Part shown: piece by piece, positions 1 through 64,000 of the stretch | Layout of the letters: every line of letters begins with the position of its first letter | Position numbering within the stretch: the first letter of the stretch is position 1 | Origin: Micromonospora sp. NBC_01740 | GTDB lineage: Bacteria; Actinomycetota; Actinomycetes; Mycobacteriales; Micromonosporaceae | Length of the DNA: 64,000 bases | Assembly (NCBI RefSeq): GCF_035920365.1 | Contig: NZ_CP109150.1 | Span: forward strand, 124,001-188,000 | Direction: 5' to 3' | Translations under genes and position numbers: made by a program | Notes under the pieces: model-generated | Seen by the model: only the letters and a program-made list of their open reading frames with translations | The model's database searches: none | What the model was told of the DNA's origin: nothing

Positions 1-2
1 GC

Positions 3-1505
3 GGCGGGCCCTTCGCCAACGAGGACGTCTGGGTGTTCAACCTGCCGGGCAACCAGCAGACCAGCGGCGATTTCCTGTCGATCACGGCGACGTTCAGCAC
101 GCCTGGCGGCGCCGTCACCCGGACGATCCCGACAGACCCCAACAGCGCCATCGTCAACAACTTGGGCACCAGCAAGGCCTGGATCAGGCTCCCGGCTGGT
201 TGGACGTTGACCGGCGCCTCGGCGGTCATTTCCGGCACCGCCGACTTCTTCGTGCTCACCCACACGTGCGCCGCTTCGAGCCCCGAGGTGAACCCGAGGC
301 TGACCCTGACCAAGACCGGCACACCGGCCAGCGGTCTCCAGGCCGGCGACGAGGTCACCTACACGTACACGGTGACGAACCAGAGCACCGGCACGGTCAA
401 CCCGATCACCGGCATCACCGTCAACGACAACACGGTCACCGGCATCACCTGCCAGGCCACCTCGCTGGCGCCGGGGGCGAGCACCACCTGCACCGGCACG
501 TACACCATCACAGCGACCGACGTGACCAACGGCAAGGTCGTGAACACCGCCCAGGCGATCGGATCCTTCGGCCAGCAGCAGGTGCCGTCCAACAATGCCT
601 CGTTCACCGTCACGACCGTGAACGTGAAGCTGGGGCTGACCAAGACCGGCACACCGACCAGCGGTCTCCAGGCCGGTGACAAGGTCACCTACACGTACAC
701 GGTGACGAACCAGAGCACCGGCACGGTCAACCCGATCACCGGCATCACCGTCAACGACAACACGGTCACCGGCATCACCTGCCAGGCCACCTCGCTCGCG
801 CCGGGGGCCAGCACCACCTGCACCGGCACGTACACCGTCACCAAGGCCGACGTGGCCAACGGCAAGATCGTCAACATCGCCCAGGCGAACGGCTCGTTCA
901 GCGAGCGGCCGGTGACGTCCAACGAGGCCACCTTCACCGTGACCACCCAGGAGGCGCAGGCCAGCCTGTCGATCGACAAGAAGGCCCGGGTCGAGTCGGA
1001 CTGCCGCGACAAGTGCGAGAAGGACGGCTTCGCGGCCAAGGGCGACAAGATCTTCTACACCTACCGGGTGGCCAACACCGGCACCGTCACCATCACCAAC
1101 GTCGCGGTCATCGACCCGACCGCCGGACCGGTGGTCTGCAACAACACCACCCTGGCACCGGGCACGAGCACCGACTGCCACGCCGTCAACCCGCACGTGG
1201 TGACCGCGGCTGACGTCAAGAAGGGCAAGGTGGTCAACACCGCCCGGGCGACCGGCAAGTTCGGCAGCCAGACCGTGACCTCCGACCCGGTCACCGTCAC
1301 CGTCTGCATCCGGCACGGCAAGTACGACCCCCGCAAGCACGACAAGGACAAGGGCGGCTGGGACAAGGACAAGGACGGCAAGCCCCACCTGCCGGTCACC
1401 GGCGTCAGCTCCACCCAGGCCCTCTCGCTGGGCGGCGGCCTGCTGGCCGCGGGCGCTCTCATGGTCGGCGCCAGCCGGCTGCGCCGCAGGGAGACTCAGG
1501 CCTGA
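3..1505 (+). CDS. Sortase-anchored surface protein with DUF11-type repeats (5' end missing)
   Basis: The reading frame is open to the window edge, so the N-terminus lies upstream. The visible part has a Thr/Asn-rich beta-type stretch, then three DUF11-like repeats. Copies 1 and 2 are nearly identical and begin near nt 311 and 641; copy 3 is divergent and carries extra cysteines. A Lys/Asp/His-rich hydrophilic spacer, an LPVTG motif (nt 1389-1403), a hydrophobic segment and a basic tail (RLRRRE) follow, which is the standard sortase cell-wall sorting signal. Role: probably an exported protein covalently attached to peptidoglycan, with repeats acting as a stalk or adhesive domain. The ligand is unknown. 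The GTG at 33 is unlikely to be the true start, because the coding pattern continues before it. The family of the N-terminal part is not recognised. Confidence 0.88.
   Translation, partial: GGPFANEDVWVFNLPGNQQTSGDFLSITATFSTPGGAVTRTIPTDPNSAIVNNLGTSKAWIRLPAGWTLTGASAVISGTADFFVLTHTCAASSPEVNPRLTLTKTGTPASGLQAGDEVTYTYTVTNQSTGTVNPITGITVNDNTVTGITCQATSLAPGASTTCTGTYTITATDVTNGKVVNTAQAIGSFGQQQVPSNNASFTVTTVNVKLGLTKTGTPTSGLQAGDKVTYTYTVTNQSTGTVNPITGITVNDNTVTGITCQATSLAPGASTTCTGTYTVTKADVANGKIVNIAQANGSFSERPVTSNEATFTVTTQEAQASLSIDKKARVESDCRDKCEKDGFAAKGDKIFYTYRVANTGTVTITNVAVIDPTAGPVVCNNTTLAPGTSTDCHAVNPHVVTAADVKKGKVVNTARATGKFGSQTVTSDPVTVTVCIRHGKYDPRKHDKDKGGWDKDKDGKPHLPVTGVSSTQALSLGGGLLAAGALMVGASRLRRRETQA
311..967 (+). 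repeat. 330-bp in-frame tandem duplication inside the surface-protein gene
   Basis: Two copies with a 330-bp (110-codon) period. Bases 352-466 and 682-796 are identical over 115 bp, including at silent positions, while the flanks of each copy and the third repeat diverge. This pattern points to recent duplication or gene conversion of one DUF11-like module. Confidence 0.9.
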
Positions 1506-1587
1506 CCCGTACGGCGGCACTCCAGGCAGCGCGTTCGGCCTGGTGAGCCACCGTCGGCGGACAGGGTGACCGGACGCGTCACCTGCA

Positions 1588-1627
1588 GGCCGGCACGGAC
1601 ACTGAACTCACAGTGCCCGTGCCGGCC
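1588..1627. terminator. Terminator hairpin between convergent genes
   Basis: Arms GGCCGGCACGG (1588-1598) and CCGTGCCGGCC (1617-1627) enclose an inner CACTG/CAGTG stem with a six-base loop, giving 16 pairs and one mismatch. It lies between a plus-strand and a minus-strand gene end and could serve both. There is no strong T-tract, as is usual at this GC content. Confidence 0.7.
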
Positions 1628-1726
1628 GTGTCCGTTGCCGAGGCCCGCCGGGAGCCCGGCTGCCGTCCCGCACTTCGGCCGTCGATCATGCGCCGCAGCC
1701 CGTGGCCACGGCGCACCGCGGGACGG

Positions 1727-2335
1727 TCAGCGGAGCCGGACGTCGAGGGTCGGGAAGTCGTACCAGGTCAGCTCGAAGGACGACCCGGTCTCCGGCACCA
1801 CCGGGAACACGGCCCAGCTCTCCACCCGCTCCCCCGGCGCGATGCTGAAGGACTCGTCGGGCCGCGTGGTGGTGCACCAGGTGGACTCGGGACGCACCGT
1901 CCGGCCGTCCGGCAGAACGATCTCGGAGGAGGTCCGGTCGACCTCGACGGTCGGGCAGCTCACCGGCCACGGCACCGGCGAGCCGTTGCGGTACGTCAGG
2001 TTCAGCCGCAGCTTGCCGCCGGTGGTTGCCGCGCTGACCAGCGTGACCGTCAGGCCCGACTGGCTGTAGACCGACCGGTCGAGCTGATACGTCCGGCCCG
2101 CGGGCTGCTCCTTCGTCGGCGACGCACCGGCGCCCGGCGACGCGCCGGCAGCCGGGGAGCCCGTCGACGGGCCGCCGACGGCGCCGGTGGTGGCCGCGTC
2201 CCGCGCGGATGGCGTCGGGTCGGCCCGCCCGGAGTCGCCTCGGCCGGCCAGGAACCAGCCGCCGAGGGTGCCGACCACGGCGAGGCACGCCGTCACGGCG
2301 ACGAGGGCGAGCAGACCGACGTACCTTTTCGTCAC
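1727..2335 (-). CDS. Membrane-anchored or secreted protein with DUF4352-like C-terminal domain
   Basis: About 202 aa. The GTG at 2335 is chosen because GGGAG sits just upstream and because a hydrophobic segment (LLALVAVTACLAVVGTLGG) begins a few residues in; longer in-frame starts give a low-quality extension. After the single membrane segment comes a Ser/Pro/Ala/Gly-rich linker (about residues 30-75), then a beta-rich domain with two cysteines and patterns such as LNLTYRNGSPVPW and FSIAPGERVESWAVF. These recall the immunoglobulin-like DUF4352/telokin-type domain of secreted actinobacterial proteins. Function unknown; extracellular location is inferred from topology. It is divergent from the lipoprotein gene starting at 2592. 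Confidence 0.7.
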   Translation of the reverse strand: MTKRYVGLLALVAVTACLAVVGTLGGWFLAGRGDSGRADPTPSARDAATTGAVGGPSTGSPAAGASPGAGASPTKEQPAGRTYQLDRSVYSQSGLTVTLVSAATTGGKLRLNLTYRNGSPVPWPVSCPTVEVDRTSSEIVLPDGRTVRPESTWCTTTRPDESFSIAPGERVESWAVFPVVPETGSSFELTWYDFPTLDVRLR

Positions 2336-2591
2336 GGTGGGCTCCCGACGGCGGTGAGAACGGCGACGGCGCGAAGGTAGCACCACCGTCCAAAGTCGGC
2401 GGCTCCTCAGTGGCGTCCAACCGCGCGGGCACAGCACCGTCCCGATGGCGGTCGGGCAGGGCGACCACCTGATCGACTTCGCGATGCCGCAGCCCGCGCC
2501 CATCACCACGATCGCCTGGCGACTCGGGCACCCGGCTCCGCGCCGGGTGCCATATGCTGCGCCGGTTGTCACGGGGCGCGGGGAGGACCAC

Positions 2592-3485
2592 ATGCGACGC
2601 TGGCTGGGCGTCACGGCTTCGGCCGCGCTGGTCGCGGCGGCGGTGAGCGGGTGCGGCACGCCGGCCGGCACCGACGGGGACCTGACCGACGACTGGCGGC
2701 CCGTGGCCGAGGCCCGCCAGTTCGCGCCGCAGGCCGGCGAGTGCCACGTCGTCGCCGAGCCGACCGCCTACCTCACCAGCCACCAGCCGGTCGACTGCGC
2801 GAAGGCGCACCTCGTCGAGACGTTCCATATCGGCACGTTCACCGGCGACCTGGCCGCCCGCCCGATCCCGCCCCGCGTCGGGTCGGCGGCGATGCGGTCC
2901 GCGTTCGCCGAGTGCGACGCCAAGGCCAAGGAGTTCGTCGGCGGCGAGTGGCGCGACGCCCGGCTGTCGGTGCAGGTGGCGCCCACGTCGCCCGCCGGCT
3001 GGACGGGAGGCAGCCGGTGGTACCGGTGCGACCTGTTCGAGCTCTACCTGGTGAACGGCGGTAACGGCGACGTCGACGCGCCCGTCAACCGGGCGGGCAG
3101 CCTGCGGGGCGCGCTGAAGGCGGCCACCCCGCTGCGGTACGGCTGCGCCGAGGAGGACGAGTGGTCGAACCTGCTGGCGGTGCCGTGCACGAAGGTCCAC
3201 CGCTTCGAGTACGTGGGCGTCTGGACCGCGCCCGACGTGTCGTACGAGGACGCGACGAAGGACGAGGACGCCGTGCACGCGAAGTGCCGGCCGGTGATCG
3301 CCCGCTACGCGAAGGTGCCGGTCGACGGGATGCTCCGTTACCGCACGGGCAGCACGTACCGGTTCCCGTCCGAGGAGGCGTGGGCGCGCGGCGACCGGGG
3401 GGTGCGCTGCTGGTACTGGTCCAGCGGGAAGAAGCTGACCCGGTCGATCGCCGGCGGCGGGGCGAAGGTCCTCCCGATCAACTGA
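2592..3485 (+). CDS. Septum-formation-family-like lipoprotein
   Basis: 297 aa. The ATG at 2592 follows a GGGGAGGA ribosome site and starts a lipoprotein signal peptide with lipobox AAVSGC, so a longer upstream start is rejected. The mature part has repeated Cys modules of the type 'GECHV...VDCAKAHLVETFHIG' and 'YGCAEEDEWSNLLAVPCTKVHRFEYVG', the pattern seen in the actinobacterial Septum_form family (PF13845). It is probably exposed on the outer face of the membrane. The cell-division role suggested by the family name is not shown by this sequence. The family assignment is from motif memory only. Confidence 0.7.
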   Translation: MRRWLGVTASAALVAAAVSGCGTPAGTDGDLTDDWRPVAEARQFAPQAGECHVVAEPTAYLTSHQPVDCAKAHLVETFHIGTFTGDLAARPIPPRVGSAAMRSAFAECDAKAKEFVGGEWRDARLSVQVAPTSPAGWTGGSRWYRCDLFELYLVNGGNGDVDAPVNRAGSLRGALKAATPLRYGCAEEDEWSNLLAVPCTKVHRFEYVGVWTAPDVSYEDATKDEDAVHAKCRPVIARYAKVPVDGMLRYRTGSTYRFPSEEAWARGDRGVRCWYWSSGKKLTRSIAGGGAKVLPIN

Positions 3486-3669
3486 CCGGGCGCCCGCAGG
3501 GGCGGGTGGGCAGGTCAGCGTCCTGTCGGCGGTGCTGGGAAGAGCTGACCGAACGGCGACACGGCGCGCACCGAGGGTGATCGCGGACGGCTGCTCGTGC
3601 TATTCTCCGGCGTCGATCCCCCGTTTTGGCCCGGATCGGGTCGTTGTCGCAGAAGGACCCTCTTTCCCG

Positions 3670-4848
3670 ATGCCGGCCGTTGCCGCCCCGACCACGTCGC
3701 CGACCGCGCTGGACAACCCGGCCGGTGGCGCGTTCACCCTCATCTTCACCCGCCTGCCGGCGTTGCTGCGCCTGGCCTGCGGCCTGGCCGGCGCGGTGGT
3801 CGCCCTGTCGGTGCGCAGTGCGCCCGTCGAACCGGCGCTGCTGTTTCCGGCCGTCGCTGCCCTGACCGCCTGGTCGGTCTGGTACGCGTTCCGCGCGCTG
3901 CGCCACGGCATCGGCCGCCCGATGGTGCTTGGCGACGTGGCGCTGACCGCCGCCGCCTGCCTGGCGATGCCGGTGCTGGTCGCCCCGGAGGTGCTCCCCG
4001 GCGAGGTGAGCTGGATCGCGGTGCTGGCCAGCACCACCGTCCTCAACGCGCAGGCCAACGCCTCCATCGGGTGGTCGGTTCCGGCCGGGCTGCTGGTGAC
4101 GGCGGCGTACGCGACCGGCGCGCACGCCGCTGGCCAGCCCGACGAGGCCGTCGCGCACGCGGTGACGCTGCTGGTGCAGACGGCCTGCGGCGCGCTGATC
4201 ACCGCCATCATGCGGCGGCGGATCGGTCGGGCCGACGACGCCTTCGTGGCGCACCAGCGGCTCACCCGGGAGTCGCTGGTCGCCCGGACCGCGCGGGACG
4301 CGGAGCGGCGGCAGAACCGGGACCTGCACGACACGGTGCTGGCCACGCTGACCATGGTGGGGCTGGGCGCGGTCGCCGGCCCGTCCGCCGCGCTGCGCGA
4401 GCGGTGCGCCGCCGACCTGCGTACCCTCACCGCGCTGGCCGACGCGCGGTCGACTCCCGCCGCGGGTCGGGTGCCGCTGGACGAGCGGCTGCGGGCGGTG
4501 CGCGCCCGGCTGCCGGAACTGCCGGTCACCACCGAGCTGGCGCCGTGCGTCGTGCCCGCCCCGGTCGCGGAGGCACTCGCGGAGAGCACGTACGCGGCGC
4601 TGTCCAACGTGGTCCGGCACGCGCCGGGCGCGTCCGCCGCGCTGCGGCTGAGCCGGGTCGCCGACACCGTCGTGGTCGAGCTCGCCGACGACGGTCCGGG
4701 TTTCGACCCGGCGGCCGTTCCCGCGCACCGGTACGGGCTACGCGAGTCGGTAAGTGGCCGGATGTCCTCCGTCGGTGGGCGCGCCCAGATCGACTCGCGC
4801 CCCGGCGCCGGTACCCGGATCCGATTGGAGTGGTCCGGTGTCGACTGA
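3670..4848 (+). CDS. Sensor histidine kinase, NarL/LytS-like
   Basis: 392 aa from the ATG at 3670 (AGAAGGA upstream). Several hydrophobic membrane segments occupy about residues 20-180. A linker follows, then a phospho-acceptor box NRDLHDTVLATLT of the HisKA_3 type and an ATP-binding domain with N-box 'ALSNVVRHA' and G-box 'DDGPGFDP'. It would phosphorylate itself on the His of DLHDT and transfer to a partner regulator. Its stop overlaps the next gene's GTG, and a LuxR-type regulator closes the operon, so that regulator is the likely partner. The signal sensed is unknown; the membrane part has no recognisable extracytoplasmic domain. Confidence 0.85.
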   Translation: MPAVAAPTTSPTALDNPAGGAFTLIFTRLPALLRLACGLAGAVVALSVRSAPVEPALLFPAVAALTAWSVWYAFRALRHGIGRPMVLGDVALTAAACLAMPVLVAPEVLPGEVSWIAVLASTTVLNAQANASIGWSVPAGLLVTAAYATGAHAAGQPDEAVAHAVTLLVQTACGALITAIMRRRIGRADDAFVAHQRLTRESLVARTARDAERRQNRDLHDTVLATLTMVGLGAVAGPSAALRERCAADLRTLTALADARSTPAAGRVPLDERLRAVRARLPELPVTTELAPCVVPAPVAEALAESTYAALSNVVRHAPGASAALRLSRVADTVVVELADDGPGFDPAAVPAHRYGLRESVSGRMSSVGGRAQIDSRPGAGTRIRLEWSGVD

Positions 4849-6004
4849 GACGACGACCGCCCCGGTGCCGGCGGCGCGTACGCCCGACGAGGGCCGGTCC
4901 CCGGTGGACCCGGCGGCGGCGGTGGCCGCTGCCTCCGACGGCGGCGCCCGGATCGTGACGGTGGTCATCGCGCTGGCCTGGCACACGGCGATCGCGCTGC
5001 CCGCGGTGCTGGGCGCGTGGGCGGAGCTGGCCGCGCCGGCGGTGGTCCTCGCCGGCTGGCTGCTCGTGGCGGCGGTCGGGGTGCTGGCCGGCCTCCGGCT
5101 GCTGCGCGGCGCCGCCCTGCCGGCCTGGCCGCTGGCCGCGCTGCTGCTGGTGGTCGACGCGGTGGTTGTCACGGCGGCCGGTGAGCGGCACCTCTTCACC
5201 GCCGCGAACTGGGTGTGGGGCACGCTCGGCTGGTTCTTCGTCATGGTGCTGTGGGGGCGGCGGGCCCACGGGCTGATCGCGGCGCTGGGCGTGCACGCGC
5301 TGATCGCGCTGGCCGGGGTGCTCGGTCACGGCGCGACCGCCCCCGCCGACCTGGCCCGGTACGCCATGTCCGTCTACGCCACGTCGACCCTTCAGGTGGC
5401 GGTCTTCGTGGGCGGCACGGCGATCGCGAGGCTGGCCCGGCAGCGGGCCGGCGCGGCGGCGGACGCCCACGCGGCGGCGGCCGAGCGGGACGCCGCCGAA
5501 CGGGCCCGGCAGGAGCGGCGCGCCCGCCTGACGCTGGTCAGCGGCGCCGCCGAGGAGGTGCTCGCGGAGCTGGCCGACGGTCGGGCGGACCCGGCCGACC
5601 CGGACGTGCAGCGGCGGGCGGTGCTGGCCGCCGCCCGGCTGCGCCGGCTCATCGCCGAGTCCGACGACGTGCCCGACCCGCTGCTGCACGAGCTGCGGGC
5701 CGCCGCCGACCTGGCGGACCGCAACGGGCTGCCGATCGACCTGGTGACGATCGGCGACCCGCCGCCCCTGCCGGTGCAGGTGCGCCGCCGGCTGGCCGAC
5801 CCGCTCACCGCGCTCCTGGCCGACGCCCGGGGCTGGGCCCGGCTGACCGTGGTCGCCGGACCCGACGAGGTGGTGGTCAGCCTCGTCACGCCCGACCGGG
5901 CCGGTCCCGACACCGCCGGACCGCCGGGCGACGACGGGCGGGTGGAGTACCTCTACGAGCGGGACGGGGAGATCAGATGGGCGCAGACGCGGTGGCGGGG
6001 GTGA
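4838..6004 (+). CDS. Membrane protein with degenerate kinase-like C-terminus
   Basis: 388 aa. The GTG at 4838 overlaps the upstream kinase by 11 bases and has GGAG in front, which implies translational coupling. After an N-terminal cytoplasmic stretch there are about five or six hydrophobic segments, then an Ala/Arg-rich helical region (RAGAAADAHAAAAERDAAERARQERR). The region after it (LTLVSGAAEEVLAEL) sits where a phospho-acceptor helix would be, but has no His. The C-terminal part lacks clear N- and G-boxes. I read it as a pseudo-kinase or accessory sensor working with its two neighbours. It could also be an unrelated membrane scaffold; there is no catalytic motif I can defend. Confidence 0.65.
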   Translation: MSTETTTAPVPAARTPDEGRSPVDPAAAVAAASDGGARIVTVVIALAWHTAIALPAVLGAWAELAAPAVVLAGWLLVAAVGVLAGLRLLRGAALPAWPLAALLLVVDAVVVTAAGERHLFTAANWVWGTLGWFFVMVLWGRRAHGLIAALGVHALIALAGVLGHGATAPADLARYAMSVYATSTLQVAVFVGGTAIARLARQRAGAAADAHAAAAERDAAERARQERRARLTLVSGAAEEVLAELADGRADPADPDVQRRAVLAAARLRRLIAESDDVPDPLLHELRAAADLADRNGLPIDLVTIGDPPPLPVQVRRRLADPLTALLADARGWARLTVVAGPDEVVVSLVTPDRAGPDTAGPPGDDGRVEYLYERDGEIRWAQTRWRG

Positions 6005-6690
6005 CCGCCGGTCGGCCGGTCGGCGTGGCGATCGTCGACGATCACCCGGTCGTCATCGAGGGGGTCCGCGTCTGGCTGGCCGCCGAGCCCCGGCTGCGGG
6101 TCCTGGCGACCGGCGACGACCCGGACGCGGTGCTGCGGGCCGCCCCCGACGCCGACGTGGTCCTGCTCGACCTGCGGCTGCACGGGCGGATGGCCCTGGA
6201 CAAGCTCGCCGAGCTGAGCGCGGCCGGCCGGCGGGTTGTGGTCTACTCGGAGCACACCGACCCGCAGACGATCCTCGCCGCCCTGGACGCCGGGGCGGTC
6301 GCGTTCCTGGCCAAGCACGAGGGGCGGGAACACTGCGTGGCCACCGTGCTGGCCGCCGCCAGCGACCGCCCGTACGTGCCGCCGGCGCTCGCCGGGGCGA
6401 TCGTGGGTGACCCCCGCCCGGACCGGCCCGCCCTGTCCGACAAGGAACGCGAGGCGTTGCTGCTGTGGTTCCAGTCGATGTCGAAGGCGTCGGTGGCGCG
6501 TCGGATGCGGATCAGCGAGCACACCGTGAAGCAGTACGTCGACCGGGCGCGGATCAAGTACACCCGAGCGGGGCGGCCGGCCGCCACCAAGGCGGCACTG
6601 CTCGCCCGGGCGATCGAGGACGGCCTAGTCCGGCCGGAGGAGATCGGCATCTATCGGTCACAGGCTTCCTACGACCGGCCGACCCCCTAA
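5977..6690 (+). CDS. Response regulator, LuxR-type DNA binding
   Basis: 237 aa. The ATG at 5977 overlaps the upstream gene by 28 bases with GGGGAGATC before it. The receiver domain has the acidic pair in 'IVDDHPVV', the phospho-acceptor Asp in 'VVLLDLRL' and the conserved Lys in 'AFLAKHEG'. The C-terminal domain (about residues 150-215) has LuxR-type features: 'LSDKEREALLLW' and 'MRISEHTVKQYVDRARIKY'. It is likely the DNA-binding output of the preceding kinase operon. Targets are unknown. The recognition helix is a slightly unusual variant (TVKQYVDRARIK rather than TVKxHLxxIxxK). Confidence 0.88.
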   Translation: MGADAVAGVTAGRPVGVAIVDDHPVVIEGVRVWLAAEPRLRVLATGDDPDAVLRAAPDADVVLLDLRLHGRMALDKLAELSAAGRRVVVYSEHTDPQTILAALDAGAVAFLAKHEGREHCVATVLAAASDRPYVPPALAGAIVGDPRPDRPALSDKEREALLLWFQSMSKASVARRMRISEHTVKQYVDRARIKYTRAGRPAATKAALLARAIEDGLVRPEEIGIYRSQASYDRPTP

Positions 6691-6763
6691 CGGGCGTCAT
6701 GACAGCCGGCCTGGGGTCGGCGACGCTCATGGTGAGATGCCATCGGCACCGGAGGTCATGACG

Positions 6764-7489
6764 ATGCACGATGACGCGTCCCCCTTCTTCATCGGCCCGC
6801 ACCGCTTCGACGCGGACGACGACCTGGCCCCGGCGCTGGACCGGCGGCACGAGCTGGTCGTCGAGGCCGGTGAGCGGGTGCTCGCCCGGCACCGGCTGCA
6901 CGCGTCGGGGCATCTGCTCGGCCCGACGGAGGCACGGCGGCGGTGGACGCTGCCCGAGCCGGTGGCGGTGACCGTCACGGACCGGCGGATCGCGTACGCC
7001 GGCGGCGGGCCACAGCTCGCCCTGGTCGACGGCGTCGGTGACGGCGCGCGGCACCGCCGGGGCGTCCGGCTGCCGGGTCTGATCAGCGGTCAGATCCGCT
7101 GGCAGTGGCCGTCCCGGCTGGAGCTGCTGGCGGCGGGGCCCGGTGAGCGCGCCCGCCTGCTGGTGGTCTGCGACGCGCTGCGCACCATCCAGCAGCCGGC
7201 CCTCGGCCTCACCGGCCCCGCCGGGGAGATCACCGGGCTGACCCGCCAGGTGCGCCGGGCGGTGGCCGGGTTCCGGCTGGCCCACCCCGAACTGGTGGAC
7301 CTGTCGCCGCCCGAGCGGGACGTGCTGGTGGTGCGGGCCGGGGGCGGGCCGGGCGCCGGCGAGACCCGGATCACCCTGCCCGGGTCGCTGCCGGTCGAGT
7401 TCCAGTCCCGGGACGACTACTACCGGCCGGGGCGCTTCGATCGCGGGTGGCACGGGCCCGCAGCCGGCGCAGCATCCGGGCATCGGTGA
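6764..7489 (+). CDS. Hypothetical protein
   Basis: 241 aa. GGAGG at 6751-6755 is spaced correctly for the ATG at 6764; in-frame ATGs at 6737 and 6758 are badly placed for it. The protein is soluble, with an N-terminal 'FFIGPHRFDADDDLAPALDRRHELVVEAGERVLARHRL' pattern and beta-type segments such as 'PVAVTVTDRRIAYAGGG'. That layout suggests a PH-like or DUF fold, but I do not recognise the family. Its 3' end runs about 119 bases into the convergent GlxA-type regulator gene. That is unusual here, and one of the two C-termini may be wrong. Confidence 0.6.
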   Translation: MHDDASPFFIGPHRFDADDDLAPALDRRHELVVEAGERVLARHRLHASGHLLGPTEARRRWTLPEPVAVTVTDRRIAYAGGGPQLALVDGVGDGARHRRGVRLPGLISGQIRWQWPSRLELLAAGPGERARLLVVCDALRTIQQPALGLTGPAGEITGLTRQVRRAVAGFRLAHPELVDLSPPERDVLVVRAGGGPGAGETRITLPGSLPVEFQSRDDYYRPGRFDRGWHGPAAGAASGHR

Positions 7490-8351
7490 AGCCGACGGTA
7501 CGGGCGGCCCCCTCCACGGTGGCTCCGTGCCCGATGAGGTGCTCGGCGCGTTCCACCCGCAGCAGCTGCTGGTAGCCGAGCGGGGTCAGCCCGGTGGCCC
7601 GCCGGAACAGTCGGGTCAGCGTCCGCTCGGCCACCCCGCCGACGGCGGCGAGGTCGGCCAGCGGCAGCGGCTCGGCGAACCGGCGGTCGATCAGGTCCTG
7701 CACCCGGTGCACGGCGTCGGAGAGGTGGGACCGGTGCCGCAACATGGCGCCGGCCTGCGGCTCGTGACCGTTGCGCCGGGAGTGCAGGACCAGGGAGCGG
7801 GCGATCCGGGCCGCCACCGCCGGCCCGTGCCGGGTGGCCACCAGGTGCAGTGCCACGTCGATGCCGCTGGCGATGCCGGCGGAGGTCACCACCCGCTCGT
7901 CGACCACGTAGAGCACGTCGCGGACCACCCGCGCCGACGGGAACCGGCGGGCCAGCTCGTCCTGCACGTCGTGGTGGGTGGTGCAGCGGCGTCCGTCGAG
8001 CAGGCCGGCCCGGCCGAGGGCGTACGCGCCGGCGCAGACGCTGGCGACGGTGCCGCCGCCGGCGTGGTGGTCGGCCAGCCGCCGTAGGTCGTCCGGCCCG
8101 ACCGGCCCCTGCGGTCCGTGCGCGTGCAGCCGCCATCCGGGTACGACCACCAGGTCGTCGCGGGTCAGCTCGGGCCACCGGAGCCCGGCCACCAGCGGTA
8201 CGCCCTGCACGGTCGGCACGACCTCCCGGTCGGCGACGTAGTGCAGCCGGTAGTCGTACCCGAGGTCGGCGGCGGTGGAGAAGACCTGGGCCGGGCCGGC
8301 GAGGTCCAGCAGGTGCAGCTGCGGGACGAGCAGGAAGACGACCCGGGCCAT
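7371..8351 (-). CDS. GlxA-type regulator (DJ-1/PfpI plus AraC domains)
   Basis: 326 aa. The N-terminal half is a DJ-1/PfpI amidotransferase-like domain (VVFLLVPQLHLLDLAGPAQVF; 'GGTVASVCAGAYALGRAGLLDGRRCTTHH' around the nucleophile-elbow Cys). The C-terminal half is an AraC/XylS helix-turn-helix domain (DLIDRRFAEPLPLADLAAVGGVAERTL; RATGLTPLGYQQLLRVERAEHLI). It is probably a transcription factor whose first domain senses a small molecule. It lies 4 bases downstream of an isochorismatase-like hydrolase on the same strand, so the hydrolase is a likely operon partner. The last 30 residues or so (Ser/Pro/Arg/Thr-rich) extend beyond the usual domain end and overlap the convergent gene. Confidence 0.85.
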   Translation of the reverse strand: MARVVFLLVPQLHLLDLAGPAQVFSTAADLGYDYRLHYVADREVVPTVQGVPLVAGLRWPELTRDDLVVVPGWRLHAHGPQGPVGPDDLRRLADHHAGGGTVASVCAGAYALGRAGLLDGRRCTTHHDVQDELARRFPSARVVRDVLYVVDERVVTSAGIASGIDVALHLVATRHGPAVAARIARSLVLHSRRNGHEPQAGAMLRHRSHLSDAVHRVQDLIDRRFAEPLPLADLAAVGGVAERTLTRLFRRATGLTPLGYQQLLRVERAEHLIGHGATVEGAARTVGFTDARMLRRLRARATRDRSAPAGSSRPGTGTRPAATRAG

Positions 8352-8355
8352 CGGC

Positions 8356-8964
8356 TCAGGCCCGCGCGCCGGCCGGGGCCGCGCCGGTCAGTTCCGCCAC
8401 GCTGCGGATGGTGGCGAAGCGGCCGGCGAGGGCGTACTCGGTGCGGGCGGTCATCTCCTCGCTCGACAGGGTGCGCGGGTCGGCGAGGATCTCCTCCGGC
8501 GTGGCCGTGGCCGGCAGGTCCCGGTGCGGGGTCGGGAAGGTGACCGTCGCGTCCGTCACGAAGGTCACCTCATAGCCGAGATCGCAGCCGACCCGGGCGG
8601 TGGTCTCGACGCACTGCTCCGTACGGATGCCGCAGACGGTGATCTCGCGGACGCCCGCCGTCGTCAGCACCTGCTGGAGGTTGGTGGTGGTGAAGGCGTT
8701 GTGCGACGTCTTCACCAGCGTGGGTTCCCCCGGGGCGGGCGAGAGCCCCTCGATCAGGCGGACGTGCCCGTTGGCCGGGTCGAAGACCCCGCCGGTGCCC
8801 GGCTCGGCGTGCAGGACCCAGACGACCAGGTCGCCGCGTCCCCGGGCGGCGGCGACGAGCCGGTCGACCCGGCCGACGATGTCGGGGTTGGAGGCGTACG
8901 CCCAGCTGGGGCGGCGGCGGAAGGACTCCTGCACGTCGATGACGACGAGTGCTGCTCTGCTCAT
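8356..8964 (-). CDS. Isochorismatase-family cysteine hydrolase
   Basis: 202 aa. Start at 8964 with GAGGA upstream. Shows the family signature: catalytic Asp in 'ALVVIDVQESF', Lys in 'PTLVKTSHNAF', and nucleophile Cys in 'ITVCGIRTEQCVETTARVGCDLGYEVTFVTDA'. The family hydrolyses amides or isochorismate-type substrates (nicotinamide, ureidoacrylate, N-carbamoyl compounds). The actual substrate cannot be read from sequence. It is translated just ahead of the GlxA-type regulator, a pairing common in actinobacteria. Confidence 0.85.
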   Translation of the reverse strand: MSRAALVVIDVQESFRRRPSWAYASNPDIVGRVDRLVAAARGRGDLVVWVLHAEPGTGGVFDPANGHVRLIEGLSPAPGEPTLVKTSHNAFTTTNLQQVLTTAGVREITVCGIRTEQCVETTARVGCDLGYEVTFVTDATVTFPTPHRDLPATATPEEILADPRTLSSEEMTARTEYALAGRFATIRSVAELTGAAPAGARA

Positions 8965-9091
8965 GGGTTGAATCCTCGCCGGGGACGCGCCGGCGCGGCA
9001 GGCACCATCCCGCCCCGCTGCGGAACGATCCGGCCGCCCCCGGATGCCCGGGCGGCCCTTCCCCCGGGCGTCGGGTCGATCGGGGCCCTGG

Positions 9092-9850
9092 TCAGGCGTC
9101 GGGGTCGACCGCGGCGGCCCGGCGGCGGACCTCCAGGTCGGCGGCCTCCTCCAGGCTTGGCGCGGTGCCGCCCAGGTGCGCCGGGAGCCACCACGTGTCG
9201 TCCGGGCCGGCGGGGGCGTCGGGGTACTCCCGCTGAGCCCGGTCGACCAGCGCGGTGAGCCGCTCCTTCAGGTCAACGGTCATCGCGTTGGCGTCCGGGT
9301 AGGCCGCCGGGTCCATCGGCTCGCCGATCAGGATCGTGATCGGGGTGTGCCGGCGGGTCAGGGTGCGCGGTCGGCCCTTGGTCCAGAGCCGCTGGGTGCC
9401 CCAGATTGCGACCGGCAGCACCGGCACACCGGCCTCGGCCGCCATCCGGGTCGTCCCGCTCTTGAGCGACTTGACCGTGAACGACCGGCTGATCGTCGCC
9501 TCCGGGAAGACGCCGACCACCTCACCGCGCTTCAACGCGCTGACCGCCGTCGCGTACGACCCGGCGCCCGCCCGCCGGTCCACCGGGATGTGCCGCATGC
9601 CCCGCATCAGCGGGCCGGACACCTTGTGCGTGAAGACGGACTTCTTGGCCATGAACCGGACGAGCCGCTTCGCGGGGTTCGCGCCCAGCCCGCAGAAGAT
9701 GAAGTCGAGGTAGCTGACGTGGTTGCTGGCCAGCACCGCCCCGCCCGTACGCGGCACGTGGTGGGCGCCCTCAATCGTGATCTTCAGGTCGAGGACCCGG
9801 AACATCGTCTTGGCGGCGGCGATCACGGGCGGGTACACGAGTTCCGGCAT
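9092..9850 (-). CDS. 1-acyl-glycerol-3-phosphate acyltransferase (PlsC family)
   Basis: 252 aa. Carries the acyltransferase motifs in order: NHVSYLD (the HX4D catalytic motif) near residue 43, the phosphate-binding Arg of 'HIPVDRRAGAGSY', 'GVFPEATISRS' and 'VLPVAIWGT'. The reaction is probably transfer of an acyl chain to lysophosphatidic acid during phospholipid synthesis at the inner face of the membrane. A related lysolipid acceptor is possible. The C-terminal 35 residues (Asp/Pro-rich) are a tail outside the domain. It is transcribed alone, after the terminator at 9947-9997. Confidence 0.87.
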   Translation of the reverse strand: MPELVYPPVIAAAKTMFRVLDLKITIEGAHHVPRTGGAVLASNHVSYLDFIFCGLGANPAKRLVRFMAKKSVFTHKVSGPLMRGMRHIPVDRRAGAGSYATAVSALKRGEVVGVFPEATISRSFTVKSLKSGTTRMAAEAGVPVLPVAIWGTQRLWTKGRPRTLTRRHTPITILIGEPMDPAAYPDANAMTVDLKERLTALVDRAQREYPDAPAGPDDTWWLPAHLGGTAPSLEEAADLEVRRRAAAVDPDA

Positions 9851-9946
9851 GGCGCGAACTTACCCTGCCCGCCTGAACCCCATGCCGACCCGCCGGGCCG
9901 CCGCGCCCAGCCCGCTCCTGCCCGCCTGTGCGGGCCGGCCCCCGGT

Positions 9947-9997
9947 CGCGGGAGGCCGGCGGCGCCCGGTCCGCCCGGTCGCCGCCGGCCTCCCGCG
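9947..9997. terminator. Strong terminator after the debranching enzyme
   Basis: A perfect 18-bp stem (9947-9964 with 9980-9997) and a 15-base loop, 16 bases past the stop of the minus-strand debranching enzyme. It insulates that gene from plsC. Confidence 0.8.
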
Positions 9998-10012
9998 GGA
10001 GCCGGGCCCGCG

Positions 10013-12070
10013 CTAGTCGGTGAGCCGGTGCATGTCGAGGCGGCCCCGGGCGAACGCGTCGACGCGGCCCCACCGGCCCGGGATGTCCAGCACCTCGATC
10101 CGCCCCATCCCGATCGGCAGCCGGGGCTCCACCGCGAGGTGCCCCTCGTGCGGCTCCAGGCCGAGCATCGTCCGCAGCAGCAGCAGTGGCGTGCCGGTCG
10201 ACCAGGCCTGCGGGCTGCACGCCGTCGGGTACTCCACCGGGAACTTGGTCAGCTCGCGGGGATAGCCCCCGAACGCCTCCGGCAGCCGGCCCTGGAAGTA
10301 GGTGGCCGCGTCGAGGATGCCGTTGGCGATGACCGCCGCCTCCTCGGCGAAGCCGTACCGGCGCAGGCCCCAGGCGATGAAGGAGTTGTCGAACGGCCAG
10401 ATCGTGCCGTTGTGGTAGCCGATCGGGTTGTAGCGGACCTCGCCCTCGGCCAGCGTCCGCACCCCCCAGCCGGTGAAGAGCCGGGGCCCGACCAGGTGCT
10501 CGGCGATCTTCTCGGCCCGGTCGTCGTCGACGATGCCGCTCCACAGCAGGTGACCGATGTTGGAGCTGAGCACGTCGCACTGGCGCCCGTCCGGGTCCAG
10601 GGCGAGGGCGTAGTACTCGCCGTCCGCCACCCAGAAGTCCCGGTTGAACCGCTCCTTGAGCGCCGCCGCCTCCCGCTCCAACCGGTCGGCGAAGTCCGGG
10701 TCACCCCAGAACTCGCGCGCCAGGCGGGCGGCCCGCAGCTTCGCGTCGTACGCGTACCCCTGCACCTCGCAGGTGGCCCGGGGGAACGGCGGCAGCGTGC
10801 CGTCCCGGTAGGAGATGGAGTCCCAGGAGTCCTTCCAGCACTGGTTCTCCAGGCCGGTGTCGGTGTTGCGCCGCTCGTACCAGATGTAGCCGCTGCCGAC
10901 CAGGTCGGCGTAGTCGTCGATCCACTCCAGCGCGGCCCGGCACTCCCGCTCCAGCTCCCTGACCAGCTCGACGTCCCCGCTCCACTTCTCGTACTCGTCG
11001 AGCAGCACCAGGAACAGCGGGGTCGCGTCCACCGACCCGTAGTACGGCGAGTGCGGCTGTTCCTCGAAGGCGGCGGTCTCGCCGTACCGCATCTCGTGCA
11101 GGATCCGGCCCGGGTCCTCGTCCCGGAAGTCGTCGAACCGGGTGCCCTGGAGCGAGGCCAGGATCCGCAGCGTGGTCTTCGACAGCTCCGGCGTGAACGG
11201 CAGCGTCTGCAGGCAGGTGAGGATGCTGTCCCGCCCGAACATGGTCATGAACCAGGGCAGGCCGGCGGCCGGCAACGACGCCCCGCCGAGGGAGAGCGGC
11301 GAGAAGCGCAGCGCGGCCAGGTCGATCAGGCTGCGGCGGTACGTCGAGGCGACCCGGTCGTGCTGACTGTTGACCTTGGGGGCCCTGGCGATCCACTCCT
11401 CGAGGTCGTGCTGGAGGGCGAGCCGCTCGGTGGTGTGCGCCCGCAGCCCCATCCGCAGGTCCCGCCCGCCCGGGGAGACCGCCATCGTCTTGACGTCGAT
11501 CTCGGATTTCCACTGCTCGTTGGGCTGGAGGTGGATCGAGTAGGCGAAGCCCTTGCGGTCGTAGCGTGGAGCCGGGGACGCGGAGATCAGCGTCTCCCGG
11601 ATGAAGTTGCCCCGCCGGTAGCCCAGGCGCAGCCGGTCGGACTCGACCTCCGTGTAGATCTCGCCCTTCTTGTTGAGGATCTCGTCCTTGACCTGGAACA
11701 GGTCGGCGAAGTCGGACGCCGCCTCCATCCTGATCTCCAGGTCGATCGGCTTCTCGTCGTGGTTGAGGATGGTGAGCGTCTCCCGGAAACTGCCCCCCAC
11801 CGCCCGCTCCCGGACGATCGACAGCTTCGCGTCGATGTAGTGGGTGGCCATCCCCGGCACCAGGAAGAAGCGGGCCTCGTAGTACTGCAGGTCGTCGTAC
11901 GACAGGGGGGTGAGTCGGTCCCCGTTGACCGTCAGCACCCACGTCGACAGGAAGCGGGTGTCCAGCGAGAAGAACCCGGTCGGCTCGCTCGGCGTCGCCT
12001 CGATGTCCCCGGTGTCCTCTGACACCACGAAGGTGCTGCCGTCCAGGATCCGGATCGTGTTCTGCGCCAT
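10013..12070 (-). CDS. Glycogen debranching enzyme (amylo-alpha-1,6-glucosidase family)
   Basis: 685 aa. The N-terminal domain (about residues 1-200: 'TRFLSTWVLTVNG', 'RERAVGGSFRETLTILNH') matches the GDE_N_bis type. The C-terminal (alpha/alpha)6 catalytic region includes 'WFMTMFGRDSILTCLQTL', 'YYGSVDATPLFLVLLDEY', 'NQCWKDSWDSI' and 'NPIGYHNGTIWPFDNSFIAWGLRRYG'. It likely removes alpha-1,6 branches from glycogen or related glucans. The start at 12070 overlaps the stop of the SCP2-like gene by one base (TGATG), so the two are coupled. Much longer in-frame extensions upstream are coding shadows of that gene. Confidence 0.88.
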   Translation of the reverse strand: MAQNTIRILDGSTFVVSEDTGDIEATPSEPTGFFSLDTRFLSTWVLTVNGDRLTPLSYDDLQYYEARFFLVPGMATHYIDAKLSIVRERAVGGSFRETLTILNHDEKPIDLEIRMEAASDFADLFQVKDEILNKKGEIYTEVESDRLRLGYRRGNFIRETLISASPAPRYDRKGFAYSIHLQPNEQWKSEIDVKTMAVSPGGRDLRMGLRAHTTERLALQHDLEEWIARAPKVNSQHDRVASTYRRSLIDLAALRFSPLSLGGASLPAAGLPWFMTMFGRDSILTCLQTLPFTPELSKTTLRILASLQGTRFDDFRDEDPGRILHEMRYGETAAFEEQPHSPYYGSVDATPLFLVLLDEYEKWSGDVELVRELERECRAALEWIDDYADLVGSGYIWYERRNTDTGLENQCWKDSWDSISYRDGTLPPFPRATCEVQGYAYDAKLRAARLAREFWGDPDFADRLEREAAALKERFNRDFWVADGEYYALALDPDGRQCDVLSSNIGHLLWSGIVDDDRAEKIAEHLVGPRLFTGWGVRTLAEGEVRYNPIGYHNGTIWPFDNSFIAWGLRRYGFAEEAAVIANGILDAATYFQGRLPEAFGGYPRELTKFPVEYPTACSPQAWSTGTPLLLLRTMLGLEPHEGHLAVEPRLPIGMGRIEVLDIPGRWGRVDAFARGRLDMHRLTD

Positions 12071-12447
12071 CACCGCACCTCCTGACGGGACCTGAAATGC
12101 CGACGTGGTCCACGGGTGTCCGGATGGCTGGGGAAGAGCCGCTCCATCTGCACCACCAGCCGCAGGTCCCCGCTCACCGTCATGTCCCCTCGCAGCAGCG
12201 CGGCCACCCCGTGCTCGCGGCCGGCGGCGATCTCCTCGAAGAGCTCGGGGCTGGTCCCGACCACCGTGTCGGCATCCTGGTCCTCCTGGCTGACCTGGAG
12301 CCGCCCGCGGTCGATCCGCAGCAGCCAGTGCGTCGTGTGCGCCCCCTCGTGCAGGTCCAGGCGCAGGGTCCCGGAGGACTTCGCCAGCAGGGGGTCGTAC
12401 CCCCGCCGGTCGAGGTCCTCGAAGAACCTCGTCGTCGCGTCCACCAT
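12070..12447 (-). CDS. SCP2 sterol-binding-domain-like protein
   Basis: 125 aa from the ATG at 12447 (MVDATTRFF), which has GGAGGAG upstream; an earlier in-frame ATG adds only a Gly-rich stub. The pattern 'GTLRLDLHEGAHTTHWLLRIDRGRLQVSQEDQDADTVVGTSPELFEEIAAGREHGVAALLRGDMTVSGDLRLVVQMERLF' is that of SCP2-type small-ligand-binding domains. It is translationally coupled to the glycogen debranching enzyme. I recall the same pairing in other actinobacteria, but the functional link is unknown. Confidence 0.75.
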   Translation of the reverse strand: MVDATTRFFEDLDRRGYDPLLAKSSGTLRLDLHEGAHTTHWLLRIDRGRLQVSQEDQDADTVVGTSPELFEEIAAGREHGVAALLRGDMTVSGDLRLVVQMERLFPSHPDTRGPRRHFRSRQEVR

Positions 12448-12496
12448 CGGGTCTTCTCCTCCCCCGTCGGGCAATGTCCCTGCACGGGGTCCCCGT

Positions 12497-12526
12497 CCGG
12501 TGCCGGGCCAACCTCGCCCGGACCGG
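12497..12526. terminator. Probable terminator after the DUF3592-like gene
   Basis: CCGGTGCCGGGC pairs with GCCCGGACCGG with one internal mismatch and a short loop. It lies about 40 bases past the stop of the minus-strand gene ending at 12568, and upstream of the SCP2-like gene. Confidence 0.45.
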
Positions 12527-12567
12527 GTGAGTCGCCCGCCCGGCGGGGGTGGCCCTGCGCGTACGGG

Positions 12568-13335
12568 CTAGATCAGGAGGGTGTCGTGGCGGTCGTTCCG
12601 GCGGCGGACGTGGCCGCGCCACCCGGCGAGCAGTGCGATGAAGGTCCAGCCGGCACCGCCGAGGAGCAGTGCCGCGACCATGCCGCCGGAGTCGACCCGG
12701 TCGGCGGCCTCGAGTTCGACCACCCCGTCGGGATCGGTGAGCACGGCGAGCCTGTCGCCGACCTGGTAGCTGGGGTTGCTGCCCTGGTGGACCAGCGGCT
12801 CGTCGAGGCGCCCGTCGGCGCCCTGGAGCGTGAAGGCATGCCGCTTGCCGACGACCGACACGTCGACGATCGTCACCTCCTGGCGGACGCCGCGCGCCTC
12901 CAGCACCGCCTCGGGTGCGAGCTGCACCGAGCCCACGAGGACGAACAGGGCCGGACCCATGGCGAGGAACGCCAGCCACGCGGCCCGGTGCAGCAGACGC
13001 ACGGCGAGCACGAACACCAGGCAGAGGAGCAGCCCGGTGATGATCGGGACGACCGTCGCGCCGACCGCCACGTACGCGATGGCGGTGTTCACCGCGACCA
13101 CGGCCAGGCCGAACAGGACCAACAGCACCGTCATCGCCGTCGACCTACCGGCCGACCACGCTCCCGCGACCGGCACGGGCCCGGTCGGCGGAACGGGCCC
13201 GGTCGGCGGAACGGGCCCGGTCGGCGGAACGGGCCCGGTCGGCGGAACGGGCCCGGTCGGCGGCAGGGTGGGTCGGACGTCGGGGCGCCAGCCGGTCGGC
13301 GCGATCCGGCCTGGTGCGGGGGGCTCTGCGGACAC
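12568..13335 (-). CDS. DUF3592-like membrane protein with PPTGPV repeats
   Basis: 255 aa. The N-terminus is Pro-rich with five PPTGPV units encoded by an 18-bp tandem repeat. Four hydrophobic segments follow: two consecutive (TAMTVLLVLFGLAVVAVNTAIAY; TVVPIITGLLLCLVFVL), a third (LAFLAMGPALFVLVGSVQL) and a last near the C-terminus (MVAALLLGGAGWTFIALLAG). Between the last two is a soluble region ('QEVTIVDVSVVGKRHAFTLQGADGRLDEPLV... YQVGDRLAVLTDPDG') typical of the DUF3592 type. Function unknown. The proline repeat could be a flexible cytoplasmic spacer or an interaction site. Confidence 0.7.
   Translation of the reverse strand: MSAEPPAPGRIAPTGWRPDVRPTLPPTGPVPPTGPVPPTGPVPPTGPVPPTGPVPVAGAWSAGRSTAMTVLLVLFGLAVVAVNTAIAYVAVGATVVPIITGLLLCLVFVLAVRLLHRAAWLAFLAMGPALFVLVGSVQLAPEAVLEARGVRQEVTIVDVSVVGKRHAFTLQGADGRLDEPLVHQGSNPSYQVGDRLAVLTDPDGVVELEAADRVDSGGMVAALLLGGAGWTFIALLAGWRGHVRRRNDRHDTLLI
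13176..13265 (-). repeat. Five tandem 18-bp units coding PPTGPV
   Basis: Units start at 13176, 13194, 13212, 13230 and 13248. The first four are identical and the fifth differs by one base. A repeat of whole codons with silent positions also identical suggests recent slippage expansion. Confidence 0.95.
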
Positions 13336-13418
13336 GCCGGGATCATAGATCCGGCGGTCCAGCCGAGGACCGGCGCGCCGGCCCCCATCTCGGGGAGCCG
13401 GCGCGTCGACGCGTACGG

Positions 13419-13835
13419 TCAGTTGTTCGGTTCGTCGGCGCTGATGTCGGCGAGCACCGACTGCGGTTCCCGCTCCACGGCGAGGTCACCCATCGAGACC
13501 AGGCCGACCAGCCGCCCGTCGTCGATGACCGGCAACCGGCGTACGGCGTAGGTCCGCATCAGGTCGGCGGCGGCGACCGCGTCGTCGTACTGGCTGACCG
13601 TGATCACGTCCTTGCTGGTGATCTGGTTGAGCGGGGTCGAGTTCGGGTCCATGTTCTCGGCCACGCCCCGGACCGTGATGTCCCGGTCCGTCACGATGCC
13701 GATGACGTCGTCGCCGTCGGTCACCACCACGTCGCCGATGGCGCTGTCGCGCATCTCCTGCGCCGCGGCGATCAGCGTGTCGTTGCCGTCCATCGTCACC
13801 AACCGGGTCGTCATGAACTCTCCGACCGTTGTCAT
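13419..13835 (-). CDS. Tandem CBS-domain protein
   Basis: 138 aa. The ATG at 13835 (MTTVGEFMTT) has GAGGGGAG just upstream; a 16-residue longer frame is not needed. Two CBS motifs are visible: 'VVTDGDDVIGIVTDRDITVRGVAE' and 'LPVIDDGRLVGLVSMGDLA', separated by 'ITSKDVITVSQYDDAVAAADLMRTYAVRRLPV'. CBS pairs bind adenine nucleotides and often act as energy or stress sensors. This one has no attached effector domain, so its partner is unknown. Confidence 0.88.
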   Translation of the reverse strand: MTTVGEFMTTRLVTMDGNDTLIAAAQEMRDSAIGDVVVTDGDDVIGIVTDRDITVRGVAENMDPNSTPLNQITSKDVITVSQYDDAVAAADLMRTYAVRRLPVIDDGRLVGLVSMGDLAVEREPQSVLADISADEPNN

Positions 13836-13911
13836 GGTGCTCCCCTCTCGGTGTCGGCACCGCCGTCTACCCGCCGACCGCACGGGGTAACGCGAGCGAC
13901 CCCGGCCCGGG

Positions 13912-14373
<462 letters not shown>

Positions 14374-14443
14374 TCACGGCGTTCCCATCGAACCACGGCG
14401 GACGCCCCGCCCGCGCCCGTGTGCCCGCCGTACGCCGACGCGA

Positions 14444-14473
14444 CGGGCCCCCGCCACAGCTGGCGGAGGCCCG
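14444..14473. terminator. Terminator after aspartate-semialdehyde dehydrogenase
   Basis: CGGGCC and CCGCCA pair with TGGCGG and GGCCCG around a four-base loop, with one mismatch. It lies 15 bases past the asd stop on the minus strand. Confidence 0.65.
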
Positions 14474-14488
14474 GGGAAGGCGCGTCGG

Positions 14489-15772
<1,284 letters not shown>

Positions 15773-17119
15773 TCAGGAGGCGTGGTCGACCAGCTCGCCC
15801 AGGCCGGTGGCGACGAGTTCGTCGCGGATCACCGCGGCGTCGCCCTCCACCACGATGGTGAGGTCCTCCGGGCGCAGGTGCGTGGCGGCCGCCGCGGAGA
15901 CCTCCGCCACGTCGGCGGCGAGCAGCGACTCGCGCAACCGGGCGTGGTAGTCGTCGGGCAGGTCGTGCACGACCAGGGTGGTCAGCGCGGAGGCGATCGA
16001 CCGGGGGCTCTGCAACTCGACGGAGAGCTGCCCGGCCCGCCAGGAGCGCGCGACCGCCAACTCCTCCTCGGTCACCCCGGTCTCCCGGGTACGGGTGATC
16101 TCGCCGACCGACTCGACGACGGCCGGCGCGGTGACCGCCGTCTGCACCCCGGAGCTGACCCCGAACCGGCCGAACCGGCGGGACGAGGCGAAGTCGCCCC
16201 GGATGCCGTACGTGTAGCCGCGCACCTCGCGGATCAGGTGGTTGAGCCGGGAGGTGAACGCCCCGCCGAGCACCGTGCCGGCGAGCGTCATCGGCACGTG
16301 GTCGGGGTGGGAGCGGTGCGGCGACGGGTGGCCCAGCCGCAGCGTGGACTGCACCGAGCCGGGCCGGTCCACCAGGATGATCCGCCGGCCGGGCCGGGTC
16401 GGCACCTCGATCGGGCCGCCCCGGTCGACCGGCCCGCCGCCGGTGCCCGCGAACGCCGCCGCGCCGAGCGCGTCCAGGTCCAGCCGGTCCAGGTCCCCGG
16501 CGACGACCAGCGTGCCGGGGCGGATGAACCACTCGGAGTGGAAGACCGTGACGTCCTCGACGTCCAGCGCCGCCACCGACTCCGGGTCGCCGTAGAGGGG
16601 ACGGCCCCAGCGGTTGCCGGCGCCGAACAGGTCCGCGCGCAGCGCCGCGTCGGCCCGCGGGCCGGGGTTGGCCCAGTCCATCCGCAGCGCGGTCGCCTCG
16701 TCGTCGCGGACCCGCCGGACGTCGTCCGGGTCCAGCTTCGGGGTGCGCACCGCCTCGGCGAGCAGCTCCACGGCGGCGTTCAGCCGCTCCACCGGCACCT
16801 GCACGCTGACCTGAAAGGAGTCCCAGTCCAGCCCGATCACCAGCTCGGTGCCGAGCCCTTCGATCGCCAGCGCGTACGCCGTCGCGTCGCGCTGCGCGGT
16901 CCCCTCCTCCAGGGCCTTGGCGAGCACCGCGCCGAGCCCTTCCTTGCCGGTGGGTTCGCGGCCGGCGCCCGCGTCGAGCAGCAGCAGCGCCACCGCCAGG
17001 TTCTGCCCGGGCAGGTGCGCGGCGACCACCTGACCACCCGCCACCGTGCGGCGGACCACCTGCGGGAACCGGTACGGGCGGGCGGCGCCGGGCCCGGGAC
17101 GGTCGGCGATCAGCGTCAT
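15773..17119 (-). CDS. M16-family peptidase homologue, non-catalytic partner
   Basis: 448 aa from the ATG at 17119, which overlaps the stop of the upstream M16 gene by one base (TGATG). It has the M16 fold pattern, including the C-terminal 'LNHLIREVRGYTYGIRGDFASSRRFGRFGVSSGV'. At the position of the zinc motif it reads 'EGLGAVLAKALEEGT', with no HXXEH. As in other M16 pairs, one subunit carries the metal and the other contributes substrate-binding residues ('R...Y' motif, here VRGYTYG). It probably forms a heterodimer with the product of 17119-18411. The peptide substrates are unknown. Confidence 0.87.
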   Translation of the reverse strand: MTLIADRPGPGAARPYRFPQVVRRTVAGGQVVAAHLPGQNLAVALLLLDAGAGREPTGKEGLGAVLAKALEEGTAQRDATAYALAIEGLGTELVIGLDWDSFQVSVQVPVERLNAAVELLAEAVRTPKLDPDDVRRVRDDEATALRMDWANPGPRADAALRADLFGAGNRWGRPLYGDPESVAALDVEDVTVFHSEWFIRPGTLVVAGDLDRLDLDALGAAAFAGTGGGPVDRGGPIEVPTRPGRRIILVDRPGSVQSTLRLGHPSPHRSHPDHVPMTLAGTVLGGAFTSRLNHLIREVRGYTYGIRGDFASSRRFGRFGVSSGVQTAVTAPAVVESVGEITRTRETGVTEEELAVARSWRAGQLSVELQSPRSIASALTTLVVHDLPDDYHARLRESLLAADVAEVSAAAATHLRPEDLTIVVEGDAAVIRDELVATGLGELVDHAS

Positions 17120-18411
17120 CAGGGCTTCTCCTCGGGCAGGTAGGTCAGGGTGACCCGGTCGTCGGCGGCGAGCACCTCGGCGGCGGCCTCGGCGATCTGC
17201 TCGGCGGTCACCGCGAGCCAGGCCGGCAGCCGCTCCGCGGCCTTCGCCGGGTCGCCGAACTGGGTGGCGTAGCGCCCGAGCGTGTCCGCCCGGCCGTCCA
17301 CCGTGGACATCTGCCGCCACCACGAGGTGCTCAGCAGGGACTTGGCCCGGTCCAGTTCGGTGGTGGTGACCGGGACGGTGGCCAGTTCGTCGACCACCTC
17401 GGCCAGCCCGGCGCCCAGCCGTTCGGCGCTCACCCCGGGGCGGGCCGTGGCGGTGGCGATCAGCGGCGCGGGTGCGTGCGCCAGGTCCACCCCGTACGCC
17501 CCGACCATGTCGGGCTGGGCGATCCGCTCGCCGTCGGCGAGGCGCTGGTAGAGGCGGCTGCCCCGGCCGCTGCCCAGCACGGTGGCGAGCACCGTCAGCA
17601 CGTCGTAGCCGGGGCTGCCGAAGGGGTGGGTGCGGTGCGCGATGTAGACGCGCGGCGCCGGCACCTCGGCGGTGACCGTCTCCACGGCGGGTCGGCCGGT
17701 GGCCGGGACGGTCCGGCCGTCCGGGGCCGGCGGGATCTCCGCGCGCGGCGGGAGGGCGCCGAAGTACTTGTCGGCCAGCGCGAACACCTCGGCGGCCGAG
17801 GCGTCGCCCACGACGGTGAGCACGGCGTTGTTCGGCGCGTAGTACGTCCGGTGGAACGCCTGGAAGGTGGCCAGGTCGGCGGCGTTCAGGTCGGCCATCG
17901 ACCCGATCGTGGCGTGGTGGTAGGGGTGCCCGGGCGGGTAGAGCAGCGGCAGCAGCCGCAGCCAGGCGTCGCCGTAGGGCACGTTGTCGTAGCGCTGGCG
18001 CCGCTCGTTCTTGACCACGTCCCGCTGGTTGTCCAGCGTCTCCTGGGTCAGCGCGGGGACCAGGCCGCCCATCCGGTCCGCCTCGAGCCACAGCGCCAGT
18101 TCCAGGTGCTCGGCGGGGACGGTCTCGAAGTAGTTGGTGCGGTCCGGGTTGGTGGTGGCGTTGAGCGAGCCGCCCGCACCCTGCACCAGCTTCATGTGCT
18201 CGGTCTTCGCCACGTTGACCGAGCCCTCGAACATCAGGTGCTCGAAGAGGTGCGCGAAGCCGGTCTGCCCCTCGGGCTCGTGCCGGGAGCCGACGTCGTA
18301 CCAGAGGTTCACGGCGACCGCCGGAGCGGTGCGGTCCTCACTCACCACCACGCGCAGGCCGTTGTCCAGGCGGGTGGTCTCGATGGGCCAGGGGTAACCG
18401 CTGTCGGGCAT
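17119..18411 (-). CDS. M16-family zinc peptidase, catalytic subunit
   Basis: 430 aa. The inverted zinc motif HLFEHLMFEG (HXXEH) is near residue 53, with the downstream Glu in the expected position ('NQRDVVKNERRQRYDNVPYG'). Start 'MPDSGYPWPIETTRLDNGLRVVVSEDRTAPAVAVNLWYDVGSRHEPEG' is typical of processing-peptidase-like enzymes. It probably cleaves peptides together with the adjacent non-catalytic subunit, a common actinobacterial two-gene unit. There is no signal peptide, so it is likely cytosolic. It diverges from the catalase-like gene across about 90 bases. Confidence 0.9.
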   Translation of the reverse strand: MPDSGYPWPIETTRLDNGLRVVVSEDRTAPAVAVNLWYDVGSRHEPEGQTGFAHLFEHLMFEGSVNVAKTEHMKLVQGAGGSLNATTNPDRTNYFETVPAEHLELALWLEADRMGGLVPALTQETLDNQRDVVKNERRQRYDNVPYGDAWLRLLPLLYPPGHPYHHATIGSMADLNAADLATFQAFHRTYYAPNNAVLTVVGDASAAEVFALADKYFGALPPRAEIPPAPDGRTVPATGRPAVETVTAEVPAPRVYIAHRTHPFGSPGYDVLTVLATVLGSGRGSRLYQRLADGERIAQPDMVGAYGVDLAHAPAPLIATATARPGVSAERLGAGLAEVVDELATVPVTTTELDRAKSLLSTSWWRQMSTVDGRADTLGRYATQFGDPAKAAERLPAWLAVTAEQIAEAAAEVLAADDRVTLTYLPEEKP

Positions 18412-18499
18412 GGCACGACGCTATCCGATCAGGTGCGCGGGAGGGGACGCGCCGCACGCGGCGAGGCATCGACCGCCGGCCGCCGGGTACCGGGGAGGC

Positions 18500-19240
18500 A
18501 TGCCGCCTGCCGCCACCGTGACCGACCGGGCCGCCGTCGCGGTCGACCGCGCGACCGCCGCCCTGGCCCGGCTGCGCCGGGCCCGCCTGCTGCATCCCGC
18601 GGGCCGCTCGTTCGCGGGCGAGGTCGTCGTCTGGGGTACGTCGGGACCGCCGACCGGGGTGCCGCTGCTGGACGGCCCGGGCCGCTTCCGGGCGACCGTC
18701 CGGCTCTCCAAGGGCGTGCCCACGCCGGGCGACTGGCCGGACGTGCTGGGGCTGGCCGTGCGGCTGCACCGCGACGGTGAGCGGCCGTTCGACCTGCTGG
18801 TCAGCTCCAGCGGGGCCGCGCCGCTGCTGCGGAATTTGCCGCTGCCCCGGCGGCGCTTCGCGGGGACGTACAGCACGATCATGCCGTTTCGCGCGGGCCG
18901 GCGGCGGCTCTTCCTGGCCGCGCTGGCCGACCCGGAGTCGCCCGGCCTGGGCCGCAGCCTGGCCGAGGTGGCCGCCGCGGCCCGGGCGGACGCGCCGCGC
19001 CTGGTGCTCGCGGTCGCGTCCGCCGTCGGGCCGTGGCGTCCGTTCGGGCAGGTCAGCCTCGGTGCCCAGCTCGGCGCCCGGGAGGACGCGGCGCTGGCCT
19101 TCGACCCGATCGGCAACCTGCCGCCGGGGCTGCGGGCGGTCGGCCCGATCGCCTGGCTGCGGGAGCACAGCTACCGCGGCTCGCGACGGGCCCGGGGGGC
19201 CGTGGCTCAGTCGGGGGGCTCGATGGGGGTCACCGTCTGA
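18500..19240 (+). CDS. Catalase-superfamily-like protein
   Basis: 246 aa. The central pattern 'FRATVRLSKGVPTPGDWPDVLGLAVRLHRDGERPFDLLVSSSG' resembles the heme-binding core of the small catalase-like (SrpA-type) group, though the usual distal His/Asn pair cannot be assigned with confidence. Start is uncertain: GGGGAGG lies almost against the ATG at 18500, and a GTG at 18518 is an alternative. It could be a heme-dependent oxidoreductase or a catalytically dead relative. The last 34 bases overlap the small convergent gene at 19207-19422. Confidence 0.6.
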   Translation: MPPAATVTDRAAVAVDRATAALARLRRARLLHPAGRSFAGEVVVWGTSGPPTGVPLLDGPGRFRATVRLSKGVPTPGDWPDVLGLAVRLHRDGERPFDLLVSSSGAAPLLRNLPLPRRRFAGTYSTIMPFRAGRRRLFLAALADPESPGLGRSLAEVAAAARADAPRLVLAVASAVGPWRPFGQVSLGAQLGAREDAALAFDPIGNLPPGLRAVGPIAWLREHSYRGSRRARGAVAQSGGSMGVTV

Positions 19241-19422
19241 TCGGAGGTACGCCGCTCCAGCACGGTGTCGGGGGCGGCGTTGCGGTCCTCCTCCCGGAGG
19301 TCGGACTCGGCGAGGATGGCCTCCGCCTGCGCGTGGGGGTCGTCGCTGCCGGCCGCCGTCTCCTCGGGCAGCAGGTGTGCGCGGGACTCCACTCGTTCCT
19401 GGTCGCTCTGCTCGTGACTCAT
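19207..19422 (-). CDS. Small acidic hypothetical protein
   Basis: 71 aa from the ATG at 19422 (MSHEQSDQER). Highly charged, Glu/Asp/Gln-rich, no hydrophobic segment. Motif 'DDPHAQAEAILAESDLREEDRNAAPDTVLERRTSD' recalls small conserved actinobacterial proteins with an 'AQAxAILxDSxxR' core. No function can be assigned. It overlaps the 3' end of the catalase-like gene by 34 bases. Confidence 0.6.
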   Translation of the reverse strand: MSHEQSDQERVESRAHLLPEETAAGSDDPHAQAEAILAESDLREEDRNAAPDTVLERRTSDQTVTPIEPPD

Positions 19423-19506
19423 GACCGCCCACATACCCCGCCGCCGCCTCCGGCACGCCGCATGATCGCGCCCGGATGATCGCGACCGGCCCCGGCGGCG
19501 GGCCGC

Positions 19507-20661
19507 TCAGGAGCGGAACGGTCCGCGTACCTCGTAGGTGACGCCACCCGAGGAGGAGCCGGACGTGCCGCGCTGCGACGAGAAGTAGAACCGGCTGCCG
19601 TCGGGCGAGAACGCCGGCCCGCAGATCTCCGACGAGGACTGGCCGGTGATCCGCAGGAACGGGGCGACCACCCCCGCCGGGGTGATCACGTTGATCTCCA
19701 TGTTGCCGCCGTCCTCGGCGACGTAGAGGTCGCCCGAGCGGGCCCCGGTGATGTTGTCCACCCCGGTCAGCGGCGCCGTCCCGGAGACCAGCGAGTCGTC
19801 GTACGCCAGGTCGATGCGCTGGTCGACCGCGTCGTAGGCCCAGACCCGGTTGTCGCCCTTGGTGGTGAACCAGCAGGTGCCGTCGGCGTACCAGCAGCCC
19901 TCGCCGCCGTTGAACCGCTTCGCCCCGGCGACCTGGTCGCGGGTGAGCGTGGGCGAGCCGTCCGGGTCGGGCACCCGCGCCCAGCTCACCGGGCCGCTGG
20001 TGCCCGTGCCGGCGACCAGCACCTCCAGGGTGCCGGCGGAGAGGTCGCCCCAGGTGGTCGGCCGGAACCGGTAGAAGCAGCCGTTGGTCTCGTCCTCGGT
20101 GAGGTAGACGACCCGGCGGTCCGGGTCGCAGGCGGCGGCCTCGTGGTTGAACCGGCCCATCGCGGCCCGCCGGACCCCGGCCCGGCCGCCCTGCGGGTAC
20201 GTCTCGTAGACGTACCCGCGGTTGACCTCCTCGCCGGAGAGCCAGGTCCCCCACCCGGTCGCGCCGCCCGCGCAGTTGCGGTTGGTGTTCGACAGGATGC
20301 GGTACGCCGAGACGACGCTGCCGTCGGCGGCGAAGCGCACCGCGGATGCCCCACCGGTGCTCAGGATCTCGGAGTTCGAGACGTAGATCCAGCCGGTGCC
20401 GGCGACGAAGCAGGCGCCGCCGTCGGGCGCGTCGTGCCAGGTGTACGACGTGCCGGGCACCGCCTGGCGGGAGCGGGCGACGACCCGGCTGGTGAAGCCG
20501 GCGGGCAGTTGGATGCCGTTGGCGTCGGCCGCGCCGAGCGGCCCGTAGGGGCTGGCACCCGGCTGAGCAGGGGCGGCATGGGCGGCGCCGGCCCAGAGAC
20601 TGCCGGAGAAGGCGGCGGCGCCGCCGACGACGGTGGCGCGCAGGACGGTACGACGGTCCAT
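19507..20661 (-). CDS. PhoX/DUF839-like secreted protein with Tat signal
   Basis: 384 aa from the ATG at 20661. 'MDRRTVLRATVVGGAAAFSGSLWAGAAHAAPA' is a twin-arginine signal peptide ending at an AHA-A site. The mature part has beta-propeller-type DUF839 features: 'WGTWLSGEEVNRGYVYETYP', 'GRFNHEAAACDPDRRVVYLTEDE', 'GEGCWYADGTCWFTTKGDNRVWAYD' and 'ICGPAFSPDGSRFYFSSQRG'. The family includes Tat-exported PhoX-type phosphatases that bind metal in the propeller. Phosphatase activity is not proven here, and this member is shorter than canonical PhoX. An upstream extension of 37 residues was rejected because it disrupts the signal peptide. Confidence 0.8.
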   Translation of the reverse strand: MDRRTVLRATVVGGAAAFSGSLWAGAAHAAPAQPGASPYGPLGAADANGIQLPAGFTSRVVARSRQAVPGTSYTWHDAPDGGACFVAGTGWIYVSNSEILSTGGASAVRFAADGSVVSAYRILSNTNRNCAGGATGWGTWLSGEEVNRGYVYETYPQGGRAGVRRAAMGRFNHEAAACDPDRRVVYLTEDETNGCFYRFRPTTWGDLSAGTLEVLVAGTGTSGPVSWARVPDPDGSPTLTRDQVAGAKRFNGGEGCWYADGTCWFTTKGDNRVWAYDAVDQRIDLAYDDSLVSGTAPLTGVDNITGARSGDLYVAEDGGNMEINVITPAGVVAPFLRITGQSSSEICGPAFSPDGSRFYFSSQRGTSGSSSGGVTYEVRGPFRS

Positions 20662-20757
20662 CGGGAACCTCCGGAAAACAGCGGTCGGTGTCGATGAAGC
20701 TACCGTCGCACGCATCGATGGAGGTGAACACGAAGCGAGTCTTTCCCGACGACCGGG

Positions 20758-20785
20758 TGGACCTTCCCGCACAACCGGGTACGCT
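20758..20785 (+). promoter_or_regulatory. Promoter of the DAHP synthase leader
   Basis: TGGACC (20758-20763), a 16-base spacer, then TACGCT (20780-20785). The expected start of transcription, seven bases after the -10, falls at about 20792, next to the GTG of the leader peptide at 20793. That fits a leaderless transcript. Confidence 0.6.
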
Positions 20786-20792
20786 GGGCCGC

Positions 20793-20852
20793 GTGACGCG
20801 TTCGTATCGATGGTTTAGGCAGCCGGCTCGCACGCCGGTGACTTCACCATGA
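20793..20852 (+). CDS. Leader peptide rich in aromatic codons (Tyr, Trp, Phe)
   Basis: A 19-codon reading frame, MTRSYRWFRQPARTPVTSP (GTG start), ends at TGA 20850-20852. It has Tyr, Trp and Phe within four codons (TAT-CGA-TGG-TTT, 20805-20816), precedes an intrinsic terminator and is followed by the gene for the first enzyme of aromatic amino acid synthesis. I infer a regulatory peptide whose translation speed reports charged tRNA-Tyr/Trp/Phe. No ribosome site is visible, consistent with leaderless initiation. An analogous leader peptide upstream of aroF has been described in Corynebacterium; this one is recognised by pattern only. Confidence 0.8.
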   Translation: MTRSYRWFRQPARTPVTSP

Positions 20853-20927
20853 TCTGACGTCACCACATTCGAGCCGGCCGGGCAGGAGCTCTCGTTCCTG
20901 CCCTTTTGCGTACGAGCAGCCGGCTCG
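20822..20927 (+). promoter_or_regulatory. Attenuator: competing pairings around the aroF-type terminator
   Basis: Three 9-base elements: A GCCGGCTCG (20822-20830, inside the leader frame just after the aromatic codons), B CGAGCCGGC (20870-20878) and C GCCGGCTCG (20919-20927). B is perfectly complementary to both A and C. The terminator hairpin (20880-20903) lies between B and C. A ribosome stalled at Trp/Phe would cover A and free B. How that prevents termination is not evident from simple pairing, so the exact antiterminator remains unresolved. Confidence 0.65.
20880..20907 (+). terminator. Intrinsic terminator of the leader
   Basis: Perfect 8-bp stem GGGCAGGA (20880-20887) / TCCTGCCC (20896-20903), eight-base loop, followed immediately by TTTT. 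One of the few hairpins in this window with a T-tract, placed between the leader peptide and the structural gene. Confidence 0.85.
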
Positions 20928-20973
20928 ACCTGGGCACCGGCCCCGGGGCACGGTCGGCGGAAGGATTCCCACC

Positions 20974-22062
20974 GTGACCACCCCGGAGACCGTTCGGGTC
21001 AGCGATCAGCGGATCGACCGTGTCGTGCCGCTGACCACCCCGGCCCTGCTGCACCACGACCTGCCCCTCGACGACACGCTCGCCTCGGCCGTGCTGGCCG
21101 GGCGACGCGCGGTCGGCCGGGTGCTGGACGGCGCCGACGACCGCCTGCTGGTGGTGGTGGGCCCGTGCTCGGTGCACGACCCGGCCGCCGCCCTGGAGTA
21201 CGCCCACCTGCTCCGCGACGCCGCCGCCCGGGTGGCCGACGACCTGCTGGTGGTGATGCGGGTCTACTTCGAGAAGCCGCGCTCGACGGTGGGCTGGAAG
21301 GGCCTGATCAACGACCCCGGGCTGGACGGTTCCGGCGACGTCAACACCGGCCTGCGTACCGCCCGGGCGCTCCTGCTCGACGTGCTGCGCCTGGGGCTCC
21401 CCGTCGGCTGCGAGTTCCTCGACCCGATCACCCCGCAGTACATCGCCGACACGGTGGCGTGGGGCGCGATCGGCGCGCGGACGGTGGAGAGCCAGGTGCA
21501 CCGGCAGCTCGCCTCCGGCCTGTCGATGCCGATCGGCATGAAGAACCGCCCGGACGGCAGCATCGGCACCGCCGTGGACGCCATCCGCGCCGCCGGCGTA
21601 CCGCACGTCTTCCCCGGCATCGACGTCTCCGGCACGCCGGCGATCCTGCACACCCGGGGCAACGCGGACGGGCACCTGGTGCTGCGCGGCGGCGGCGGGC
21701 GGCCGAACTACGACGCGGAGTCGGTGGCCGGCGCCCTGGAGCTGCTGCGGGCGGCGGGCCTGCCCGAGCGCGTGGTGATCGACGCGAGCCACGCCAACAG
21801 CGGCAAGGACCACCGCAACCAGCCGCGGGTGGCCGCCGACGTGGCCGCCCAGCTCGACGCCGGCCAGCGCGGCATCGTCGGGATCATGCTGGAGAGCTTC
21901 CTGCTCGCCGGCCGCCAGGACCTCGACCCGACCCGCGAGCTGACGTACGGCCAGTCGGTCACCGACGCCTGCATCGGCTGGGACACCACCGAGGAGGTCC
22001 TCAGCCACCTGGCCGCCGCCGTCCGCACCCGCCGCCGTACCCCGGCCCCCGCACCCGCCTGA
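20974..22062 (+). CDS. 3-deoxy-7-phosphoheptulonate (DAHP) synthase, class I
   Basis: 362 aa, GTG start with GGAAGGA upstream. Type I DAHP synthase signatures: 'LLVVVGPCSVHDPAAALEYAHLL', 'VMRVYFEKPRSTVGWKGLINDPGLDGS', 'GCEFLDPITPQYIADTVAWGAIGARTVESQVHRQLASGLSMPIGMKN' and 'VIDASHANSGKDHRNQ'. It condenses phosphoenolpyruvate and erythrose-4-phosphate, the first step to chorismate and Phe/Tyr/Trp. It lies 120 bases behind the aromatic leader peptide and terminator, so expression is probably controlled by aromatic amino acid supply. Which product inhibits the enzyme cannot be read from sequence. Gene name would be aroF, aroG or aroH depending on convention. Confidence 0.95.
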   Translation: MTTPETVRVSDQRIDRVVPLTTPALLHHDLPLDDTLASAVLAGRRAVGRVLDGADDRLLVVVGPCSVHDPAAALEYAHLLRDAAARVADDLLVVMRVYFEKPRSTVGWKGLINDPGLDGSGDVNTGLRTARALLLDVLRLGLPVGCEFLDPITPQYIADTVAWGAIGARTVESQVHRQLASGLSMPIGMKNRPDGSIGTAVDAIRAAGVPHVFPGIDVSGTPAILHTRGNADGHLVLRGGGGRPNYDAESVAGALELLRAAGLPERVVIDASHANSGKDHRNQPRVAADVAAQLDAGQRGIVGIMLESFLLAGRQDLDPTRELTYGQSVTDACIGWDTTEEVLSHLAAAVRTRRRTPAPAPA

Positions 22063-22099
22063 CCCCCACCCCGCACGCAGGGGGAGGTGGAGACGGACA

Positions 22100-22137
22100 G
22101 TGCCGCCCCCGGGCCCGGGAGGGCTCGGGGGCGGCAC
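22100..22137. terminator. Terminator after the DAHP synthase gene
   Basis: Perfect 12-bp stem (GTGCCGCCCCCG 22100-22111 with CGGGGGCGGCAC 22126-22137) and a 14-base loop, 38 bases past the stop codon. No T-tract follows. The rest of the 312-bp gap to 22375 holds no other feature that I can support. Confidence 0.7.
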
Positions 22138-22374
22138 CGGTGTCGGTGTGCAGGTCGCCTCTCGGCGAGTGGCACGACGCGGCTCCAGCCGAACGGTATT
22201 CCGCGAAGGCAATTAGGTGAGGCCCGGGGACACTGGACACACCGACACCTGACTCAACCGGGGACCCGCCGCCGGTGTTCCGACCCGCGCCATGACCGCC
22301 GTCACAGCCCCGGCGACCACTGCACGCGCGGCCCGGCGACGTTTCACCGGTTCGGACGCGGGTAGCTGACCGTC

Positions 22375-22614
22375 GTGACCGACGACGCACCCGTGACGGA
22401 CGCGCCCGTGGTCGAGGAGCCGGACATCCGGCGCCTCGACGACCTCCTCGAGGATCTCTACCACGGCCAGGAGCGGATCAGTCAGGCGGACATCTACCGC
22501 CGGGCCGTCGCCGCCGAGCTTCCCGCGCAGCTCCTCACCCGCATGGCCGCCCTGCCCGAGGGCGAGTACGCCGTGGACGAGGTGGCCGACCTGCTCGGCG
22601 GTTCGGTCACCTGA
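22375..22614 (+). CDS. Small hypothetical protein
   Basis: 79 aa, GTG start. Acidic, no membrane segment. Sequence 'IRRLDDLLEDLYHGQERISQADIYRRAVAAELPAQLLTRMAALPEGEYAVDEVADLLGG' is amphipathic-helical, with the composition of a small conserved actinobacterial domain that I cannot name. The ribosome site is weak and the start is uncertain. Coding is supported by the GC pattern at third positions and by clean amphipathic periodicity. Confidence 0.6.
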   Translation: MTDDAPVTDAPVVEEPDIRRLDDLLEDLYHGQERISQADIYRRAVAAELPAQLLTRMAALPEGEYAVDEVADLLGGSVT

Positions 22615-22747
22615 CGCCAGGGGGCCGGGACCGGCACGGCCCCGGCGGGCCGTGACGACCCGTCGTGGGGCGAGACCGCCGCCCACCCGTCCCCCGGGGG
22701 CGGACGGCCTTCCGCACCGGAGGCCGACGAGCAGTGAGGAGAGCGAG

Positions 22748-22957
22748 ATGTCCCACCACGAGGAAGAGCACGAGAAGCTGCCGGCACTCGGTCAGCCCCC
22801 CGAGGGCCGGGACACCCTGCCGGAGCCCGACTTCGCCAACGAGCACGACCGCACCGCGGTCGACCGGGACGTCATCACCGGGGCGGACGCCGACGAGCGC
22901 GAGCCGGAGGCCTCCCGCGGCTGGGCCGGCCAGGACCACGGCACGACCCCGACCTGA
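22748..22957 (+). CDS. Small charged hypothetical protein
   Basis: 69 aa from the ATG at 22748, with GAGGAGAGCGAG upstream. 'MSHHEEEHEKLPALGQPPEGRDTLPEPDFANEHDRTAVDRDVITGADADEREPEASRGWAGQDHGTTPT' pattern: very hydrophilic, no fold recognisable, probably disordered. It ends 16 bases before a strong hairpin terminator, which supports it being a real transcript end. Function unknown. Confidence 0.55.
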   Translation: MSHHEEEHEKLPALGQPPEGRDTLPEPDFANEHDRTAVDRDVITGADADEREPEASRGWAGQDHGTTPT

Positions 22958-22972
22958 GGACAGCCACGACGA

Positions 22973-23000
22973 AGGGGGCCGGCCCGAGCGCCGGCCCCCT
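22973..23000. terminator. Bidirectional terminator between convergent genes
   Basis: GGGGGCCGGC (22974-22983) pairs with GCCGGCCCCC (22990-22999), extended by A/T at 22973 and 23000, with a six-base loop. It lies midway between the ends of two converging genes. Confidence 0.85.
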
Positions 23001-23013
23001 CCGTCGTACGTCG

Positions 23014-23550
23014 TCAGTCCTCGTCGGGGTCGCCGCCCTCGGCGGCCTGCTGGGCCACCGCGTACGCCATCTGGAGGAAGTCCGAGGCGGCCACGGCGGT
23101 CAGCGCGGTCGCCACCAGACGGGTGAGCCGGGGGGCGAGCACCAGGCCGCCGGTGAACCCGGTGGCGACCCAGACGGCGAGGCAGAACGGGCAGCTCAGC
23201 AGCTCCCCGATCGCGTGCCGGGTGGAGCTGCCCTGGTCACGGACCTGCTCCATCACCTCGCCGCTGCCGATCGGCTTGTCGTACCGGGTGAACGGCGCCC
23301 GCAGGGGGCTCGTCACCGCGTCCTTCGTCAGCAGCCGGCTCAGCTTGTGGGTGGCGATGCTCAGCAGCACCACGTCGGCCGGGGCGGGACGCTCGGGCAC
23401 CGGACGGCCGGTCGCCCTGACCAGACCGGCGATGCCGGCGGTCACCCCGGCGTAGGTTCCCATCGCCGCCAGGTACCCGCCCAGCGGTCGGTGTTCGTGC
23501 GGCGCGTACGCCTGGCGCAGCCGCGCCACCTTCTCCTTCAGGGCGGTCAC
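23014..23550 (-). CDS. DUF1360-type membrane protein
   Basis: 178 aa from the GTG at 23550, preceded by GAGGAG. Sequence 'PLGGYLAAMGTYAGVTAGIAGLVRATGRP', 'DVVLLSIATHKLSRLLTKDAVTSPLRAPFTRY' and 'AIGELLSCPFCLAVWVATGFTGGLVLAPRLTRLVATALTAVAASDFLQMAY' matches the DUF1360 family, which has a conserved CPFC dithiol motif. Three or four hydrophobic segments place it in the membrane. Role unknown; the Cys pair may be redox- or metal-related. Confidence 0.8.
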   Translation of the reverse strand: MTALKEKVARLRQAYAPHEHRPLGGYLAAMGTYAGVTAGIAGLVRATGRPVPERPAPADVVLLSIATHKLSRLLTKDAVTSPLRAPFTRYDKPIGSGEVMEQVRDQGSSTRHAIGELLSCPFCLAVWVATGFTGGLVLAPRLTRLVATALTAVAASDFLQMAYAVAQQAAEGGDPDED

Positions 23551-23584
23551 CCGGTCTCCTCGATCCTCTCGGGTGCGGTCCGGC

Positions 23585-23905
23585 TCAGCCGGCCTGCAGG
23601 TTGTCGGCCACCTCGCGGGCGAGACTGTCCAGCGCCTCGTCGGCCAGCCGCTCGGCGTCCGGCCCGCCGGTGAGGTCGAGCCGCATCCGGGCGCCACCGG
23701 CCTGGGCGGGCTCCACCAGGATCTCCGCCGACCAGTCCTCGGCGGCGCTCCAGCGGGCCCGCAGTTCCTCGGCGCTGACCTCGTCCGCCGGGCTGCCGTC
23801 GGCCCGCAGCGGCTCGGGCAGCCATGCCGACGCCCGCGCGGGGTCGGTGGCGGTGTTGAACACGACCTCCGGCGGCGCGGACATCCCGCGCTCGGCGGAC
23901 GCCAT
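23585..23905 (-). CDS. SRPBCC-like small protein
   Basis: 106 aa. The ATG at 23905 overlaps the stop of the upstream gene by one base (TGATG), which decides the start. Pattern 'SAPPEVVFNTATDPARASAWLPEPLRADG... WSAEILVEPAQAGGARMRLDLTGG... ADEALDSLAREVADNL' fits the START/SRPBCC ligand-binding fold in shortened form. Probably a small hydrophobic-ligand binding or stress protein; no specific role. Confidence 0.65.
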   Translation of the reverse strand: MASAERGMSAPPEVVFNTATDPARASAWLPEPLRADGSPADEVSAEELRARWSAAEDWSAEILVEPAQAGGARMRLDLTGGPDAERLADEALDSLAREVADNLQAG

Positions 23906-24228
23906 CAGGCGTCCCGCAGCCGGCTCGGGTCGACCTCGCGGCCGGGGTGCCGGGCCAGGTATTCGGTCTCCAACTCGGCGGTGCGCCGCAGATGGTTGGC
24001 GAGCGCGGAGTCCGCCGCGTGGCGCAGGGTGTCCAGGCGGGTCCGGTGCAGACTGTGCATCTCCCGGATCAGGTCCTCGTCGGCCAGCTCGGCGGGGTCG
24101 ACGCCGAGCAGCTCGCCGTCGGGCGGATCCGCCTCGCCGGAGGCTCTGTCGTGGACATGGTCGCCGTCCCACTCGGGCATCCGCTGCTCCGGGCTGCCGA
24201 AGTCGTCCTGCCGTACCGATCCCGTCAT
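23905..24228 (-). CDS. DUF6158-like small protein
   Basis: 107 aa from the ATG at 24228 (MTGSVRQDDF), with a G-rich ribosome site. The N-terminus is acidic and disordered. The C-terminal helix 'LADEDLIREMHSLHRTRLDTLRHAADSALANHLRRTAELETEYLARHP' is the pattern I associate with DUF6158. Coupled to the SRPBCC-like gene by TGATG. Function unknown. Confidence 0.65.
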   Translation of the reverse strand: MTGSVRQDDFGSPEQRMPEWDGDHVHDRASGEADPPDGELLGVDPAELADEDLIREMHSLHRTRLDTLRHAADSALANHLRRTAELETEYLARHPGREVDPSRLRDA

Positions 24229-24353
24229 GATCGACCCCCTGCTCTGGTTTGGGCTCGCGTCTAGACGGATGCCCACACCGGCAGGCACCAAACCCCACCC
24301 GCACCTACGACGCCGCGTCGGAGACCCCGGCGGCCCCCGGTACTCTCGATGCC

Positions 24354-24791
24354 ATGAAACGGCTCTGGACCCCGGCGTGGATCGCGCGCCACGTGGCCAT
24401 GGTCGTGCTCGTCACCGGTTTCCTGGCGCTGGGCTGGTGGCAGGTCAGTCGGGCCGCCGCCGGCAACGCGATCAGCTGGGGCTACGCGGTCGAGTGGCCG
24501 ATCTTCGCGGGCTTCGTGGTCTTCGTCTGGTGGCGTGAGGTCCGGCACACCCTGCGCGGGCCGGCGGCGCCGGCCGACGCGCAGGGAGAAACGTCGACCG
24601 CCGCCGGGACGCGACCGGCCGACGCCCCGCAGGCCGCCGCGACGCGCCCGGTCGTACGCCGACCCGTGCGGGTCGCCCGCGGGTCCGCGGCTGCCGGCGG
24701 CGGCGAGGACGGCGACCTCGTCGCCTACAACCACTACCTGCAATGGCTGAACGACAACCCGGGTGCCAAGCCCGGTGACTACCCCGGCTGA
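24354..24791 (+). CDS. Membrane protein with SURF1-like N-terminus
   Basis: 145 aa from the ATG at 24354. Two hydrophobic segments near the N-terminus (RHVAMVVLVTGFLALGWWQVSRA and WPIFAGFVVFVWWREVR) carry the 'LGWWQxxR' signature reminiscent of SURF1-type proteins. Ala/Pro/Thr/Arg-rich disordered sequence follows, ending in a conserved-looking tail 'DLVAYNHYLQWLNDNPGAKPGDYPG'. A DUF3817 gene lies 26 bases downstream on the same strand. Its role in respiration or assembly is only a guess. Confidence 0.65.
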   Translation: MKRLWTPAWIARHVAMVVLVTGFLALGWWQVSRAAAGNAISWGYAVEWPIFAGFVVFVWWREVRHTLRGPAAPADAQGETSTAAGTRPADAPQAAATRPVVRRPVRVARGSAAAGGGEDGDLVAYNHYLQWLNDNPGAKPGDYPG

Positions 24792-24817
24792 GGCCGGACG
24801 CGAAAGGACGGACGACG

Positions 24818-25147
24818 GTGGGCGCAGCCCTGACCCGGTACCGAGTCATCGCCTGGATCGTCGGCGTGGCGCTGATCCTGCTGGTCGTGATCGGCATGCC
24901 GATGAAGTACGGCTTCGACGACCCGATCCTGGTGGAGACCGTGGGCCAGGCGCACGGCTTCCTCTACATGCTCTATCTGGTGGCCGCCTTCGACCTGTCC
25001 CGCCGGGCCGGCTGGCCGCTGAAGCGGATGGTCCTGGTGATGCTGGCCGGCACGGTGCCGTTCGTCTCCTTCTACGCGGAGCGCCGGGTCAGCTCCTGGG
25101 TGACGGCGGAACAGTCCGAGCGCACCCCGGAGCCGGTCGCCGGCTGA
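24818..25147 (+). CDS. DUF3817 membrane protein
   Basis: 109 aa, GTG start with AAAGGACGG upstream. Three hydrophobic segments; signature 'IGMPMKYGFDDPILVETVGQAHGFLYMLYLVAAFDLSRRAGWPLKRMVLVMLAGTVPFVSFYAERRV' is characteristic of DUF3817. Integral membrane protein of unknown function, transcribed with the SURF1-like gene in front. Confidence 0.85.
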   Translation: MGAALTRYRVIAWIVGVALILLVVIGMPMKYGFDDPILVETVGQAHGFLYMLYLVAAFDLSRRAGWPLKRMVLVMLAGTVPFVSFYAERRVSSWVTAEQSERTPEPVAG

Positions 25148-25153
25148 CGCCGG

Positions 25154-25678
25154 TCACCGGGCGGGCCGCCACGGGTCGACCGAGGCGAGCGGGTCCTCCC
25201 AGCCGCCGTACCGGTTCATCTCCCGGGCCCGGCGCAGGGCCCGGGTGACCTGGCCGAACTGCCGCTCGTCGTCGCTGCTGAACAGCAGCACCCGGTCGCC
25301 CCGGCGCCGGCCCCACAGCTCGTACGCGGGCGGCCGCCACCGGTCCCCCACCAGCGCGACCAGCACCGGCAGCAGGAACACCAGGCCCAGGACGAGGTAC
25401 GCCCCCGCGGTGAGCCGTTGCAGCCCGCCGGTGAAGCCGAGCAGCAGGCCGACGCCGCCGATCATGGCGCCGGTGACCAGGACGGCCCGTACCGCGACGC
25501 GGTCGTGCGGGCCGCGGCCGGTCTGCAGGTGGGTCAGCTCGGTGACCTGCCAGCTGTTGCGGCCGACGGTGAAGCGGTCGACCGTCACGATGATCCCGGG
25601 TCGGGCGTAGAGGAGGGTGTTCTTCTGCGCGGTCGTCCGCGATGACCGCGTCTGTCGGGTGGCGCCTTGAGGGTTCAC
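25154..25678 (-). CDS. DUF6232-like membrane protein
   Basis: 174 aa, GTG at 25678 with GGGAGG seven bases upstream. The N-terminal region 'TLLYARPGIIVTVDRFTVGRNSWQVTELTHLQTGRG' precedes two hydrophobic segments (VRAVLVTGAMIGGVGLLLGF; LTAGAYLVLGLVFLLPVLVALVG), then a hydrophilic tail ('VLLFSSDDERQFGQVTRALRRARE'). This matches the DUF6232 layout of beta-strand cap, membrane pair and short soluble tail. Function unknown. Confidence 0.7.
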   Translation of the reverse strand: MNPQGATRQTRSSRTTAQKNTLLYARPGIIVTVDRFTVGRNSWQVTELTHLQTGRGPHDRVAVRAVLVTGAMIGGVGLLLGFTGGLQRLTAGAYLVLGLVFLLPVLVALVGDRWRPPAYELWGRRRGDRVLLFSSDDERQFGQVTRALRRAREMNRYGGWEDPLASVDPWRPAR

Positions 25679-26174
25679 GGTTCTACCTCCCGCGGCTGGT
25701 GCCGGGTCGGCTCCCGTCGACGGTCTCGCATCGCCGGTCGACGGGATTCCCGGCTGCGCGCTTCATTGTGTGGCGCACGTGCCAGCCCGGACGGCGATTT
25801 CGGCTCGCGTCCGAGGGCTGCGGTCGGGTGGCCCGCCGGTTCCGACCGCCATGTCGGTCTTGTCGGTCATAACGGCTCACGTTCCGACGGCATACGCCGA
25901 CAACGACGAACGGCACGGATCGCCCGATCGCCGACAATAGCCGTCGCCCGCCGCGGCGAGCCGGAGGAGTCGATCACGCGCCGTACCCGTCGTGATCCAC
26001 AATTTCCGTCACTCGGCCAACATTCGACCCTGCTTCAACTGCGCATCACTCCTGCCCCGGGATAGGTTGTCCCGGTCGGCCCGGTCGAACGCCGTCCACC
26101 CGGACGGCACCGGCCCGGTGCCGCCGGGGGCGTCAGCAGCCCGTGGCGGCCGATGGGAGAGGAGCCTTCCGCTC
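25679..26174. other. 496-bp divergent upstream region
   Basis: Lies between the DUF6232 and NlpC/P60 genes. It is less GC-rich than its surroundings. It contains an inverted repeat GATCACG (25972-25978) / CGTGATC (25991-25997) and a possible -10 TAGGTT (26063-26068) for the hydrolase gene. I compared it with the c-di-AMP (ydaO) riboswitch often found before actinobacterial wall hydrolases and saw no match. No gene seen. Confidence 0.4.
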
Positions 26175-27149
26175 TTGTCGTCCCTCAGGAACACGCTGCG
26201 CGCCCTGGCGGTCGCCGTGGTGTCGGCCACGCTGCTCGCCCCGGCGATACCCGCCCGGGCCGAACCGTCCCCCGCCGAGCTGACCCGGCGGATCGAGAAT
26301 TCCTCCTCCCAGCTGGAGCACGTCGTCGAGGCGTACAACAAGCTCCGGGAGGAGATCAAGACCAACCAGGCCGCCGTCGCGCGGGTGCAGAGCCGCATCG
26401 GTCCGCTGGAGCAGGAGACCGAACGGAGCCGGGCGGACGTCGGCGAGATGGCGGTGACCGCGTACAAGACCGGCAACAACCTGAGCACCGCGGAGGCGCT
26501 GCTGCGTCCCGGCGGCGCCGACACCCTGCTCGACCGGCTGAGCATGCTCGACCAGCTCACGCGGCAGCGGCAGGCGAAGATCTCGAACTTCACGGGCAAC
26601 CAGCGCCGGCTGCTCGACGAGAAGACCCGGCTGGAGGTCACGCTGGGCCGGCAGGCGGCGCAGGCCCGCGAGATGACCGCCACGAAGAAGCGGATCGAGG
26701 GCGACCTGGCCGAGCTCTACGAGCTGCGCCGGCAGGCGTACGGCCGGGCCACCGAGAAGCCGGCCGCCCGGTCCGACAGCGCGAAGGAGGCGCCGACGGT
26801 CTCCGGCAAGGCCGGCGTCGCGGTGCGGTACGCGTACGGCGCGCTCGGCAAGCCCTACGTCTGGGGGGCCGACGGGCCGAACGGCTACGACTGCTCGGGC
26901 CTGACCTCGGCGGCCTGGCGGGCGGCCGGCAAGTCACTGCCGCACAACACCCGGATGCAGTGGGGCGCGGTGGCCCACATCAGCCGCAGCGAACTGCGCC
27001 CCGGCGACCTCGTCTTCTACAGCGGGCTCGGACACGTGGGCCTCTACGTCGGCGGTGGTCAGGTGATCGACGCGCCGAGCGCCGGGCGCAACGTGCTCAA
27101 ACGGGGCATGAACCTGATGCCCATCCAGGGCTACGGTCGGGTCCGCTGA
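26175..27149 (+). CDS. NlpC/P60 cell-wall hydrolase with coiled coil
   Basis: 324 aa. I choose the TTG at 26175 because GGGAGAGGAG lies 11 bases upstream and it opens a signal peptide (LRALAVAVVSATLLAPAIPARAEP). A long coiled-coil segment follows (residues about 30-190), then the NlpC/P60 domain with catalytic Cys in 'NGYDCSGLTSAAW' and His in 'GLGHVGLYVGGG'. This resembles RipA/RipC-type D,L-endopeptidases that cut peptidoglycan stems during growth or septation. Coiled coils in this family regulate the enzyme or mediate FtsEX contact. A perfect hairpin terminator follows the stop. Confidence 0.88.
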   Translation: MSSLRNTLRALAVAVVSATLLAPAIPARAEPSPAELTRRIENSSSQLEHVVEAYNKLREEIKTNQAAVARVQSRIGPLEQETERSRADVGEMAVTAYKTGNNLSTAEALLRPGGADTLLDRLSMLDQLTRQRQAKISNFTGNQRRLLDEKTRLEVTLGRQAAQAREMTATKKRIEGDLAELYELRRQAYGRATEKPAARSDSAKEAPTVSGKAGVAVRYAYGALGKPYVWGADGPNGYDCSGLTSAAWRAAGKSLPHNTRMQWGAVAHISRSELRPGDLVFYSGLGHVGLYVGGGQVIDAPSAGRNVLKRGMNLMPIQGYGRVR

Positions 27150-27157
27150 CCCACCGG

Positions 27158-27206
27158 CAATGCGAACGGCCGGCGTCCCCCTATCGGACGCCGGCCGTTC
27201 GCATTG
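27158..27206. terminator. Perfect 21-bp bidirectional terminator
   Basis: Arms 27158-27178 and 27186-27206 are perfectly complementary over 21 bases with a 7-base loop (CCCTATC). The stem starts 9 bases past the NlpC/P60 stop and ends 12 bases before the stop of the converging sigma-factor gene. TTGTTCC follows on the plus strand. Confidence 0.92.
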
Positions 27207-27218
27207 TTCCTACCCTGC

Positions 27219-28220
27219 TCAGGCCGCCTGTAGGCCCTCGGCCCGGGCCAGCTCGCGGAGCCGACCGAGCGCCTGGATCTCCAGCTGCCGGATCCGCTCC
27301 CGGGAGAGCGAGAACCGCGAGGCCACCTCGGTGAGGGAGTGCTCCCGGCCGTCCTCGAGCCCGTAGCGGGCCCGCATGATGCCGGCCGAACGGTCGTCGA
27401 GGTGGTTGAGCAGACCCTCGATCCGCTGCCGCTCCAGCCCCGTCAGGACGATCTCCTCCGGCGACGGCGCGTCGCTGTCGGCGACCAGGTCACCGAGGTT
27501 GGTGTCGCCGTCGTCGCCCACCGGGGTGTCCAGCGAGACGGTGTCCTGCGACCAGCGGACCAACTCGTTGACCCGCTCCACGGTGACCCCGAGGGACGCC
27601 GCGATCTGCTCCGGCTCCGGGTCGCTGCCCAGCTCACGGGTGAGCTGCCGGGCCACGTTGCGCATCCGGTTGACGTCCTCGACCAGGTGCACCGGCAGTC
27701 GCACGGTGCGCTCCTGCTGGGCGATCGCCCGGCTGATCGCCTGGCGGATCCACCAGGTCGCGTAGGTGGAGAACTTGTAGCCGCGCACGTAGTCGAACTT
27801 CTCGACCGCCCGCACCAGGCCGGTGTTGCCCTCCTGGATCAGATCCAGCATGGGCATGCCCGAACGCACGTAGCGGCGGGCGATCGACACGACCAGTCGC
27901 AGGTTGGCCCGGATGAACAGGTCCTTGGCCCGCTCACCCTCGGCGACCAGCCGCTCCAGGTCGTCCCGGTCGGCGCCGGCGGGGACGCGGTCCGCACCGA
28001 GCAGGTGCTCGGCGTAGAGGCCGGCCTCGATGGCCTTGGAGAGGTCGACCTCCTTGGCGGCGTCCAGCAGTGGCGTCCGGGAGATCTCGTGAAGGTAGAC
28101 GCCGACCAGGTCGCGCTCCTCGGCAACCTCGTCGGTTCGCATGCCGATGTTCTTGTCCACGTTGCCCACGGTCCCCTCGCTCGCGCCGGTTGCCCGGTTC
28201 CTTGCCATCCCCACGTCCAT
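27219..28220 (-). CDS. RNA polymerase sigma factor, sigma-70 group 2 (SigB/HrdA-like)
   Basis: 333 aa from the ATG at 28220 (MDVGMARNR), behind GGGGGAGGG. All of regions 1.2-4 are present: 'DLVGVYLHEISRTPLLDAAKEVDL' (1.2), 'ANLRLVVSIARRYVRSGMPMLDLIQEGNTGLVRAVEKFDYVRGYKFSTYATWWIRQAISRAI' (2) and 'DGREHSLTEVASRFSLSRERIRQLEIQALGRLREL' (4.2). It lacks the long N-terminal extension of the principal sigma factor, so it is a group-2, non-essential type. Probably directs stationary-phase or stress promoters. No anti-sigma factor gene is nearby. Confidence 0.92.
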   Translation of the reverse strand: MDVGMARNRATGASEGTVGNVDKNIGMRTDEVAEERDLVGVYLHEISRTPLLDAAKEVDLSKAIEAGLYAEHLLGADRVPAGADRDDLERLVAEGERAKDLFIRANLRLVVSIARRYVRSGMPMLDLIQEGNTGLVRAVEKFDYVRGYKFSTYATWWIRQAISRAIAQQERTVRLPVHLVEDVNRMRNVARQLTRELGSDPEPEQIAASLGVTVERVNELVRWSQDTVSLDTPVGDDGDTNLGDLVADSDAPSPEEIVLTGLERQRIEGLLNHLDDRSAGIMRARYGLEDGREHSLTEVASRFSLSRERIRQLEIQALGRLRELARAEGLQAA

Positions 28221-28650
28221 CAGCCCTCCCCCGTAACCCGCTGTGCCCACCGGTGCTGACACCTACACAACAGTTGAGACGCGCCGGGGATTCCATGTCG
28301 TGAGTCGAAAGTGTCACGAATGCCTGATAATCCGCTGAGAGCGCGGTCCATGTTTGCTGTCAGCACCCCGGGTGGCGGCTCTCCGATGGGCACCACGCCA
28401 GGGGCGGCGGATCGACGTGTCGCCGTGTCCCGGTCCATGGCAGCACCGCCCCGCCCGCAGACGCAGCGACCCGGGTCACCGTCGGGCTGCGATCCTGGTC
28501 ACTGCGGAGTCACGCACGGGTGGACCGGTCGGTTCATCCACGCCCGTGGTAATACCCCACCCCCCGGTGAACAATCCGCACCGCGGACCCGTGCCCGTAC
28601 GTGACGGGGATCGCAGGGCAGCTGCGGCGAGGGCAGGGTGTGGGGTCGGC
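28221..28650. other. 430-bp upstream region of the sigma-factor gene
   Basis: Lies between two minus-strand genes, the sigma-factor start and the end of murQ. No convincing reading frame and no clear hairpin. The sigma-factor promoter must lie here, but I could not pick a clear -35/-10 pair. Confidence 0.4.
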
Positions 28651-29607
28651 TCAGGAGGCGAGCAGGGCCAGGGCGCCGCGGACCTGGTCGGCGGAGCGGG
28701 CCAGGGCGGCCCGCGCGGCGGACACCTCCACCCCGGAGACGAGCGAGACCAGCGCCACCTTCATGTCGCCGTCGGCCTCGTTCAGGGCCCGCCGGCAGAT
28801 CTCCTCCGAGCAGCCTGTCGCCTCGATCAGGATCGAGATCATCCGGCCCCGGAGCTTGGCGTTGGTGGCGACCATGTCGATCATGAGATTCGAGTAGACC
28901 CGGCCCAGCCGGACCATCACGGCCGTGGAGAACGTGTTCAGCACCAGCTTCTGCGCGGTGCCCGCCTTCATCCGGGTCGACCCGGTGACGACCTCCGGTC
29001 CGGTGTCCACCCCGATGAAGACGTCCACCGACCGGGCGGCCTGCGCCTCCGGGTTGGCACAGAGCAGCACGGTCGAGGCCCCCTTGGCACTCGACGCGGC
29101 GAGCGCCCCCAGGACGTACGGCGTGCGTCCGCTGGCGGCGAGCCCGACCACCAGGTCCCCGGCCCGCACGCAGTCGGCGGCCTCCGCCGCACCGCCCCGG
29201 TCGTCGTCCTCGGCGTCCTCGACCGCCCGCCACATGGCCTCCGGCCCGCCCGCGATGTGGGCGCAGAACCAGTGCCGGGGCGAGTTGAAGGTGGGCGCCA
29301 GCTCGGCGGCGTCGAGCACGCCGAGCCGGCCGGAGGTGCCGGCGCCGAAGTAGTGCACCCGGTGCCCGCCGCGCAGGGCGGTCACCGCCAGGTCCACCGT
29401 CGCCGCGATCTCGTCGAGGACGGCCGCGACGGCGCCGGGCACCCGCCGGTCCGCCTCGTTGATGACCGTGAGCACGTCCCGGGTCGACATGAGGTCGAGG
29501 TCCGCGCTGAGCGGGTTGCGCCGCTCCGTCGGCGCGCCGACCCGGATCACCGGCCGGGCCGTCACCGGGGTCGTCACCTCGTGGGGTTCCACCGCGCCCG
29601 CCGTCAT
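28651..29607 (-). CDS. murQ: N-acetylmuramic acid 6-phosphate etherase
   Basis: 318 aa from the ATG at 29607, which overlaps the murR-type stop by four bases (ATGA). SIS-fold signature 'VHYFGAGTSGRLGVLDAAELAPTFNSPRHWFCAHIAGGPEAM' carries the catalytic Glu; 'STRMKAGTAQKLVLNTFSTAVMVRLGRVYSNLMIDMVATNAKLRGR' is also typical. It cleaves the lactyl ether of MurNAc-6-P to give GlcNAc-6-P, recycling cell-wall muropeptides. It is coupled to a MurR/RpiR regulator with a candidate operator upstream. Confidence 0.95.
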   Translation of the reverse strand: MTAGAVEPHEVTTPVTARPVIRVGAPTERRNPLSADLDLMSTRDVLTVINEADRRVPGAVAAVLDEIAATVDLAVTALRGGHRVHYFGAGTSGRLGVLDAAELAPTFNSPRHWFCAHIAGGPEAMWRAVEDAEDDDRGGAAEAADCVRAGDLVVGLAASGRTPYVLGALAASSAKGASTVLLCANPEAQAARSVDVFIGVDTGPEVVTGSTRMKAGTAQKLVLNTFSTAVMVRLGRVYSNLMIDMVATNAKLRGRMISILIEATGCSEEICRRALNEADGDMKVALVSLVSGVEVSAARAALARSADQVRGALALLAS

Positions 29608-30518
29608 GCCCGCCTCCGTCCCGGGCCGACCCGGTGCGACCGGACCGCCTCGGCTGTCGCTTCGAGGGCCTTCCTGGCCCGGGACCGGTTGCGCGCGGCC
29701 ACCCCGACGAAGAGGCAGTCGACGACGGTGAGCTGGGCCAGCCGGCTCGCCATCGCGCCCGAGCGGTAGGTGGTCTCGCGGGCGGCCGTGGTGAGCACGA
29801 AGTCGGCCACCTCGGTGATCGGCGACCGGGGGAAGTTGGTGAGCGCCACCGTGGCCGCCCCCCGGGCCCGCGCCTGTTCCAGCACCTCGATCACGTCGGA
29901 GGTGGTGCCGGTGTGCGAGATGCCGACCGCGACGTCGCCCCGCCCGAGCAGCGCGGCCGACGTCAGCGCGGTGTGCACGTCCGGGAAGTAGAAGGCGGTG
30001 CGGCCGATGCGGTGCAGCTTCTGCTGGAAGTCCGAGGCGACGAAGCCGCTGGCGCCCGCCCCGTAGACGTCGATCCTGCCGGCGCCCGCGATGGCGTCGA
30101 CGACCTGCTCGCAGATCGCCGGGTCGAGCTGCTCGGCCGTCTCCTCGACGGCCCGCGCGTCGTTGAAGGCGATGGTCGCGATGATCTGGGCGAGGTCGGC
30201 CCCGGGCGGAATGTCGCCGCCGACGACCCGCGCGTCGGGCGGCTCGATCCGGCGGGCGGCCTCGGCGGCGAGCCGGATCCGCAGCTGCGGGTAGCCGTCC
30301 ATGCCGACCGATCGGCAGAACCGGATGACGGTCGCCTCGGATGTCTCGGCGGCGGTGGCGAGGTCGGTGATGGTCCGACGCGAGGCGGCGGCCGGGTCGG
30401 CGACCACCAGCCGGGCGACCCGCTGCTCGGCCGGCGACAACGACGGGAGCAGGCCGCTGATGTGGACGATAAGCCCACCCGGCTCGTGACTCGCAGAAAT
30501 CTTCGGACTCTTCGCCAC
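29604..30518 (-). CDS. MurR/RpiR-family transcriptional regulator
   Basis: 304 aa, GTG at 30518. N-terminal HTH_6 domain ('LSPAEQRVARLVVADPAAASRRTITDLATAAETSEATVIRFCRSVGMDGYPQLRIRLAAE') and a C-terminal SIS sugar-phosphate domain ('AGRIDVYGAGASGFVASDFQQKLHRIG', 'GISHTGTTSDVIEVLEQARARGA'). The murQ coupling suggests it senses MurNAc-6-P or GlcNAc-6-P and controls its own operon. A palindrome (30522-30536) sits directly in front of the start codon. Confidence 0.9.
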   Translation of the reverse strand: MAKSPKISASHEPGGLIVHISGLLPSLSPAEQRVARLVVADPAAASRRTITDLATAAETSEATVIRFCRSVGMDGYPQLRIRLAAEAARRIEPPDARVVGGDIPPGADLAQIIATIAFNDARAVEETAEQLDPAICEQVVDAIAGAGRIDVYGAGASGFVASDFQQKLHRIGRTAFYFPDVHTALTSAALLGRGDVAVGISHTGTTSDVIEVLEQARARGAATVALTNFPRSPITEVADFVLTTAARETTYRSGAMASRLAQLTVVDCLFVGVAARNRSRARKALEATAEAVRSHRVGPGRRRA

Positions 30519-30799
30519 GGATGAAACTTACTTTCACGAGGCGTGAGCGTCAACCATGACTGCGCGTATTGAGGAAAGTACCGCCCGCCCGGACATGCCG
30601 TTTCGTCCAGCGTGCCATCCGTACCGCCCAGCGTGCCATTCCACGGAGGACGTCGCCTCCCCCGCCGGACCTGCGTGGAGAGGCCGCCCGGTCGCCGCCG
30701 GCCCGCACTCGGCCCCGTACGGACGATGCCATCACGCCGCCTCCCGCGGCGCCCCGTCACGAGGCCGGATCCCGGGCAGCCGGCCGGAGGTCCGTCGGC
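30519..30799. other. 281-bp gap between murR and the TMP-kinase-like gene
   Basis: Contains a direct repeat CCAGCGTGCCAT (30607-30618 and 30628-30639, spaced 21 bases) plus the murR operator. I see no gene. The direct repeat might bind a regulator of the murRQ promoter, but nothing else supports that. Confidence 0.35.
30522..30536. promoter_or_regulatory. Candidate MurR operator
   Basis: TGAAA-CTTAC-TTTCA, a perfect 5-base inverted repeat with a 5-base spacer, three bases upstream of the GTG of the MurR-type gene on the minus strand. The position would block initiation, consistent with autoregulation. The match to any published motif was not tested. Confidence 0.5.
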
Positions 30800-31567
30800 T
30801 CAGGCGCTCAGCCGGCCGATCGCGACCGGTTCCGCGCCCGGCGGCGCGGGCACGACGGCGGACCGCACGTCCCGCCCGTCGGGCGCCCGGCCGTCGCGAT
30901 CGTCGGTCGGCCGGCCGTCGCGACCGTCGGCGGACGACGCCAGCCAGCCCGCCAGGTGGGCCTGGATCAGCCGGGAGACCTCCTCCGGCGGGCGCCCGGC
31001 GTCCACCACGACGAAGGTCGGATACTCCGGCAGGGTCCGGTACGCGGTGTCGGCGGCGGTCAGGTAGCGCATGCTCTCGTGGTCGGTGCCGCGCTGCTCG
31101 ATCCGCCGGTACGCCTCGGCGGGATCGACGGTCAGCAGGAAGGTCAGCTGCGGTCGCGGGAACATCCGGTAGCCGGCGCGGGCCAGCCGCTCCCAGCGCT
31201 GGCCCCCGTGCGCCCGGATGCTCGCGTACTGGCAGGCGGAGTAGCGGTCCATCACCGCGACCCGGCCGGTGGCCAGGCAGCTGAGCAGGGCGAGGGCGAT
31301 CGCCAGCCAGCGGAGCACGGACTCCACCGCCAGCATGCCGCTGCGCCCGACGAGGCGCTGTGCGTCCGGACGGCCGAGGCGGTGCGCGAGGCGGCCCAGC
31401 CAGCGCCGCCCGCCGGCGTTGCGGTGGTAGGTGGCGGGGCGGCCCGCCGCGGTGAGCGCGTCGGCGAGCCGGTGCGCCTGGGTGGTCTTGCCCGAGCCGT
31501 CGATGCCGATCAGGGCGACGGCGCGCAATCGGGCCCTGCCGCGCCGCGCCCCCGGTGATCTGGACAC
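30800..31567 (-). CDS. Thymidylate-kinase-like P-loop kinase
   Basis: 255 aa from the GTG at 31567; longer frames run into low-quality Arg-rich sequence. Walker A 'VALIGIDGSGKTTQAHRLADALTA', 'VMDRYSACQYASI' (DRY-type motif) and 'TFLLTVDPAEAYRRIEQRGTDHESMRYL' (lid/Arg region) match dTMP kinase-like enzymes. The middle segment (VLRWLAIALALLSCLATGRVAV) is more hydrophobic than in canonical Tmk. The C-terminus has an RD/DGR-rich low-complexity tail (DGRDGRPTDDRDGRAPDGRD). It may phosphorylate a nucleotide or another small molecule. No ribosome site is seen; a TAGCCT eight bases upstream suggests a nearly leaderless start. Confidence 0.7.
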   Translation of the reverse strand: MSRSPGARRGRARLRAVALIGIDGSGKTTQAHRLADALTAAGRPATYHRNAGGRRWLGRLAHRLGRPDAQRLVGRSGMLAVESVLRWLAIALALLSCLATGRVAVMDRYSACQYASIRAHGGQRWERLARAGYRMFPRPQLTFLLTVDPAEAYRRIEQRGTDHESMRYLTAADTAYRTLPEYPTFVVVDAGRPPEEVSRLIQAHLAGWLASSADGRDGRPTDDRDGRAPDGRDVRSAVVPAPPGAEPVAIGRLSA

Positions 31568-31722
31568 TCTGCACAGGCTATCCGACCCACGCTCGCGTAC
31601 CCGGAGATTTGTGCCGTGTCCTCCCGGTTGACCCCGACCGTGCCACCTGCCAGGTGTGGCCCGCCGGGATGCCGGGTACCGGAGTTGGATCAGCCGCCCA
31701 CCACCATCGACGGGAGACGCCA

Positions 31723-32307
31723 ATGGCAGAGCGCGGGGACGAGAGCCTGGTGCACACGTTGAAGAAGGTCGCCGCCGTGCTCAAGCAGGAAGAGATTCCC
31801 TTCGCGCTCGGGGGCAGCTTCGCGGTGTACGCCCACGGCGGTCACTCCAGCGACCACGACGTCGACTTCCTCATCCGGGAGGTCGACGTGGAACGGTCCC
31901 TCGAGGCGCTGGTCGCGGCGGGCTTCACCGCCGAGCGGCCGCCCGAGGACTGGCTGGTCAAGGTGTTCGACGACGGTCGCATGGTGGACCTGATCCACCG
32001 GCCGATCGAGACGCCGGTCACGGAGGAGACGTTCGCCGACACGGTCGTGCGGCCGGTCGACGCGATCCACATGCCGGTGCTCTCGGCCAGCCAGCTCATG
32101 GTGCACAAGCTGCTGAGCTTCTCGCAGCACTACTGCGACTTCGCCCGGGGCCTGCCGCTGGCCCGATCCCTGCGGGAGCAGATCGACTGGGAACGGGTAC
32201 GCAAGGAGACGCAGCACTCCCCGTACGCGGAGGCGTTCCTGGTGCTGCTGGACCGGCTGGAAGTGGTGCCGCACTCCGGCACCGGCGAGGGAGAGGGGAC
32301 ACCGTGA
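31723..32307 (+). CDS. Nucleotidyltransferase-superfamily protein
   Basis: 194 aa, ATG at 31723 with GGGAG. The signature 'FALGGSFAVYAHGGHSSDHDVDFLIRE' is the GG(S)...DxD pattern of the DNA polymerase beta-type nucleotidyltransferase fold. A helical region follows ('SASQLMVHKLLSFSQHYCDFARGLPLARSLREQIDWERV'). It may transfer a nucleotide, or be an inactive relative. First gene of a four-gene plus-strand group; the next start overlaps by GTGA. Confidence 0.75.
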   Translation: MAERGDESLVHTLKKVAAVLKQEEIPFALGGSFAVYAHGGHSSDHDVDFLIREVDVERSLEALVAAGFTAERPPEDWLVKVFDDGRMVDLIHRPIETPVTEETFADTVVRPVDAIHMPVLSASQLMVHKLLSFSQHYCDFARGLPLARSLREQIDWERVRKETQHSPYAEAFLVLLDRLEVVPHSGTGEGEGTP

Positions 32308-32579
32308 CCGAGCACCGCGACGTCGCCACCGGACCGCCCGACGAGTACGTCGAGGCGGAGATCCACCGGCTGCTCGCCGAGGACCCGGACGTGGCCGAGC
32401 AGGGGATCACCGTGGTCCGCCGCGAGCGCGGCCTCGTGCTCTACGGCGAGGTCGAGAGCCCGCACCGGCGCGAGGAGATCCTGCGCCGGGTGGCCGAACG
32501 CTTCCCCGACGTGCCGGTCACCAGCGACATCGGGGTGATCCGCGCGCAGGCGCCCACGGAGATCGAGCAACTGCCCTGA
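32304..32579 (+). CDS. BON-like small protein
   Basis: 91 aa. The GTG at 32304 overlaps the previous stop by four bases (GTGA), with GAGAGGGGAC in front. Sequence 'VEAEIHRLLAEDPDVAEQGITVVRRERGLVLYGEVESPHRREEILRRVAERFPDVPVTSDIGVI' has the BON-domain pattern (helix, strand, 'GxVxSxxxxxxIxxxa' loop). No signal peptide, so cytosolic. Function unknown; perhaps a binding partner of its coupled neighbours. Confidence 0.7.
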   Translation: MTEHRDVATGPPDEYVEAEIHRLLAEDPDVAEQGITVVRRERGLVLYGEVESPHRREEILRRVAERFPDVPVTSDIGVIRAQAPTEIEQLP

Positions 32580-32588
32580 GGAGGTTCC

Positions 32589-33365
32589 ATGGTGATCCGG
32601 ATCGCCGCCGTGGGCGACGTGCATCTGGACGAGGACGTGGTCGGCCGGTTCCGGCCGGCACTGGACGAGCTGCCCGAGCACGCCGACGTGCTGTTGCTCG
32701 CCGGCGACCTGACCCGGCACGGGACGGAGTCGGAGGCCCGGTGCGTGGCCACCGAGTTCGGCGGGCTGGGCGTGCCGGTGGTGACCGTGCTGGGCAATCA
32801 CGACCACCAGTGCGACCAGGTGCCGCAGGTGGTCAAGGTGCTCGAGGACGCCGGGATCACCGTGCTGGAGGGCGACGGCGTCGTGCTGGACTGCGCCGGC
32901 GGCCGACTGGGTGTGGCCGGGGTGAAGGGGTTCGGCGGGGGGTTCGCCGGCCGCTGCGCCAGCGACTTCGGCGAGCCGGAGATGAAGGCGTTCGTCCGGA
33001 CCACCACCCAGAGCGCGGACGCCCTGTCCGCCGCCCTGCGGGGACTGGAGTGCGACGTGCTGGTGGCGCTGACCCACTACGCGCCGGTGCCCGACACGCT
33101 CGCCGGTGAGCCGCTGGAGATCTACCCGTTCCTGGGCTCGTACCAGCTCGGGCAGGCGATCGACTCGGCGCCGACCGCGCTGGCCCTGCACGGGCACGCG
33201 CACGCCGGCTCCGAGCGGGGCACCACGCCCGGCGGGGTACGCGTCCGCAACGTCGCCCACCCCGTGATCAAGCAGGCGTACAGCGTCTTCCACCTGGGCG
33301 ACCACCTCGATCACGCACAGGTTTCCGGCGTCGGCGGGTCGGGTATTCAGCAAACATGGAGCTGA
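32589..33365 (+). CDS. Metallophosphoesterase
   Basis: 258 aa. Calcineurin-like motifs in order: 'GDVHLDED' (D-x-H), 'LLLAGDLTRHGT' (GDxxxxG), 'VTVLGNHDHQ' (GNHD), 'LVALTHYAPV' and 'LALHGHAHAG' (GHxH). All metal-binding residues are present. Likely hydrolyses a phosphodiester or phosphomonoester; substrate unknown. Preceded by GAGGTTCC and 9 bases after the BON-like gene, so it is part of the same transcript. Confidence 0.87.
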   Translation: MVIRIAAVGDVHLDEDVVGRFRPALDELPEHADVLLLAGDLTRHGTESEARCVATEFGGLGVPVVTVLGNHDHQCDQVPQVVKVLEDAGITVLEGDGVVLDCAGGRLGVAGVKGFGGGFAGRCASDFGEPEMKAFVRTTTQSADALSAALRGLECDVLVALTHYAPVPDTLAGEPLEIYPFLGSYQLGQAIDSAPTALALHGHAHAGSERGTTPGGVRVRNVAHPVIKQAYSVFHLGDHLDHAQVSGVGGSGIQQTWS

Positions 33366-33499
33366 TTCTCTGGATTCTCGCAGTCGTACTCGTGGTCGCC
33401 GGCATCCTCGCGCTGTTCCGGCGGCAGATCCTGTGGGGCATCGTCCTCATCGTGGTCGGCCTGCTCGTCGGGCCGGGTGGTGCGAGCATCTTCAATTGA
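33356..33499 (+). CDS. GPGG-motif small membrane protein
   Basis: 47 aa, ATG at 33356, overlapping the phosphoesterase stop by 10 bases. Two short hydrophobic helices flank a basic turn: 'ILWILAVVLVVAGILALF RRQILWGIVLIVVGLLVGPGG', ending in 'GPGGASIFN'. The closing GPGG motif and length match the actinobacterial GPGG small membrane protein family. Function unknown. The clean topology argues against chance. Confidence 0.75.
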   Translation: MELILWILAVVLVVAGILALFRRQILWGIVLIVVGLLVGPGGASIFN

Positions 33500-33502
33500 C
33501 GA

Positions 33503-33519
33503 GGCGGCTACAGGCCGCC
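33503..33519 (+). terminator. Short hairpin after the small membrane gene
   Basis: GGCGGC-TACAG-GCCGCC, 4 bases past the stop codon at 33499. A likely end for the operon that begins at 31723. Confidence 0.55.
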
Positions 33520-33529
33520 GTTCAGGACC

Positions 33530-33596
33530 CACCGGGGTCGTCGTGACCGGAACTCCGTCCTCCCGACAGGAGCATCCGGACACGACGACCCCGGTG
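33530..33596. repeat. Long inverted repeat upstream of tspO
   Basis: Perfect 16-bp arms CACCGGGGTCGTCGTG (33530-33545) and CACGACGACCCCGGTG (33581-33596) with a 35-base loop. It is much more structured than the rest of this intergenic region and may stop transcription reading in from either side. Confidence 0.8.
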
Positions 33597-33623
33597 TCGT
33601 GCCGGCCGGAGGGTGACCGCGGG

Positions 33624-33651
33624 TTTACCGTCCACCTTCAGCGGACATATC
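33624..33651 (+). promoter_or_regulatory. Probable tspO promoter, leaderless
   Basis: TTTACC (33624-33629), 16-base spacer, CATATC (33646-33651). Seven bases after the -10 is the A of the ATG at 33658, so the mRNA may begin at the start codon. This explains the absence of a ribosome site. Confidence 0.5.
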
Positions 33652-33657
33652 CCGACC

Positions 33658-34152
33658 ATGGAGATGTCCAGGAGCGCGGAACGGACCGGCGGGGCCCGGC
33701 AGTGGTGGGCGCTGCTCGGCTTCGGGGCGGCGGTGTTCGTCGCCGCGGCGATCGGCGGGCTCGGCGTGCAGGGCACCTCGGCCGAGTACGCGAGCCTCGA
33801 ACAGCCCGCCTGGGCTCCCCCGTCCTGGCTCTTCGGACCGGTCTGGAGCCTTCTCTACGCGATGATCGCGGTGGCCGGCTGGCTGGTCTGGCGGCGGGTC
33901 GGCTTCGGCCCGGCCCTCTGGGCGTGGATCGCCCAGCTGGTGCTCAACGCCGTCTGGACGCCGCTCTTCTTCGGCGCCGGCCGCTACGGGCTGGCGTTCG
34001 CCGAGATCCTGCTGATGTGGGTGGCGATCGGCGTGACGGTCGCGCTCTTCCGCAAGGTGTCCCGCCCGGCGACCCTGCTGATGCTGCCCTACTGGGCGTG
34101 GGTCACCTTCGCGGCCGCCCTCAACTTCGCGATCTGGCGCCTGAACAGCTGA
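33658..34152 (+). CDS. TspO/MBR family protein
   Basis: 164 aa from the ATG at 33658. Five hydrophobic segments and the family signature 'YASLEQPAWAPPSWLFGPVWSLLYAMIAVAGWLVWRRVG', 'AQLVLNAVWTPLFFGAGRYGLAFAEILLMWVAIGVTVALF' and 'LLMLPYWAWVTFAAALNFAIWRLN'. TspO proteins bind porphyrins and related ligands in the membrane and are linked to stress or oxygen signalling; the ligand here is not shown. The first 13 residues are a short polar extension. The last codons lie in a 26-bp tandem repeat that continues past the stop. Confidence 0.9.
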   Translation: MEMSRSAERTGGARQWWALLGFGAAVFVAAAIGGLGVQGTSAEYASLEQPAWAPPSWLFGPVWSLLYAMIAVAGWLVWRRVGFGPALWAWIAQLVLNAVWTPLFFGAGRYGLAFAEILLMWVAIGVTVALFRKVSRPATLLMLPYWAWVTFAAALNFAIWRLNS

Positions 34153-34207
34153 GCGCGATCTGGCGCCTGAACAGCTGAGCGCCATCTGGCGCCTGAACCG
34201 GCTGAGC
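34129..34207 (+). repeat. Three tandem 26-bp copies spanning the tspO stop codon
   Basis: Copies start at 34129, 34155 and 34181. The first encodes the last residues (AIWRLNS) and the stop. The next two repeat the same coding sequence, including a stop triplet, but lie outside the frame. The third copy has drifted by a few bases. Looks like a slippage or short duplication at the gene's 3' end. Confidence 0.85.
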
Positions 34208-34233
34208 CGGGCGACGGAGCACACGACGACGGA

Positions 34234-34264
34234 ACGGGGCCCCGGCGCGCAGCCGGGGCCCCGT
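34234..34264. terminator. Bidirectional terminator between tspO and the M23 peptidase
   Basis: Perfect 13-bp stem (34234-34246 with 34252-34264) with a five-base loop. The two genes converge here; the M23 stop is at 34272. Confidence 0.85.
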
Positions 34265-34271
34265 CACCCGT

Positions 34272-35051
34272 TCAGCAGCGGGGTACGCCGGGGATGTAGC
34301 CGTCGGAGCCGGTGTAGACGTAGGAGTCGGAGATGAAGCGGCCGGAGCCGATCCGGTCCCAGATCGTGCTGGTGCCGTAGGTGCCGGTGACGCTGGTGCC
34401 GCTGGTCTGGCACTGGATGGTCACCCGGGCGCCGTCGGCGACCGTGCCGACGGCGGCGTAGCCGGTGCCGGGGCCGGACCGCACGGTCAGCGCGATCCCG
34501 CTGGTGGTGTTGACCGTGCCGGAGCCGGCGCTGCTGCCGCAGCCGTTGTCGCTGGAGTAGTTCTTCGTGCCCCAGTAGAGGGCGAGCGCGCCGTTGAACC
34601 GCACCTGGATGTCGGCGCCGTTGAGCCGCTGCTCGTAGTGCAGGTGCGGGCCGGTGGAGCCGCCGGTGCTGCCGACCCAGCCGATGACCTTGCCGTAGCC
34701 GACCGCCTGGCCCACGGAGACGTTGAAGCCGTTCAGGTGGGCGTAGTAGGTGTGGTAACCACCCGCGTGGCTGATCCGGACGTACTTTCCGTAACTGGTG
34801 CCGCCGAGATCCGTGACCCGGTCGACGGTGCCGGGCGCGCTCGCCACCACCGCGTCACCGAGGTCGTCGGTGCGGTTGAAGTCGAGCGAGTACGCCGGGC
34901 TGTGGTTGGTCCGGGTCTGACCGGACCAGGACTGCCCGCACGGGAACGGGACCTTGAACGTGGGGGCCGCCATCGCCGGGGCCGCCGGGACGACCAGCGC
35001 GCCCACAGCCAGCAGACCGGCCGCCAGCAGGCCCAACCAGCGCTTGCCCAT
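34272..35051 (-). CDS. Secreted M23 metallopeptidase with SH3-like tail
   Basis: 259 aa from the ATG at 35051, preceded by AGGAGGT. Signal peptide 'KRWLGLLAAGLLAVGALVVPAAPAMAAP'. The M23 domain has 'HSPAYSLDFN' (first metal His and Asp), 'GYHTYYAHLNGFNVSVGQAVGYGKVIGWVGSTGGSTGPHLHYEQRLNG' (HxH motif in PHLHYE). The C-terminal domain 'SGIALTVRSGPGTGYAAVGTVADGARVTIQCQTSG... WDRIGSGRFISDSYVYTGS' is SH3b-like and probably binds the cell wall. It likely cuts peptidoglycan peptide bridges outside the cell. Confidence 0.9.
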   Translation of the reverse strand: MGKRWLGLLAAGLLAVGALVVPAAPAMAAPTFKVPFPCGQSWSGQTRTNHSPAYSLDFNRTDDLGDAVVASAPGTVDRVTDLGGTSYGKYVRISHAGGYHTYYAHLNGFNVSVGQAVGYGKVIGWVGSTGGSTGPHLHYEQRLNGADIQVRFNGALALYWGTKNYSSDNGCGSSAGSGTVNTTSGIALTVRSGPGTGYAAVGTVADGARVTIQCQTSGTSVTGTYGTSTIWDRIGSGRFISDSYVYTGSDGYIPGVPRC

Positions 35052-35096
35052 CCAACACCTCCTATGTCGAAATCCTTCGATCACTGACCTCCAGAG

Positions 35097-35111
35097 TGTC
35101 AGAAAATGACA
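35097..35111. promoter_or_regulatory. Candidate operator upstream of the M23 peptidase
   Basis: TGTCA-GAAAA-TGACA, a perfect inverted repeat with a 5-base spacer, 46 bases upstream of the peptidase start on the minus strand. Partner regulator unknown. Confidence 0.35.
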
Positions 35112-35218
35112 TCGATGGAAAGGGGTCGAATTCCCGTGTGGGAGCGTGCCCAACAGGGGGTTTACGGGTTTCCGGATTGTTACTCGCTCGTGTCCGGATA
35201 GGGGTGGACCAGGCCAGA

Positions 35219-35232
35219 TGCAAGCGCTTACA
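35219..35232. promoter_or_regulatory. LacI-type operator before the sugar ABC operon
   Basis: TGCAAGCGCTTACA, a near-perfect palindrome of the class recognised by LacI/GalR regulators (TGnAAnCGnTTnCA, with a central CG). It lies about 70 bases ahead of the substrate-binding gene. The LacI-type gene at 38788 is the obvious candidate regulator. Confidence 0.75.
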
Positions 35233-35251
35233 TGTGGTGACGCCCATCGGA

Positions 35252-35281
35252 CCGGCGCGGGTTCGATCCCTGACGCGCCGG
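35252..35281 (+). promoter_or_regulatory. Hairpin just upstream of the ribosome site
   Basis: CCGGCGCG (35252-35259) pairs with CGCGCCGG (35274-35281), with a 14-base loop that contains GGTTCGATCCC, a T-loop-like sequence. The stem ends directly in front of the AAGGAAGGAG ribosome site. It may modulate translation of the binding protein. Confidence 0.4.
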
Positions 35282-35298
35282 CAAGGAAGGAGAACGGC

Positions 35299-36639
35299 AT
35301 GGCGTTTGCCAGATCACGCCAGGCTCTCGCGATCGCCGGCGTGCTGGGGCTGGCGCTGAGCGCCACCGCCTGCGGCACCGGCGACGACAAGAAGAGCGAC
35401 ACCGCGGGCTCCGCGGAGTGCGCCGCATACGAGAAGTACGGCGACATCGACGGCAAGAAGGTCAAGATCTACTCGTCGATCCGGGAGATCGAGGCCGACC
35501 GCCTCGCGGAGTCCTGGAAGCAGTTCGAGGACTGCACCGGCATCAAGATCGACCACGAGGGCAGCGGCGAGTTCGAGGCGCAGCTCAACGTCCTGGTCGA
35601 CGGCGGCAACGCCCCCGACCTCGCGTTCATCCCGCAGCCGGGTCTGCTCAAGCGGTTCGTCGACTCGGGCAAGCTCAAGCCGGTCGGCGCCGAGACGAAG
35701 AAGATGGCCGAGGAGAACTACCCGGCCGACTGGCTGAAGTACAGCACCGTCAACGGCCAGTTCTACGGCGCCCCGCTCGGCTCCAACGTGAAGTCCTTCG
35801 TGTGGTACTCGCCGAAGACCTTCAAGGAGAAGGGCTGGACGGTCCCGACCAGCTGGGACGAGCTGATCAAGCTCAGCGACCAGATCGCCGCCACCGGCAC
35901 CAAGCCGTGGTGCGCCGGCATCGAGTCGGGTGAGGCCACCGGCTGGCCGGCCACCGACTGGATCGAGGACCTGATGCTGCGGACGCAGACCCCCGAGGTC
36001 TACGACCAGTGGGTCACCCACGGCATCCCGTTCAACGACCCGAAGGTCGCCGAGGCCCTCGACAAGGCCGGCACCATCCTCAAGAACGAGAAGTACGTCA
36101 ACGGCGGCTTCGGCGGCGTGAAGAGCATCGCCACCACCTCCTTCCAGGAGGCCGGCGTGCCGATCACCACGGGCAAGTGCGCGCTGCACCGCCAGGCGTC
36201 CTTCTACGCCAACAACTGGCCGGAGGGCACCAAGGTGGCCGAGGACGGCGACGTCTTCGCCTTCTACTTCCCGGCGATCGACGCCAGCAAGGGCAAGCCC
36301 GTGCTGGGCGGCGGCGAGTTCGTCGCGGCCTTCAACGACCGCCCCGAGGTCCAGGCCGTGCAGACCTACCTCGCGTCCGGCGAGTACACCAACAGCCGCG
36401 CCAAGATCGGCGACTGGGTGTCGGCCAACAACAAGCTCGACCTGGCCAACGTCCCCAACCCCGTCGACAAGCTCTCCGTGCAGATCCTCCAGGACAAGTC
36501 CAGCGTCTTCCGCTTCGACGGCTCGGACCTGATGCCGGCGGCCGTCGGCTCCGGGACGTTCTGGAAGGCCATGGTGCAGTGGATCAACGGTAAGGACACC
36601 GCGACCGTGCTCCGGGACGTGGAGAGCGGCTGGAAGTGA
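35299..36639 (+). CDS. ABC-transporter sugar-binding lipoprotein
   Basis: 446 aa, ATG at 35299 behind AAGGAAGGAG. Lipoprotein signal with lipobox Cys ('LALSATACGTGDD'). Family-1 solute-binding features: 'KIYSSIREIEADRLAESWKQFEDCTGIKIDHEGSGEFEAQLNVLVDGGNAPDLAFIPQPGLLKRFVDSGKLKPV' and 'KGWTVPTSWDELIKLSDQIAATGTKPWCAGIESGEATGWPATDWIEDLML'. The downstream alpha-glucosidase suggests alpha-glucosides (aglE-type), but the ligand is inferred only. First gene of a five-gene unit under a LacI-type operator. Confidence 0.88.
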   Translation: MAFARSRQALAIAGVLGLALSATACGTGDDKKSDTAGSAECAAYEKYGDIDGKKVKIYSSIREIEADRLAESWKQFEDCTGIKIDHEGSGEFEAQLNVLVDGGNAPDLAFIPQPGLLKRFVDSGKLKPVGAETKKMAEENYPADWLKYSTVNGQFYGAPLGSNVKSFVWYSPKTFKEKGWTVPTSWDELIKLSDQIAATGTKPWCAGIESGEATGWPATDWIEDLMLRTQTPEVYDQWVTHGIPFNDPKVAEALDKAGTILKNEKYVNGGFGGVKSIATTSFQEAGVPITTGKCALHRQASFYANNWPEGTKVAEDGDVFAFYFPAIDASKGKPVLGGGEFVAAFNDRPEVQAVQTYLASGEYTNSRAKIGDWVSANNKLDLANVPNPVDKLSVQILQDKSSVFRFDGSDLMPAAVGSGTFWKAMVQWINGKDTATVLRDVESGWK

Positions 36640-36708
36640 TCTGACCGGTGGGCCGGTCCGCGGGGACGCGGGCCGGCCCACCGGCCGGTCAAGGACCTGG
36701 GAGGGTCG

Positions 36709-37758
36709 ATGGAGTTCGACTTCGCTGCGGAACAGCCGAAGTTCCTCATGCTGATGTACGGGCTGGTCGCCTTCGTCGCGGTGGTGGGCGGTCTGCTCCT
36801 GCTCCTCGACGTGGTGCCGGCCTGGTTCGCCCGCCGCCGGGAGGCGCAGCTCGTCGCTGCCTCCGCGAGCGGCGCCCCGATCCCCCGCCGGCGCAAGCCG
36901 CGCGAGGGTGTCTTCGCGCTTTTCTTCCTGCTGCCCACGCTGCTGCTGCTCGCCATCGGGCTGGTGGTCCCGGCCGTCCGCACCGTGCTGCTGTCGTTCA
37001 TGGACCAGGGCAGCAACGACTGGGTAGGGCTGCGCAACTACGGCTGGATGTTCTCCGAGGACTCCATCGTCCGGGTGTTGCTCAACACTCTGATCTGGGT
37101 GCTCCTCGTCCCGCTGGTGGCCACCACGTTCGGCCTGGTCTACGCCGTGCTGGTGGACAAGGCCCGGTTCGAGGCGGTCGCCAAGTCGCTGATCTTCCTG
37201 CCGATGGCGATCTCCTTCGTCGGCGCCAGCATCATCTGGAAGTTCGTCTACGCCTACCGGGGCGACGGGCAGGAGCAGATCGGTCTGCTCAACCAGATCG
37301 TGGTCAGCCTCGGTGGCGAGCCGAAGCAGTGGCTGCTCGACTCACCGCTGAACACGCTGCTGCTGATCGTGATCATGGTCTGGATCCAGGCCGGTTTCGC
37401 GATGGTGGTGCTCTCCGCCGCGATCAAGGCGATCCCCGCCGACATCGTGGAGGCCGCCCGGCTCGACGGGGTCACCCCGTGGCAGATGTTCTGGCAGATC
37501 ACCATGCCGAGCATCCGGCCGGCGCTGATCGTGGTCGTGGTGACGCTGTCGATCGCCACCCTCAAGGTCTTCGACATCGTCCGGACGTCCACCAACGGCA
37601 ACTACGACACCAGCGTGATCGCCAACGAGATGTACAACCAGGCGTTCCGCTACGGCGAGAACGGGCAGGGCTCGGCGCTGGCGGTGTTCCTGTTCGTCCT
37701 GGTGATCCCGATCGTGATCTACCAGATCCGCAACATCCGTCAGCAGCGGGAGGGCTGA
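36709..37758 (+). CDS. Sugar ABC-transporter permease (MalF/AglF-like)
   Basis: 349 aa, ATG at 36709 with GGGAGG. About seven hydrophobic segments; an extended N-terminus contains an extra membrane segment and an Arg-rich stretch (FARRREAQLV... PRRRKPREG). The EAA loop 'IVEAARLDGVTPWQMFWQITMPSIRPAL' that docks the ATPase is clear. Forms the transport channel with the next permease. No ATPase gene follows, so a shared MsiK-type ATPase elsewhere in the genome is likely. Confidence 0.88.
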   Translation: MEFDFAAEQPKFLMLMYGLVAFVAVVGGLLLLLDVVPAWFARRREAQLVAASASGAPIPRRRKPREGVFALFFLLPTLLLLAIGLVVPAVRTVLLSFMDQGSNDWVGLRNYGWMFSEDSIVRVLLNTLIWVLLVPLVATTFGLVYAVLVDKARFEAVAKSLIFLPMAISFVGASIIWKFVYAYRGDGQEQIGLLNQIVVSLGGEPKQWLLDSPLNTLLLIVIMVWIQAGFAMVVLSAAIKAIPADIVEAARLDGVTPWQMFWQITMPSIRPALIVVVVTLSIATLKVFDIVRTSTNGNYDTSVIANEMYNQAFRYGENGQGSALAVFLFVLVIPIVIYQIRNIRQQREG

Positions 37759-37759
37759 G

Positions 37760-38728
37760 ATGACCACCGCGACGCCCACCGTCGCCGCCGGCACCCAGAA
37801 GACCGGCGGCCGGGGCACCAGCACCGCCGGGCGGGTCCGCAGGCGGCTGAACAGCCGTACCGCGACCGTCGTCTCGATCGTCATCGCGGTGTTCTGGACC
37901 ATCCCCACCTTCGGCCTGTTCGTCTCCTCGATCCGGCCGGAGGACGAGATCAAGAGCAGCGGGTGGTGGAACTTCTTCACCAGCCCGTCGTTCACCCTCG
38001 AGAACTACCAGGAGGTGCTGTTCGGGCGCTCCTCGTCGTCCGGGCAGCTCGCCAGCTACTTCATCAACTCGCTGGCGATCACCATCCCGTCGGTGCTCTT
38101 CCCGATCGCCTTCGCGGCCCTGGCCGCGTACGCGCTCGCCTGGATCAACTTCCGGGGCCGGGACTGGCTCTACGTCGCGATCTTCGCGTTGCAGATCGTG
38201 CCGTTGCAGATGGCCCTGGTGCCGCTGCTGAAGTTCTTCTCCACCGGCGTCACCGTCGGCGGGGTCACCATCCTGCCGGCCTGGGACCTGGTCGACGAAC
38301 AGAAGTTCGCGCAGGTGTGGTTCGCGCACACCTGCTTCGCGCTGCCGTTCGCCGTCTTCCTGCTGCACAACTTCATGTCGCAGCTGCCCGGAGAGCTGAT
38401 GGAGTCGGCCCGGGTCGACGGGGCCACCCACCCGAAGATCTTCCGCAGCATCGTGCTGCCGCTGATCACCCCGGCGCTGGCCGCGATCGGCATCTTCCAG
38501 TTCCTCTGGGTCTGGAACGACCTGCTGGTCGCGCTGATCTTCGCCGGTGGCGGCGACGAGACCGCCCCGCTCACCGTCCGGCTGGCCGAGATGGCCGGCA
38601 CCCGGGGCAACGAGTGGCAGCGGCTCACCGCCGGCGCGTTCGTCTCGATCGTCGTACCGCTGATCGTCTTCCTGTCCCTCCAGCGCTACTTCGTGCGCGG
38701 CCTGCTCGCCGGCAGCGTCAAGGGCTGA
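37760..38728 (+). CDS. Sugar ABC-transporter permease (MalG/AglG-like)
   Basis: 322 aa. The ATG lies one base past the previous stop, so the genes are tightly coupled. Six predicted membrane segments with EAA loop 'ELMESARVDGATHPKIFRSIVLPLITPALAAIG'. N-terminal region is a Thr/Ala-rich cytoplasmic tail. It pairs with the upstream permease to import the sugar bound by the lipoprotein. Confidence 0.9.
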   Translation: MTTATPTVAAGTQKTGGRGTSTAGRVRRRLNSRTATVVSIVIAVFWTIPTFGLFVSSIRPEDEIKSSGWWNFFTSPSFTLENYQEVLFGRSSSSGQLASYFINSLAITIPSVLFPIAFAALAAYALAWINFRGRDWLYVAIFALQIVPLQMALVPLLKFFSTGVTVGGVTILPAWDLVDEQKFAQVWFAHTCFALPFAVFLLHNFMSQLPGELMESARVDGATHPKIFRSIVLPLITPALAAIGIFQFLWVWNDLLVALIFAGGGDETAPLTVRLAEMAGTRGNEWQRLTAGAFVSIVVPLIVFLSLQRYFVRGLLAGSVKG

Positions 38729-38787
38729 GGCGTCTCCGCCGCCGCCGGTGACCCGGCGGCGGCGGAGCTGCACGGAGCGGGGGTAGC

Positions 38788-39834
38788 GTGACGAGGATCG
38801 ATGATGTCGCACGCCTGGCCGGGGTCTCCACCGCCACCGTGTCCCGGGCGCTGCGAGGGCTGCCGACGGTCTCGGCCGCGACCCGGCGCCGGGTGCTCGC
38901 GGCGGCCGAGCAACTGGAGTACGCCGTCTCGCCGAGCGCCTCGCGGCTGGCCGGCGGACGCACCGGCACGGTCGCCGTCGTGGTCCCCCGCATCACCCGG
39001 TGGTTCTTCGGCACCGTCGTCGAGGCGGTCGAGGACATCCTCCAGCAGTCGGGCTACGACCTGCTGCTCTACAACCTCGGCGGGCGGGAGCAGATCCGTC
39101 AGCGGGTGCTGCGCACCGCCAACCTGCACAAGCGCGTCGACGCGATCATGCTGGTCGCCACGCCGCTGCGGCCCGCCGACCTGACCGCCCTGACGAAGCT
39201 GAAGCTGCCCGGGGTGACCATCAGCTCCGGCACGGTGGTGCCCGGCTGGCCCTGCGTACGCATCGACGACGTGGGCGTCGCGCGGACCGCCACCCGGCAC
39301 CTGCTCGACCTGGGGCACCGGCGGATCGCCCACATCTCCGGCGACCCGGACGACGAACTGGCCTACACCACCCACCTCGACCGGCGGCGCGGCTACCGGG
39401 AGGCGCTGCGCGACGCCGGGCTGGTCCCCGACCCCGAGCTCGACGTGGAGTCGCAGTTCACCATCAGCGGCGGCACGCGGGCCACCGAGGAGTTGCTCCG
39501 GCGCGGCGACCCGCCGACGGCCATCTTCGCGGCCTGCGACGAGATGGCGATGGGGGCGATGACCGCGCTGCGCGACGCCGGCCTGCGGGTGCCGCAGGAC
39601 GTCAGCGTGATCGGCGTCGACGACCACGACCTGGCCAGCGTCCTCGGGCTGAGCACGATCGCCCAGCCGGCGGCGGAACAGGGCCGGCTCGCCACGCGGA
39701 TCCTGCTCGACCCGCTGCACGGCCGGGCCCTGCCGCCGGGGAGCACCCCCTACCTCGACACGCCGGGATCACCGGTGATCCTGCCCACTCGGCTGATCGT
39801 GCGTGAATCGACCGCACCACCCCGGGCACACTAA
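38788..39834 (+). CDS. LacI-family transcriptional regulator
   Basis: 348 aa, GTG at 38788. N-terminal HTH 'TRIDDVARLAGVSTATVSRALRGLPTVSAATRRRVLAAAEQLEYAVSPSASRLAGGRTGTVAVVVPRI' and a periplasmic-binding-like sensor domain ('AGLVPDPELDVESQFTISGGTRATEELLRRGDPPTAIFAACDEMAMGAMTALRDAGLRVPQDVSVIGVDDHDLA'). Placed between the permeases and the glucosidase; it probably represses this operon through the palindrome at 35219-35232, with the imported sugar or its product as inducer. Confidence 0.9.
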   Translation: MTRIDDVARLAGVSTATVSRALRGLPTVSAATRRRVLAAAEQLEYAVSPSASRLAGGRTGTVAVVVPRITRWFFGTVVEAVEDILQQSGYDLLLYNLGGREQIRQRVLRTANLHKRVDAIMLVATPLRPADLTALTKLKLPGVTISSGTVVPGWPCVRIDDVGVARTATRHLLDLGHRRIAHISGDPDDELAYTTHLDRRRGYREALRDAGLVPDPELDVESQFTISGGTRATEELLRRGDPPTAIFAACDEMAMGAMTALRDAGLRVPQDVSVIGVDDHDLASVLGLSTIAQPAAEQGRLATRILLDPLHGRALPPGSTPYLDTPGSPVILPTRLIVRESTAPPRAH

Positions 39835-39893
39835 CGGGAACCGGCGACGCCCGGCAGCATCCGACCGTCCGGCTCGACACACGGGAGAAGGCC

Positions 39894-41570
39894 CTGAACA
39901 GCAACCCGACGCACCAGGACACGCCTGCCGGCCCGGCCACCGGTTGGTGGACCAGGGCCACCATCTACCAGGTCTACCCGCGCTCCTTCGCCGACTCCGA
40001 CGGCGACGGGATCGGTGACCTGCCCGGCATCACCGCCCGCCTGGACCACCTCGTGGAACTGGGCGTGGACGCGCTCTGGCTGTCGCCGTTCTACCCGTCG
40101 CCGCAGGCCGACGCCGGGTACGACGTGGCCGACTACCGGGACGTGGACCCGCTCTTCGGCACCCTCGCCGACGCCGACCGGCTGATCGCCGGGGCGCACT
40201 CGCGCGGGCTGCGGGTCATCGTCGACCTGGTGCCCAACCACACGTCGTCGGCGCACGAGTGGTTCGCCGCGGCGCTCGCCGCCGCCCCCGGCAGCCCGGA
40301 GCGCGACCGCTACGTCTTCCGTGACGGCCGGGGGCCGGACGGCGCGCAGCCCCCGAACGACTGGCAGAGCGTCTTCGGCGGGCCGGCCTGGACCCGCGTC
40401 ACCGGGGCCGACGGCCACCCCGGCCAGTGGTACCTGCACCTGTTCGACCCGGGTCAGCCCGACCTCAACTGGGACAACCCCGAGGTCCGGGAGGAGTTCC
40501 TGGAGGTGCTCCGGTTCTGGCTGGACCGCGGCGTCGACGGCTTCCGCGTCGACGTGGCGCACGGCCTGATCAAGCAGGCCGACCTGGCCGACTGGCAGGA
40601 GCCGCAGGAGATCCTCTCCGGTCAGGAGATCGACAAGCCGCGCCCGCCGATGTGGGACCAGGAGGGCGTGCACGAGATCTACCGGGACTGGCGGCGCGTG
40701 CTGGACGGCTACCCCGACGAGCGGGTCCTGGTCGCCGAGGCGTGGGTCGAGCCGGCCGAGCGGCTGGCCCGGTACGTCCGCCCGGACGAGATGCACCAGG
40801 CGTTCAACTTCGAGTACCTGCTGGCCGCGTGGACCGCCCCGGCCCAGTACGCGGTGATCACCCGCTCGCTGGAGGCCACCGACGCCGTCGGCGCCCCGAC
40901 CACCTGGGTGCTCTCCAACCACGACGTGGTCCGGCACGCCTCCCGGCTGGGGCTGCCGATCGGCGAAAAACGGCCCAACGGCATCGGCATCGGCGACCCG
41001 CAGCCGGACGCCGCGCTCGGCCTGCGCCGGGCCCGGGCGGCCACCCTGCTGATGCTCGCCCTGCCCGGCTCGGCCTACCTCTACCAGGGCGAGGAACTGG
41101 GCCTGCCGGAGCACACCACGATGCCCGACGAGGCCCGGCAGGACCCGACCTGGGCGCGCAGCGGTCACACCGAGCGGGGTCGCGACGGCTGCCGGGTGCC
41201 GATCCCGTGGGAGGCCGACGCCCCCTCGTACGGCTTCGGGCCGACCGACGCGAGCTGGCTGCCGCAGCCGTCGCTCTGGGCGGAGTTCGCCCTGGACCGG
41301 CAACGGGACACGCCCGGCTCGACGTACGAGCTGTACCGGACGGCGCTGCGGCTGCGCCGCGAGCACCGGCTCGGCGAGGGCCCGCTGGAGTGGCTCGCCT
41401 CCGGCGACGAGGTGCTCTCGTTCCGCAACGGGGGGCTGACCGTGCTGACCAACTTCGGCGACGCCGCTGTGCCGCTGCCCGCCGGGTCCGAGCTGGTGCA
41501 CGCCAGCGCCCCGCTGGACGCCGACGGCGCCGTGCCCACCGACGTGACGGTCTGGGTCCGCCCGGCCTGA
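39894..41570 (+). CDS. GH13 alpha-glucosidase, apparent CTG start
   Basis: 558 aa. The conserved N-terminal strand 'WWTRATIYQVYPRSFADSDGDGIGDLPGITARLDHLVELGVDALWLSP' must be translated, but the only ATG/GTG/TTG in frame is GTG 40053, which would remove it. An in-frame TGA at 39804 closes the frame upstream. CTG at 39894, six bases after GGGAG (39883-39887), fits the expected start. Catalytic residues: nucleophile Asp in 'GVDGFRVDVAHGL', acid/base Glu in 'VLVAEAWV' and Asp in 'LSNHDVVRH'. It hydrolyses alpha-glucosidic bonds in imported oligosaccharides, releasing glucose. There is no signal peptide, so it acts in the cytosol. Confidence 0.88.
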   Translation: MNSNPTHQDTPAGPATGWWTRATIYQVYPRSFADSDGDGIGDLPGITARLDHLVELGVDALWLSPFYPSPQADAGYDVADYRDVDPLFGTLADADRLIAGAHSRGLRVIVDLVPNHTSSAHEWFAAALAAAPGSPERDRYVFRDGRGPDGAQPPNDWQSVFGGPAWTRVTGADGHPGQWYLHLFDPGQPDLNWDNPEVREEFLEVLRFWLDRGVDGFRVDVAHGLIKQADLADWQEPQEILSGQEIDKPRPPMWDQEGVHEIYRDWRRVLDGYPDERVLVAEAWVEPAERLARYVRPDEMHQAFNFEYLLAAWTAPAQYAVITRSLEATDAVGAPTTWVLSNHDVVRHASRLGLPIGEKRPNGIGIGDPQPDAALGLRRARAATLLMLALPGSAYLYQGEELGLPEHTTMPDEARQDPTWARSGHTERGRDGCRVPIPWEADAPSYGFGPTDASWLPQPSLWAEFALDRQRDTPGSTYELYRTALRLRREHRLGEGPLEWLASGDEVLSFRNGGLTVLTNFGDAAVPLPAGSELVHASAPLDADGAVPTDVTVWVRPA

Positions 41571-41573
41571 CGG

Positions 41574-41628
41574 GTGAGCAAGGGCACCTTCCCCAACGCT
41601 GTGCGTGGGGAAGGTGCCCTTCGCTCAC
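41574..41628. terminator. Long bidirectional terminator, GH13 and MFS genes
   Basis: A perfect 15-bp stem (41580-41594 with 41607-41621; loop 12 bases) extends with GTGAGC (41574-41579) and GCTCAC (41623-41628). Stops of the two converging genes flank it closely. Its sequence resembles a palindromic intergenic element I have seen repeatedly in Micromonospora-type genomes. Confidence 0.9.
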
Positions 41629-43049
41629 AGCCGTTCAGCGCGGTCGTGCAGCAGGTCCCGGACGTCGTCGATGTCGCCCGGCGAGGTCCGCGAGGCCAGC
41701 CAGTACATGACGCCCGTCGGGATGAAGAAGAGCTGGAAGGCCGCCAGCCCGACGGCGTAGTTCAGCGGCGGCGGAAAGGCCGCCCGCAGGCCGTGGAAGG
41801 CCACCCCCACCAGCCCGTTTCCGGCCGCCCGGCCGACACCGTTGACCAGGTTGCCGAGGCTGTAGACGGTGCCCCGGTGCTCGGGCGGGTTGACGTCGGC
41901 GATCAGGGCGAACCAGTTCGGCGAGTTCGCCGAGGTGAGCGCCAGCGCCACGACGGCGGTGAGCAGGCTCAGCCCGACCGTCGGCTCGGTGAACACGCTG
42001 GTCAGCACCGCCCGCACCACCGCGCTGGCGCCGGCGCCGTCCGGCACGTCGATGCGTACCGGCACGAAGAAGAGGACCAGGTAGAACGGCAGCGCCGCGA
42101 GGATGCCGACCGCCGCGACCAGGGCCCGGCCCCGGGGCGTACGCCGTTGCAGCGCGTCGCCGACCAGCCCGCCCACGATGGAGAGCACCCCGCCGAGCTG
42201 GAACAGGGTGGCGAAGACGCTGCCCACGACCACGGCGGTGGCGGCGGAGTAGCCCTGGTCCTCGGCCCGCTGGGCGAAGAGCACCGGCAGCCAGACCAGC
42301 GACCCGAAGGCAGCCTGGGCGGTGAGGCCCTGGAGGATCAGCCAGCGGTTCGTCCGCCGGCCGAGGATCTTCGGCAGGTCCGCCCGGCTGATCCGGTAGT
42401 CGTACTCGGCGCCGGTGGCGAGCGCGTCGGCCAACTCCGGCTCGCTCTGCCCGCGCCGGATGTCGTAGGTGAACAGGTAGGCGACGGTCGCCGCGACGCC
42501 GACCACGGTCAGCAGCAGGAACGGGCGTCGCCAGTCGGCGGCCCCGAGGAGCCCGCCGACCAGCGTGCCGGCCAGCGTGCCGACGCCCTGCGACAGCCCC
42601 CAGAAGCTCATCACCAGCCCCCGGCGGCGGGGCGAGATCAGGTCGGTGACGACCGAGAAGCCGACCGACCCGACCGCACCCAGGCCGACCGCCGCCAGGA
42701 TCTGCGCCGCCAGGAAGGCGGGATAGTTCGCCGCGACCGCGCTGCCGCCCGTGCCCAGCGCCCAGATGAGGGTGCCGACCATCAGCAGCGGCTTGCGGTT
42801 CGCGCGGTCGCCCACGTACGCCCAGCCCACCGCGGCGACCGCGCTGGCCAGGAAGCTCACGGCGGTGACCAGGCCGAGCAGCCGCTGCGGCACGTCGAAG
42901 GCGGCGGAGATGGGCCCGTACAGCGGGGGCACCAGACCGATCGCCACGTTGTCCAGCGAGGCGAGCAGCACGAAGACCACGACGCTGTAGAACCGGTGCG
43001 TGGGCGTCCCGCCCCGGGCCCGCGCCGGCCCGCCCCTGGTCAAGGTCAT
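41625..43049 (-). CDS. MFS transporter
   Basis: 474 aa with twelve hydrophobic segments. The conserved MFS loop 2-3 motif appears as 'GWAYVGDRANRKPLLMVGTLIWALG', and a second copy of the fold as 'GLVGDALQRRTPRGRALVAAVG'. A central cytoplasmic loop is longer than usual (about residues 190-230). The substrate is unknown; it could be drug or sugar export. It is on the opposite strand from the alpha-glucosidase operon, so a functional link is not implied. Confidence 0.85.
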   Translation of the reverse strand: MTLTRGGPARARGGTPTHRFYSVVVFVLLASLDNVAIGLVPPLYGPISAAFDVPQRLLGLVTAVSFLASAVAAVGWAYVGDRANRKPLLMVGTLIWALGTGGSAVAANYPAFLAAQILAAVGLGAVGSVGFSVVTDLISPRRRGLVMSFWGLSQGVGTLAGTLVGGLLGAADWRRPFLLLTVVGVAATVAYLFTYDIRRGQSEPELADALATGAEYDYRISRADLPKILGRRTNRWLILQGLTAQAAFGSLVWLPVLFAQRAEDQGYSAATAVVVGSVFATLFQLGGVLSIVGGLVGDALQRRTPRGRALVAAVGILAALPFYLVLFFVPVRIDVPDGAGASAVVRAVLTSVFTEPTVGLSLLTAVVALALTSANSPNWFALIADVNPPEHRGTVYSLGNLVNGVGRAAGNGLVGVAFHGLRAAFPPPLNYAVGLAAFQLFFIPTGVMYWLASRTSPGDIDDVRDLLHDRAERL

Positions 43050-43111
43050 GTGCGGCAGCCAACCAGCATCAGGTCACGAGCGGGTGACGACGCGCGGGCG
43101 CGCCGGGGCGC

Positions 43112-44215
43112 TCAGAGATAGCCGCCGATCGCGGGCGGGGCGGTGGGCGCGGCCGGCGTGCCCGCCCGCAGCGCGTACAGCTCGGCGAGGGTCGCGCCCT
43201 GGGGCGGCACCCCCGCCGCCGTGCCCAGCCACCCGGTCGCCTCCCCGTAGGACAGCGGGCCCACCTCGATGCGGGCCAGGCAGCGACCCGGGCGGACCAC
43301 CGCCGGGTGCAGCCGGGACAGGTCCTCGTTCGTGGTGATCGCGACGAGCACGTCGCGCCCCTGCCCGAGCAGCCCGTCGGTGAGGTTGAGCAGCCGGGAC
43401 AGGGCCTGCCCGGCGGCCTGCTTCGCCTCGCCCCGGATCAGCTCGTCACAGTCCTCCAGGATGAGCAGCCGCCACCGGCGGCCCGTCCCCGGCTCGCCGT
43501 CCTCGTCCCCGACCGCCACCTCGGACAGGTACGCCGTGTCCGCGAAGAGCACGTCCGGGTCGAGCACGGCGTCGACCTGGCACCAGTCGCGCCACTGGCG
43601 GGCGAGGGCGCGCAGCGCGGTGGTCTTTCCCGTCCCGGGCGCCCCGTGCAGCAGCACCAGCCGGCCGGAGAGGCGCTCCGGGGTGGTCGCCATCAGCTCG
43701 TCGAGCGCGTCGCGTGCCGCGGCGGCGTAGTTCGGCCGGATCGCCGCCCACTCCGGCGCGGCGATGGAGCGTACGTCGCGCTGGCTGCCCCGGCGGGGGT
43801 TCTGGTGCCAGAAGCCGATCCGGCCGGCGCCCGGATCCTCCGGTTCGGCGGCGCCGTCGACGATCCGGTCCAGGGCCGGCCGGCCCACCTCCTCCGAGAT
43901 CGCCGTGACCGTCACCTCCGCGCCGCGCCCCTTCCAGGTGACCACCCGGGCCGTCCAGCCGTCGCCGGCCAGCAGGCGGGACAGCTGGCGGTTCTCCACC
44001 GCCGTGCGGAGCAGTCGCCCGTCCGGGGCGGTCAGCGGCGCGTCGGGGCGCACCCGGGAGAGCCGGACGGTGTGCGACCACGGGTGGCGGCCGGTGACGA
44101 AGTCCGCCAGGACCAGCGCGTCGATGACGTCGCAGGGGGTGTCCGCGTCGTCGTACTGGAGCATCGAGGGAATGCCGGTGCCGGGCGCCTCGTCCGCTTC
44201 GGGGGTGGTTCGCAT
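43112..44215 (-). CDS. DUF5925/AAA-type ATPase
   Basis: 367 aa, ATG at 44215. N-terminal half resembles the DUF5925 domain. The AAA core has Walker A 'LLHGAPGTGKTTALRALARQW', Walker B 'LLILEDCDELI', sensor-1 'LVAITTNEDLSRLHPAVVRPGRC' and an arginine-finger-like 'RPGRCLARIEVGP'. ATP-driven remodelling of an unknown partner is likely. I recall this architecture in many actinobacteria without a defined role. Confidence 0.8.
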   Translation of the reverse strand: MRTTPEADEAPGTGIPSMLQYDDADTPCDVIDALVLADFVTGRHPWSHTVRLSRVRPDAPLTAPDGRLLRTAVENRQLSRLLAGDGWTARVVTWKGRGAEVTVTAISEEVGRPALDRIVDGAAEPEDPGAGRIGFWHQNPRRGSQRDVRSIAAPEWAAIRPNYAAAARDALDELMATTPERLSGRLVLLHGAPGTGKTTALRALARQWRDWCQVDAVLDPDVLFADTAYLSEVAVGDEDGEPGTGRRWRLLILEDCDELIRGEAKQAAGQALSRLLNLTDGLLGQGRDVLVAITTNEDLSRLHPAVVRPGRCLARIEVGPLSYGEATGWLGTAAGVPPQGATLAELYALRAGTPAAPTAPPAIGGYL

Positions 44216-44255
44216 CCGTCGATGATCGCGAGCCGGGGCGCGCCCGTACAGTCCT

Positions 44256-45707
44256 TTACCCCGCCACGGCGTCGACCCGGTCGAGGAAGTGCTCGCGGGC
44301 GGCGGCGTACCGCTGCCGGATGGCGGGGACGGGGGCGGCGGCGTACTCCTCGGTGCCGTGGACGGACCACGTGGGGGGCGCCGCGCCGCCCAGGGCGACC
44401 CACGCGGCCTGGCGGGCGGCGCCGTCGGCGACGTACTCGCCGGGCGGCGGGACGACCACCGGCACGCCGAGGACCTGCGGCGCGATGCGGCGCACCGCCG
44501 CCGAGCGGGCGCCCCCGCCGACCAGGATCACCCGGCGCACGGCGGCGCCCTGGGCGGTGAGCGCGTCGAGGCCGTCGGCGAGGGCGCAGAGCAACCCCTC
44601 GACGGCGGCGCGCGCCAGGTGGGCGGCCGTCGAGGTGCGCAGGGTCAGCCCGTGCACGGCCCCGGACGCCAGTGGCCGGTCGGGCGTCCGCTCGCCCTCC
44701 AGATAGGGCACCATGACCAGCCCGTCCGCGCCGGCGGGGGCGGAGAGCGCCAGCCGGGCCAGCTCGTCCAGGTCGACCCGGAGCATCGCCGCCGCGGCGT
44801 CGAGCACCCGCGCGGCGTTGAGCGTGCAGACCAGGGGCAGGAAGCGGCCGGTGGCGTCGGCGAAGCCGGCGACCGTGCCGCTCGGGTCGGCGGCCGGGGC
44901 GTCGGCGACGCTGAACACGGTGCCGGAGGTGCCGATCGAGACGACGACGTCGCCCGGGCCCGCGCCGACGCCGAGCGCGGCGGCGGCGTTGTCCCCGGTG
45001 CCGGGGCCGAGCACCGCCCCACCGGCGGGCAGGCCCGGCAGGGCGTCGGGGCGTACGGCGCCCGCCGGCTCCGCCGGGCCGAGCACGGTCGGCACGTGCG
45101 GGCGCCGGCCGAACGCCCGCTCCAGCAGGTCGAGGCGGTAGTCGCCGGTGGCCGGGGACCAGTAGCCGGTGCCGCTGGCGTCGCCCCGGTCGGTGCGCAG
45201 CGCTGGCAGGCCCGGCGCGCCCGCCAGCCGCCAGGTCAGCCAGTCGTGCGGCAGGCAGACCGCCGCCACCCGGGCCGCGTGTGCCGGCTCGTGCCGGGCC
45301 AGCCAGCGCAGCTTGGTGACGGTGAAGCTGGCGACCGGCACGCTGCCCACCGCGTCGGCCCAGAAGCGGCGGCCGGCCTCCCCGCCGCCGGCCTCCTCGA
45401 CCAGCTCGGCGGCGGCCCCGGCGGAACGGGTGTCGTTCCACAGCAGCGCCGGCCGGACCACGTCGCCCGCCTCGTCGAGGCACACCATGCCGTGCTGCTG
45501 GCCGGCGACGGAGACCGCCGCCACGTCGGCCAGCCCGCCGGCGGCGCCGACCGCCGCGCCCAGCGCGGTCCACCACGCCGCCGGGTCGACCTCGGTGCCG
45601 TCCGGGTGCGGCGCCCGGCCCTGCCGGAGCAGGGCGCCGGTCTCCGCGTCCCGGACGACGACCTTGCAGGACTGGGTCGAGGAGTCGACCCCCGCGACGA
45701 TCGGCAT
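44256..45707 (-). CDS. xylB: Xylulokinase
   Basis: 483 aa from the ATG at 45707, 11 bases after the xylA stop. FGGY-kinase signatures: '[22 protein letters not shown]', '[17 protein letters not shown]', 'LWNDTRS', '[30 protein letters not shown]' and '[31 protein letters not shown]'. It phosphorylates D-xylulose with ATP to enter the pentose phosphate pathway. Coupled with xylA under the divergent xyl control region. Confidence 0.95.
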
Positions 45708-45718
45708 CTCCGGCGGCC

Positions 45719-46906
45719 TCAGCGGGCGCCGAGCAGGTGCTCGACGGCGAGCTGGTTGAGCCGGACGAAACCGAAGCCCTTCGCGGCGGCCCCGTCGACG
45801 TCGAACTCCTCGAACGCGGAGCGGTCGGCGAGCAGGTCGGCGTAGCCCTCGCCCGGCGCCAGCGTCGGCGTGCCCAGGTCGGCGACCCGGCTCGCGGCCA
45901 GCGCCTCGGCGACCTCCGGGTCCGCCCGGAACGCCGCCGCCCGTTCCTTGAGCAGCAGGTAGGTGCGCATGTTCGCCTCCGCCGACGCCCAGACGCCGGT
46001 CATGTCCTCGGTGCGCGAGGGCTTGTAGTCGAAGTGCCGGGGGCCGTCGTAGGCGGGCCCGCCGCCGGGGCCGCCGTGCTCCAGCAGGTCGACCAGGGCG
46101 AACGCGTTCAGCAGGTCGCCGTGGCCGAAGACGAGGTCCTGGTCGTACTTGACGCCGCGCTGGCCGTTGAGGTCGATGTGGAACAGCTTGCCCTGCCAGA
46201 GCGCCTGGGCGATGCCGTGGGCGAAGTTCAGGCCGGCCATCTGCTCGTGCCCCACCTCCGGGTTGAGCCCGACCAGCTCGGGGCGGGCCAGGGTGGAGAT
46301 GAAGGCCAGGGCGTGCCCGACGGTGGGCAGGAGGATGTCGCCGCGCGGCTCGTTCGGCTTGGGCTCGATGGCGAAGCGCAGGTCGTAGCCGGAGTCGACG
46401 ACGTACTGGCAGAGCAGGTCGACGGCCTCCCGGTAGCGGTCCAGCGCGGCCCGGACGTCCTTGGCGAGGTCGTACTCGGCGCCCTCCCGGCCGCCCCACA
46501 TCACGAAGGTGCGGGCGCCCAGCTCGGCGGCGAGGTCGACGTTGCGCAGCACCTTGCGCAGCGCGTAGCGCCGGACGTCGCGGTCGTTGCTGGTGAAGCC
46601 GCCGTCCTTGAAGACCGGGTGGGTGAAGAGGTTGGTGGTCACCATCGGGACCGCCAGGCCGGTCTCGTCGAGCGCCTTGCGGAAGCGGGCCACGTGCTGG
46701 TCGCGGGTGGCGGCGTCCGCGCCGAAGGGCACCAGGTCGTCGTCGTGGAACGTGATCCCGTACGCGCCGAGTTCGGCGAGCCGGTGCACCGCCTCGACCG
46801 GGTCCAGCTCGGGGCGGGTGGCGTCGCCGAACGGGTCGCGGGCCTGCCAGCCCACCGTCCAGAGGCCGAAGGAGAACTTGTCGGCGGGGGTGGGACGGGG
46901 TGCCAT
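45719..46906 (-). CDS. xylA: Xylose isomerase
   Basis: 395 aa, the size of the short (group I) actinobacterial enzymes. Key residues: catalytic His in '[15 protein letters not shown]', '[13 protein letters not shown]', '[27 protein letters not shown]' (metal Glu), '[24 protein letters not shown]' (Glu/His), '[29 protein letters not shown]' and '[11 protein letters not shown]'. It interconverts D-xylose and D-xylulose (and glucose/fructose). Ribosome site GGAGG; strong promoter at 46950-46978. First gene of the xylA-xylB operon, opposite the ROK repressor. Confidence 0.96.
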
Positions 46907-46934
46907 GGCAGACCTCCGAGGTGTCGTCCGCTAT

Positions 46935-46957
46935 TTGTTCAGTGGTTGAATTATTTG
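46935..46957. promoter_or_regulatory. Candidate XylR operator between xylA and xylR
   Basis: An AT-rich island in otherwise high-GC DNA. It includes the inverted repeat TTCA-GTGGT-TGAA (46939-46951 region) and two TATTTG copies 20 bases apart (46932 and 46952). It overlaps the -10 region of the xylA promoter and the -35 of the xylR promoter, so one bound repressor could control both genes. Confidence 0.6.
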
Positions 46958-46975
46958 GCGGGCCTGTGGCAGTGT
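46946..46975 (+). promoter_or_regulatory. Promoter of the ROK regulator, leaderless
   Basis: TTGAAT (46946-46951), an 18-base spacer, CAGTGT (46970-46975). Seven bases on is 46982, the G of the GTG start, so transcription probably begins at the start codon. This matches the lack of a clear ribosome site. Confidence 0.5.
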
Positions 46976-46978
46976 CAA
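46950..46978 (-). promoter_or_regulatory. Strong promoter of xylA
   Basis: On the minus strand TTGACA (46973-46978) is followed by a 17-base spacer and AATAAT (46950-46955), one base from consensus in each comparison. It is the best sigma-70 match in the window. The predicted start site, near 46943, lies inside the candidate operator. Confidence 0.75.
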
Positions 46979-46981
46979 GGG

Positions 46982-48220
46982 GTGACCCGACCCGACGCCC
47001 CGCCCGGACCGGTGCGGCAGGGCAGCCTGCGCGAGTGGAACCTCGCCGTGGTGCTCGGCCGGATCGCCGCCGCCGACCGCCCGCCCTCCCGGGCCGAGCT
47101 GGCCGCCGGCACCGGCCTCACCCGGGCCACCGTCTCGGCCGTGGTGGAGAACCTGCTCGCCGGCCGGTTGGTCGCCGAGTCGGAGCCGACGCCCCGGACC
47201 GGCGCGGGACGGCCCTCACGGGGCCTGGTGCTCGCCACGGACGGCCCGGCCGGGCTCGGCCTGGAGGTCAACGTCGACTACCTGGCCGCCTGCGTGGTCG
47301 ACCTCGCCGGCCGGGTCCGCCACCACACCGTGCACCGCGCCGACCTGCGGCCCGTCTCCCCCGCCGAGGCGCTCGCCCGGCTGGCCGACCTGGCCGCCCG
47401 CGCCCGCGCCGACGCCGCCCGCGAGGGGCTCACCCTGGCCGGCGCCGCCCTCGCGGTGCCCGGCCTGGTCGACGACGCCGGCCTGGTCCGTCTCGCCCCG
47501 AACCTCGGCTGGCGCGACGTGCCCGTCCCCGCGCTGCTCGCCGAGGGGCCGCCGCTGACCGCGCACGTCGACGGCGTACCGCCGCTGGTGGTCGACAACG
47601 AGGCCAACCTCGCCGCGCTGGGCGAGCTGCACGCCGGGCCGGCGGGTCGGGCCAGCTTCCTGCACATCTCCGGCGAGGTCGGCATCGGCGCCGGGATCGT
47701 GCTCGACGGAGCCCTGTTCCGGGGCGCACGCGGCTGGAGCGGGGAGATCGGTCACCTCTCGATCCGGCCCGACGGCCCGCCCTGCCGGTGCGGCGGGCGG
47801 GGCTGCCTGGAGACGTACACCGGTCAGGAGGCGATCCTCGCCGCGGCCGGCCTCGCCGGCGCGGACCTGCCGGCGGACACCGCGACGACCCGGCTGGCCG
47901 AGCTGGCCGGGGCCGGCGACCCGGGCGCGCTGCGGGCCCTGGCCGAGGCCGGCACCGCCCTGGGGGTCGCCGTCGCCGGCGTGGTGAACCTGCTGGACCT
48001 GGACACCGTGGTGCTCGGCGGCGGGTACGCCCCGCTGGCGCCGTGGCTGCGCCCGCCGGTGCTCGCCGAGATCTCCCGGCGGGTGCTCACCGCGGCCTGG
48101 TCGCCGGTCACCGTCCGCCCGGCGTCCCTCGGCGCCGCCGCCGCGGCCGTCGGCGGGGCCGGCTCGGTGGTACGCCGCATCCTGGCGCGCCCGGCCGGCT
48201 GGCTGGCCCGGGCGGCCTGA
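46982..48220 (+). CDS. xylR: ROK-family xylose repressor
   Basis: 412 aa. N-terminal winged HTH '[55 protein letters not shown]' and a ROK sugar-binding domain with the cysteine zinc motif '[25 protein letters not shown]' and kinase-like '[18 protein letters not shown]'. Placement opposite xylA indicates that it represses xylAB and is relieved by xylose. Kinase activity is not expected, because repressor-type ROK proteins lose it. The start codon GTG 46982 coincides with the predicted transcription start. Confidence 0.9.
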
Positions 48221-48306
48221 GCCGGATTCCCCCGGGGGCGGCGTCGCCCCGCCTCGGTACGCTTGTCCCGAGGCAACAACCCCCATCCGAGGAGAGCACG
48301 ACCAGC

Positions 48307-48351
48307 ATGCGCACAGGTCGACCGACCGGGGCGCCCGGCGAGCGGCGGTGA
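48307..48351 (+). CDS. Short upstream reading frame coupled to the phosphatase start
   Basis: 14 codons, MRTGRPTGAPGERR, ATG at 48307 with a GAGGAGAG ribosome site about 10 bases upstream. Its TGA (48349-48351) overlaps the GTG (48348) of the next gene as GTGA. That is the form of a coupled leader; it may set translation of the phosphatase. Conservation was not checked. Confidence 0.45.
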   Translation: MRTGRPTGAPGERR

Positions 48352-50018
48352 CCACCGTTCCCGGGGGCGGTGGCACGCGCCCGGCCGACGGCGGGCAGCC
48401 CGCCCGCTTCCGCTCCGGCCTCTCCCCCGACCCCGCGCGCCCGGTCGACTCCCGGCTGACCCGGGAGGTGCTCGACGGGCTCACCGAGGCGGTCGTGACG
48501 GCCGACCGGGCGGGGCTGGTGACCCTGGTCAACGCGATGGCGACCGCCCTCCTCCCCGAGCTCGTGCCCGGCACCGACCTGCGCACCTGTCCGATACCAG
48601 CCATGGCCCGGTCGGTGAGGGCCGGGGCGGACAGCTTCGACGCCGAACACGGCGGTCGCCGGCTGCGGGGCGTACGACGCGACCTGGCCGACGGGCGGCA
48701 CGCCTGGTACGTGCGGGACGTCACCGAGGAACACGCGCGCACCGAGGCGCTCGGCGTCGAGCGGTCCCGGACGACGTTCCTCGCCCAGGCCGGCAGCCGC
48801 CTCGGGCTGTCGCTCCAGCGCGAGCAGACGCTGCGGACCGCCACGACCCTGCCCGTCCCCTACCTGGCCGACCTGGCCATGGTGGTCCACCTGCCGCCCC
48901 CGCCCGCCGAGGGCCAGCCGCACTGGATCCGGTACGACGGGGTCGATCCCGCCCCGGCGACCGGGCTGGCGACCTGGTCGCTGACCGGCTCGCTGCCCGG
49001 CCTGGCCGAGGCGCTGGCCGGGCACGCGGCCAACCCGGCCCCGTGGCCGGATCAGGAGACGGCCGGCCTGTCCTCCGTGCTTCCGCCCGGCTTCGGCCGG
49101 CCCGGCACCGTGCTGGTCAGCCCCATGCGGGGCGCCGGACGCACCACCGGAGCCCTGGTGCTGGTCCGTCGTGCCGGGCGGGCCGGCTTCGCCGGGCGCG
49201 ACGTCGAGCTGGCCCGGGAGTTCGCCGCCCGCGCGGGCGCGGCCCTCGGCGCCGCCGAACTCTACGGCGAACAGGTCCACCTGGCGCGGGTGTTGCAGAA
49301 CAGCCTGCTCCCGCCCGACCTGCCGGCCGTGCCGGGCGCCACCCTCGCCGGCGGGTACCGGGCGGCCGGGGACCGGCTGCGCATCGGCGGCGACTTCTAC
49401 GACGTCTTCCCCATCCCGGGAGGCGCGATCTTCGCCCTCGGGGACGTGGCCGGCAAGGGCGTCGGCGCGGCCGTCCTCACCGGGCGGGTCCGCCAGTCCC
49501 TGCGGACCCTGCGCCTGGTCGAGCAACGGCCGCTGGAGTTGATGCGGCTGCTCGACCAGGCGCTTCTCGACTCCCCGGACGCGGCCCGCCGCAGCCAGTT
49601 CACCACCCTGCTGCTCGGCACCCTCCACGCCGCGCCCGGCGGCGGGTGCACCGTCCGGATCGCCGGCGGCGGCCACCCGTCCCCGCTGCTGGTCCGGGCC
49701 GACGGTGAGGTCGCCCCGGTCGCGGTCGGCGGGATGCCGGTGGGCGCGCTGGCCACCGCCCGGTTCGCCGAGGCGGAGCTGTGCCTCGGCCCCGGCGAGC
49801 TGCTGCTCGCGTACACCGACGGGGTCGTGGAGGCGCGCGGCGGCCCCGGCGGCCAGGAGATGTTCGGCGAGGAGCGGCTGCGCGCGGCGCTGGCCTCGGC
49901 CGCCGGGTTGGCCCCGGCCGCGCTGGTCGACCGGCTCCTCGACGCCGTCGACGAGTGGCTCGACGGGCAGAGCCAGGACGACATCGCGATGTTGGCCGTC
50001 GCGGCGGCAGCGCCCTGA
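48348..50018 (+). CDS. SpoIIE-type PP2C phosphatase with GAF domain
   Basis: 556 aa, GTG at 48348. An N-terminal PAS-like segment ('LDGLTEAVVTADRAGLVTLVNAMATALLPELVPG'), a GAF-like middle domain ('LVSPMRGAGRTTGALVLVRRAGRAGFAGRDVELAREFAARAGAAL'), then a complete PP2C domain: 'LRIGGDFYDVFPI', 'FALGDVAGKGVGAAVLTGRVRQSLRTL', 'LLAYTDGVVEARG' and 'QDDIAMLAVAA'. Metal-binding aspartates are all present. Likely dephosphorylates an anti-anti-sigma or similar partner in a stress pathway. The partner is not in the window. Confidence 0.9.
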   Translation: MTTVPGGGGTRPADGGQPARFRSGLSPDPARPVDSRLTREVLDGLTEAVVTADRAGLVTLVNAMATALLPELVPGTDLRTCPIPAMARSVRAGADSFDAEHGGRRLRGVRRDLADGRHAWYVRDVTEEHARTEALGVERSRTTFLAQAGSRLGLSLQREQTLRTATTLPVPYLADLAMVVHLPPPPAEGQPHWIRYDGVDPAPATGLATWSLTGSLPGLAEALAGHAANPAPWPDQETAGLSSVLPPGFGRPGTVLVSPMRGAGRTTGALVLVRRAGRAGFAGRDVELAREFAARAGAALGAAELYGEQVHLARVLQNSLLPPDLPAVPGATLAGGYRAAGDRLRIGGDFYDVFPIPGGAIFALGDVAGKGVGAAVLTGRVRQSLRTLRLVEQRPLELMRLLDQALLDSPDAARRSQFTTLLLGTLHAAPGGGCTVRIAGGGHPSPLLVRADGEVAPVAVGGMPVGALATARFAEAELCLGPGELLLAYTDGVVEARGGPGGQEMFGEERLRAALASAAGLAPAALVDRLLDAVDEWLDGQSQDDIAMLAVAAAAP

Positions 50019-50114
50019 CCGGCCGAACCGTCGCAGCCGGCTGTCCGCCGGCCGCGCCCGATCCTTCGGCGAACCCCGTCGACGCGGGGAACCCGTGTGC
50101 CCGCTCCGGCCGGG

Positions 50115-50687
50115 TCAGGCCGTCCTGGCCACCCGCGGCCCGTTCCCCGGCTGCTCCTGCGCCGGTAGGCCGACCGGGCGCTCCCGCGGCACCGCCGGCC
50201 AGGGGCCGGCCGCCTCGACGGACTGCACGGAGGCGTTCCGGTGCCGTGCCGCCTCGTCGAACTCCCGCATGCCCCGCAGGAGAGCCTGCCGCCCCTCGGC
50301 GGTCATGTCGGCGAGGATCGCCGCGAGCTGCTGGCGCCGGTCGTCCCGCAGCTCGGCGAGGAGCCGGCGGGACTCCGGGGTCAGGTGCAGCGAGATCTCC
50401 CGCCGGTCGAAGCGGCCGGGCTCCCGTTCCAGCATGCCCGCCGCCACCAGGCGGTCGCAGAGCCGGCTGGCGGAGGAGAGCAGCATGTCGAGCCCGGTGG
50501 CCAGGCCGCGGAGGTTGATCCCCTCGTGCTGCTCGACCAGCATGATCGCGCGCAACTGCGCGCCGGAGACGCGACTGGTCGTCCGCTCCCGCGCGGCCTC
50601 CCAGACCGTCAGCAGGGCGTCGGCCACCGCGTCGAGCTCGACGGCCATACTCGTCTCGGGTCCGGAGGGACCGTGCACATCCGCCAT
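50115..50687 (-). CDS. MarR-like transcriptional regulator
   Basis: 190 aa; I use the ATG at 50687, with 50648 as an alternative. The winged-helix region 'AIMLVEQHEGINLRGLATGLDMLLSSASRLCDRLVAAGMLEREPGRFDRREISLHLTPESRRLLAEL' has the MarR pattern, including a DRR wing. The C-terminal tail ('VPRERPVGLPAQEQPGNGPRVARTA') is disordered. It is divergent from, and 57 bases away from, a SpoIIE-like phosphatase gene, which it may regulate. Confidence 0.8.
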   Translation of the reverse strand: MADVHGPSGPETSMAVELDAVADALLTVWEAARERTTSRVSGAQLRAIMLVEQHEGINLRGLATGLDMLLSSASRLCDRLVAAGMLEREPGRFDRREISLHLTPESRRLLAELRDDRRQQLAAILADMTAEGRQALLRGMREFDEAARHRNASVQSVEAAGPWPAVPRERPVGLPAQEQPGNGPRVARTA

Positions 50688-50744
50688 GGTGGGCCCGAGA
50701 CTACTCCGAATCCCCAAGTCTGGGCTCGTGACGAGGGAGCGATG

Positions 50745-51875
50745 ATGAGCGAACCGGTCAACCGGGCACGGCAGGTCCTCAACGAGGCGCCCGCCGACCT
50801 GCTGCTGGACCGGATCGCCGACGTCCTGGCCGCGGACTACGGGATCGCCCGGGTGGAACTGCTCCAGGTCGACTACCGGCTGGCGGCGCTGCTGCCGCTC
50901 GTCGGGGACGAGCCCGTCACCGCGCCGGGGCACCCCGCCTGGCGCTGCTTCGACCACCAGGCCCCGATCGTCGCCGACGACACCGGATACCTCCCGGTGT
51001 CCATGCGCGGGGAACGCCGCGGCGTGCTGGTCGTGACCCCCGTGCCGGCCCGGCCGGCCGCGCTCGACGAGCTGACGGAGATCGCCACCACGCTCGCCCA
51101 CGAGATCGCCGCGGTCACCCCGGGCACGGACGTGTACCGGTCCGCACGGCGTAGCAGGCGGCTCACCCTCGCCGCCGAGATGCAGTGGGAGATGCTCCCG
51201 GGCCGCAGCCGGACCCGCCCGTCGTTCAGCCTCGCCGGACAGCTGGAACCGGCGTACGCGGTGCGCGGCGACAGCTTCGACTGGTCCGACGACGGCAGCC
51301 GGGTCTGGTTGGCGACCATCAACGGCACGGGCGAGGGGGTGGCCGCCGCGATGCTCACCTCGCTCGCCACCCACGCGCTGCGCAACGCCCGCCGGTCCGG
51401 GCTCAGCCTCGCCGACCAGGCGGCCCTCGCCGACCAGGCGGTCTACGACCTGCACCGGGGAGACCAGCACCTCGCGGTGCTGCTGATGGAGCTGGACCTG
51501 CGCTCGGGGCTGCTCACCGTGGTCGACGCCGGGTCGCCCCGCCTCGTGCTGCTGCGCGACGGGCAGGTCCGGGAGCTGCCGCTGGAGGCGCAGTTCCCGC
51601 TCGGCATGTTCGAGGCCACCGACTACCGGGAGCAGCACTTCGAGCTGTGCCGCGACGATCGGCTCTTCGTGGTCAGCGACGGCGTCATCGAGGCCACCGG
51701 GCAGGACGTCCGGTACGGCGAGACCGCGCTCGACCGGTTCCTGCGCCGGACCGGACCGATGGAGCCGCTGGACGCCGTCCGCTCGCTGATCGGCGACCTG
51801 CGCGCGTTCGTCGCCGGCGACCTGACCGACGACGCGGTGGTGGTGTGCCTGGACTGGACGGGCCCGCAGGACTGA
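50745..51875 (+). CDS. SpoIIE-like PP2C protein, variant active site
   Basis: 376 aa; GAGGG at 50733-50737 favours the ATG at 50745 over that at 50742. It has an N-terminal sensor region, then a PP2C-like domain: 'VRGDSFDWSDDGSRVWLATINGTGEGVAAAMLTSLATHALRNARRSGL'. The usual second aspartate of GDVxGKG is Asn ('ATINGTGEG'). The C-terminal metal sites are kept ('FVVSDGVIEATG', 'LTDDAVVVCLDW'). I recall a large actinobacterial subfamily with this same NGxGEG variant, so it may still be active or may sequester substrate. Confidence 0.8.
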   Translation: MSEPVNRARQVLNEAPADLLLDRIADVLAADYGIARVELLQVDYRLAALLPLVGDEPVTAPGHPAWRCFDHQAPIVADDTGYLPVSMRGERRGVLVVTPVPARPAALDELTEIATTLAHEIAAVTPGTDVYRSARRSRRLTLAAEMQWEMLPGRSRTRPSFSLAGQLEPAYAVRGDSFDWSDDGSRVWLATINGTGEGVAAAMLTSLATHALRNARRSGLSLADQAALADQAVYDLHRGDQHLAVLLMELDLRSGLLTVVDAGSPRLVLLRDGQVRELPLEAQFPLGMFEATDYREQHFELCRDDRLFVVSDGVIEATGQDVRYGETALDRFLRRTGPMEPLDAVRSLIGDLRAFVAGDLTDDAVVVCLDWTGPQD

Positions 51876-51892
51876 GCGGCCGGCCGCTCAGT
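51871..51892. terminator. 22-bp perfect palindrome containing both stop codons
   Basis: A perfect 11+11 palindrome with no loop. It includes the TGA of the plus-strand phosphatase (51873-51875) and the complement of the TGA of the minus-strand sugar transferase (51888-51890). Only 12 bases separate the two reading frames, so the coding ends themselves supply the terminator arms. Confidence 0.8.
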
Positions 51893-53369
51893 ACGCCCCA
51901 CGGCTGTTGACCACCGCGCCGAAGGTCTTCCAGAGGATCGTCAGGTCGGCCGCGAGTGACCAGTTCTCCACGTAGTAGAGGTCGAGCCGGATGCCGTCCT
52001 CCCAGCTCAGGTCGGATCGGCCGCTCACCTGCCAGAGCCCGGTCATGCCCGGCTTGACCAGCAACCGGCGGGCCACGTCGCCGTCGTAGCGGGCCACCTC
52101 CGAGGGCAGCGGCGGTCGGGGGCCGACCAGGCTCATGTCCCCGAGCAGGACGTTGACCAGCTGCGGCAGCTCGTCCAGCGACCACTTGCGCAGCAGCCGC
52201 CCGATGCGGGTCACCCGCGGGTCGTCGCGCATCTTGAACATCAGGCCGTCGGTCTCGTTGCGGACGGCCAGCGCGGCCAGCAGGGCGTCGGCGTTTACCA
52301 CCATGGTGCGGAACTTGTAGACGCCGAACTCCCGCCCGCCCTGCCCGACCCGGGTCTGCCGGAACAGCACCGGCCCACGGCTGTCGACCTTGATCGCCAG
52401 CGCGACGACGGCCAGCAACGGCAGCAGCAGCGTGAGGGCGACCGACGAGACGGCCCGGTCGACGAAGCCCTTGACCAGCTTGCGGGCCCCGCGGAACTCG
52501 GGCGCCTCGACGTGGATCAGCGGCAGGCCGGCGACCGGCCGGGTGTGGATGCGCGGGCCGGCGACGTCGGTCAGCGCCGGGGCCACCACCAGGTCGATGC
52601 CGGTGCCCTCCAACTGCCAGCCCAGCCGGCGCAGGCGGGTGGCGGTCAGCTCGCCGGAGGCGGTCACCGCGACGGTGTCCGCGCCGATGGCGGTGGCCGC
52701 CTCGGGGATGCCCCGGAACGAGCCGACCACCGGCACGTCGCCCAGCCGCTGCGCGACCGGGGCGAGCAGCGCGTCCGGGATGCAGGCCCCGACCACCTGG
52801 TAGCCCGCGTACGGCTCGCGCCGCAGGGTGTGCACCAACTCCAGCACGTGCGCGGTGTCGCCGACCACCAGCACCTTGCGCGACCAGCCGGCGCCCTCGG
52901 AACGCGCCCGGTGCAGCCGCTTGCGGGCGGCGAACCGGGCCACCTCCAGGCCGAGCATGCCGACGGCGAACGAGATGCCGAGGAATCCCCGGGAGACGCC
53001 CACGTCGGCGATGTAGCCGGCGATCGCGATGCCGCCGGCGAGGCGCAGGCTGGCGGTGCCGACCCGCCGGTACTCGTCGGCGCCGTAGCCGAGGACGCGG
53101 TCGTCGTAGCAGCGCAGCACCCGCAGCGAGACCAGCCAGGCGAGGACCAGCCCGGGGGCGACCAGAACGTACGGGATCTTCGATCCGCCGGGGGCGTCGT
53201 CGCCGAACCGGGCGACGTACCCGACGAGCACGGCGAGGGTCAGGACGGTGGTGTCCAGCACCACCAGGGAGCGGACGTAGGCACGCTCGCGGGTGCGGGC
53301 CGGCCCTGGCCGCGGTTCGTCCGGTCTCGACGACGTGCTGGCGGGGGTCAACAGCGTCGCTGAGGTCAC
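51888..53369 (-). CDS. Polyprenyl-phosphate sugar-1-phosphate transferase (WbaP-type)
   Basis: 493 aa from the GTG at 53369, behind GGGGAGGG. Four N-terminal membrane segments and a CoA-binding-like middle ([37 protein letters not shown]) precede the catalytic domain with '[25 protein letters not shown]', '[41 protein letters not shown]' and '[37 protein letters not shown]'. Hallmark motifs (KFRTM, DELPQ, GPRP) are intact. It starts exopolysaccharide or glycan synthesis on undecaprenyl phosphate. No other glycan gene adjoins it. Confidence 0.92.
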
Positions 53370-53499
53370 CGGCCCTCCCCACTTCGGTCGCCGACGGCCC
53401 GTACGCCGGGCCCGGGTCGCGGGCCGGCCGTAGGGGCACCAGGACATCGTGCCCCGACAACCCCGCTCGCCGATTGCTTCGGACGCATTACCGTCACTA

Positions 53500-53529
53500 C
53501 TTTCCCCGAGGAACCCCTTGCGGGGAAAG
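53500..53529. repeat. Hairpin in the sugar-transferase 5' region
   Basis: CTTTCCCC (53500-53507) and GGGGAAAG (53522-53529) with a 14-base loop. It lies between the end of the VWA gene and the sugar transferase start, both on the minus strand, and may be the terminator of the former. The rest of this 213-bp gap shows no gene. Confidence 0.5.
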
Positions 53530-53582
53530 GGCCCACGGCACCGGATCCCGTGCGGCGGGTTCGCCCCGCGCTGCGTTGCGGC

Positions 53583-55352
53583 TCAGGCCGGGGCCTTGCG
53601 CAGCGCGATCGCCTTGAGGAAGATGTCGCCGATCTTGGTCGGGTCCTCGGTGACGAAGGCGCCTCCGCCGGTGACGTCGGTGATCGACTTCAGCTCGGCC
53701 TTGCTCACGTCGCTGCCGATACCGATGATCACGACCTGCACCGGCCGCTCCGGGTCCTTGAGCTTGTTCAGCTCGGCCAGCAGCTTCTGCTGCGTGATGC
53801 CGTCGGAGTCCTCGTTCTTGCCGTCGGTGAACAGCACGATCGAGTTGACCCGGCCGGGCTCCCAGTTGTCCTGCACCTCTTGGTACGCCGCCAGCACGGT
53901 GTCGTAGAGGCCGGTGTCACCATTCGACGAGCGGATCGAGCCCAGGGACTGCTCCAGCTTGCCGCGCTGGCGGGACAGCGGCCCGATGGTGAGCAGTTCC
54001 CGATGGTCGCGGGCGCCCACCAGCTGCGTGGAGAACGTCCAGAGACCGATCGACCAGGAGTCGTCGAAGAGGTTCAGCCCGCGCCGGGCCGCCTCGACGG
54101 TGACCTGCTGCCGGGTCGCGTTGCCGGCGTTGGCCACCTTCTCCTTCATCGACCCGGAGACGTCGATGACGGCGAGCATCCGGCCGGACTGGGTGGCGAT
54201 CGACCAGCTGGAGACGGCGCGCTCCATGGCCTGCGGGTCGAGCCCGCCCGGAGCCGATCCGCCGCCGTTGGCCGGCGGGGCGGGAGCGCCGCCGGCCGGG
54301 CTGGGCGCGCCCTGCGGCGCGTCGAAGCCCGCGCCCCAGTTGCCGTCCGGCGCGCGCAGCGACCGGCTCGCCAACTGGTCACGGAAGTCGTCGGTGACGA
54401 GCACCTCGTAGAGCACCCTCGCCGCCGCCGCCTTGGCCGGCTCGATGCCGGGCAGCACCGCGTACGGGTAGTCCAGCGGCGCGGGCGCCGGCTCCAGGTA
54501 GAGCGCGGCCAGCGGCACCGGCGGCTTCTTGCTGTTGTACTGGATCACGTCCTCTTCCGAGAGCGCCGCCGCACCCAGGCTGCTCGCGATCGTCGTGGGA
54601 TCCGAGGCGGTGGGGAACCGGGCGAGCAGGTCCGGCCGCAGCGCCGAGCGGTCGGTGGCGAGCGCCCGCAGCGCGGCCACCTTCTCCTTCTCCGCGTCGG
54701 GGCCGCCGGAGGCGCTGGCGGCGGCCGTCAGCGAGAGCAGGCCGGACAGGCCGGCGGCGTCGCGGGTCGGCTCGACGATCCCGGTGCGCAACGGCTTGTC
54801 GCTCTGCACCTGCTGCAGGAGCTGGGTCCAGCTGAACTTCTTCTGCGGCCAGCCGAGCCGCGTGGCGATCGGCACCGGCATCGCCACGACCACCGGGCTG
54901 CGGGCGATGGACGCCCCGTTGCCCGGCTCGAAGGCGGTGGCGCCACCGGTCTTGAGCCGCAGCAGCCACGTGGAGGAGTCGGGCACCCAGACGTCCGGGC
55001 TGACCGAGGTGCCGCTGGCCTGCCCCACGCCGGCCAGGGTGACGCCGTGCTTGGCGGCGACCGTCGCGGCCACGTCGACCGGATCGGACGCCGTGACGTT
55101 CACCGCGATGCAGGTGCCGCCCACCGCGGCACCGTCCTTCACCCACCGCGCGGCGGCGGCGTCGACCGCCGGGGCGAGCTCGGCCGCGACGGCGACGGAC
55201 AGCTCGGTACGGCCCGAGCAGTTCGGTTGCGCCAGCTGCTGGTAGCCGAACCAGCCGCCGGCCGTGACGGCGAGGACGCCCACGGCAGCGGCGGCGGTGG
55301 CTGCGTGGAAATTCGTACGCATGCGATGGCGGCCTGCTGACACGGTGACCAT
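53583..55352 (-). CDS. Extracellular substrate-binding-like plus VWA-domain protein
   Basis: 589 aa from the ATG at 55352 (the ATG at 55322 is also possible). A single N-terminal membrane segment (AAAAVGVLAVTAGGWFGY) leads to an ABC-type binding-protein domain (about residues 40-330: 'DPVDVAATVAAKHGVTLAGVGQASGTSVSPDVWVPDSSTWLLRL'). A Pro/Gly/Ala linker follows, then a von Willebrand A domain with a MIDAS 'MLAVIDVSGSMKEKV', 'SSNGDTGLYDTVLAAYQEV' and 'VLFTDGKNEDSDG'. Probably faces the outside and binds ligand and metal. I recall this fusion in actinobacteria; its role is not known to me. Confidence 0.85.
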   Translation of the reverse strand: MVTVSAGRHRMRTNFHAATAAAAVGVLAVTAGGWFGYQQLAQPNCSGRTELSVAVAAELAPAVDAAAARWVKDGAAVGGTCIAVNVTASDPVDVAATVAAKHGVTLAGVGQASGTSVSPDVWVPDSSTWLLRLKTGGATAFEPGNGASIARSPVVVAMPVPIATRLGWPQKKFSWTQLLQQVQSDKPLRTGIVEPTRDAAGLSGLLSLTAAASASGGPDAEKEKVAALRALATDRSALRPDLLARFPTASDPTTIASSLGAAALSEEDVIQYNSKKPPVPLAALYLEPAPAPLDYPYAVLPGIEPAKAAAARVLYEVLVTDDFRDQLASRSLRAPDGNWGAGFDAPQGAPSPAGGAPAPPANGGGSAPGGLDPQAMERAVSSWSIATQSGRMLAVIDVSGSMKEKVANAGNATRQQVTVEAARRGLNLFDDSWSIGLWTFSTQLVGARDHRELLTIGPLSRQRGKLEQSLGSIRSSNGDTGLYDTVLAAYQEVQDNWEPGRVNSIVLFTDGKNEDSDGITQQKLLAELNKLKDPERPVQVVIIGIGSDVSKAELKSITDVTGGGAFVTEDPTKIGDIFLKAIALRKAPA

Positions 55353-55486
55353 CTTGCGGACCTGTCGGGACGACTGCCACGGGCCGTTCGGACGAAAGTT
55401 ACGCAGAAGAAATAGTTGATCACCGAATTGCTACGGTGCGTGGTTATGCCGCCCCGTGGCGTCGATGTCGCGGACATGTTGGCTGG

Positions 55487-56524
55487 TCAGGGCACCACAC
55501 AGGTGGGGGACGTCACAGCCACCGGCTCCCCGACCGGAGCCGGGACACCGGTGCCCGCGTCCACCCGGAAGACCCGGATCATGTCGGCCCGCTCGTCGGC
55601 GACGTAGAGGTGCTCGCCGGCCAGGGCGAAGTGCCGCGGCCACTCCCCGCCCGTGTCCACCTCGGCGACCAGCTCCGGCAGCTCGCCGGCCACGGCGAAG
55701 ACCGCGACGGTGCCCACTCCCCGGTTGGCGACGTAGAGGAAGCGTCCGTCCGGGCCGACCGCGATCTCCGACGGCTGGACGGGCCCGGTGCGGTCGCTGG
55801 CCTCGACGCGACCCCGCTGGTGCAGCGCGCCGTCGCCGGTCAGCTCGTAGGCGGTGACCGAACCGTCCAGCTCCCCCGCCACCCAGCAGCGCCGCCCGTC
55901 CGGGTGCCGGGCCAGGTGCCGGGGACCGACGCCGGCGGCCGTGCGCACCCGGGGTGCCCGGGGTACCAGCCGGCCGGAGACTGCGTCCAGGTCGTAGCGG
56001 TAGATCGAGTCGGTGCCCAGGTCGACCGCGAGCAGCGGGCCCTGGCCCGGGTCGGGGTTCACCATGTGGGCGTGCGCGCGTTCCTGGCGCTCCCGGTCCG
56101 GCCCGTGCCCCTCGTGCTGCACCAGGTCGCTGCGCTCGCCGGGGGCGCCGTCGGGGTCGAGCGGTAACACCGTCACGCTGCCGCCGCCGTAGTTGGCCAC
56201 CACGAGGTGGCCGCCGTCCGGGACGACCGCCAGGTGGCAGGGCTCCGCGCCCCCGGTGGGCCGGGTGCCGAGCGGGGTCAGCTCGCCGTCGGCGCCGACG
56301 CGGAAGGCGCTGACCTGCCCGTCGGGCAGCTCGTTCACCGCGTAGAGGACGGGCAGCCGCGGGTGCCGAGCCAGGAAGGAGGGCGAGGGGGTGACCGCGA
56401 CGGTGCCGAGCGGGGTCAGCTCACCGGAGACGGGGTCCCGCCGCGCCGCGACGATGCCGGCGGCCCGGCCCCCGCTGTGCGCCGTGTAGCCGCCGATGTG
56501 GACGATCTCGCCCTGACCTGTCAC
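55487..56524 (-). CDS. Lactonase-family beta-propeller protein (YbhE-like)
   Basis: 345 aa. Seven repeated propeller blades: 'VHIGGYTAHSGGRAAGIVAARRDPVSGELTPLG', 'PCHLAVVPDGGHLVVANYGGGSVTVLPLDPDG', 'AHMVNPDPGQGPLLAVDLGTDSIYRYDLD', 'GPRHLARHPDGRRCWVAGELDGSVTAYEL' and 'PSEIAVGPDGRFLYVANRGVGTVAVFAV'. This is the 6-phosphogluconolactonase (YbhE) fold, typical of lactonases of the cytoplasm. Phosphogluconolactone is the likely substrate, but other sugar lactones are possible. Not clearly part of an operon. Confidence 0.85.
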   Translation of the reverse strand: MTGQGEIVHIGGYTAHSGGRAAGIVAARRDPVSGELTPLGTVAVTPSPSFLARHPRLPVLYAVNELPDGQVSAFRVGADGELTPLGTRPTGGAEPCHLAVVPDGGHLVVANYGGGSVTVLPLDPDGAPGERSDLVQHEGHGPDRERQERAHAHMVNPDPGQGPLLAVDLGTDSIYRYDLDAVSGRLVPRAPRVRTAAGVGPRHLARHPDGRRCWVAGELDGSVTAYELTGDGALHQRGRVEASDRTGPVQPSEIAVGPDGRFLYVANRGVGTVAVFAVAGELPELVAEVDTGGEWPRHFALAGEHLYVADERADMIRVFRVDAGTGVPAPVGEPVAVTSPTCVVP

Positions 56525-56651
56525 CGCGTCCGCCTTCCGCCGATTCCTCCGTCGATCCCACCAGCGTTCCCACTGGGCCGCTTGCTTAGCCCCGAAACCC
56601 CCACCGAATCGTGGCGGCCCGCCGGCAGACGCCCGCCGGGCCGCCGCCGGC

Positions 56652-57254
56652 TCAGGCCGCCGGGACGGGCTCGCCGCGCTGCCGGGCCACGTGCTCGACC
56701 AGCGCGATCAGCACCTCCTTGCCGGACTGCCGGTCCCGCGCGTCGCAGAGCACCAGCGGCACGTCGGGGTCGAGGTCCAGCGCCTGGCGTACGGACTCCA
56801 GGCTGAACCGGCGGCCGCCGTCGAAGCAGTTGACCCCCACGACGAACGGGACGCCCCGCTGCTCGAAGTAGTCGATCGACGGGAAGCAGTCGGCCAGTCG
56901 GCGGGTGTCGGCGAGCACCACGGCCCCGAGCGCGCCGAACGCCAGCTCGTCCCAGAGGAACCAGAACCGGTCCTGGCCCGGGGTGCCGAAGAGGTAGACC
57001 TGGAGGTCGTCGTTGATCGTGATCCGGCCGAAGTCCATCGCCACCGTGGTGGTCGACTTCGCCTCTACGCCGGAGAGGTCGTCGGTGCCGATGCCGGCAC
57101 CGGTCAGCACCTCCTCGGTCTGCAACGGCCGGACCTCGCTGAGCGCGCTCACCAGCGTCGTCTTGCCGGCGCCGAACCCCCCGGCGATCAGGATCTTCAA
57201 CGCGAGCGGGATCCGGGATTCGGATCCGGTCCGGTCATAGCGCACGGAGTCCAC
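56652..57254 (-). CDS. Conservon GTPase (CvnD-like)
   Basis: 200 aa, GTG at 57254. P-loop 'ALKILIAGGFGAGKTTLVSALSEVRPLQTEEVLT', switch region 'GVEAKSTTTVAMDFGRITI' and G3 'VYLFGTPGQDRFWFLWDEL'. The G4 position reads 'FVVGVNCFDGG' (NxxD-like), as in this actinobacterial subgroup, rather than NKxD. Membrane-associated regulators of this type act with roadblock and kinase partners. Start overlaps the DUF742 gene by 20 bases; the four conservon genes are in one translational chain. Confidence 0.9.
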   Translation of the reverse strand: MDSVRYDRTGSESRIPLALKILIAGGFGAGKTTLVSALSEVRPLQTEEVLTGAGIGTDDLSGVEAKSTTTVAMDFGRITINDDLQVYLFGTPGQDRFWFLWDELAFGALGAVVLADTRRLADCFPSIDYFEQRGVPFVVGVNCFDGGRRFSLESVRQALDLDPDVPLVLCDARDRQSGKEVLIALVEHVARQRGEPVPAA

Positions 57255-57624
57255 TGACCACCGCCTTGAGGATGTCGTCGTCGGGCAGGTATGCGGCGGC
57301 CGTCGGCTGGTGCACCGCGACCAGCCCGCGCGACAGCAGGTCGCCGAGGAGCACGCGGACCACGCCCACCGCGAGGTCGAGGTCGACCGCGAGCTCCGCG
57401 ACGGGGACCGGTCGGGCGGCCAGCTCCACCAGGCGCCGGTGCTCGGGGTGCAGCTCCGGGTGGACGGTCGGGTCGGCGGCCGCCTCGGCCAGCACGTACG
57501 CGACCAGGTCGAAGCCGACCGCGCCCGAGCGGACCCGGCCGCCGGTGAGGGTGTAGGGCCGCACGACCGGGCCGGCGTCGTCGTCGAGCCACTCGTGCTG
57601 CGGCCCGGGCGAGTCAGCCCGCAT
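57235..57624 (-). CDS. Conservon DUF742 protein (CvnC-like)
   Basis: 129 aa from the ATG at 57624 with GGGGA upstream. Signature 'VVRPYTLTGGRVRSGAVGFDLVAYVLA' and 'LHPEHRRLVELAARPVPVAELAVDLDLAVGVVRVLLGDLLSRGLVAVHQP' is the DUF742 winged-helix type, ending in a helical 'DDDILKAVVSGLRAL'. It overlaps its neighbours by 11 and 20 bases. Probably a scaffold between kinase, roadblock and GTPase. Confidence 0.9.
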   Translation of the reverse strand: MRADSPGPQHEWLDDDAGPVVRPYTLTGGRVRSGAVGFDLVAYVLAEAAADPTVHPELHPEHRRLVELAARPVPVAELAVDLDLAVGVVRVLLGDLLSRGLVAVHQPTAAAYLPDDDILKAVVSGLRAL

Positions 57625-58033
57625 CGGCGGTCCCCGCCGTCGTCCGGGCCGGGGCGCTGAGGTACTCCCCGACCCGGGTGACGAGCATCGCCATCTCGTA
57701 CGCCACGAGGCCGATGTCCGCGTCCGCGTCGGCGACCACGGCCAGGCAGGCGCCCTGCCCGGCCGCGGTGACGAAGAGGTACGCGGACTCCATCTCCACC
57801 ACGGTCTGCCGGACCGCCCCGCCGGCCACCTGCCGGCTCGCGCCCCGGGCCAGGCTGGAGAAGCCCGACGCCAGCGCGGACAGGTGCTCGGCGTCGGCAC
57901 GGTCCATCCCGGCGGAGGCGCCCATCAGCAGCCCGTCCGCCGAGAGCACCACCGCCTGTCGGGCGGGCGGCACCCGTTCCACCAGCTCGTCGAGCAACCA
58001 GTCGAGATCGGCGCTCTGCCTAGTCGGATGCAT
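57614..58033 (-). CDS. Conservon roadblock/LC7 protein (CvnB-like)
   Basis: 139 aa. Roadblock pattern 'LDWLLDELVERVPPARQAVVLSADGLLMGASAGMDRADAEHLSALASGFSSLARGASRQV' and 'LFVTAAGQGACLAVVADADADIGLVAYEMAMLVTRV'. Such proteins bind and stimulate small GTPases; the coupled GTPase two genes on is the natural partner. Its start shares one base with the stop of the kinase (TGATG). Confidence 0.92.
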   Translation of the reverse strand: MHPTRQSADLDWLLDELVERVPPARQAVVLSADGLLMGASAGMDRADAEHLSALASGFSSLARGASRQVAGGAVRQTVVEMESAYLFVTAAGQGACLAVVADADADIGLVAYEMAMLVTRVGEYLSAPARTTAGTADAG

Positions 58034-60594
58034 CAGGCGTCCCTCTCAGTCGCGGTCCTGGGTTCGGTGTCCACCGGCTGCTCGGCCGGCGTCGGGTTCG
58101 GGTCCGCACTCGGCGGGTCGGCCGGCGTCGGGCTCGGGTCTGCACGAGGCGGGTCCGGCCGGTCGGTGGCGGGCGCGGCCTGTCGCGGGGTCGTCCCGGT
58201 GGCCGCCGCGCGGCCACGGGCGGTGCCGGCCTGGAGGGCGGACATGATCCGCCGTGCCTCCTCCGGGCTGCGCGGGGCGGGACTGGCGATCACCGGCTGC
58301 CGCAGCGTCGGGCCGTCCAGCGCGGACCGCCGCCCCGACGCGTCCCCGGCGGAGGAGTGCTCCCCGGTCGTGTCCGGGTGCCGGGGCCGGACCGCCGGAG
58401 GCCGGCGGCGTACCCGACGGGGCAGCCCGTCGATCTCCCCGACGGCCTCGACCGGGGCGGGACCGCCGGTATCCGCCCCACCCGGGGCCGAACCGGGGGC
58501 CGCGCCGGCCGGGGCCGGCCGCGCGGGGCCCGTGCCGGCGTGGGCGGAGCGGGAGGCGGCCGGAGCCCCGGTGGAGGGTGCCGTGGCGGGCCCGGTGGAG
58601 CGGGCCGGGCGGGGCAGCGTGCCCAGCCGGCTCGCCCGGGCGAGCCGCCGCTCCTCCGACGTCGAGGCGGGCCGGGGCGCCACCGGCGGGCCGCCGGTCG
58701 GGGGCAGGGAGGGCTCGTCGGTGACCAGGTCGGCGGGGATGAGCACCACAGCGGTCAGCCCGCCGCCGTCGGACGGGCGCAGCCGCACCCGGACCCCGTG
58801 CCGGGCGGCGAGGCGGGCCACCACGAAGTGTCCGAGGCGGGCGGTCTCGGAGGGCTCGAAGTCGGGCGAGCGGGCCAGCCGCCGGTTCGTGTCCTCCAGC
58901 GCGGCGGCGGACATGCCCAGGCCCCGGTCGGTGACCTCCACCGCGTAGCCGTTCGCCACGTGCTGCCCCGAGACCTCGACCCGGGTCTTCGGCGGCGAGA
59001 ACGCGGTGGCGTTCTCGATCAGCTCGGCGAGCAGGTGGATCACGTCGCCGACGGCCCGCCCCAGCACGCCGGCGGGTGCCACGGTGGTGATGTCGACCCG
59101 GTCGTACGACTCGACCTCGGAGATCGCGCCCCGGACCAGGTCGACCGTCGCGACCGGGTTGCGCCAGCCGCGCCCGGGGGCCGCGCCGGCCAGGATGACC
59201 AGGTCCTCGGCGTGCCGCCGCAGCCGGGTGGCGAGGTGGTCGACGCGGAACAGCTCCGCCAGCTCGTCCGGGTCCTCGGTGTGCCGCTCCATCCGGTCGA
59301 GCAGCGCGAGCTGCCGGTGCACCAGCCCCTGGCTGCGCCGGGCGATGTTGAGGAACACCTCGTTGAGGCCCCGGCGCAGGGTCACCTCGTCGACGGCCGA
59401 CTGCACGGCGGTGCGCTGCACCGCGGTGAACGCCCGCGCCACCTGGCCGATCTCGTCGCCGCCGTACTCCAGCGGGGGCGCCTCTCGGGCGACGTCGACC
59501 TGCTCGCCCCGGCGCAGCCGGGCCACCACGTCGGGCAGCCGGTGCTCGGCCGTCTCCAGCGCAGCCGTGCGTACGCCGGAGAGCCGGTGCGCGAGACTGC
59601 GGCCGACCCGCAGCGACACGAGGACCGAGACCACGACGGCGGCCAGGCCCAGCAGCCCGGCGGCGCCGAGGCGGACCAGGATGCGCACGGCCGACGGCAC
59701 CGACCGCTCGGCGAGCCCGTCGGCCTGCGCCAGCTCGAACTCCCGCAGTGCCTGCTGCACCGCCTGGTAGTTCTCCTGCCAGGCCCTCGGGTCCACGGTC
59801 GGCCGGGTGGCGGAGCCGGCGCCCACCAGCTCGTCCTGCATCGCCCGCAGCCGGCCGAAGGTCGCCCCCTCGGTCAGCCGTTGGAACGCGGCGCGCTCGG
59901 CGTCCGGCAGGTCGGCGATCGCCGTCTCGGCGAGGAACCGCTGGTTGCCGACGGTCTGCACCAGCTGGAGGTGCTCGCCGTCGGCGAACCGGCCGGCGGT
60001 GAACGCCCCGGCGAGCAGGGCGTCGGTCTGCCCGAGCAGCTCCCGGGACCGGCCGAGCCCGGTGACGGCCAGGGCCTGCCGGTTGAGGTCCCGGTCGGGC
60101 AGGTTGGCCATCGCCGAGAACGCCTGGAAGGCCGAATTGATCATTCCGCTGTAGAGCCCGACCGCGCCGGCCCGGTCCACCGCCCGCCGGTCGATGAACC
60201 CCCGCCCGGCGGGCAGCGCGTCCAGCGCGGTGACCAGCTGGTCGAGCCGGGCGTCGAGGATGTCGTCGGCGGCGTCGCGCAACTCCTCCCCGCCGACCCG
60301 CCGGCGCAGCTCCGCGATCGCCCGGTCGGTCCGCTGCCGCTGCTCGGCGAGCCCCGGCGCGTCGCTCTCGCCCGCCAACTGCACCACCGAGAGCCGGCGT
60401 TCCCGTTGCAGCTCGGCCACCACCGTCTCGCCGGGACGGCCGAGGTCGTAGAGGAGCGTCCGGGCGGCGAGCAGGTCGAGGGCGGGCCCGAAGGTGAGCG
60501 TGGTGGCGAAGATCCAGAGTGCCAGCAGCGCGGTCACCGGCACGACGACCAATGCGGTCAGCTTCGAGCGGATCGGCCAGTCGCGGGTGTTCAA
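58033..60594 (-). CDS. Nitrate/nitrite-sensing-type sensor kinase of the conservon (CvnA-like)
   Basis: 853 aa. A membrane segment near residues 12-32 and another near 305-330 flank an extracytoplasmic NIT-like domain (residues about 40-300, 'VVAELQRERRLSVVQLAGESDAPGLAEQRQRTDRAIAEL'). Then HAMP-like sequence, a helical segment 'LNIARRSQGLVHRQLALLDRMERHTEDPDEL', and a HATPase domain with N-box 'LLAELIENATAFSPP', G1 'DRGLGM' and G2 'LGHFVVARLAARHGVRV'. The phospho-acceptor His is not in the classical place. A long Pro/Ala/Thr-rich disordered tail (about 240 residues) follows. It senses a signal and passes it to the coupled roadblock and GTPase. Confidence 0.88.
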   Translation of the reverse strand: MNTRDWPIRSKLTALVVVPVTALLALWIFATTLTFGPALDLLAARTLLYDLGRPGETVVAELQRERRLSVVQLAGESDAPGLAEQRQRTDRAIAELRRRVGGEELRDAADDILDARLDQLVTALDALPAGRGFIDRRAVDRAGAVGLYSGMINSAFQAFSAMANLPDRDLNRQALAVTGLGRSRELLGQTDALLAGAFTAGRFADGEHLQLVQTVGNQRFLAETAIADLPDAERAAFQRLTEGATFGRLRAMQDELVGAGSATRPTVDPRAWQENYQAVQQALREFELAQADGLAERSVPSAVRILVRLGAAGLLGLAAVVVSVLVSLRVGRSLAHRLSGVRTAALETAEHRLPDVVARLRRGEQVDVAREAPPLEYGGDEIGQVARAFTAVQRTAVQSAVDEVTLRRGLNEVFLNIARRSQGLVHRQLALLDRMERHTEDPDELAELFRVDHLATRLRRHAEDLVILAGAAPGRGWRNPVATVDLVRGAISEVESYDRVDITTVAPAGVLGRAVGDVIHLLAELIENATAFSPPKTRVEVSGQHVANGYAVEVTDRGLGMSAAALEDTNRRLARSPDFEPSETARLGHFVVARLAARHGVRVRLRPSDGGGLTAVVLIPADLVTDEPSLPPTGGPPVAPRPASTSEERRLARASRLGTLPRPARSTGPATAPSTGAPAASRSAHAGTGPARPAPAGAAPGSAPGGADTGGPAPVEAVGEIDGLPRRVRRRPPAVRPRHPDTTGEHSSAGDASGRRSALDGPTLRQPVIASPAPRSPEEARRIMSALQAGTARGRAAATGTTPRQAAPATDRPDPPRADPSPTPADPPSADPNPTPAEQPVDTEPRTATERDA

Positions 60595-60778
60595 TCAGAC
60601 CTCGCCCGAAAGGTGTGGCTGCGGGGGCGCCGGCGCCGGCCGGGCAGCGTCGCGGTCGGACTGTTCCGGCCCGCGGTGCCGGGCAGGTCCGGCTGACGCC
60701 TTGGGCAGGATACGTAATCCTCGCCCGATGCACTACCGTCCGTCGCGCCGGGCCTACCGGACGAACGTCCATGATCGA

Positions 60779-60811
60779 CGAACGCCCCGCCGGGGGCCGG
60801 CGGGGCGTTCG
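60779..60811. terminator. Strong terminator after the catalase gene
   Basis: Perfect 15-bp arms, 60779-60793 and 60797-60811. The three-base loop is too tight, so the top of the stem probably opens. It lies 14 bases past the catalase stop on the minus strand. The other 190 bases up to the conservon show no further feature. Confidence 0.85.
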
Positions 60812-60824
60812 TGGGTGGTACGGA

Positions 60825-62315
60825 TCAGGCGTCGACGGAGATGCCGAGGCCCTCGGCGACCCGGCGGCCGTAGTCGGCGTCGCACTGGCTGAAGTGCCAG
60901 ACCATCTTCTCCTGGATGTGCTTGTCGCACTGGGCCAGCAGGGTGGTGAGGTTGAGGATCAGGTCGTCCCGCTCCCAGTCGGCCATCTCGCGGTAGCGCC
61001 GGCCGGCCTGGGAGTAGTTGTTCTGCCGCTCGATCGGGGCCTTCATCACCTGGCCCGAGACGAACGGACGGTACTCCCGGTAGGACTCGTCGGCCTCCCG
61101 GAGACCGGCGACCGAGGACGGCTCGAAGTTGATGTGCGGGTTGGCACCACGGTCGTCCACCCCGTACGACATCTGGCCGCCGGTCTGGTTGGTGCTGACC
61201 CGCACGTCCTCGCGCGGCCGGTTGACCGGCAGCTGGAGGTAGTTCGGGCCGACCCGGTAACGCTGGGTGTCCGAGTAGGAGAACGTCCGGCCGATCAGCA
61301 TCTTGTCGTCGGAGAAGTCGATGCCGTCGACCAGCACGCCGGTGCCGAAGGCGATCTGCTCGTTCTCGTTGTGGTGGTCGGTGATGTTGCGGTTGAGCGT
61401 CATCATGCCGACCGGCAGGTAGGGGAAGTCCTCCGCCGGCCAGATCTTGGTGTCGTCGAGCGGGTCGAAGTCCAGCTCCGGGTGCTCGTCGTCGCTCATC
61501 ACCTGGACGTTGAGCTCCCACTTCGGGTGGTCGCCGCGCTCGATCGCCTCGTAGAGGTCCTTCGAGGCGTGACCCAGCTCGGTGGCCTGGATGGCGTCAG
61601 CCTCGGCCTGGGTGAGGTTGTGCTCGCCCTGCTGGGACAGCCAGTGGAACTTGACCAGCACGCCCTCGCCCTCGGCGTTGACGAGGCGGTAGGTGTTCAC
61701 CCCGGAGCCGCGCATCGTCCGGTAGTTCTTCGGGATGCCGTACGGGGAGAAGAGCCAGGTCAGCATGTGCATCGACTCGGGCGTGTTCGACATGAAGTCG
61801 AAGATCCGGTTCGGCTCCTGACGGAAGGTGACCGGGTCCGGCTTCAGCGCGTGGATCACGTCCGGGAACTTGATCGCGTCGCGGATGAAGAAGACCTGGA
61901 GGTTGTTGCCCACCATGTCCCAGTTGCCGTCCTCGGTGCGGAACTTCACGGCGAAGCCGCGCGGGTCGCGCGCCGCCTCGGAGGAGTCCCGGCCGCCGAT
62001 GACGGTGGAGAAGCGGATGGTGACCGGGGTCTTCTTGCCCCTGGTCTGGAACAGCTTGGCCCGGGTGTACGTCGACGCCGGCTGGTCGCCGATCGTCCCG
62101 TACGCCTCGAACTCGCCGTGCGCGACGAAGCCGCGGGCGTGCACCACCCGCTCCGGGATGCGCTCCCGGTCGAAGTGGCTGATCTTCTCCAGGAAGTGGT
62201 AGTTCTCCAGCGTCGCCGGGCCGCGCGAACCGACCGTCCGCTGCTGCTGGTTGTTGTGCACGGGGTGACCCTGACGGGTGGTGAGGATCGGCCTGTTGGC
62301 CTGCGGGTCGCTCAT
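60825..62315 (-). CDS. katA: Monofunctional heme catalase
   Basis: 496 aa, small-subunit catalase size. Heme-pocket residues: distal His in '[18 protein letters not shown]', Asn in '[24 protein letters not shown]' and proximal Tyr in '[20 protein letters not shown]'. Opening sequence '[42 protein letters not shown]' is that of clade-3-type enzymes. It dismutates hydrogen peroxide in the cytosol. No FurA/CatR gene is adjacent in the visible part. Confidence 0.96.
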
Positions 62316-62605
62316 GGCTCTCCTCCGGTGGTCGTGGTCGTCCCGCCCAGCTCGTACCGGGCCGGTCCGCCGGCCGGGGCGAACCGGCGCAGCAGGATCC
62401 GACCGGCATCACCCCACCCAAGCGCGTTTTCTGGAACGAGTCAAGTTTTGGCGGCCGGTCACGCTGTGTGACTCGTCATGCCGCGGCGGGGAATCAGCGG
62501 GGGTCGGGTCCGCCGGGCAGCGGGGTCGGGTTCGTCAGGAAAGTGCACCGGAACGGGATTGGCGGGCAGTGAGCGGAGGGAATACCACCTGACGAAGGAG
62601 GAGCC
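62316..62605. other. 290-bp divergent region at the catalase promoter
   Basis: Holds the control region of katA and of the membrane protein at 62606. A TTGACT-like hexamer is visible on the minus strand near 62429-62434, in the less GC-rich patch around 62420-62450. I did not find a palindrome that I would defend as a peroxide-regulator site. Confidence 0.4.
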
Positions 62606-63199
62606 ATGTCGCCCACGCAGATAGTCGTCATCGTTCTCGTCGTGCTGGTGATCGCGGCCGTAGCCGTGGCCGCCCGGTCGTACGCCCGCCGCCGCGCGCT
62701 GCGGTCGCGGTTCGGTCCCGAGTACGACCGTGCCGTCGCCGAGCAGGACAGCCGGACCGCCGCCGAGCGGGAACTGCGGGAGCGGGAGCGCCGCCACGCG
62801 GAGCTCACGCTGACCCCCCTCGCCCCCGAGTCCCGGGCCCGGTACTCCGCCGCGTGGGAGGAGCTCCAGGTCCGCTTCGTCGACTCCCCCGCCGAGACCG
62901 TGGGTGAGGCGGACGAACTGGTCACCCGGCTCATCGCGGAACGTGGCTACCCCACCGGCGAGTTCTCCGACCAGATCGCCCACCTCTCCGTCGAACACGC
63001 CCGCACGCTGGGCCACTACCGCGACGCCCACGACATCCACCTGCGCAACTCCCGGGGCGAGGCGAGCACGGAGGAACTCCGCCAGGCCGTCGTCCACTAC
63101 CGCGCCCTCTTCGCAGACCTGCTCGGCGAGGAGCCGGTCGGAGCCCGACCGTCCGAGCAGCACGACCCGGACAGCCAGCACGACGTCACGAGCCGCTAG
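62606..63199 (+). CDS. Single-pass membrane protein with W-x-x-x-Q-x-x-FVD domain
   Basis: 197 aa, ATG at 62606 with an AAGGAGGAG site. One N-terminal membrane helix (QIVVIVLVVLVIAAVAVAA), then a highly charged helical region. The core 'YSAAWEELQVRFVDSPAETVGEADELVTRLIAERGYP' is an 'xxWxxxQxxFVDxPxxxVxxADxLV' motif that I associate with an actinobacterial stress-related helical domain. A disordered tail follows. Function unknown; the next gene probably encodes a related partner. Confidence 0.75.
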   Translation: MSPTQIVVIVLVVLVIAAVAVAARSYARRRALRSRFGPEYDRAVAEQDSRTAAERELRERERRHAELTLTPLAPESRARYSAAWEELQVRFVDSPAETVGEADELVTRLIAERGYPTGEFSDQIAHLSVEHARTLGHYRDAHDIHLRNSRGEASTEELRQAVVHYRALFADLLGEEPVGARPSEQHDPDSQHDVTSR

Positions 63200-63209
63200 G
63201 AGGATGACC

Positions 63210-64000
63210 ATGCGCCAGGAAGAGCAGCGGGTGGGCAACGAGCACCCCGAGGCCGTCCGCTCCGAGCCGGTGCCGGTGCCGCCTCCGGGCGACCGGTCCG
63301 GCCGGGCCGACGTACCCGAGGACGTCCTCGACGACCGGGGCACCTTCGACGATCCGGCGGTCGCCGACCGCGACCGGACCGGCCGCAACCGGACCGGCCG
63401 CGACGACGACGAGCCGTCGCGCGACCGGGACGCCGGCCGGGCCCGGCCGGACGACCGGGACGCCGACCGCGACCGGGGCGGGTTCCACGAGCCGGGGCCG
63501 GTGCCGACCGCCTTCGGGGCCACCAGCGTCGGCGGCGCGGTCGCCGCGTCCGCCCTGGCCAGCCCCCTGCCGGAGGACGAGCCCGACCCGCGTACGGAGT
63601 CGACCGCGCGCCCGGGCGACGGTGCCGTGGGCGGCCCCCGGGAGGGCCGCCGGGCGGACCCGACCGCCGAGTTCCACCGTTCCGTCGGGCTCGGCGACGA
63701 CCGTTCCGACGACCGGCAGGACCGCCGGGACGGCGCCGAGGTGCTGCCGCCGGACGCCGCAGACGGCCGTCCCGAGCGCCGGGCCGACGTCACCGGGTGG
63801 GCCGGCGACCCGGAGGGCGGCGCGGCCGGGGCTGCCGGGTACGGCAGCGCCACGCCCACGATGGTCGACCCGGACGCCGAGCACGCGCCGGCCGGGCGGG
63901 CGGCCACCGGGGAACTGGGGGTCGCCGGCACCGACCGGCCGGCGGGCGCGACCGTGGCCGCCGAACCGGCCAGCCTCTTCGACCCGGCGACGGCGCAGGG
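63210..64000 (+). CDS. Large disordered acidic protein, 3' end outside the window
   Basis: ATG at 63210, 6 bases after AGGAGG and 11 bases past the previous stop; the frame stays open to the edge (more than 263 codons). The visible part is extremely Asp/Arg/Gly/Pro-rich, with RD-type low-complexity segments ('DRDRTGRNRTGRDDDEPSRDRDAGR', 'DDRDADRDRG'), no membrane segment and no fold. Its tail (beyond the window) would be expected to carry the same FVD-type domain as its neighbour, since that arrangement occurs in actinobacteria; this is a guess. Function unknown. Confidence 0.65.
   Translation, partial: MRQEEQRVGNEHPEAVRSEPVPVPPPGDRSGRADVPEDVLDDRGTFDDPAVADRDRTGRNRTGRDDDEPSRDRDAGRARPDDRDADRDRGGFHEPGPVPTAFGATSVGGAVAASALASPLPEDEPDPRTESTARPGDGAVGGPREGRRADPTAEFHRSVGLGDDRSDDRQDRRDGAEVLPPDAADGRPERRADVTGWAGDPEGGAAGAAGYGSATPTMVDPDAEHAPAGRAATGELGVAGTDRPAGATVAAEPASLFDPATAQ

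Follow-up and report, generated by a model that had tools for sequence, protein, structure and literature searches.

A conserved aromatic-codon leader with alternative RNA pairings precedes the type I DAHP synthase gene in Micromonosporaceae and beyond

Results

The DAHP synthase locus and its leader

The window, by which we mean the whole 64,000-nucleotide stretch of Micromonospora sp. NBC_01740 DNA analysed here, carries a type I DAHP synthase gene whose product scored 470.8 bits against TIGR00034 (cut-off 173.2 bits) and also matched Pfam DAHP_synth_1. DAHP synthase controls the flow into the aromatic amino acids and into the aromatic natural products of actinomycetes. A PhoX-like protein is the divergent neighbour of the locus. 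The original prediction had placed upstream of this gene a 19-codon leader with Tyr-Arg-Trp-Phe, two mutually exclusive 9-base pairings (A:B and B:C) and an intrinsic terminator with TTTT. These elements were recovered (Table 1). The frame and its control codons are in place, segments A and C are each a perfect complement of segment B, consensus and folding both predict the terminator, and the profile matches identify the gene that follows as the first of aromatic amino acid synthesis. The leader stop and the start of the gene are separated by 121 nt.

Table 1. Features of the leader and DAHP synthase region in the window
Feature	Positions	Strand	Basis
-10-like box TACGCT, 7 nt upstream of the leader GTG	20780-20785	+	sequence; TANNNT survey of 148 loci
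Leader ORF, 19 codons and TGA, VTRSYRWFRQPARTPVTSP (VTRSYRWF...); GTG 20793-20795, TGA 20850-20852	20793-20852	+	sequence; kept in 30/30 genus and 59/60 other family loci
Control codons TAT CGA TGG TTT (Tyr-Arg-Trp-Phe); TAT 20805-20807, TGG 20811-20813, TTT 20814-20816	20805-20816	+	sequence; codon survey of 148 loci
Segment A (=1), GCCGGCTCG, 8 nt past the first base of the Phe codon	20822-20830	+	matched changes with B
Segment 2, GCCGGTGAC, alternative partner of A	20834-20842	+	matched changes with A; fold
Segment c, GTCACC; its partner GGTGAC (20837-20842) lies on the other side of the leader stop codon	20859-20864	+	fold
Segment B (=3), CGAGCCGGC, partner of A or C	20870-20878	+	matched changes; modelled folding
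Intrinsic-terminator-like hairpin, one nt past B; stem of 10 pairs 20880-20903, TTTT 20904-20907	20880-20907	+	consensus; folding
Segment C (=g), GCCGGCTCG, second copy of A, downstream of the terminator	20919-20927	+	matched changes with B
GGTCGGC (segment D), then GGAAGGA (likely Shine-Dalgarno)	20952-20965	+	sequence
Type I DAHP synthase (aroFGH family), 362 aa, GTG start	20974-22062	+	TIGR00034; Pfam DAHP_synth_1

The -10-like box stands at a nearly fixed distance from the leader. A TANNNT hexamer lies 6-9 nt upstream of an in-frame leader start in 147 of the 148 loci kept for analysis, as compared with 11 of 740 mononucleotide shuffles, and the spacing is exactly 7 nt in 110 of the 148. 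A consensus scan found no full sigma-70 site upstream of the leader in the window. Because of the fixed distance, the transcript is probably leaderless, as had been proposed, with its start at or beside the GTG. A type II DAHP synthase is encoded elsewhere in the same genome (L173, G000:C1:6848753-6850051, near 6.85 Mb). No aromatic leader was seen by eye in the approximately 400 bases upstream of its likely start; a TACGCT box lies 7 nt upstream of the likely ATG and suggests that this gene may be leaderless as well.

Conservation among actinomycetes

Within the genus, the enzyme was found in all 101 genomes searched and the leader in all 30 loci fetched. In the family, 92 of 121 genomes had an enzyme match, and 59 of the 60 loci fetched from other genera carried the leader, L050 being the one without it. 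At the level of the order, the enzyme matched in 173 of 298 genomes and the leader was present in 51 of the 59 further loci scanned (60 fetched); at the level of the class, the corresponding numbers were 60 of 296 genomes and 11 of 20 fetched loci. Loci were hand-picked from the match lists with the aim of covering different genera, and L101, which gave no tblastn match, was left out of the scan. By eye, the aromatic leader is present in 151 of the 169 fetched actinomycete orthologues. It is absent from all four loci of family f16, all nine of family f31, L071-L073 and L083. An automated criterion asked for a short ORF within 330 nt in which five residues include three aromatics. It was satisfied by 146 of the 169 loci and by 2.5% of dinucleotide shuffles; the 146 include L073, which we judged to lack a leader, and miss six leaders with two aromatics in five (L062, L065, L120, L166, L167 and L169). 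The stricter four-in-five criterion gave 62 of 169 loci against 0.06% of dinucleotide shuffles. Two genomes have three and four type I copies. Of the two copies fetched from each, one has the leader and one does not (L141 and L072 in one genome, L142 and L073 in the other).

For the analyses of pairing, codons, -10 boxes and masking, 148 loci were kept; those without a leader were dropped, together with three that have one, namely L012, in which the wrong ORF had been picked and a true leader exists, and L098 and L103, which have another geometry. The aromatic clusters differ among relatives (SYRWF, RYFWF, RYWRF, AYFWF, WYAYF, LYRWF and others). Tyr, Trp and Phe all occur in 136 of the 148 leaders and in 54 of the 64 representatives chosen at less than 85% identity. 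Codons for the products of the pathway are a mark of trp-type attenuators that this leader shares. All 148 loci end their control codons with Phe, partly by construction because in 11 of them the last aromatic is a Trp two codons past a Phe and we stepped back to that Phe; the codon is TTT in 145. Rare synonyms are preferred in the clusters (TTT 154 versus TTC 39; TAT 150 versus TAC 9). The DAHP synthase genes of the 30 genus loci have 278 Phe and Tyr codons, of which 128 are TTC, 150 are TAC and none is TTT or TAT. Past the cluster the frame varies, and leaders of the genus are 18, 19 or 21 codons long, yet the stop holds about the same place in the RNA, which argues that the RNA and the position of the ribosome are kept rather than the peptide tail.

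Alternative pairings of the leader RNA

The RNA from 20793 to 20930 folds at -73.7 kcal/mol as compared with -48.2 kcal/mol (sd 3.8) for 200 shuffles, none of which was as good (z = -6.7). Matched changes were quantified by comparing the pairing energy of each segment with the partner from its own species and with partners permuted among species, a test from which kinship is not fully removed. Across the 64 representatives, A:B gave -30.2 kcal/mol with its own partner and -24.2 kcal/mol with permuted ones, and none of 2000 permutations reached the own value. The same result, 0 of 2000, was obtained for B with the region of C and for A with the stretch that holds segments 2 and c. In Micromonosporaceae alone (14 representatives), the own fit was reached in 12 of 5000 permutations for A:B and 6 of 5000 for B:C, and the comparison pairs gave 684 of 5000 (B with the stretch past C) and 247 of 5000 (A with C). 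As the GCCGGC cores of A and B are invariant in an alignment of 22 Micromonosporaceae sequences, this support comes from the flanks. Lack of conservation of the leader codons or of the complementarity would have spoken against the original prediction; both are conserved. An aromatic-codon leader with alternative A:B and B:C pairings is therefore real and is conserved in Micromonosporaceae and beyond.

One group of relatives lacks the terminator; from the named loci, such as Amycolatopsis and Nocardia, we take it to be Pseudonocardiaceae- and Nocardia-like. In this group B:C alone was not significant, with 162 of 2000 permutations in the 64-representative test and 1581 of 5000 in the group test. 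The flank of C, paired with the region before the gene that holds segment D, fitted its own partner at -17.0 versus -15.2 kcal/mol for permuted partners. Over 20 representatives, 3 of 5000 permutations reached the own value, as compared with 4940 of 5000 in a shifted control. By eye, the matched changes between C and D in this group include CAAGCCG/CGGCTTG, GACCGGC/GCCGGTC and CGGACCG/CGGTCCG. The Nocardia-like members L092-L094 and L108 match with one mismatch. In Micromonosporaceae, the same own-versus-swapped test did not support C:D (4950 of 5000; 14 representatives).

The stretch past C, within 20930-20965, is a mirror of the sequence immediately ahead of the Shine-Dalgarno motif (for example CGCCGGC, or TCACCGGC in relatives). 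Perhaps it pairs with D as a hairpin loop in a pseudoknot. Many such loop:D matches were seen by eye in Micromonosporaceae, as in L047 (TCACCGGC with GCCGGTGA); the test was weak at 140 of 5000, with L056 and L057 left out for want of a Shine-Dalgarno match and with the Shine-Dalgarno sequence placed inside the gene in L055 and L160. In L061-L070, L113, L128 and similar loci, C falls by eye within or next to a local hairpin, GGCGGG...CCCGCC, whose two arms have changed together in L066 and L070 (GGACGGG...CCCGTCC).

A terminator-like hairpin that folds in every modelled state

Between 20650 and 21050, one terminator-like site was found, as compared with a mean of 0.3 (sd 0.6) in shuffles. In the E. 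coli trp attenuator, a leader peptide with control codons is followed by alternative hairpins and a U-tailed hairpin. The present locus has the same three components; unlike in the trp case, neither alternative helix uses a terminator arm. That the terminator is switched by A:B and B:C, as the original prediction implied, was not borne out by the model. Across the 42 terminator-bearing representatives the terminator stem had a probability of 0.98 in all four ribosome masks, and it was present in every modelled state of the window RNA. Folding under several ribosome states and a reading of the family by eye found no antiterminator that competes with the terminator for its bases, and in the folds of the 42 representatives and of the window no other segment occupies either of its arms. 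A candidate partner for the 3' arm of the terminator, AGGCAG at 20817-20822, was rejected since by eye it is not kept in L031, L034 and L051.

The terminator has no bases in common with A:B or B:C, and the arrangement thus departs from the textbook exchange of terminator and antiterminator. C lies downstream of the terminator, so B:C should be unable to form before the decision to terminate, and the T-run lies upstream of C, so B:C cannot itself end transcription. The gap between the A:B helix and the terminator stem is 0-1 nt in 31 of the 42 representatives, which suggests that contact between the two matters. By eye, a terminator-like stem is retained without the T-run in L176 (Dietzia aerolata), L088 and L168. 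As the stem outlives the T-run in these sequences, it may have some role besides termination. L088 and L168 were counted as terminator-less in the 64-representative pairing, Shine-Dalgarno exposure and stall analyses where included, and were left out of the terminator-less group in the C:D test and the masking model.

Response of the helices to the modelled ribosome

The stall modelling used the textbook value for the front of the ribosome, approximately 13 nt past the beginning of the A-site codon. Here A begins a median of 6 nt past the first nucleotide of the last Phe codon. For the 42 terminator-bearing representatives, a ribosome stalled at that codon lowered the modelled P(A:B) to 0.03 and left P(B:C) at 0.77. 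With the stall one codon earlier, often Trp, the values were 0.44 and 0.35, and three codons earlier, usually Tyr, they were 0.80 and 0.16. A ribosome at the stop codon, modelled as allowing A:B across it, gave 0.73 and 0.20; ribosome-free RNA containing C gave means of 0.51 and 0.41. Masking to +0 resulted in 0.79 and 0.17, and the switch fell at +9 to +12. Mutually exclusive helices that respond to the position of the ribosome, as in trp-type attenuators, are thus found in both the matched changes and the modelled masking. In the terminator-less group the modelled switch was weak, P(B:C) moving from 0.66 to 0.75.

The window RNA switches earlier than the average. Its modelled P(A:B) fell from 0.84 at +0 to 0.54 at +3, 0.22 at +6 and 0 from +9, so that Trp and in part Tyr should act there too. 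Without a ribosome it folds into A:B when it ends at the T-run and into B:C, not A:B, when it is extended to 20930. The proposal that the leader reads Tyr, Trp and Phe jointly is doubtful, as the mean Tyr stall keeps A:B at 0.80 and the stall at the last Phe leaves 0.03. Nearly all kept leaders have the three codons, and in the window Tyr is predicted to act partly. In the model the control codons are unequal: on average, a Phe stall turns A:B into B:C and a Tyr stall does not.

Occlusion of the Shine-Dalgarno sequence by the A:B/B:C switch was considered as an output and found no support in the model. Exposure did not differ between the modelled states (23 and 13 sequences, p = 0.89 each) among 36 of the 64 representatives, those that allowed automatic folding and automatic placement of a Shine-Dalgarno sequence with its start.

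Simpler leaders in proteobacteria

A wider set was obtained by searching named genomes with the enzyme of L172, a locus of a small-genome relative in family f8. Among the best 80 of at least 592 candidates, the automated criterion found a leader in 19 of 26 actinobacterial loci, with L182 doubtful, and in 33 of 54 others. Thirty of these 33 non-actinobacterial leaders, again among the best 80 of at least 592, are followed by a U-tailed hairpin whose 5' arm can pair with the 3' part of the leader; the remaining L219, L230 and L245 looked unlike and were left out of the hairpin analysis. Going by their record titles, the 30 belong mostly to Burkholderiales, Xanthomonadales and Rhizobiales. In L205, L213, L231, L228, L235 and others, aromatic-rich ORFs (e.g. 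SFYWYFSY, FYFWF) stand with U-tailed hairpins. Leaders such as L205, L213 and L231 resemble those of actinomycetes in being aromatic-rich and in occupying the same position ahead of a type I DAHP synthase gene. They differ in that the 5' arm of the terminator is itself the possible partner of the leader segment, in having longer T-runs and in having no separate segment C.

In the proteobacterial set of 30, the matching leader arm lies a median of 14 nt past the last aromatic codon and the stop lies at 39 nt. As the counterpart of B is the terminator's own 5' arm, A:B would be a plausible antiterminator there. The own-versus-swapped test with 15 representatives was not significant (495 of 5000). 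The strict -10 spacing was present in 11 of the 30 leaders, and none of ten checked had an Rfam match. Judged from sequence, many proteobacterial DAHP synthase genes appear to bear a simpler, textbook-like layout.

Discussion

The leader described here has a known relative before aroF of Corynebacterium glutamicum, a gene that we take to encode a type I DAHP synthase. The likeness, already pointed out in the original prediction, agrees with the published accounts: a review describes ribosome-mediated attenuation by the aroR leader, with Phe-Tyr-Phe codons, upstream of aroF (Neshat et al. 2014, as cited in PMC11802643), and the leader also appears in PMC4046766. According to the same review, limitation for Phe raises aroF transcription and the availability of Tyr does not (PMC11802643). 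Both systems place an aromatic-codon leader before a DAHP synthase gene in an actinomycete, and the likeness rests on the leader and the published reports rather than on RNA segments; the control codons are Phe-Tyr-Phe there and Tyr-Arg-Trp-Phe here. Two small-genome relatives, L098 and L103, have WRFYF leaders and, by eye, a terminator-like hairpin. It is a guess that they are perhaps Corynebacterium.

Other reported leaders share single traits. In Acholeplasma, uORFC-13-1 is given as a candidate, a short ORF before aroF that contains Phe codon(s) and is accompanied by what appears to be an intrinsic terminator (PMC8632094); it resembles the present leader in these traits and differs in belonging to another bacterial group, in its described ribosome-binding site and in that the account notes Phe alone. 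The Corynebacterium ilvB leader is reported to start one nucleotide from the start site and to use a three-hairpin control (PMC11857589; PMC11109978), which recalls the present arrangement; its antiterminator and terminator overlap, as those accounts give it, and its codons are for branched-chain amino acids, unlike here. The trp-type attenuator family is represented in Rfam by RF00513, according to PMC4046766. Rfam 15 gave no match in the window at the gathering score and none in 20 loci at E values up to 0.5. A 2005 survey of actinobacterial RNA regulators reports that it found no conserved RNA structures in operons for phenylalanine or tyrosine (PMC1262725), and in the accessible open-licence literature we found no description of the element in Micromonosporaceae or of the proteobacterial set.

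We consider it probable that a ribosome-mediated attenuator of the Corynebacterium aroR/aroF kind governs DAHP synthase, with the stalled ribosome as the ON state. Judging from the position of the promoter, transcription would begin at or next to the leader GTG and the ribosome would translate from a leaderless start. When the leader is read through and C has not yet been made, A would pair with B. A ribosome delayed at the final control codons, chiefly at the rare Phe codon TTT, would cover A with its front; B would then be free and, as suggested by the matched changes between species and by modelled folding, would pair with C once C is made. The covering of A is proposed to raise DAHP synthase expression, a sign taken over from the Corynebacterium reports; it agrees with the response to Phe and not Tyr that is reviewed for C. 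glutamicum and with the average codon positions. The candidate outputs are a change in how efficiently transcription terminates and an action of B:C on the message. In the fed state, the A:B helix flush on the terminator stem might raise the efficiency of termination, which is a guess because the stem probability is 0.98 in every modelled state; that B:C acts on the read-through message is likewise a guess. If a ribosome at the TGA keeps A from B, A:B would not mark the fed state. Other points that speak against this reading are that ribosome-free RNA containing C does not keep A:B firmly, that the window RNA would already lose A:B in part at a Tyr stall, that the modelled switch is weak in the terminator-less group and that the modelled exposure of the Shine-Dalgarno sequence is equal between states.

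The same attenuator could work with the opposite sign. By textbook trp logic, A:B would be the ON state, acting like an antiterminator while the ribosome waits at Tyr or Trp, and B:C would be the OFF state, formed because a ribosome at the stop codon keeps A from B. The proteobacterial leaders lend themselves to this reading, with the arm 14 nt past the last aromatic codon, the stop at 39 nt and the terminator 5' arm in the place of B, and so do the modelled Tyr stall, which leaves A:B intact on average, and the ribosome-free window RNA with C, for which B:C is the minimum-energy fold. However, with A a median of 6 nt from the last Phe and covered by a ribosome there, the conserved Phe codon would be useless or harmful, the response reviewed for C. 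glutamicum is to Phe rather than Tyr (PMC11802643), B:C cannot end transcription as the T-run precedes C, and the own-versus-swapped test of the 15 proteobacterial representatives was not significant. We hold the opposite sign to be unlikely.

Quite unlikely, too, is translational attenuation as in erm leaders, in which C would also pair with D, the choice between B:C and A:B would set the initiation of DAHP synthase and the terminator would be an addition in some lineages. It would account for the own-partner fit of the C flank with the D region in the 20 terminator-less representatives and for the matched changes seen there by eye, but C:D found no such support in the Micromonosporaceae test, carries a mismatch by eye in the Nocardia-like L092-L094 and L108, and leaves the modelled exposure of the Shine-Dalgarno sequence equal between states. 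Sensing by the ribosome could also be dispensed with altogether, if the short ORF and a constitutive terminator cut expression by a fixed factor or the ORF aids reinitiation. A terminator that folds in all modelled states is what this would predict; the aromatic codons, their rare synonyms, the fixed distance to A and the matched alternative pairings would then be left without a reason, and there is a gap of 121 nt between the leader stop and the gene. We regard it as very improbable.

The attenuator favoured here, with the stalled ribosome as ON, would provide a defined and readily testable control element for DAHP synthase in a large bacterial group. More speculatively, and with a good deal of doubt, it may belong to an ancient class of aromatic attenuators acting on the first enzyme of the shikimate pathway, common to many actinomycetes and, in a simpler form, to many proteobacteria, in which the switch has been uncoupled from the terminator and the rare Phe codon is the main trigger. 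The terminator would stand beside the switch in some lineages and be absent in the Pseudonocardiaceae- and Nocardia-like ones, replaced there by the pairing of C before the Shine-Dalgarno sequence. Such a natural series, with the terminator overlapping the switch, beside it or absent, would bear on how attenuators can change their output and keep their sensor.
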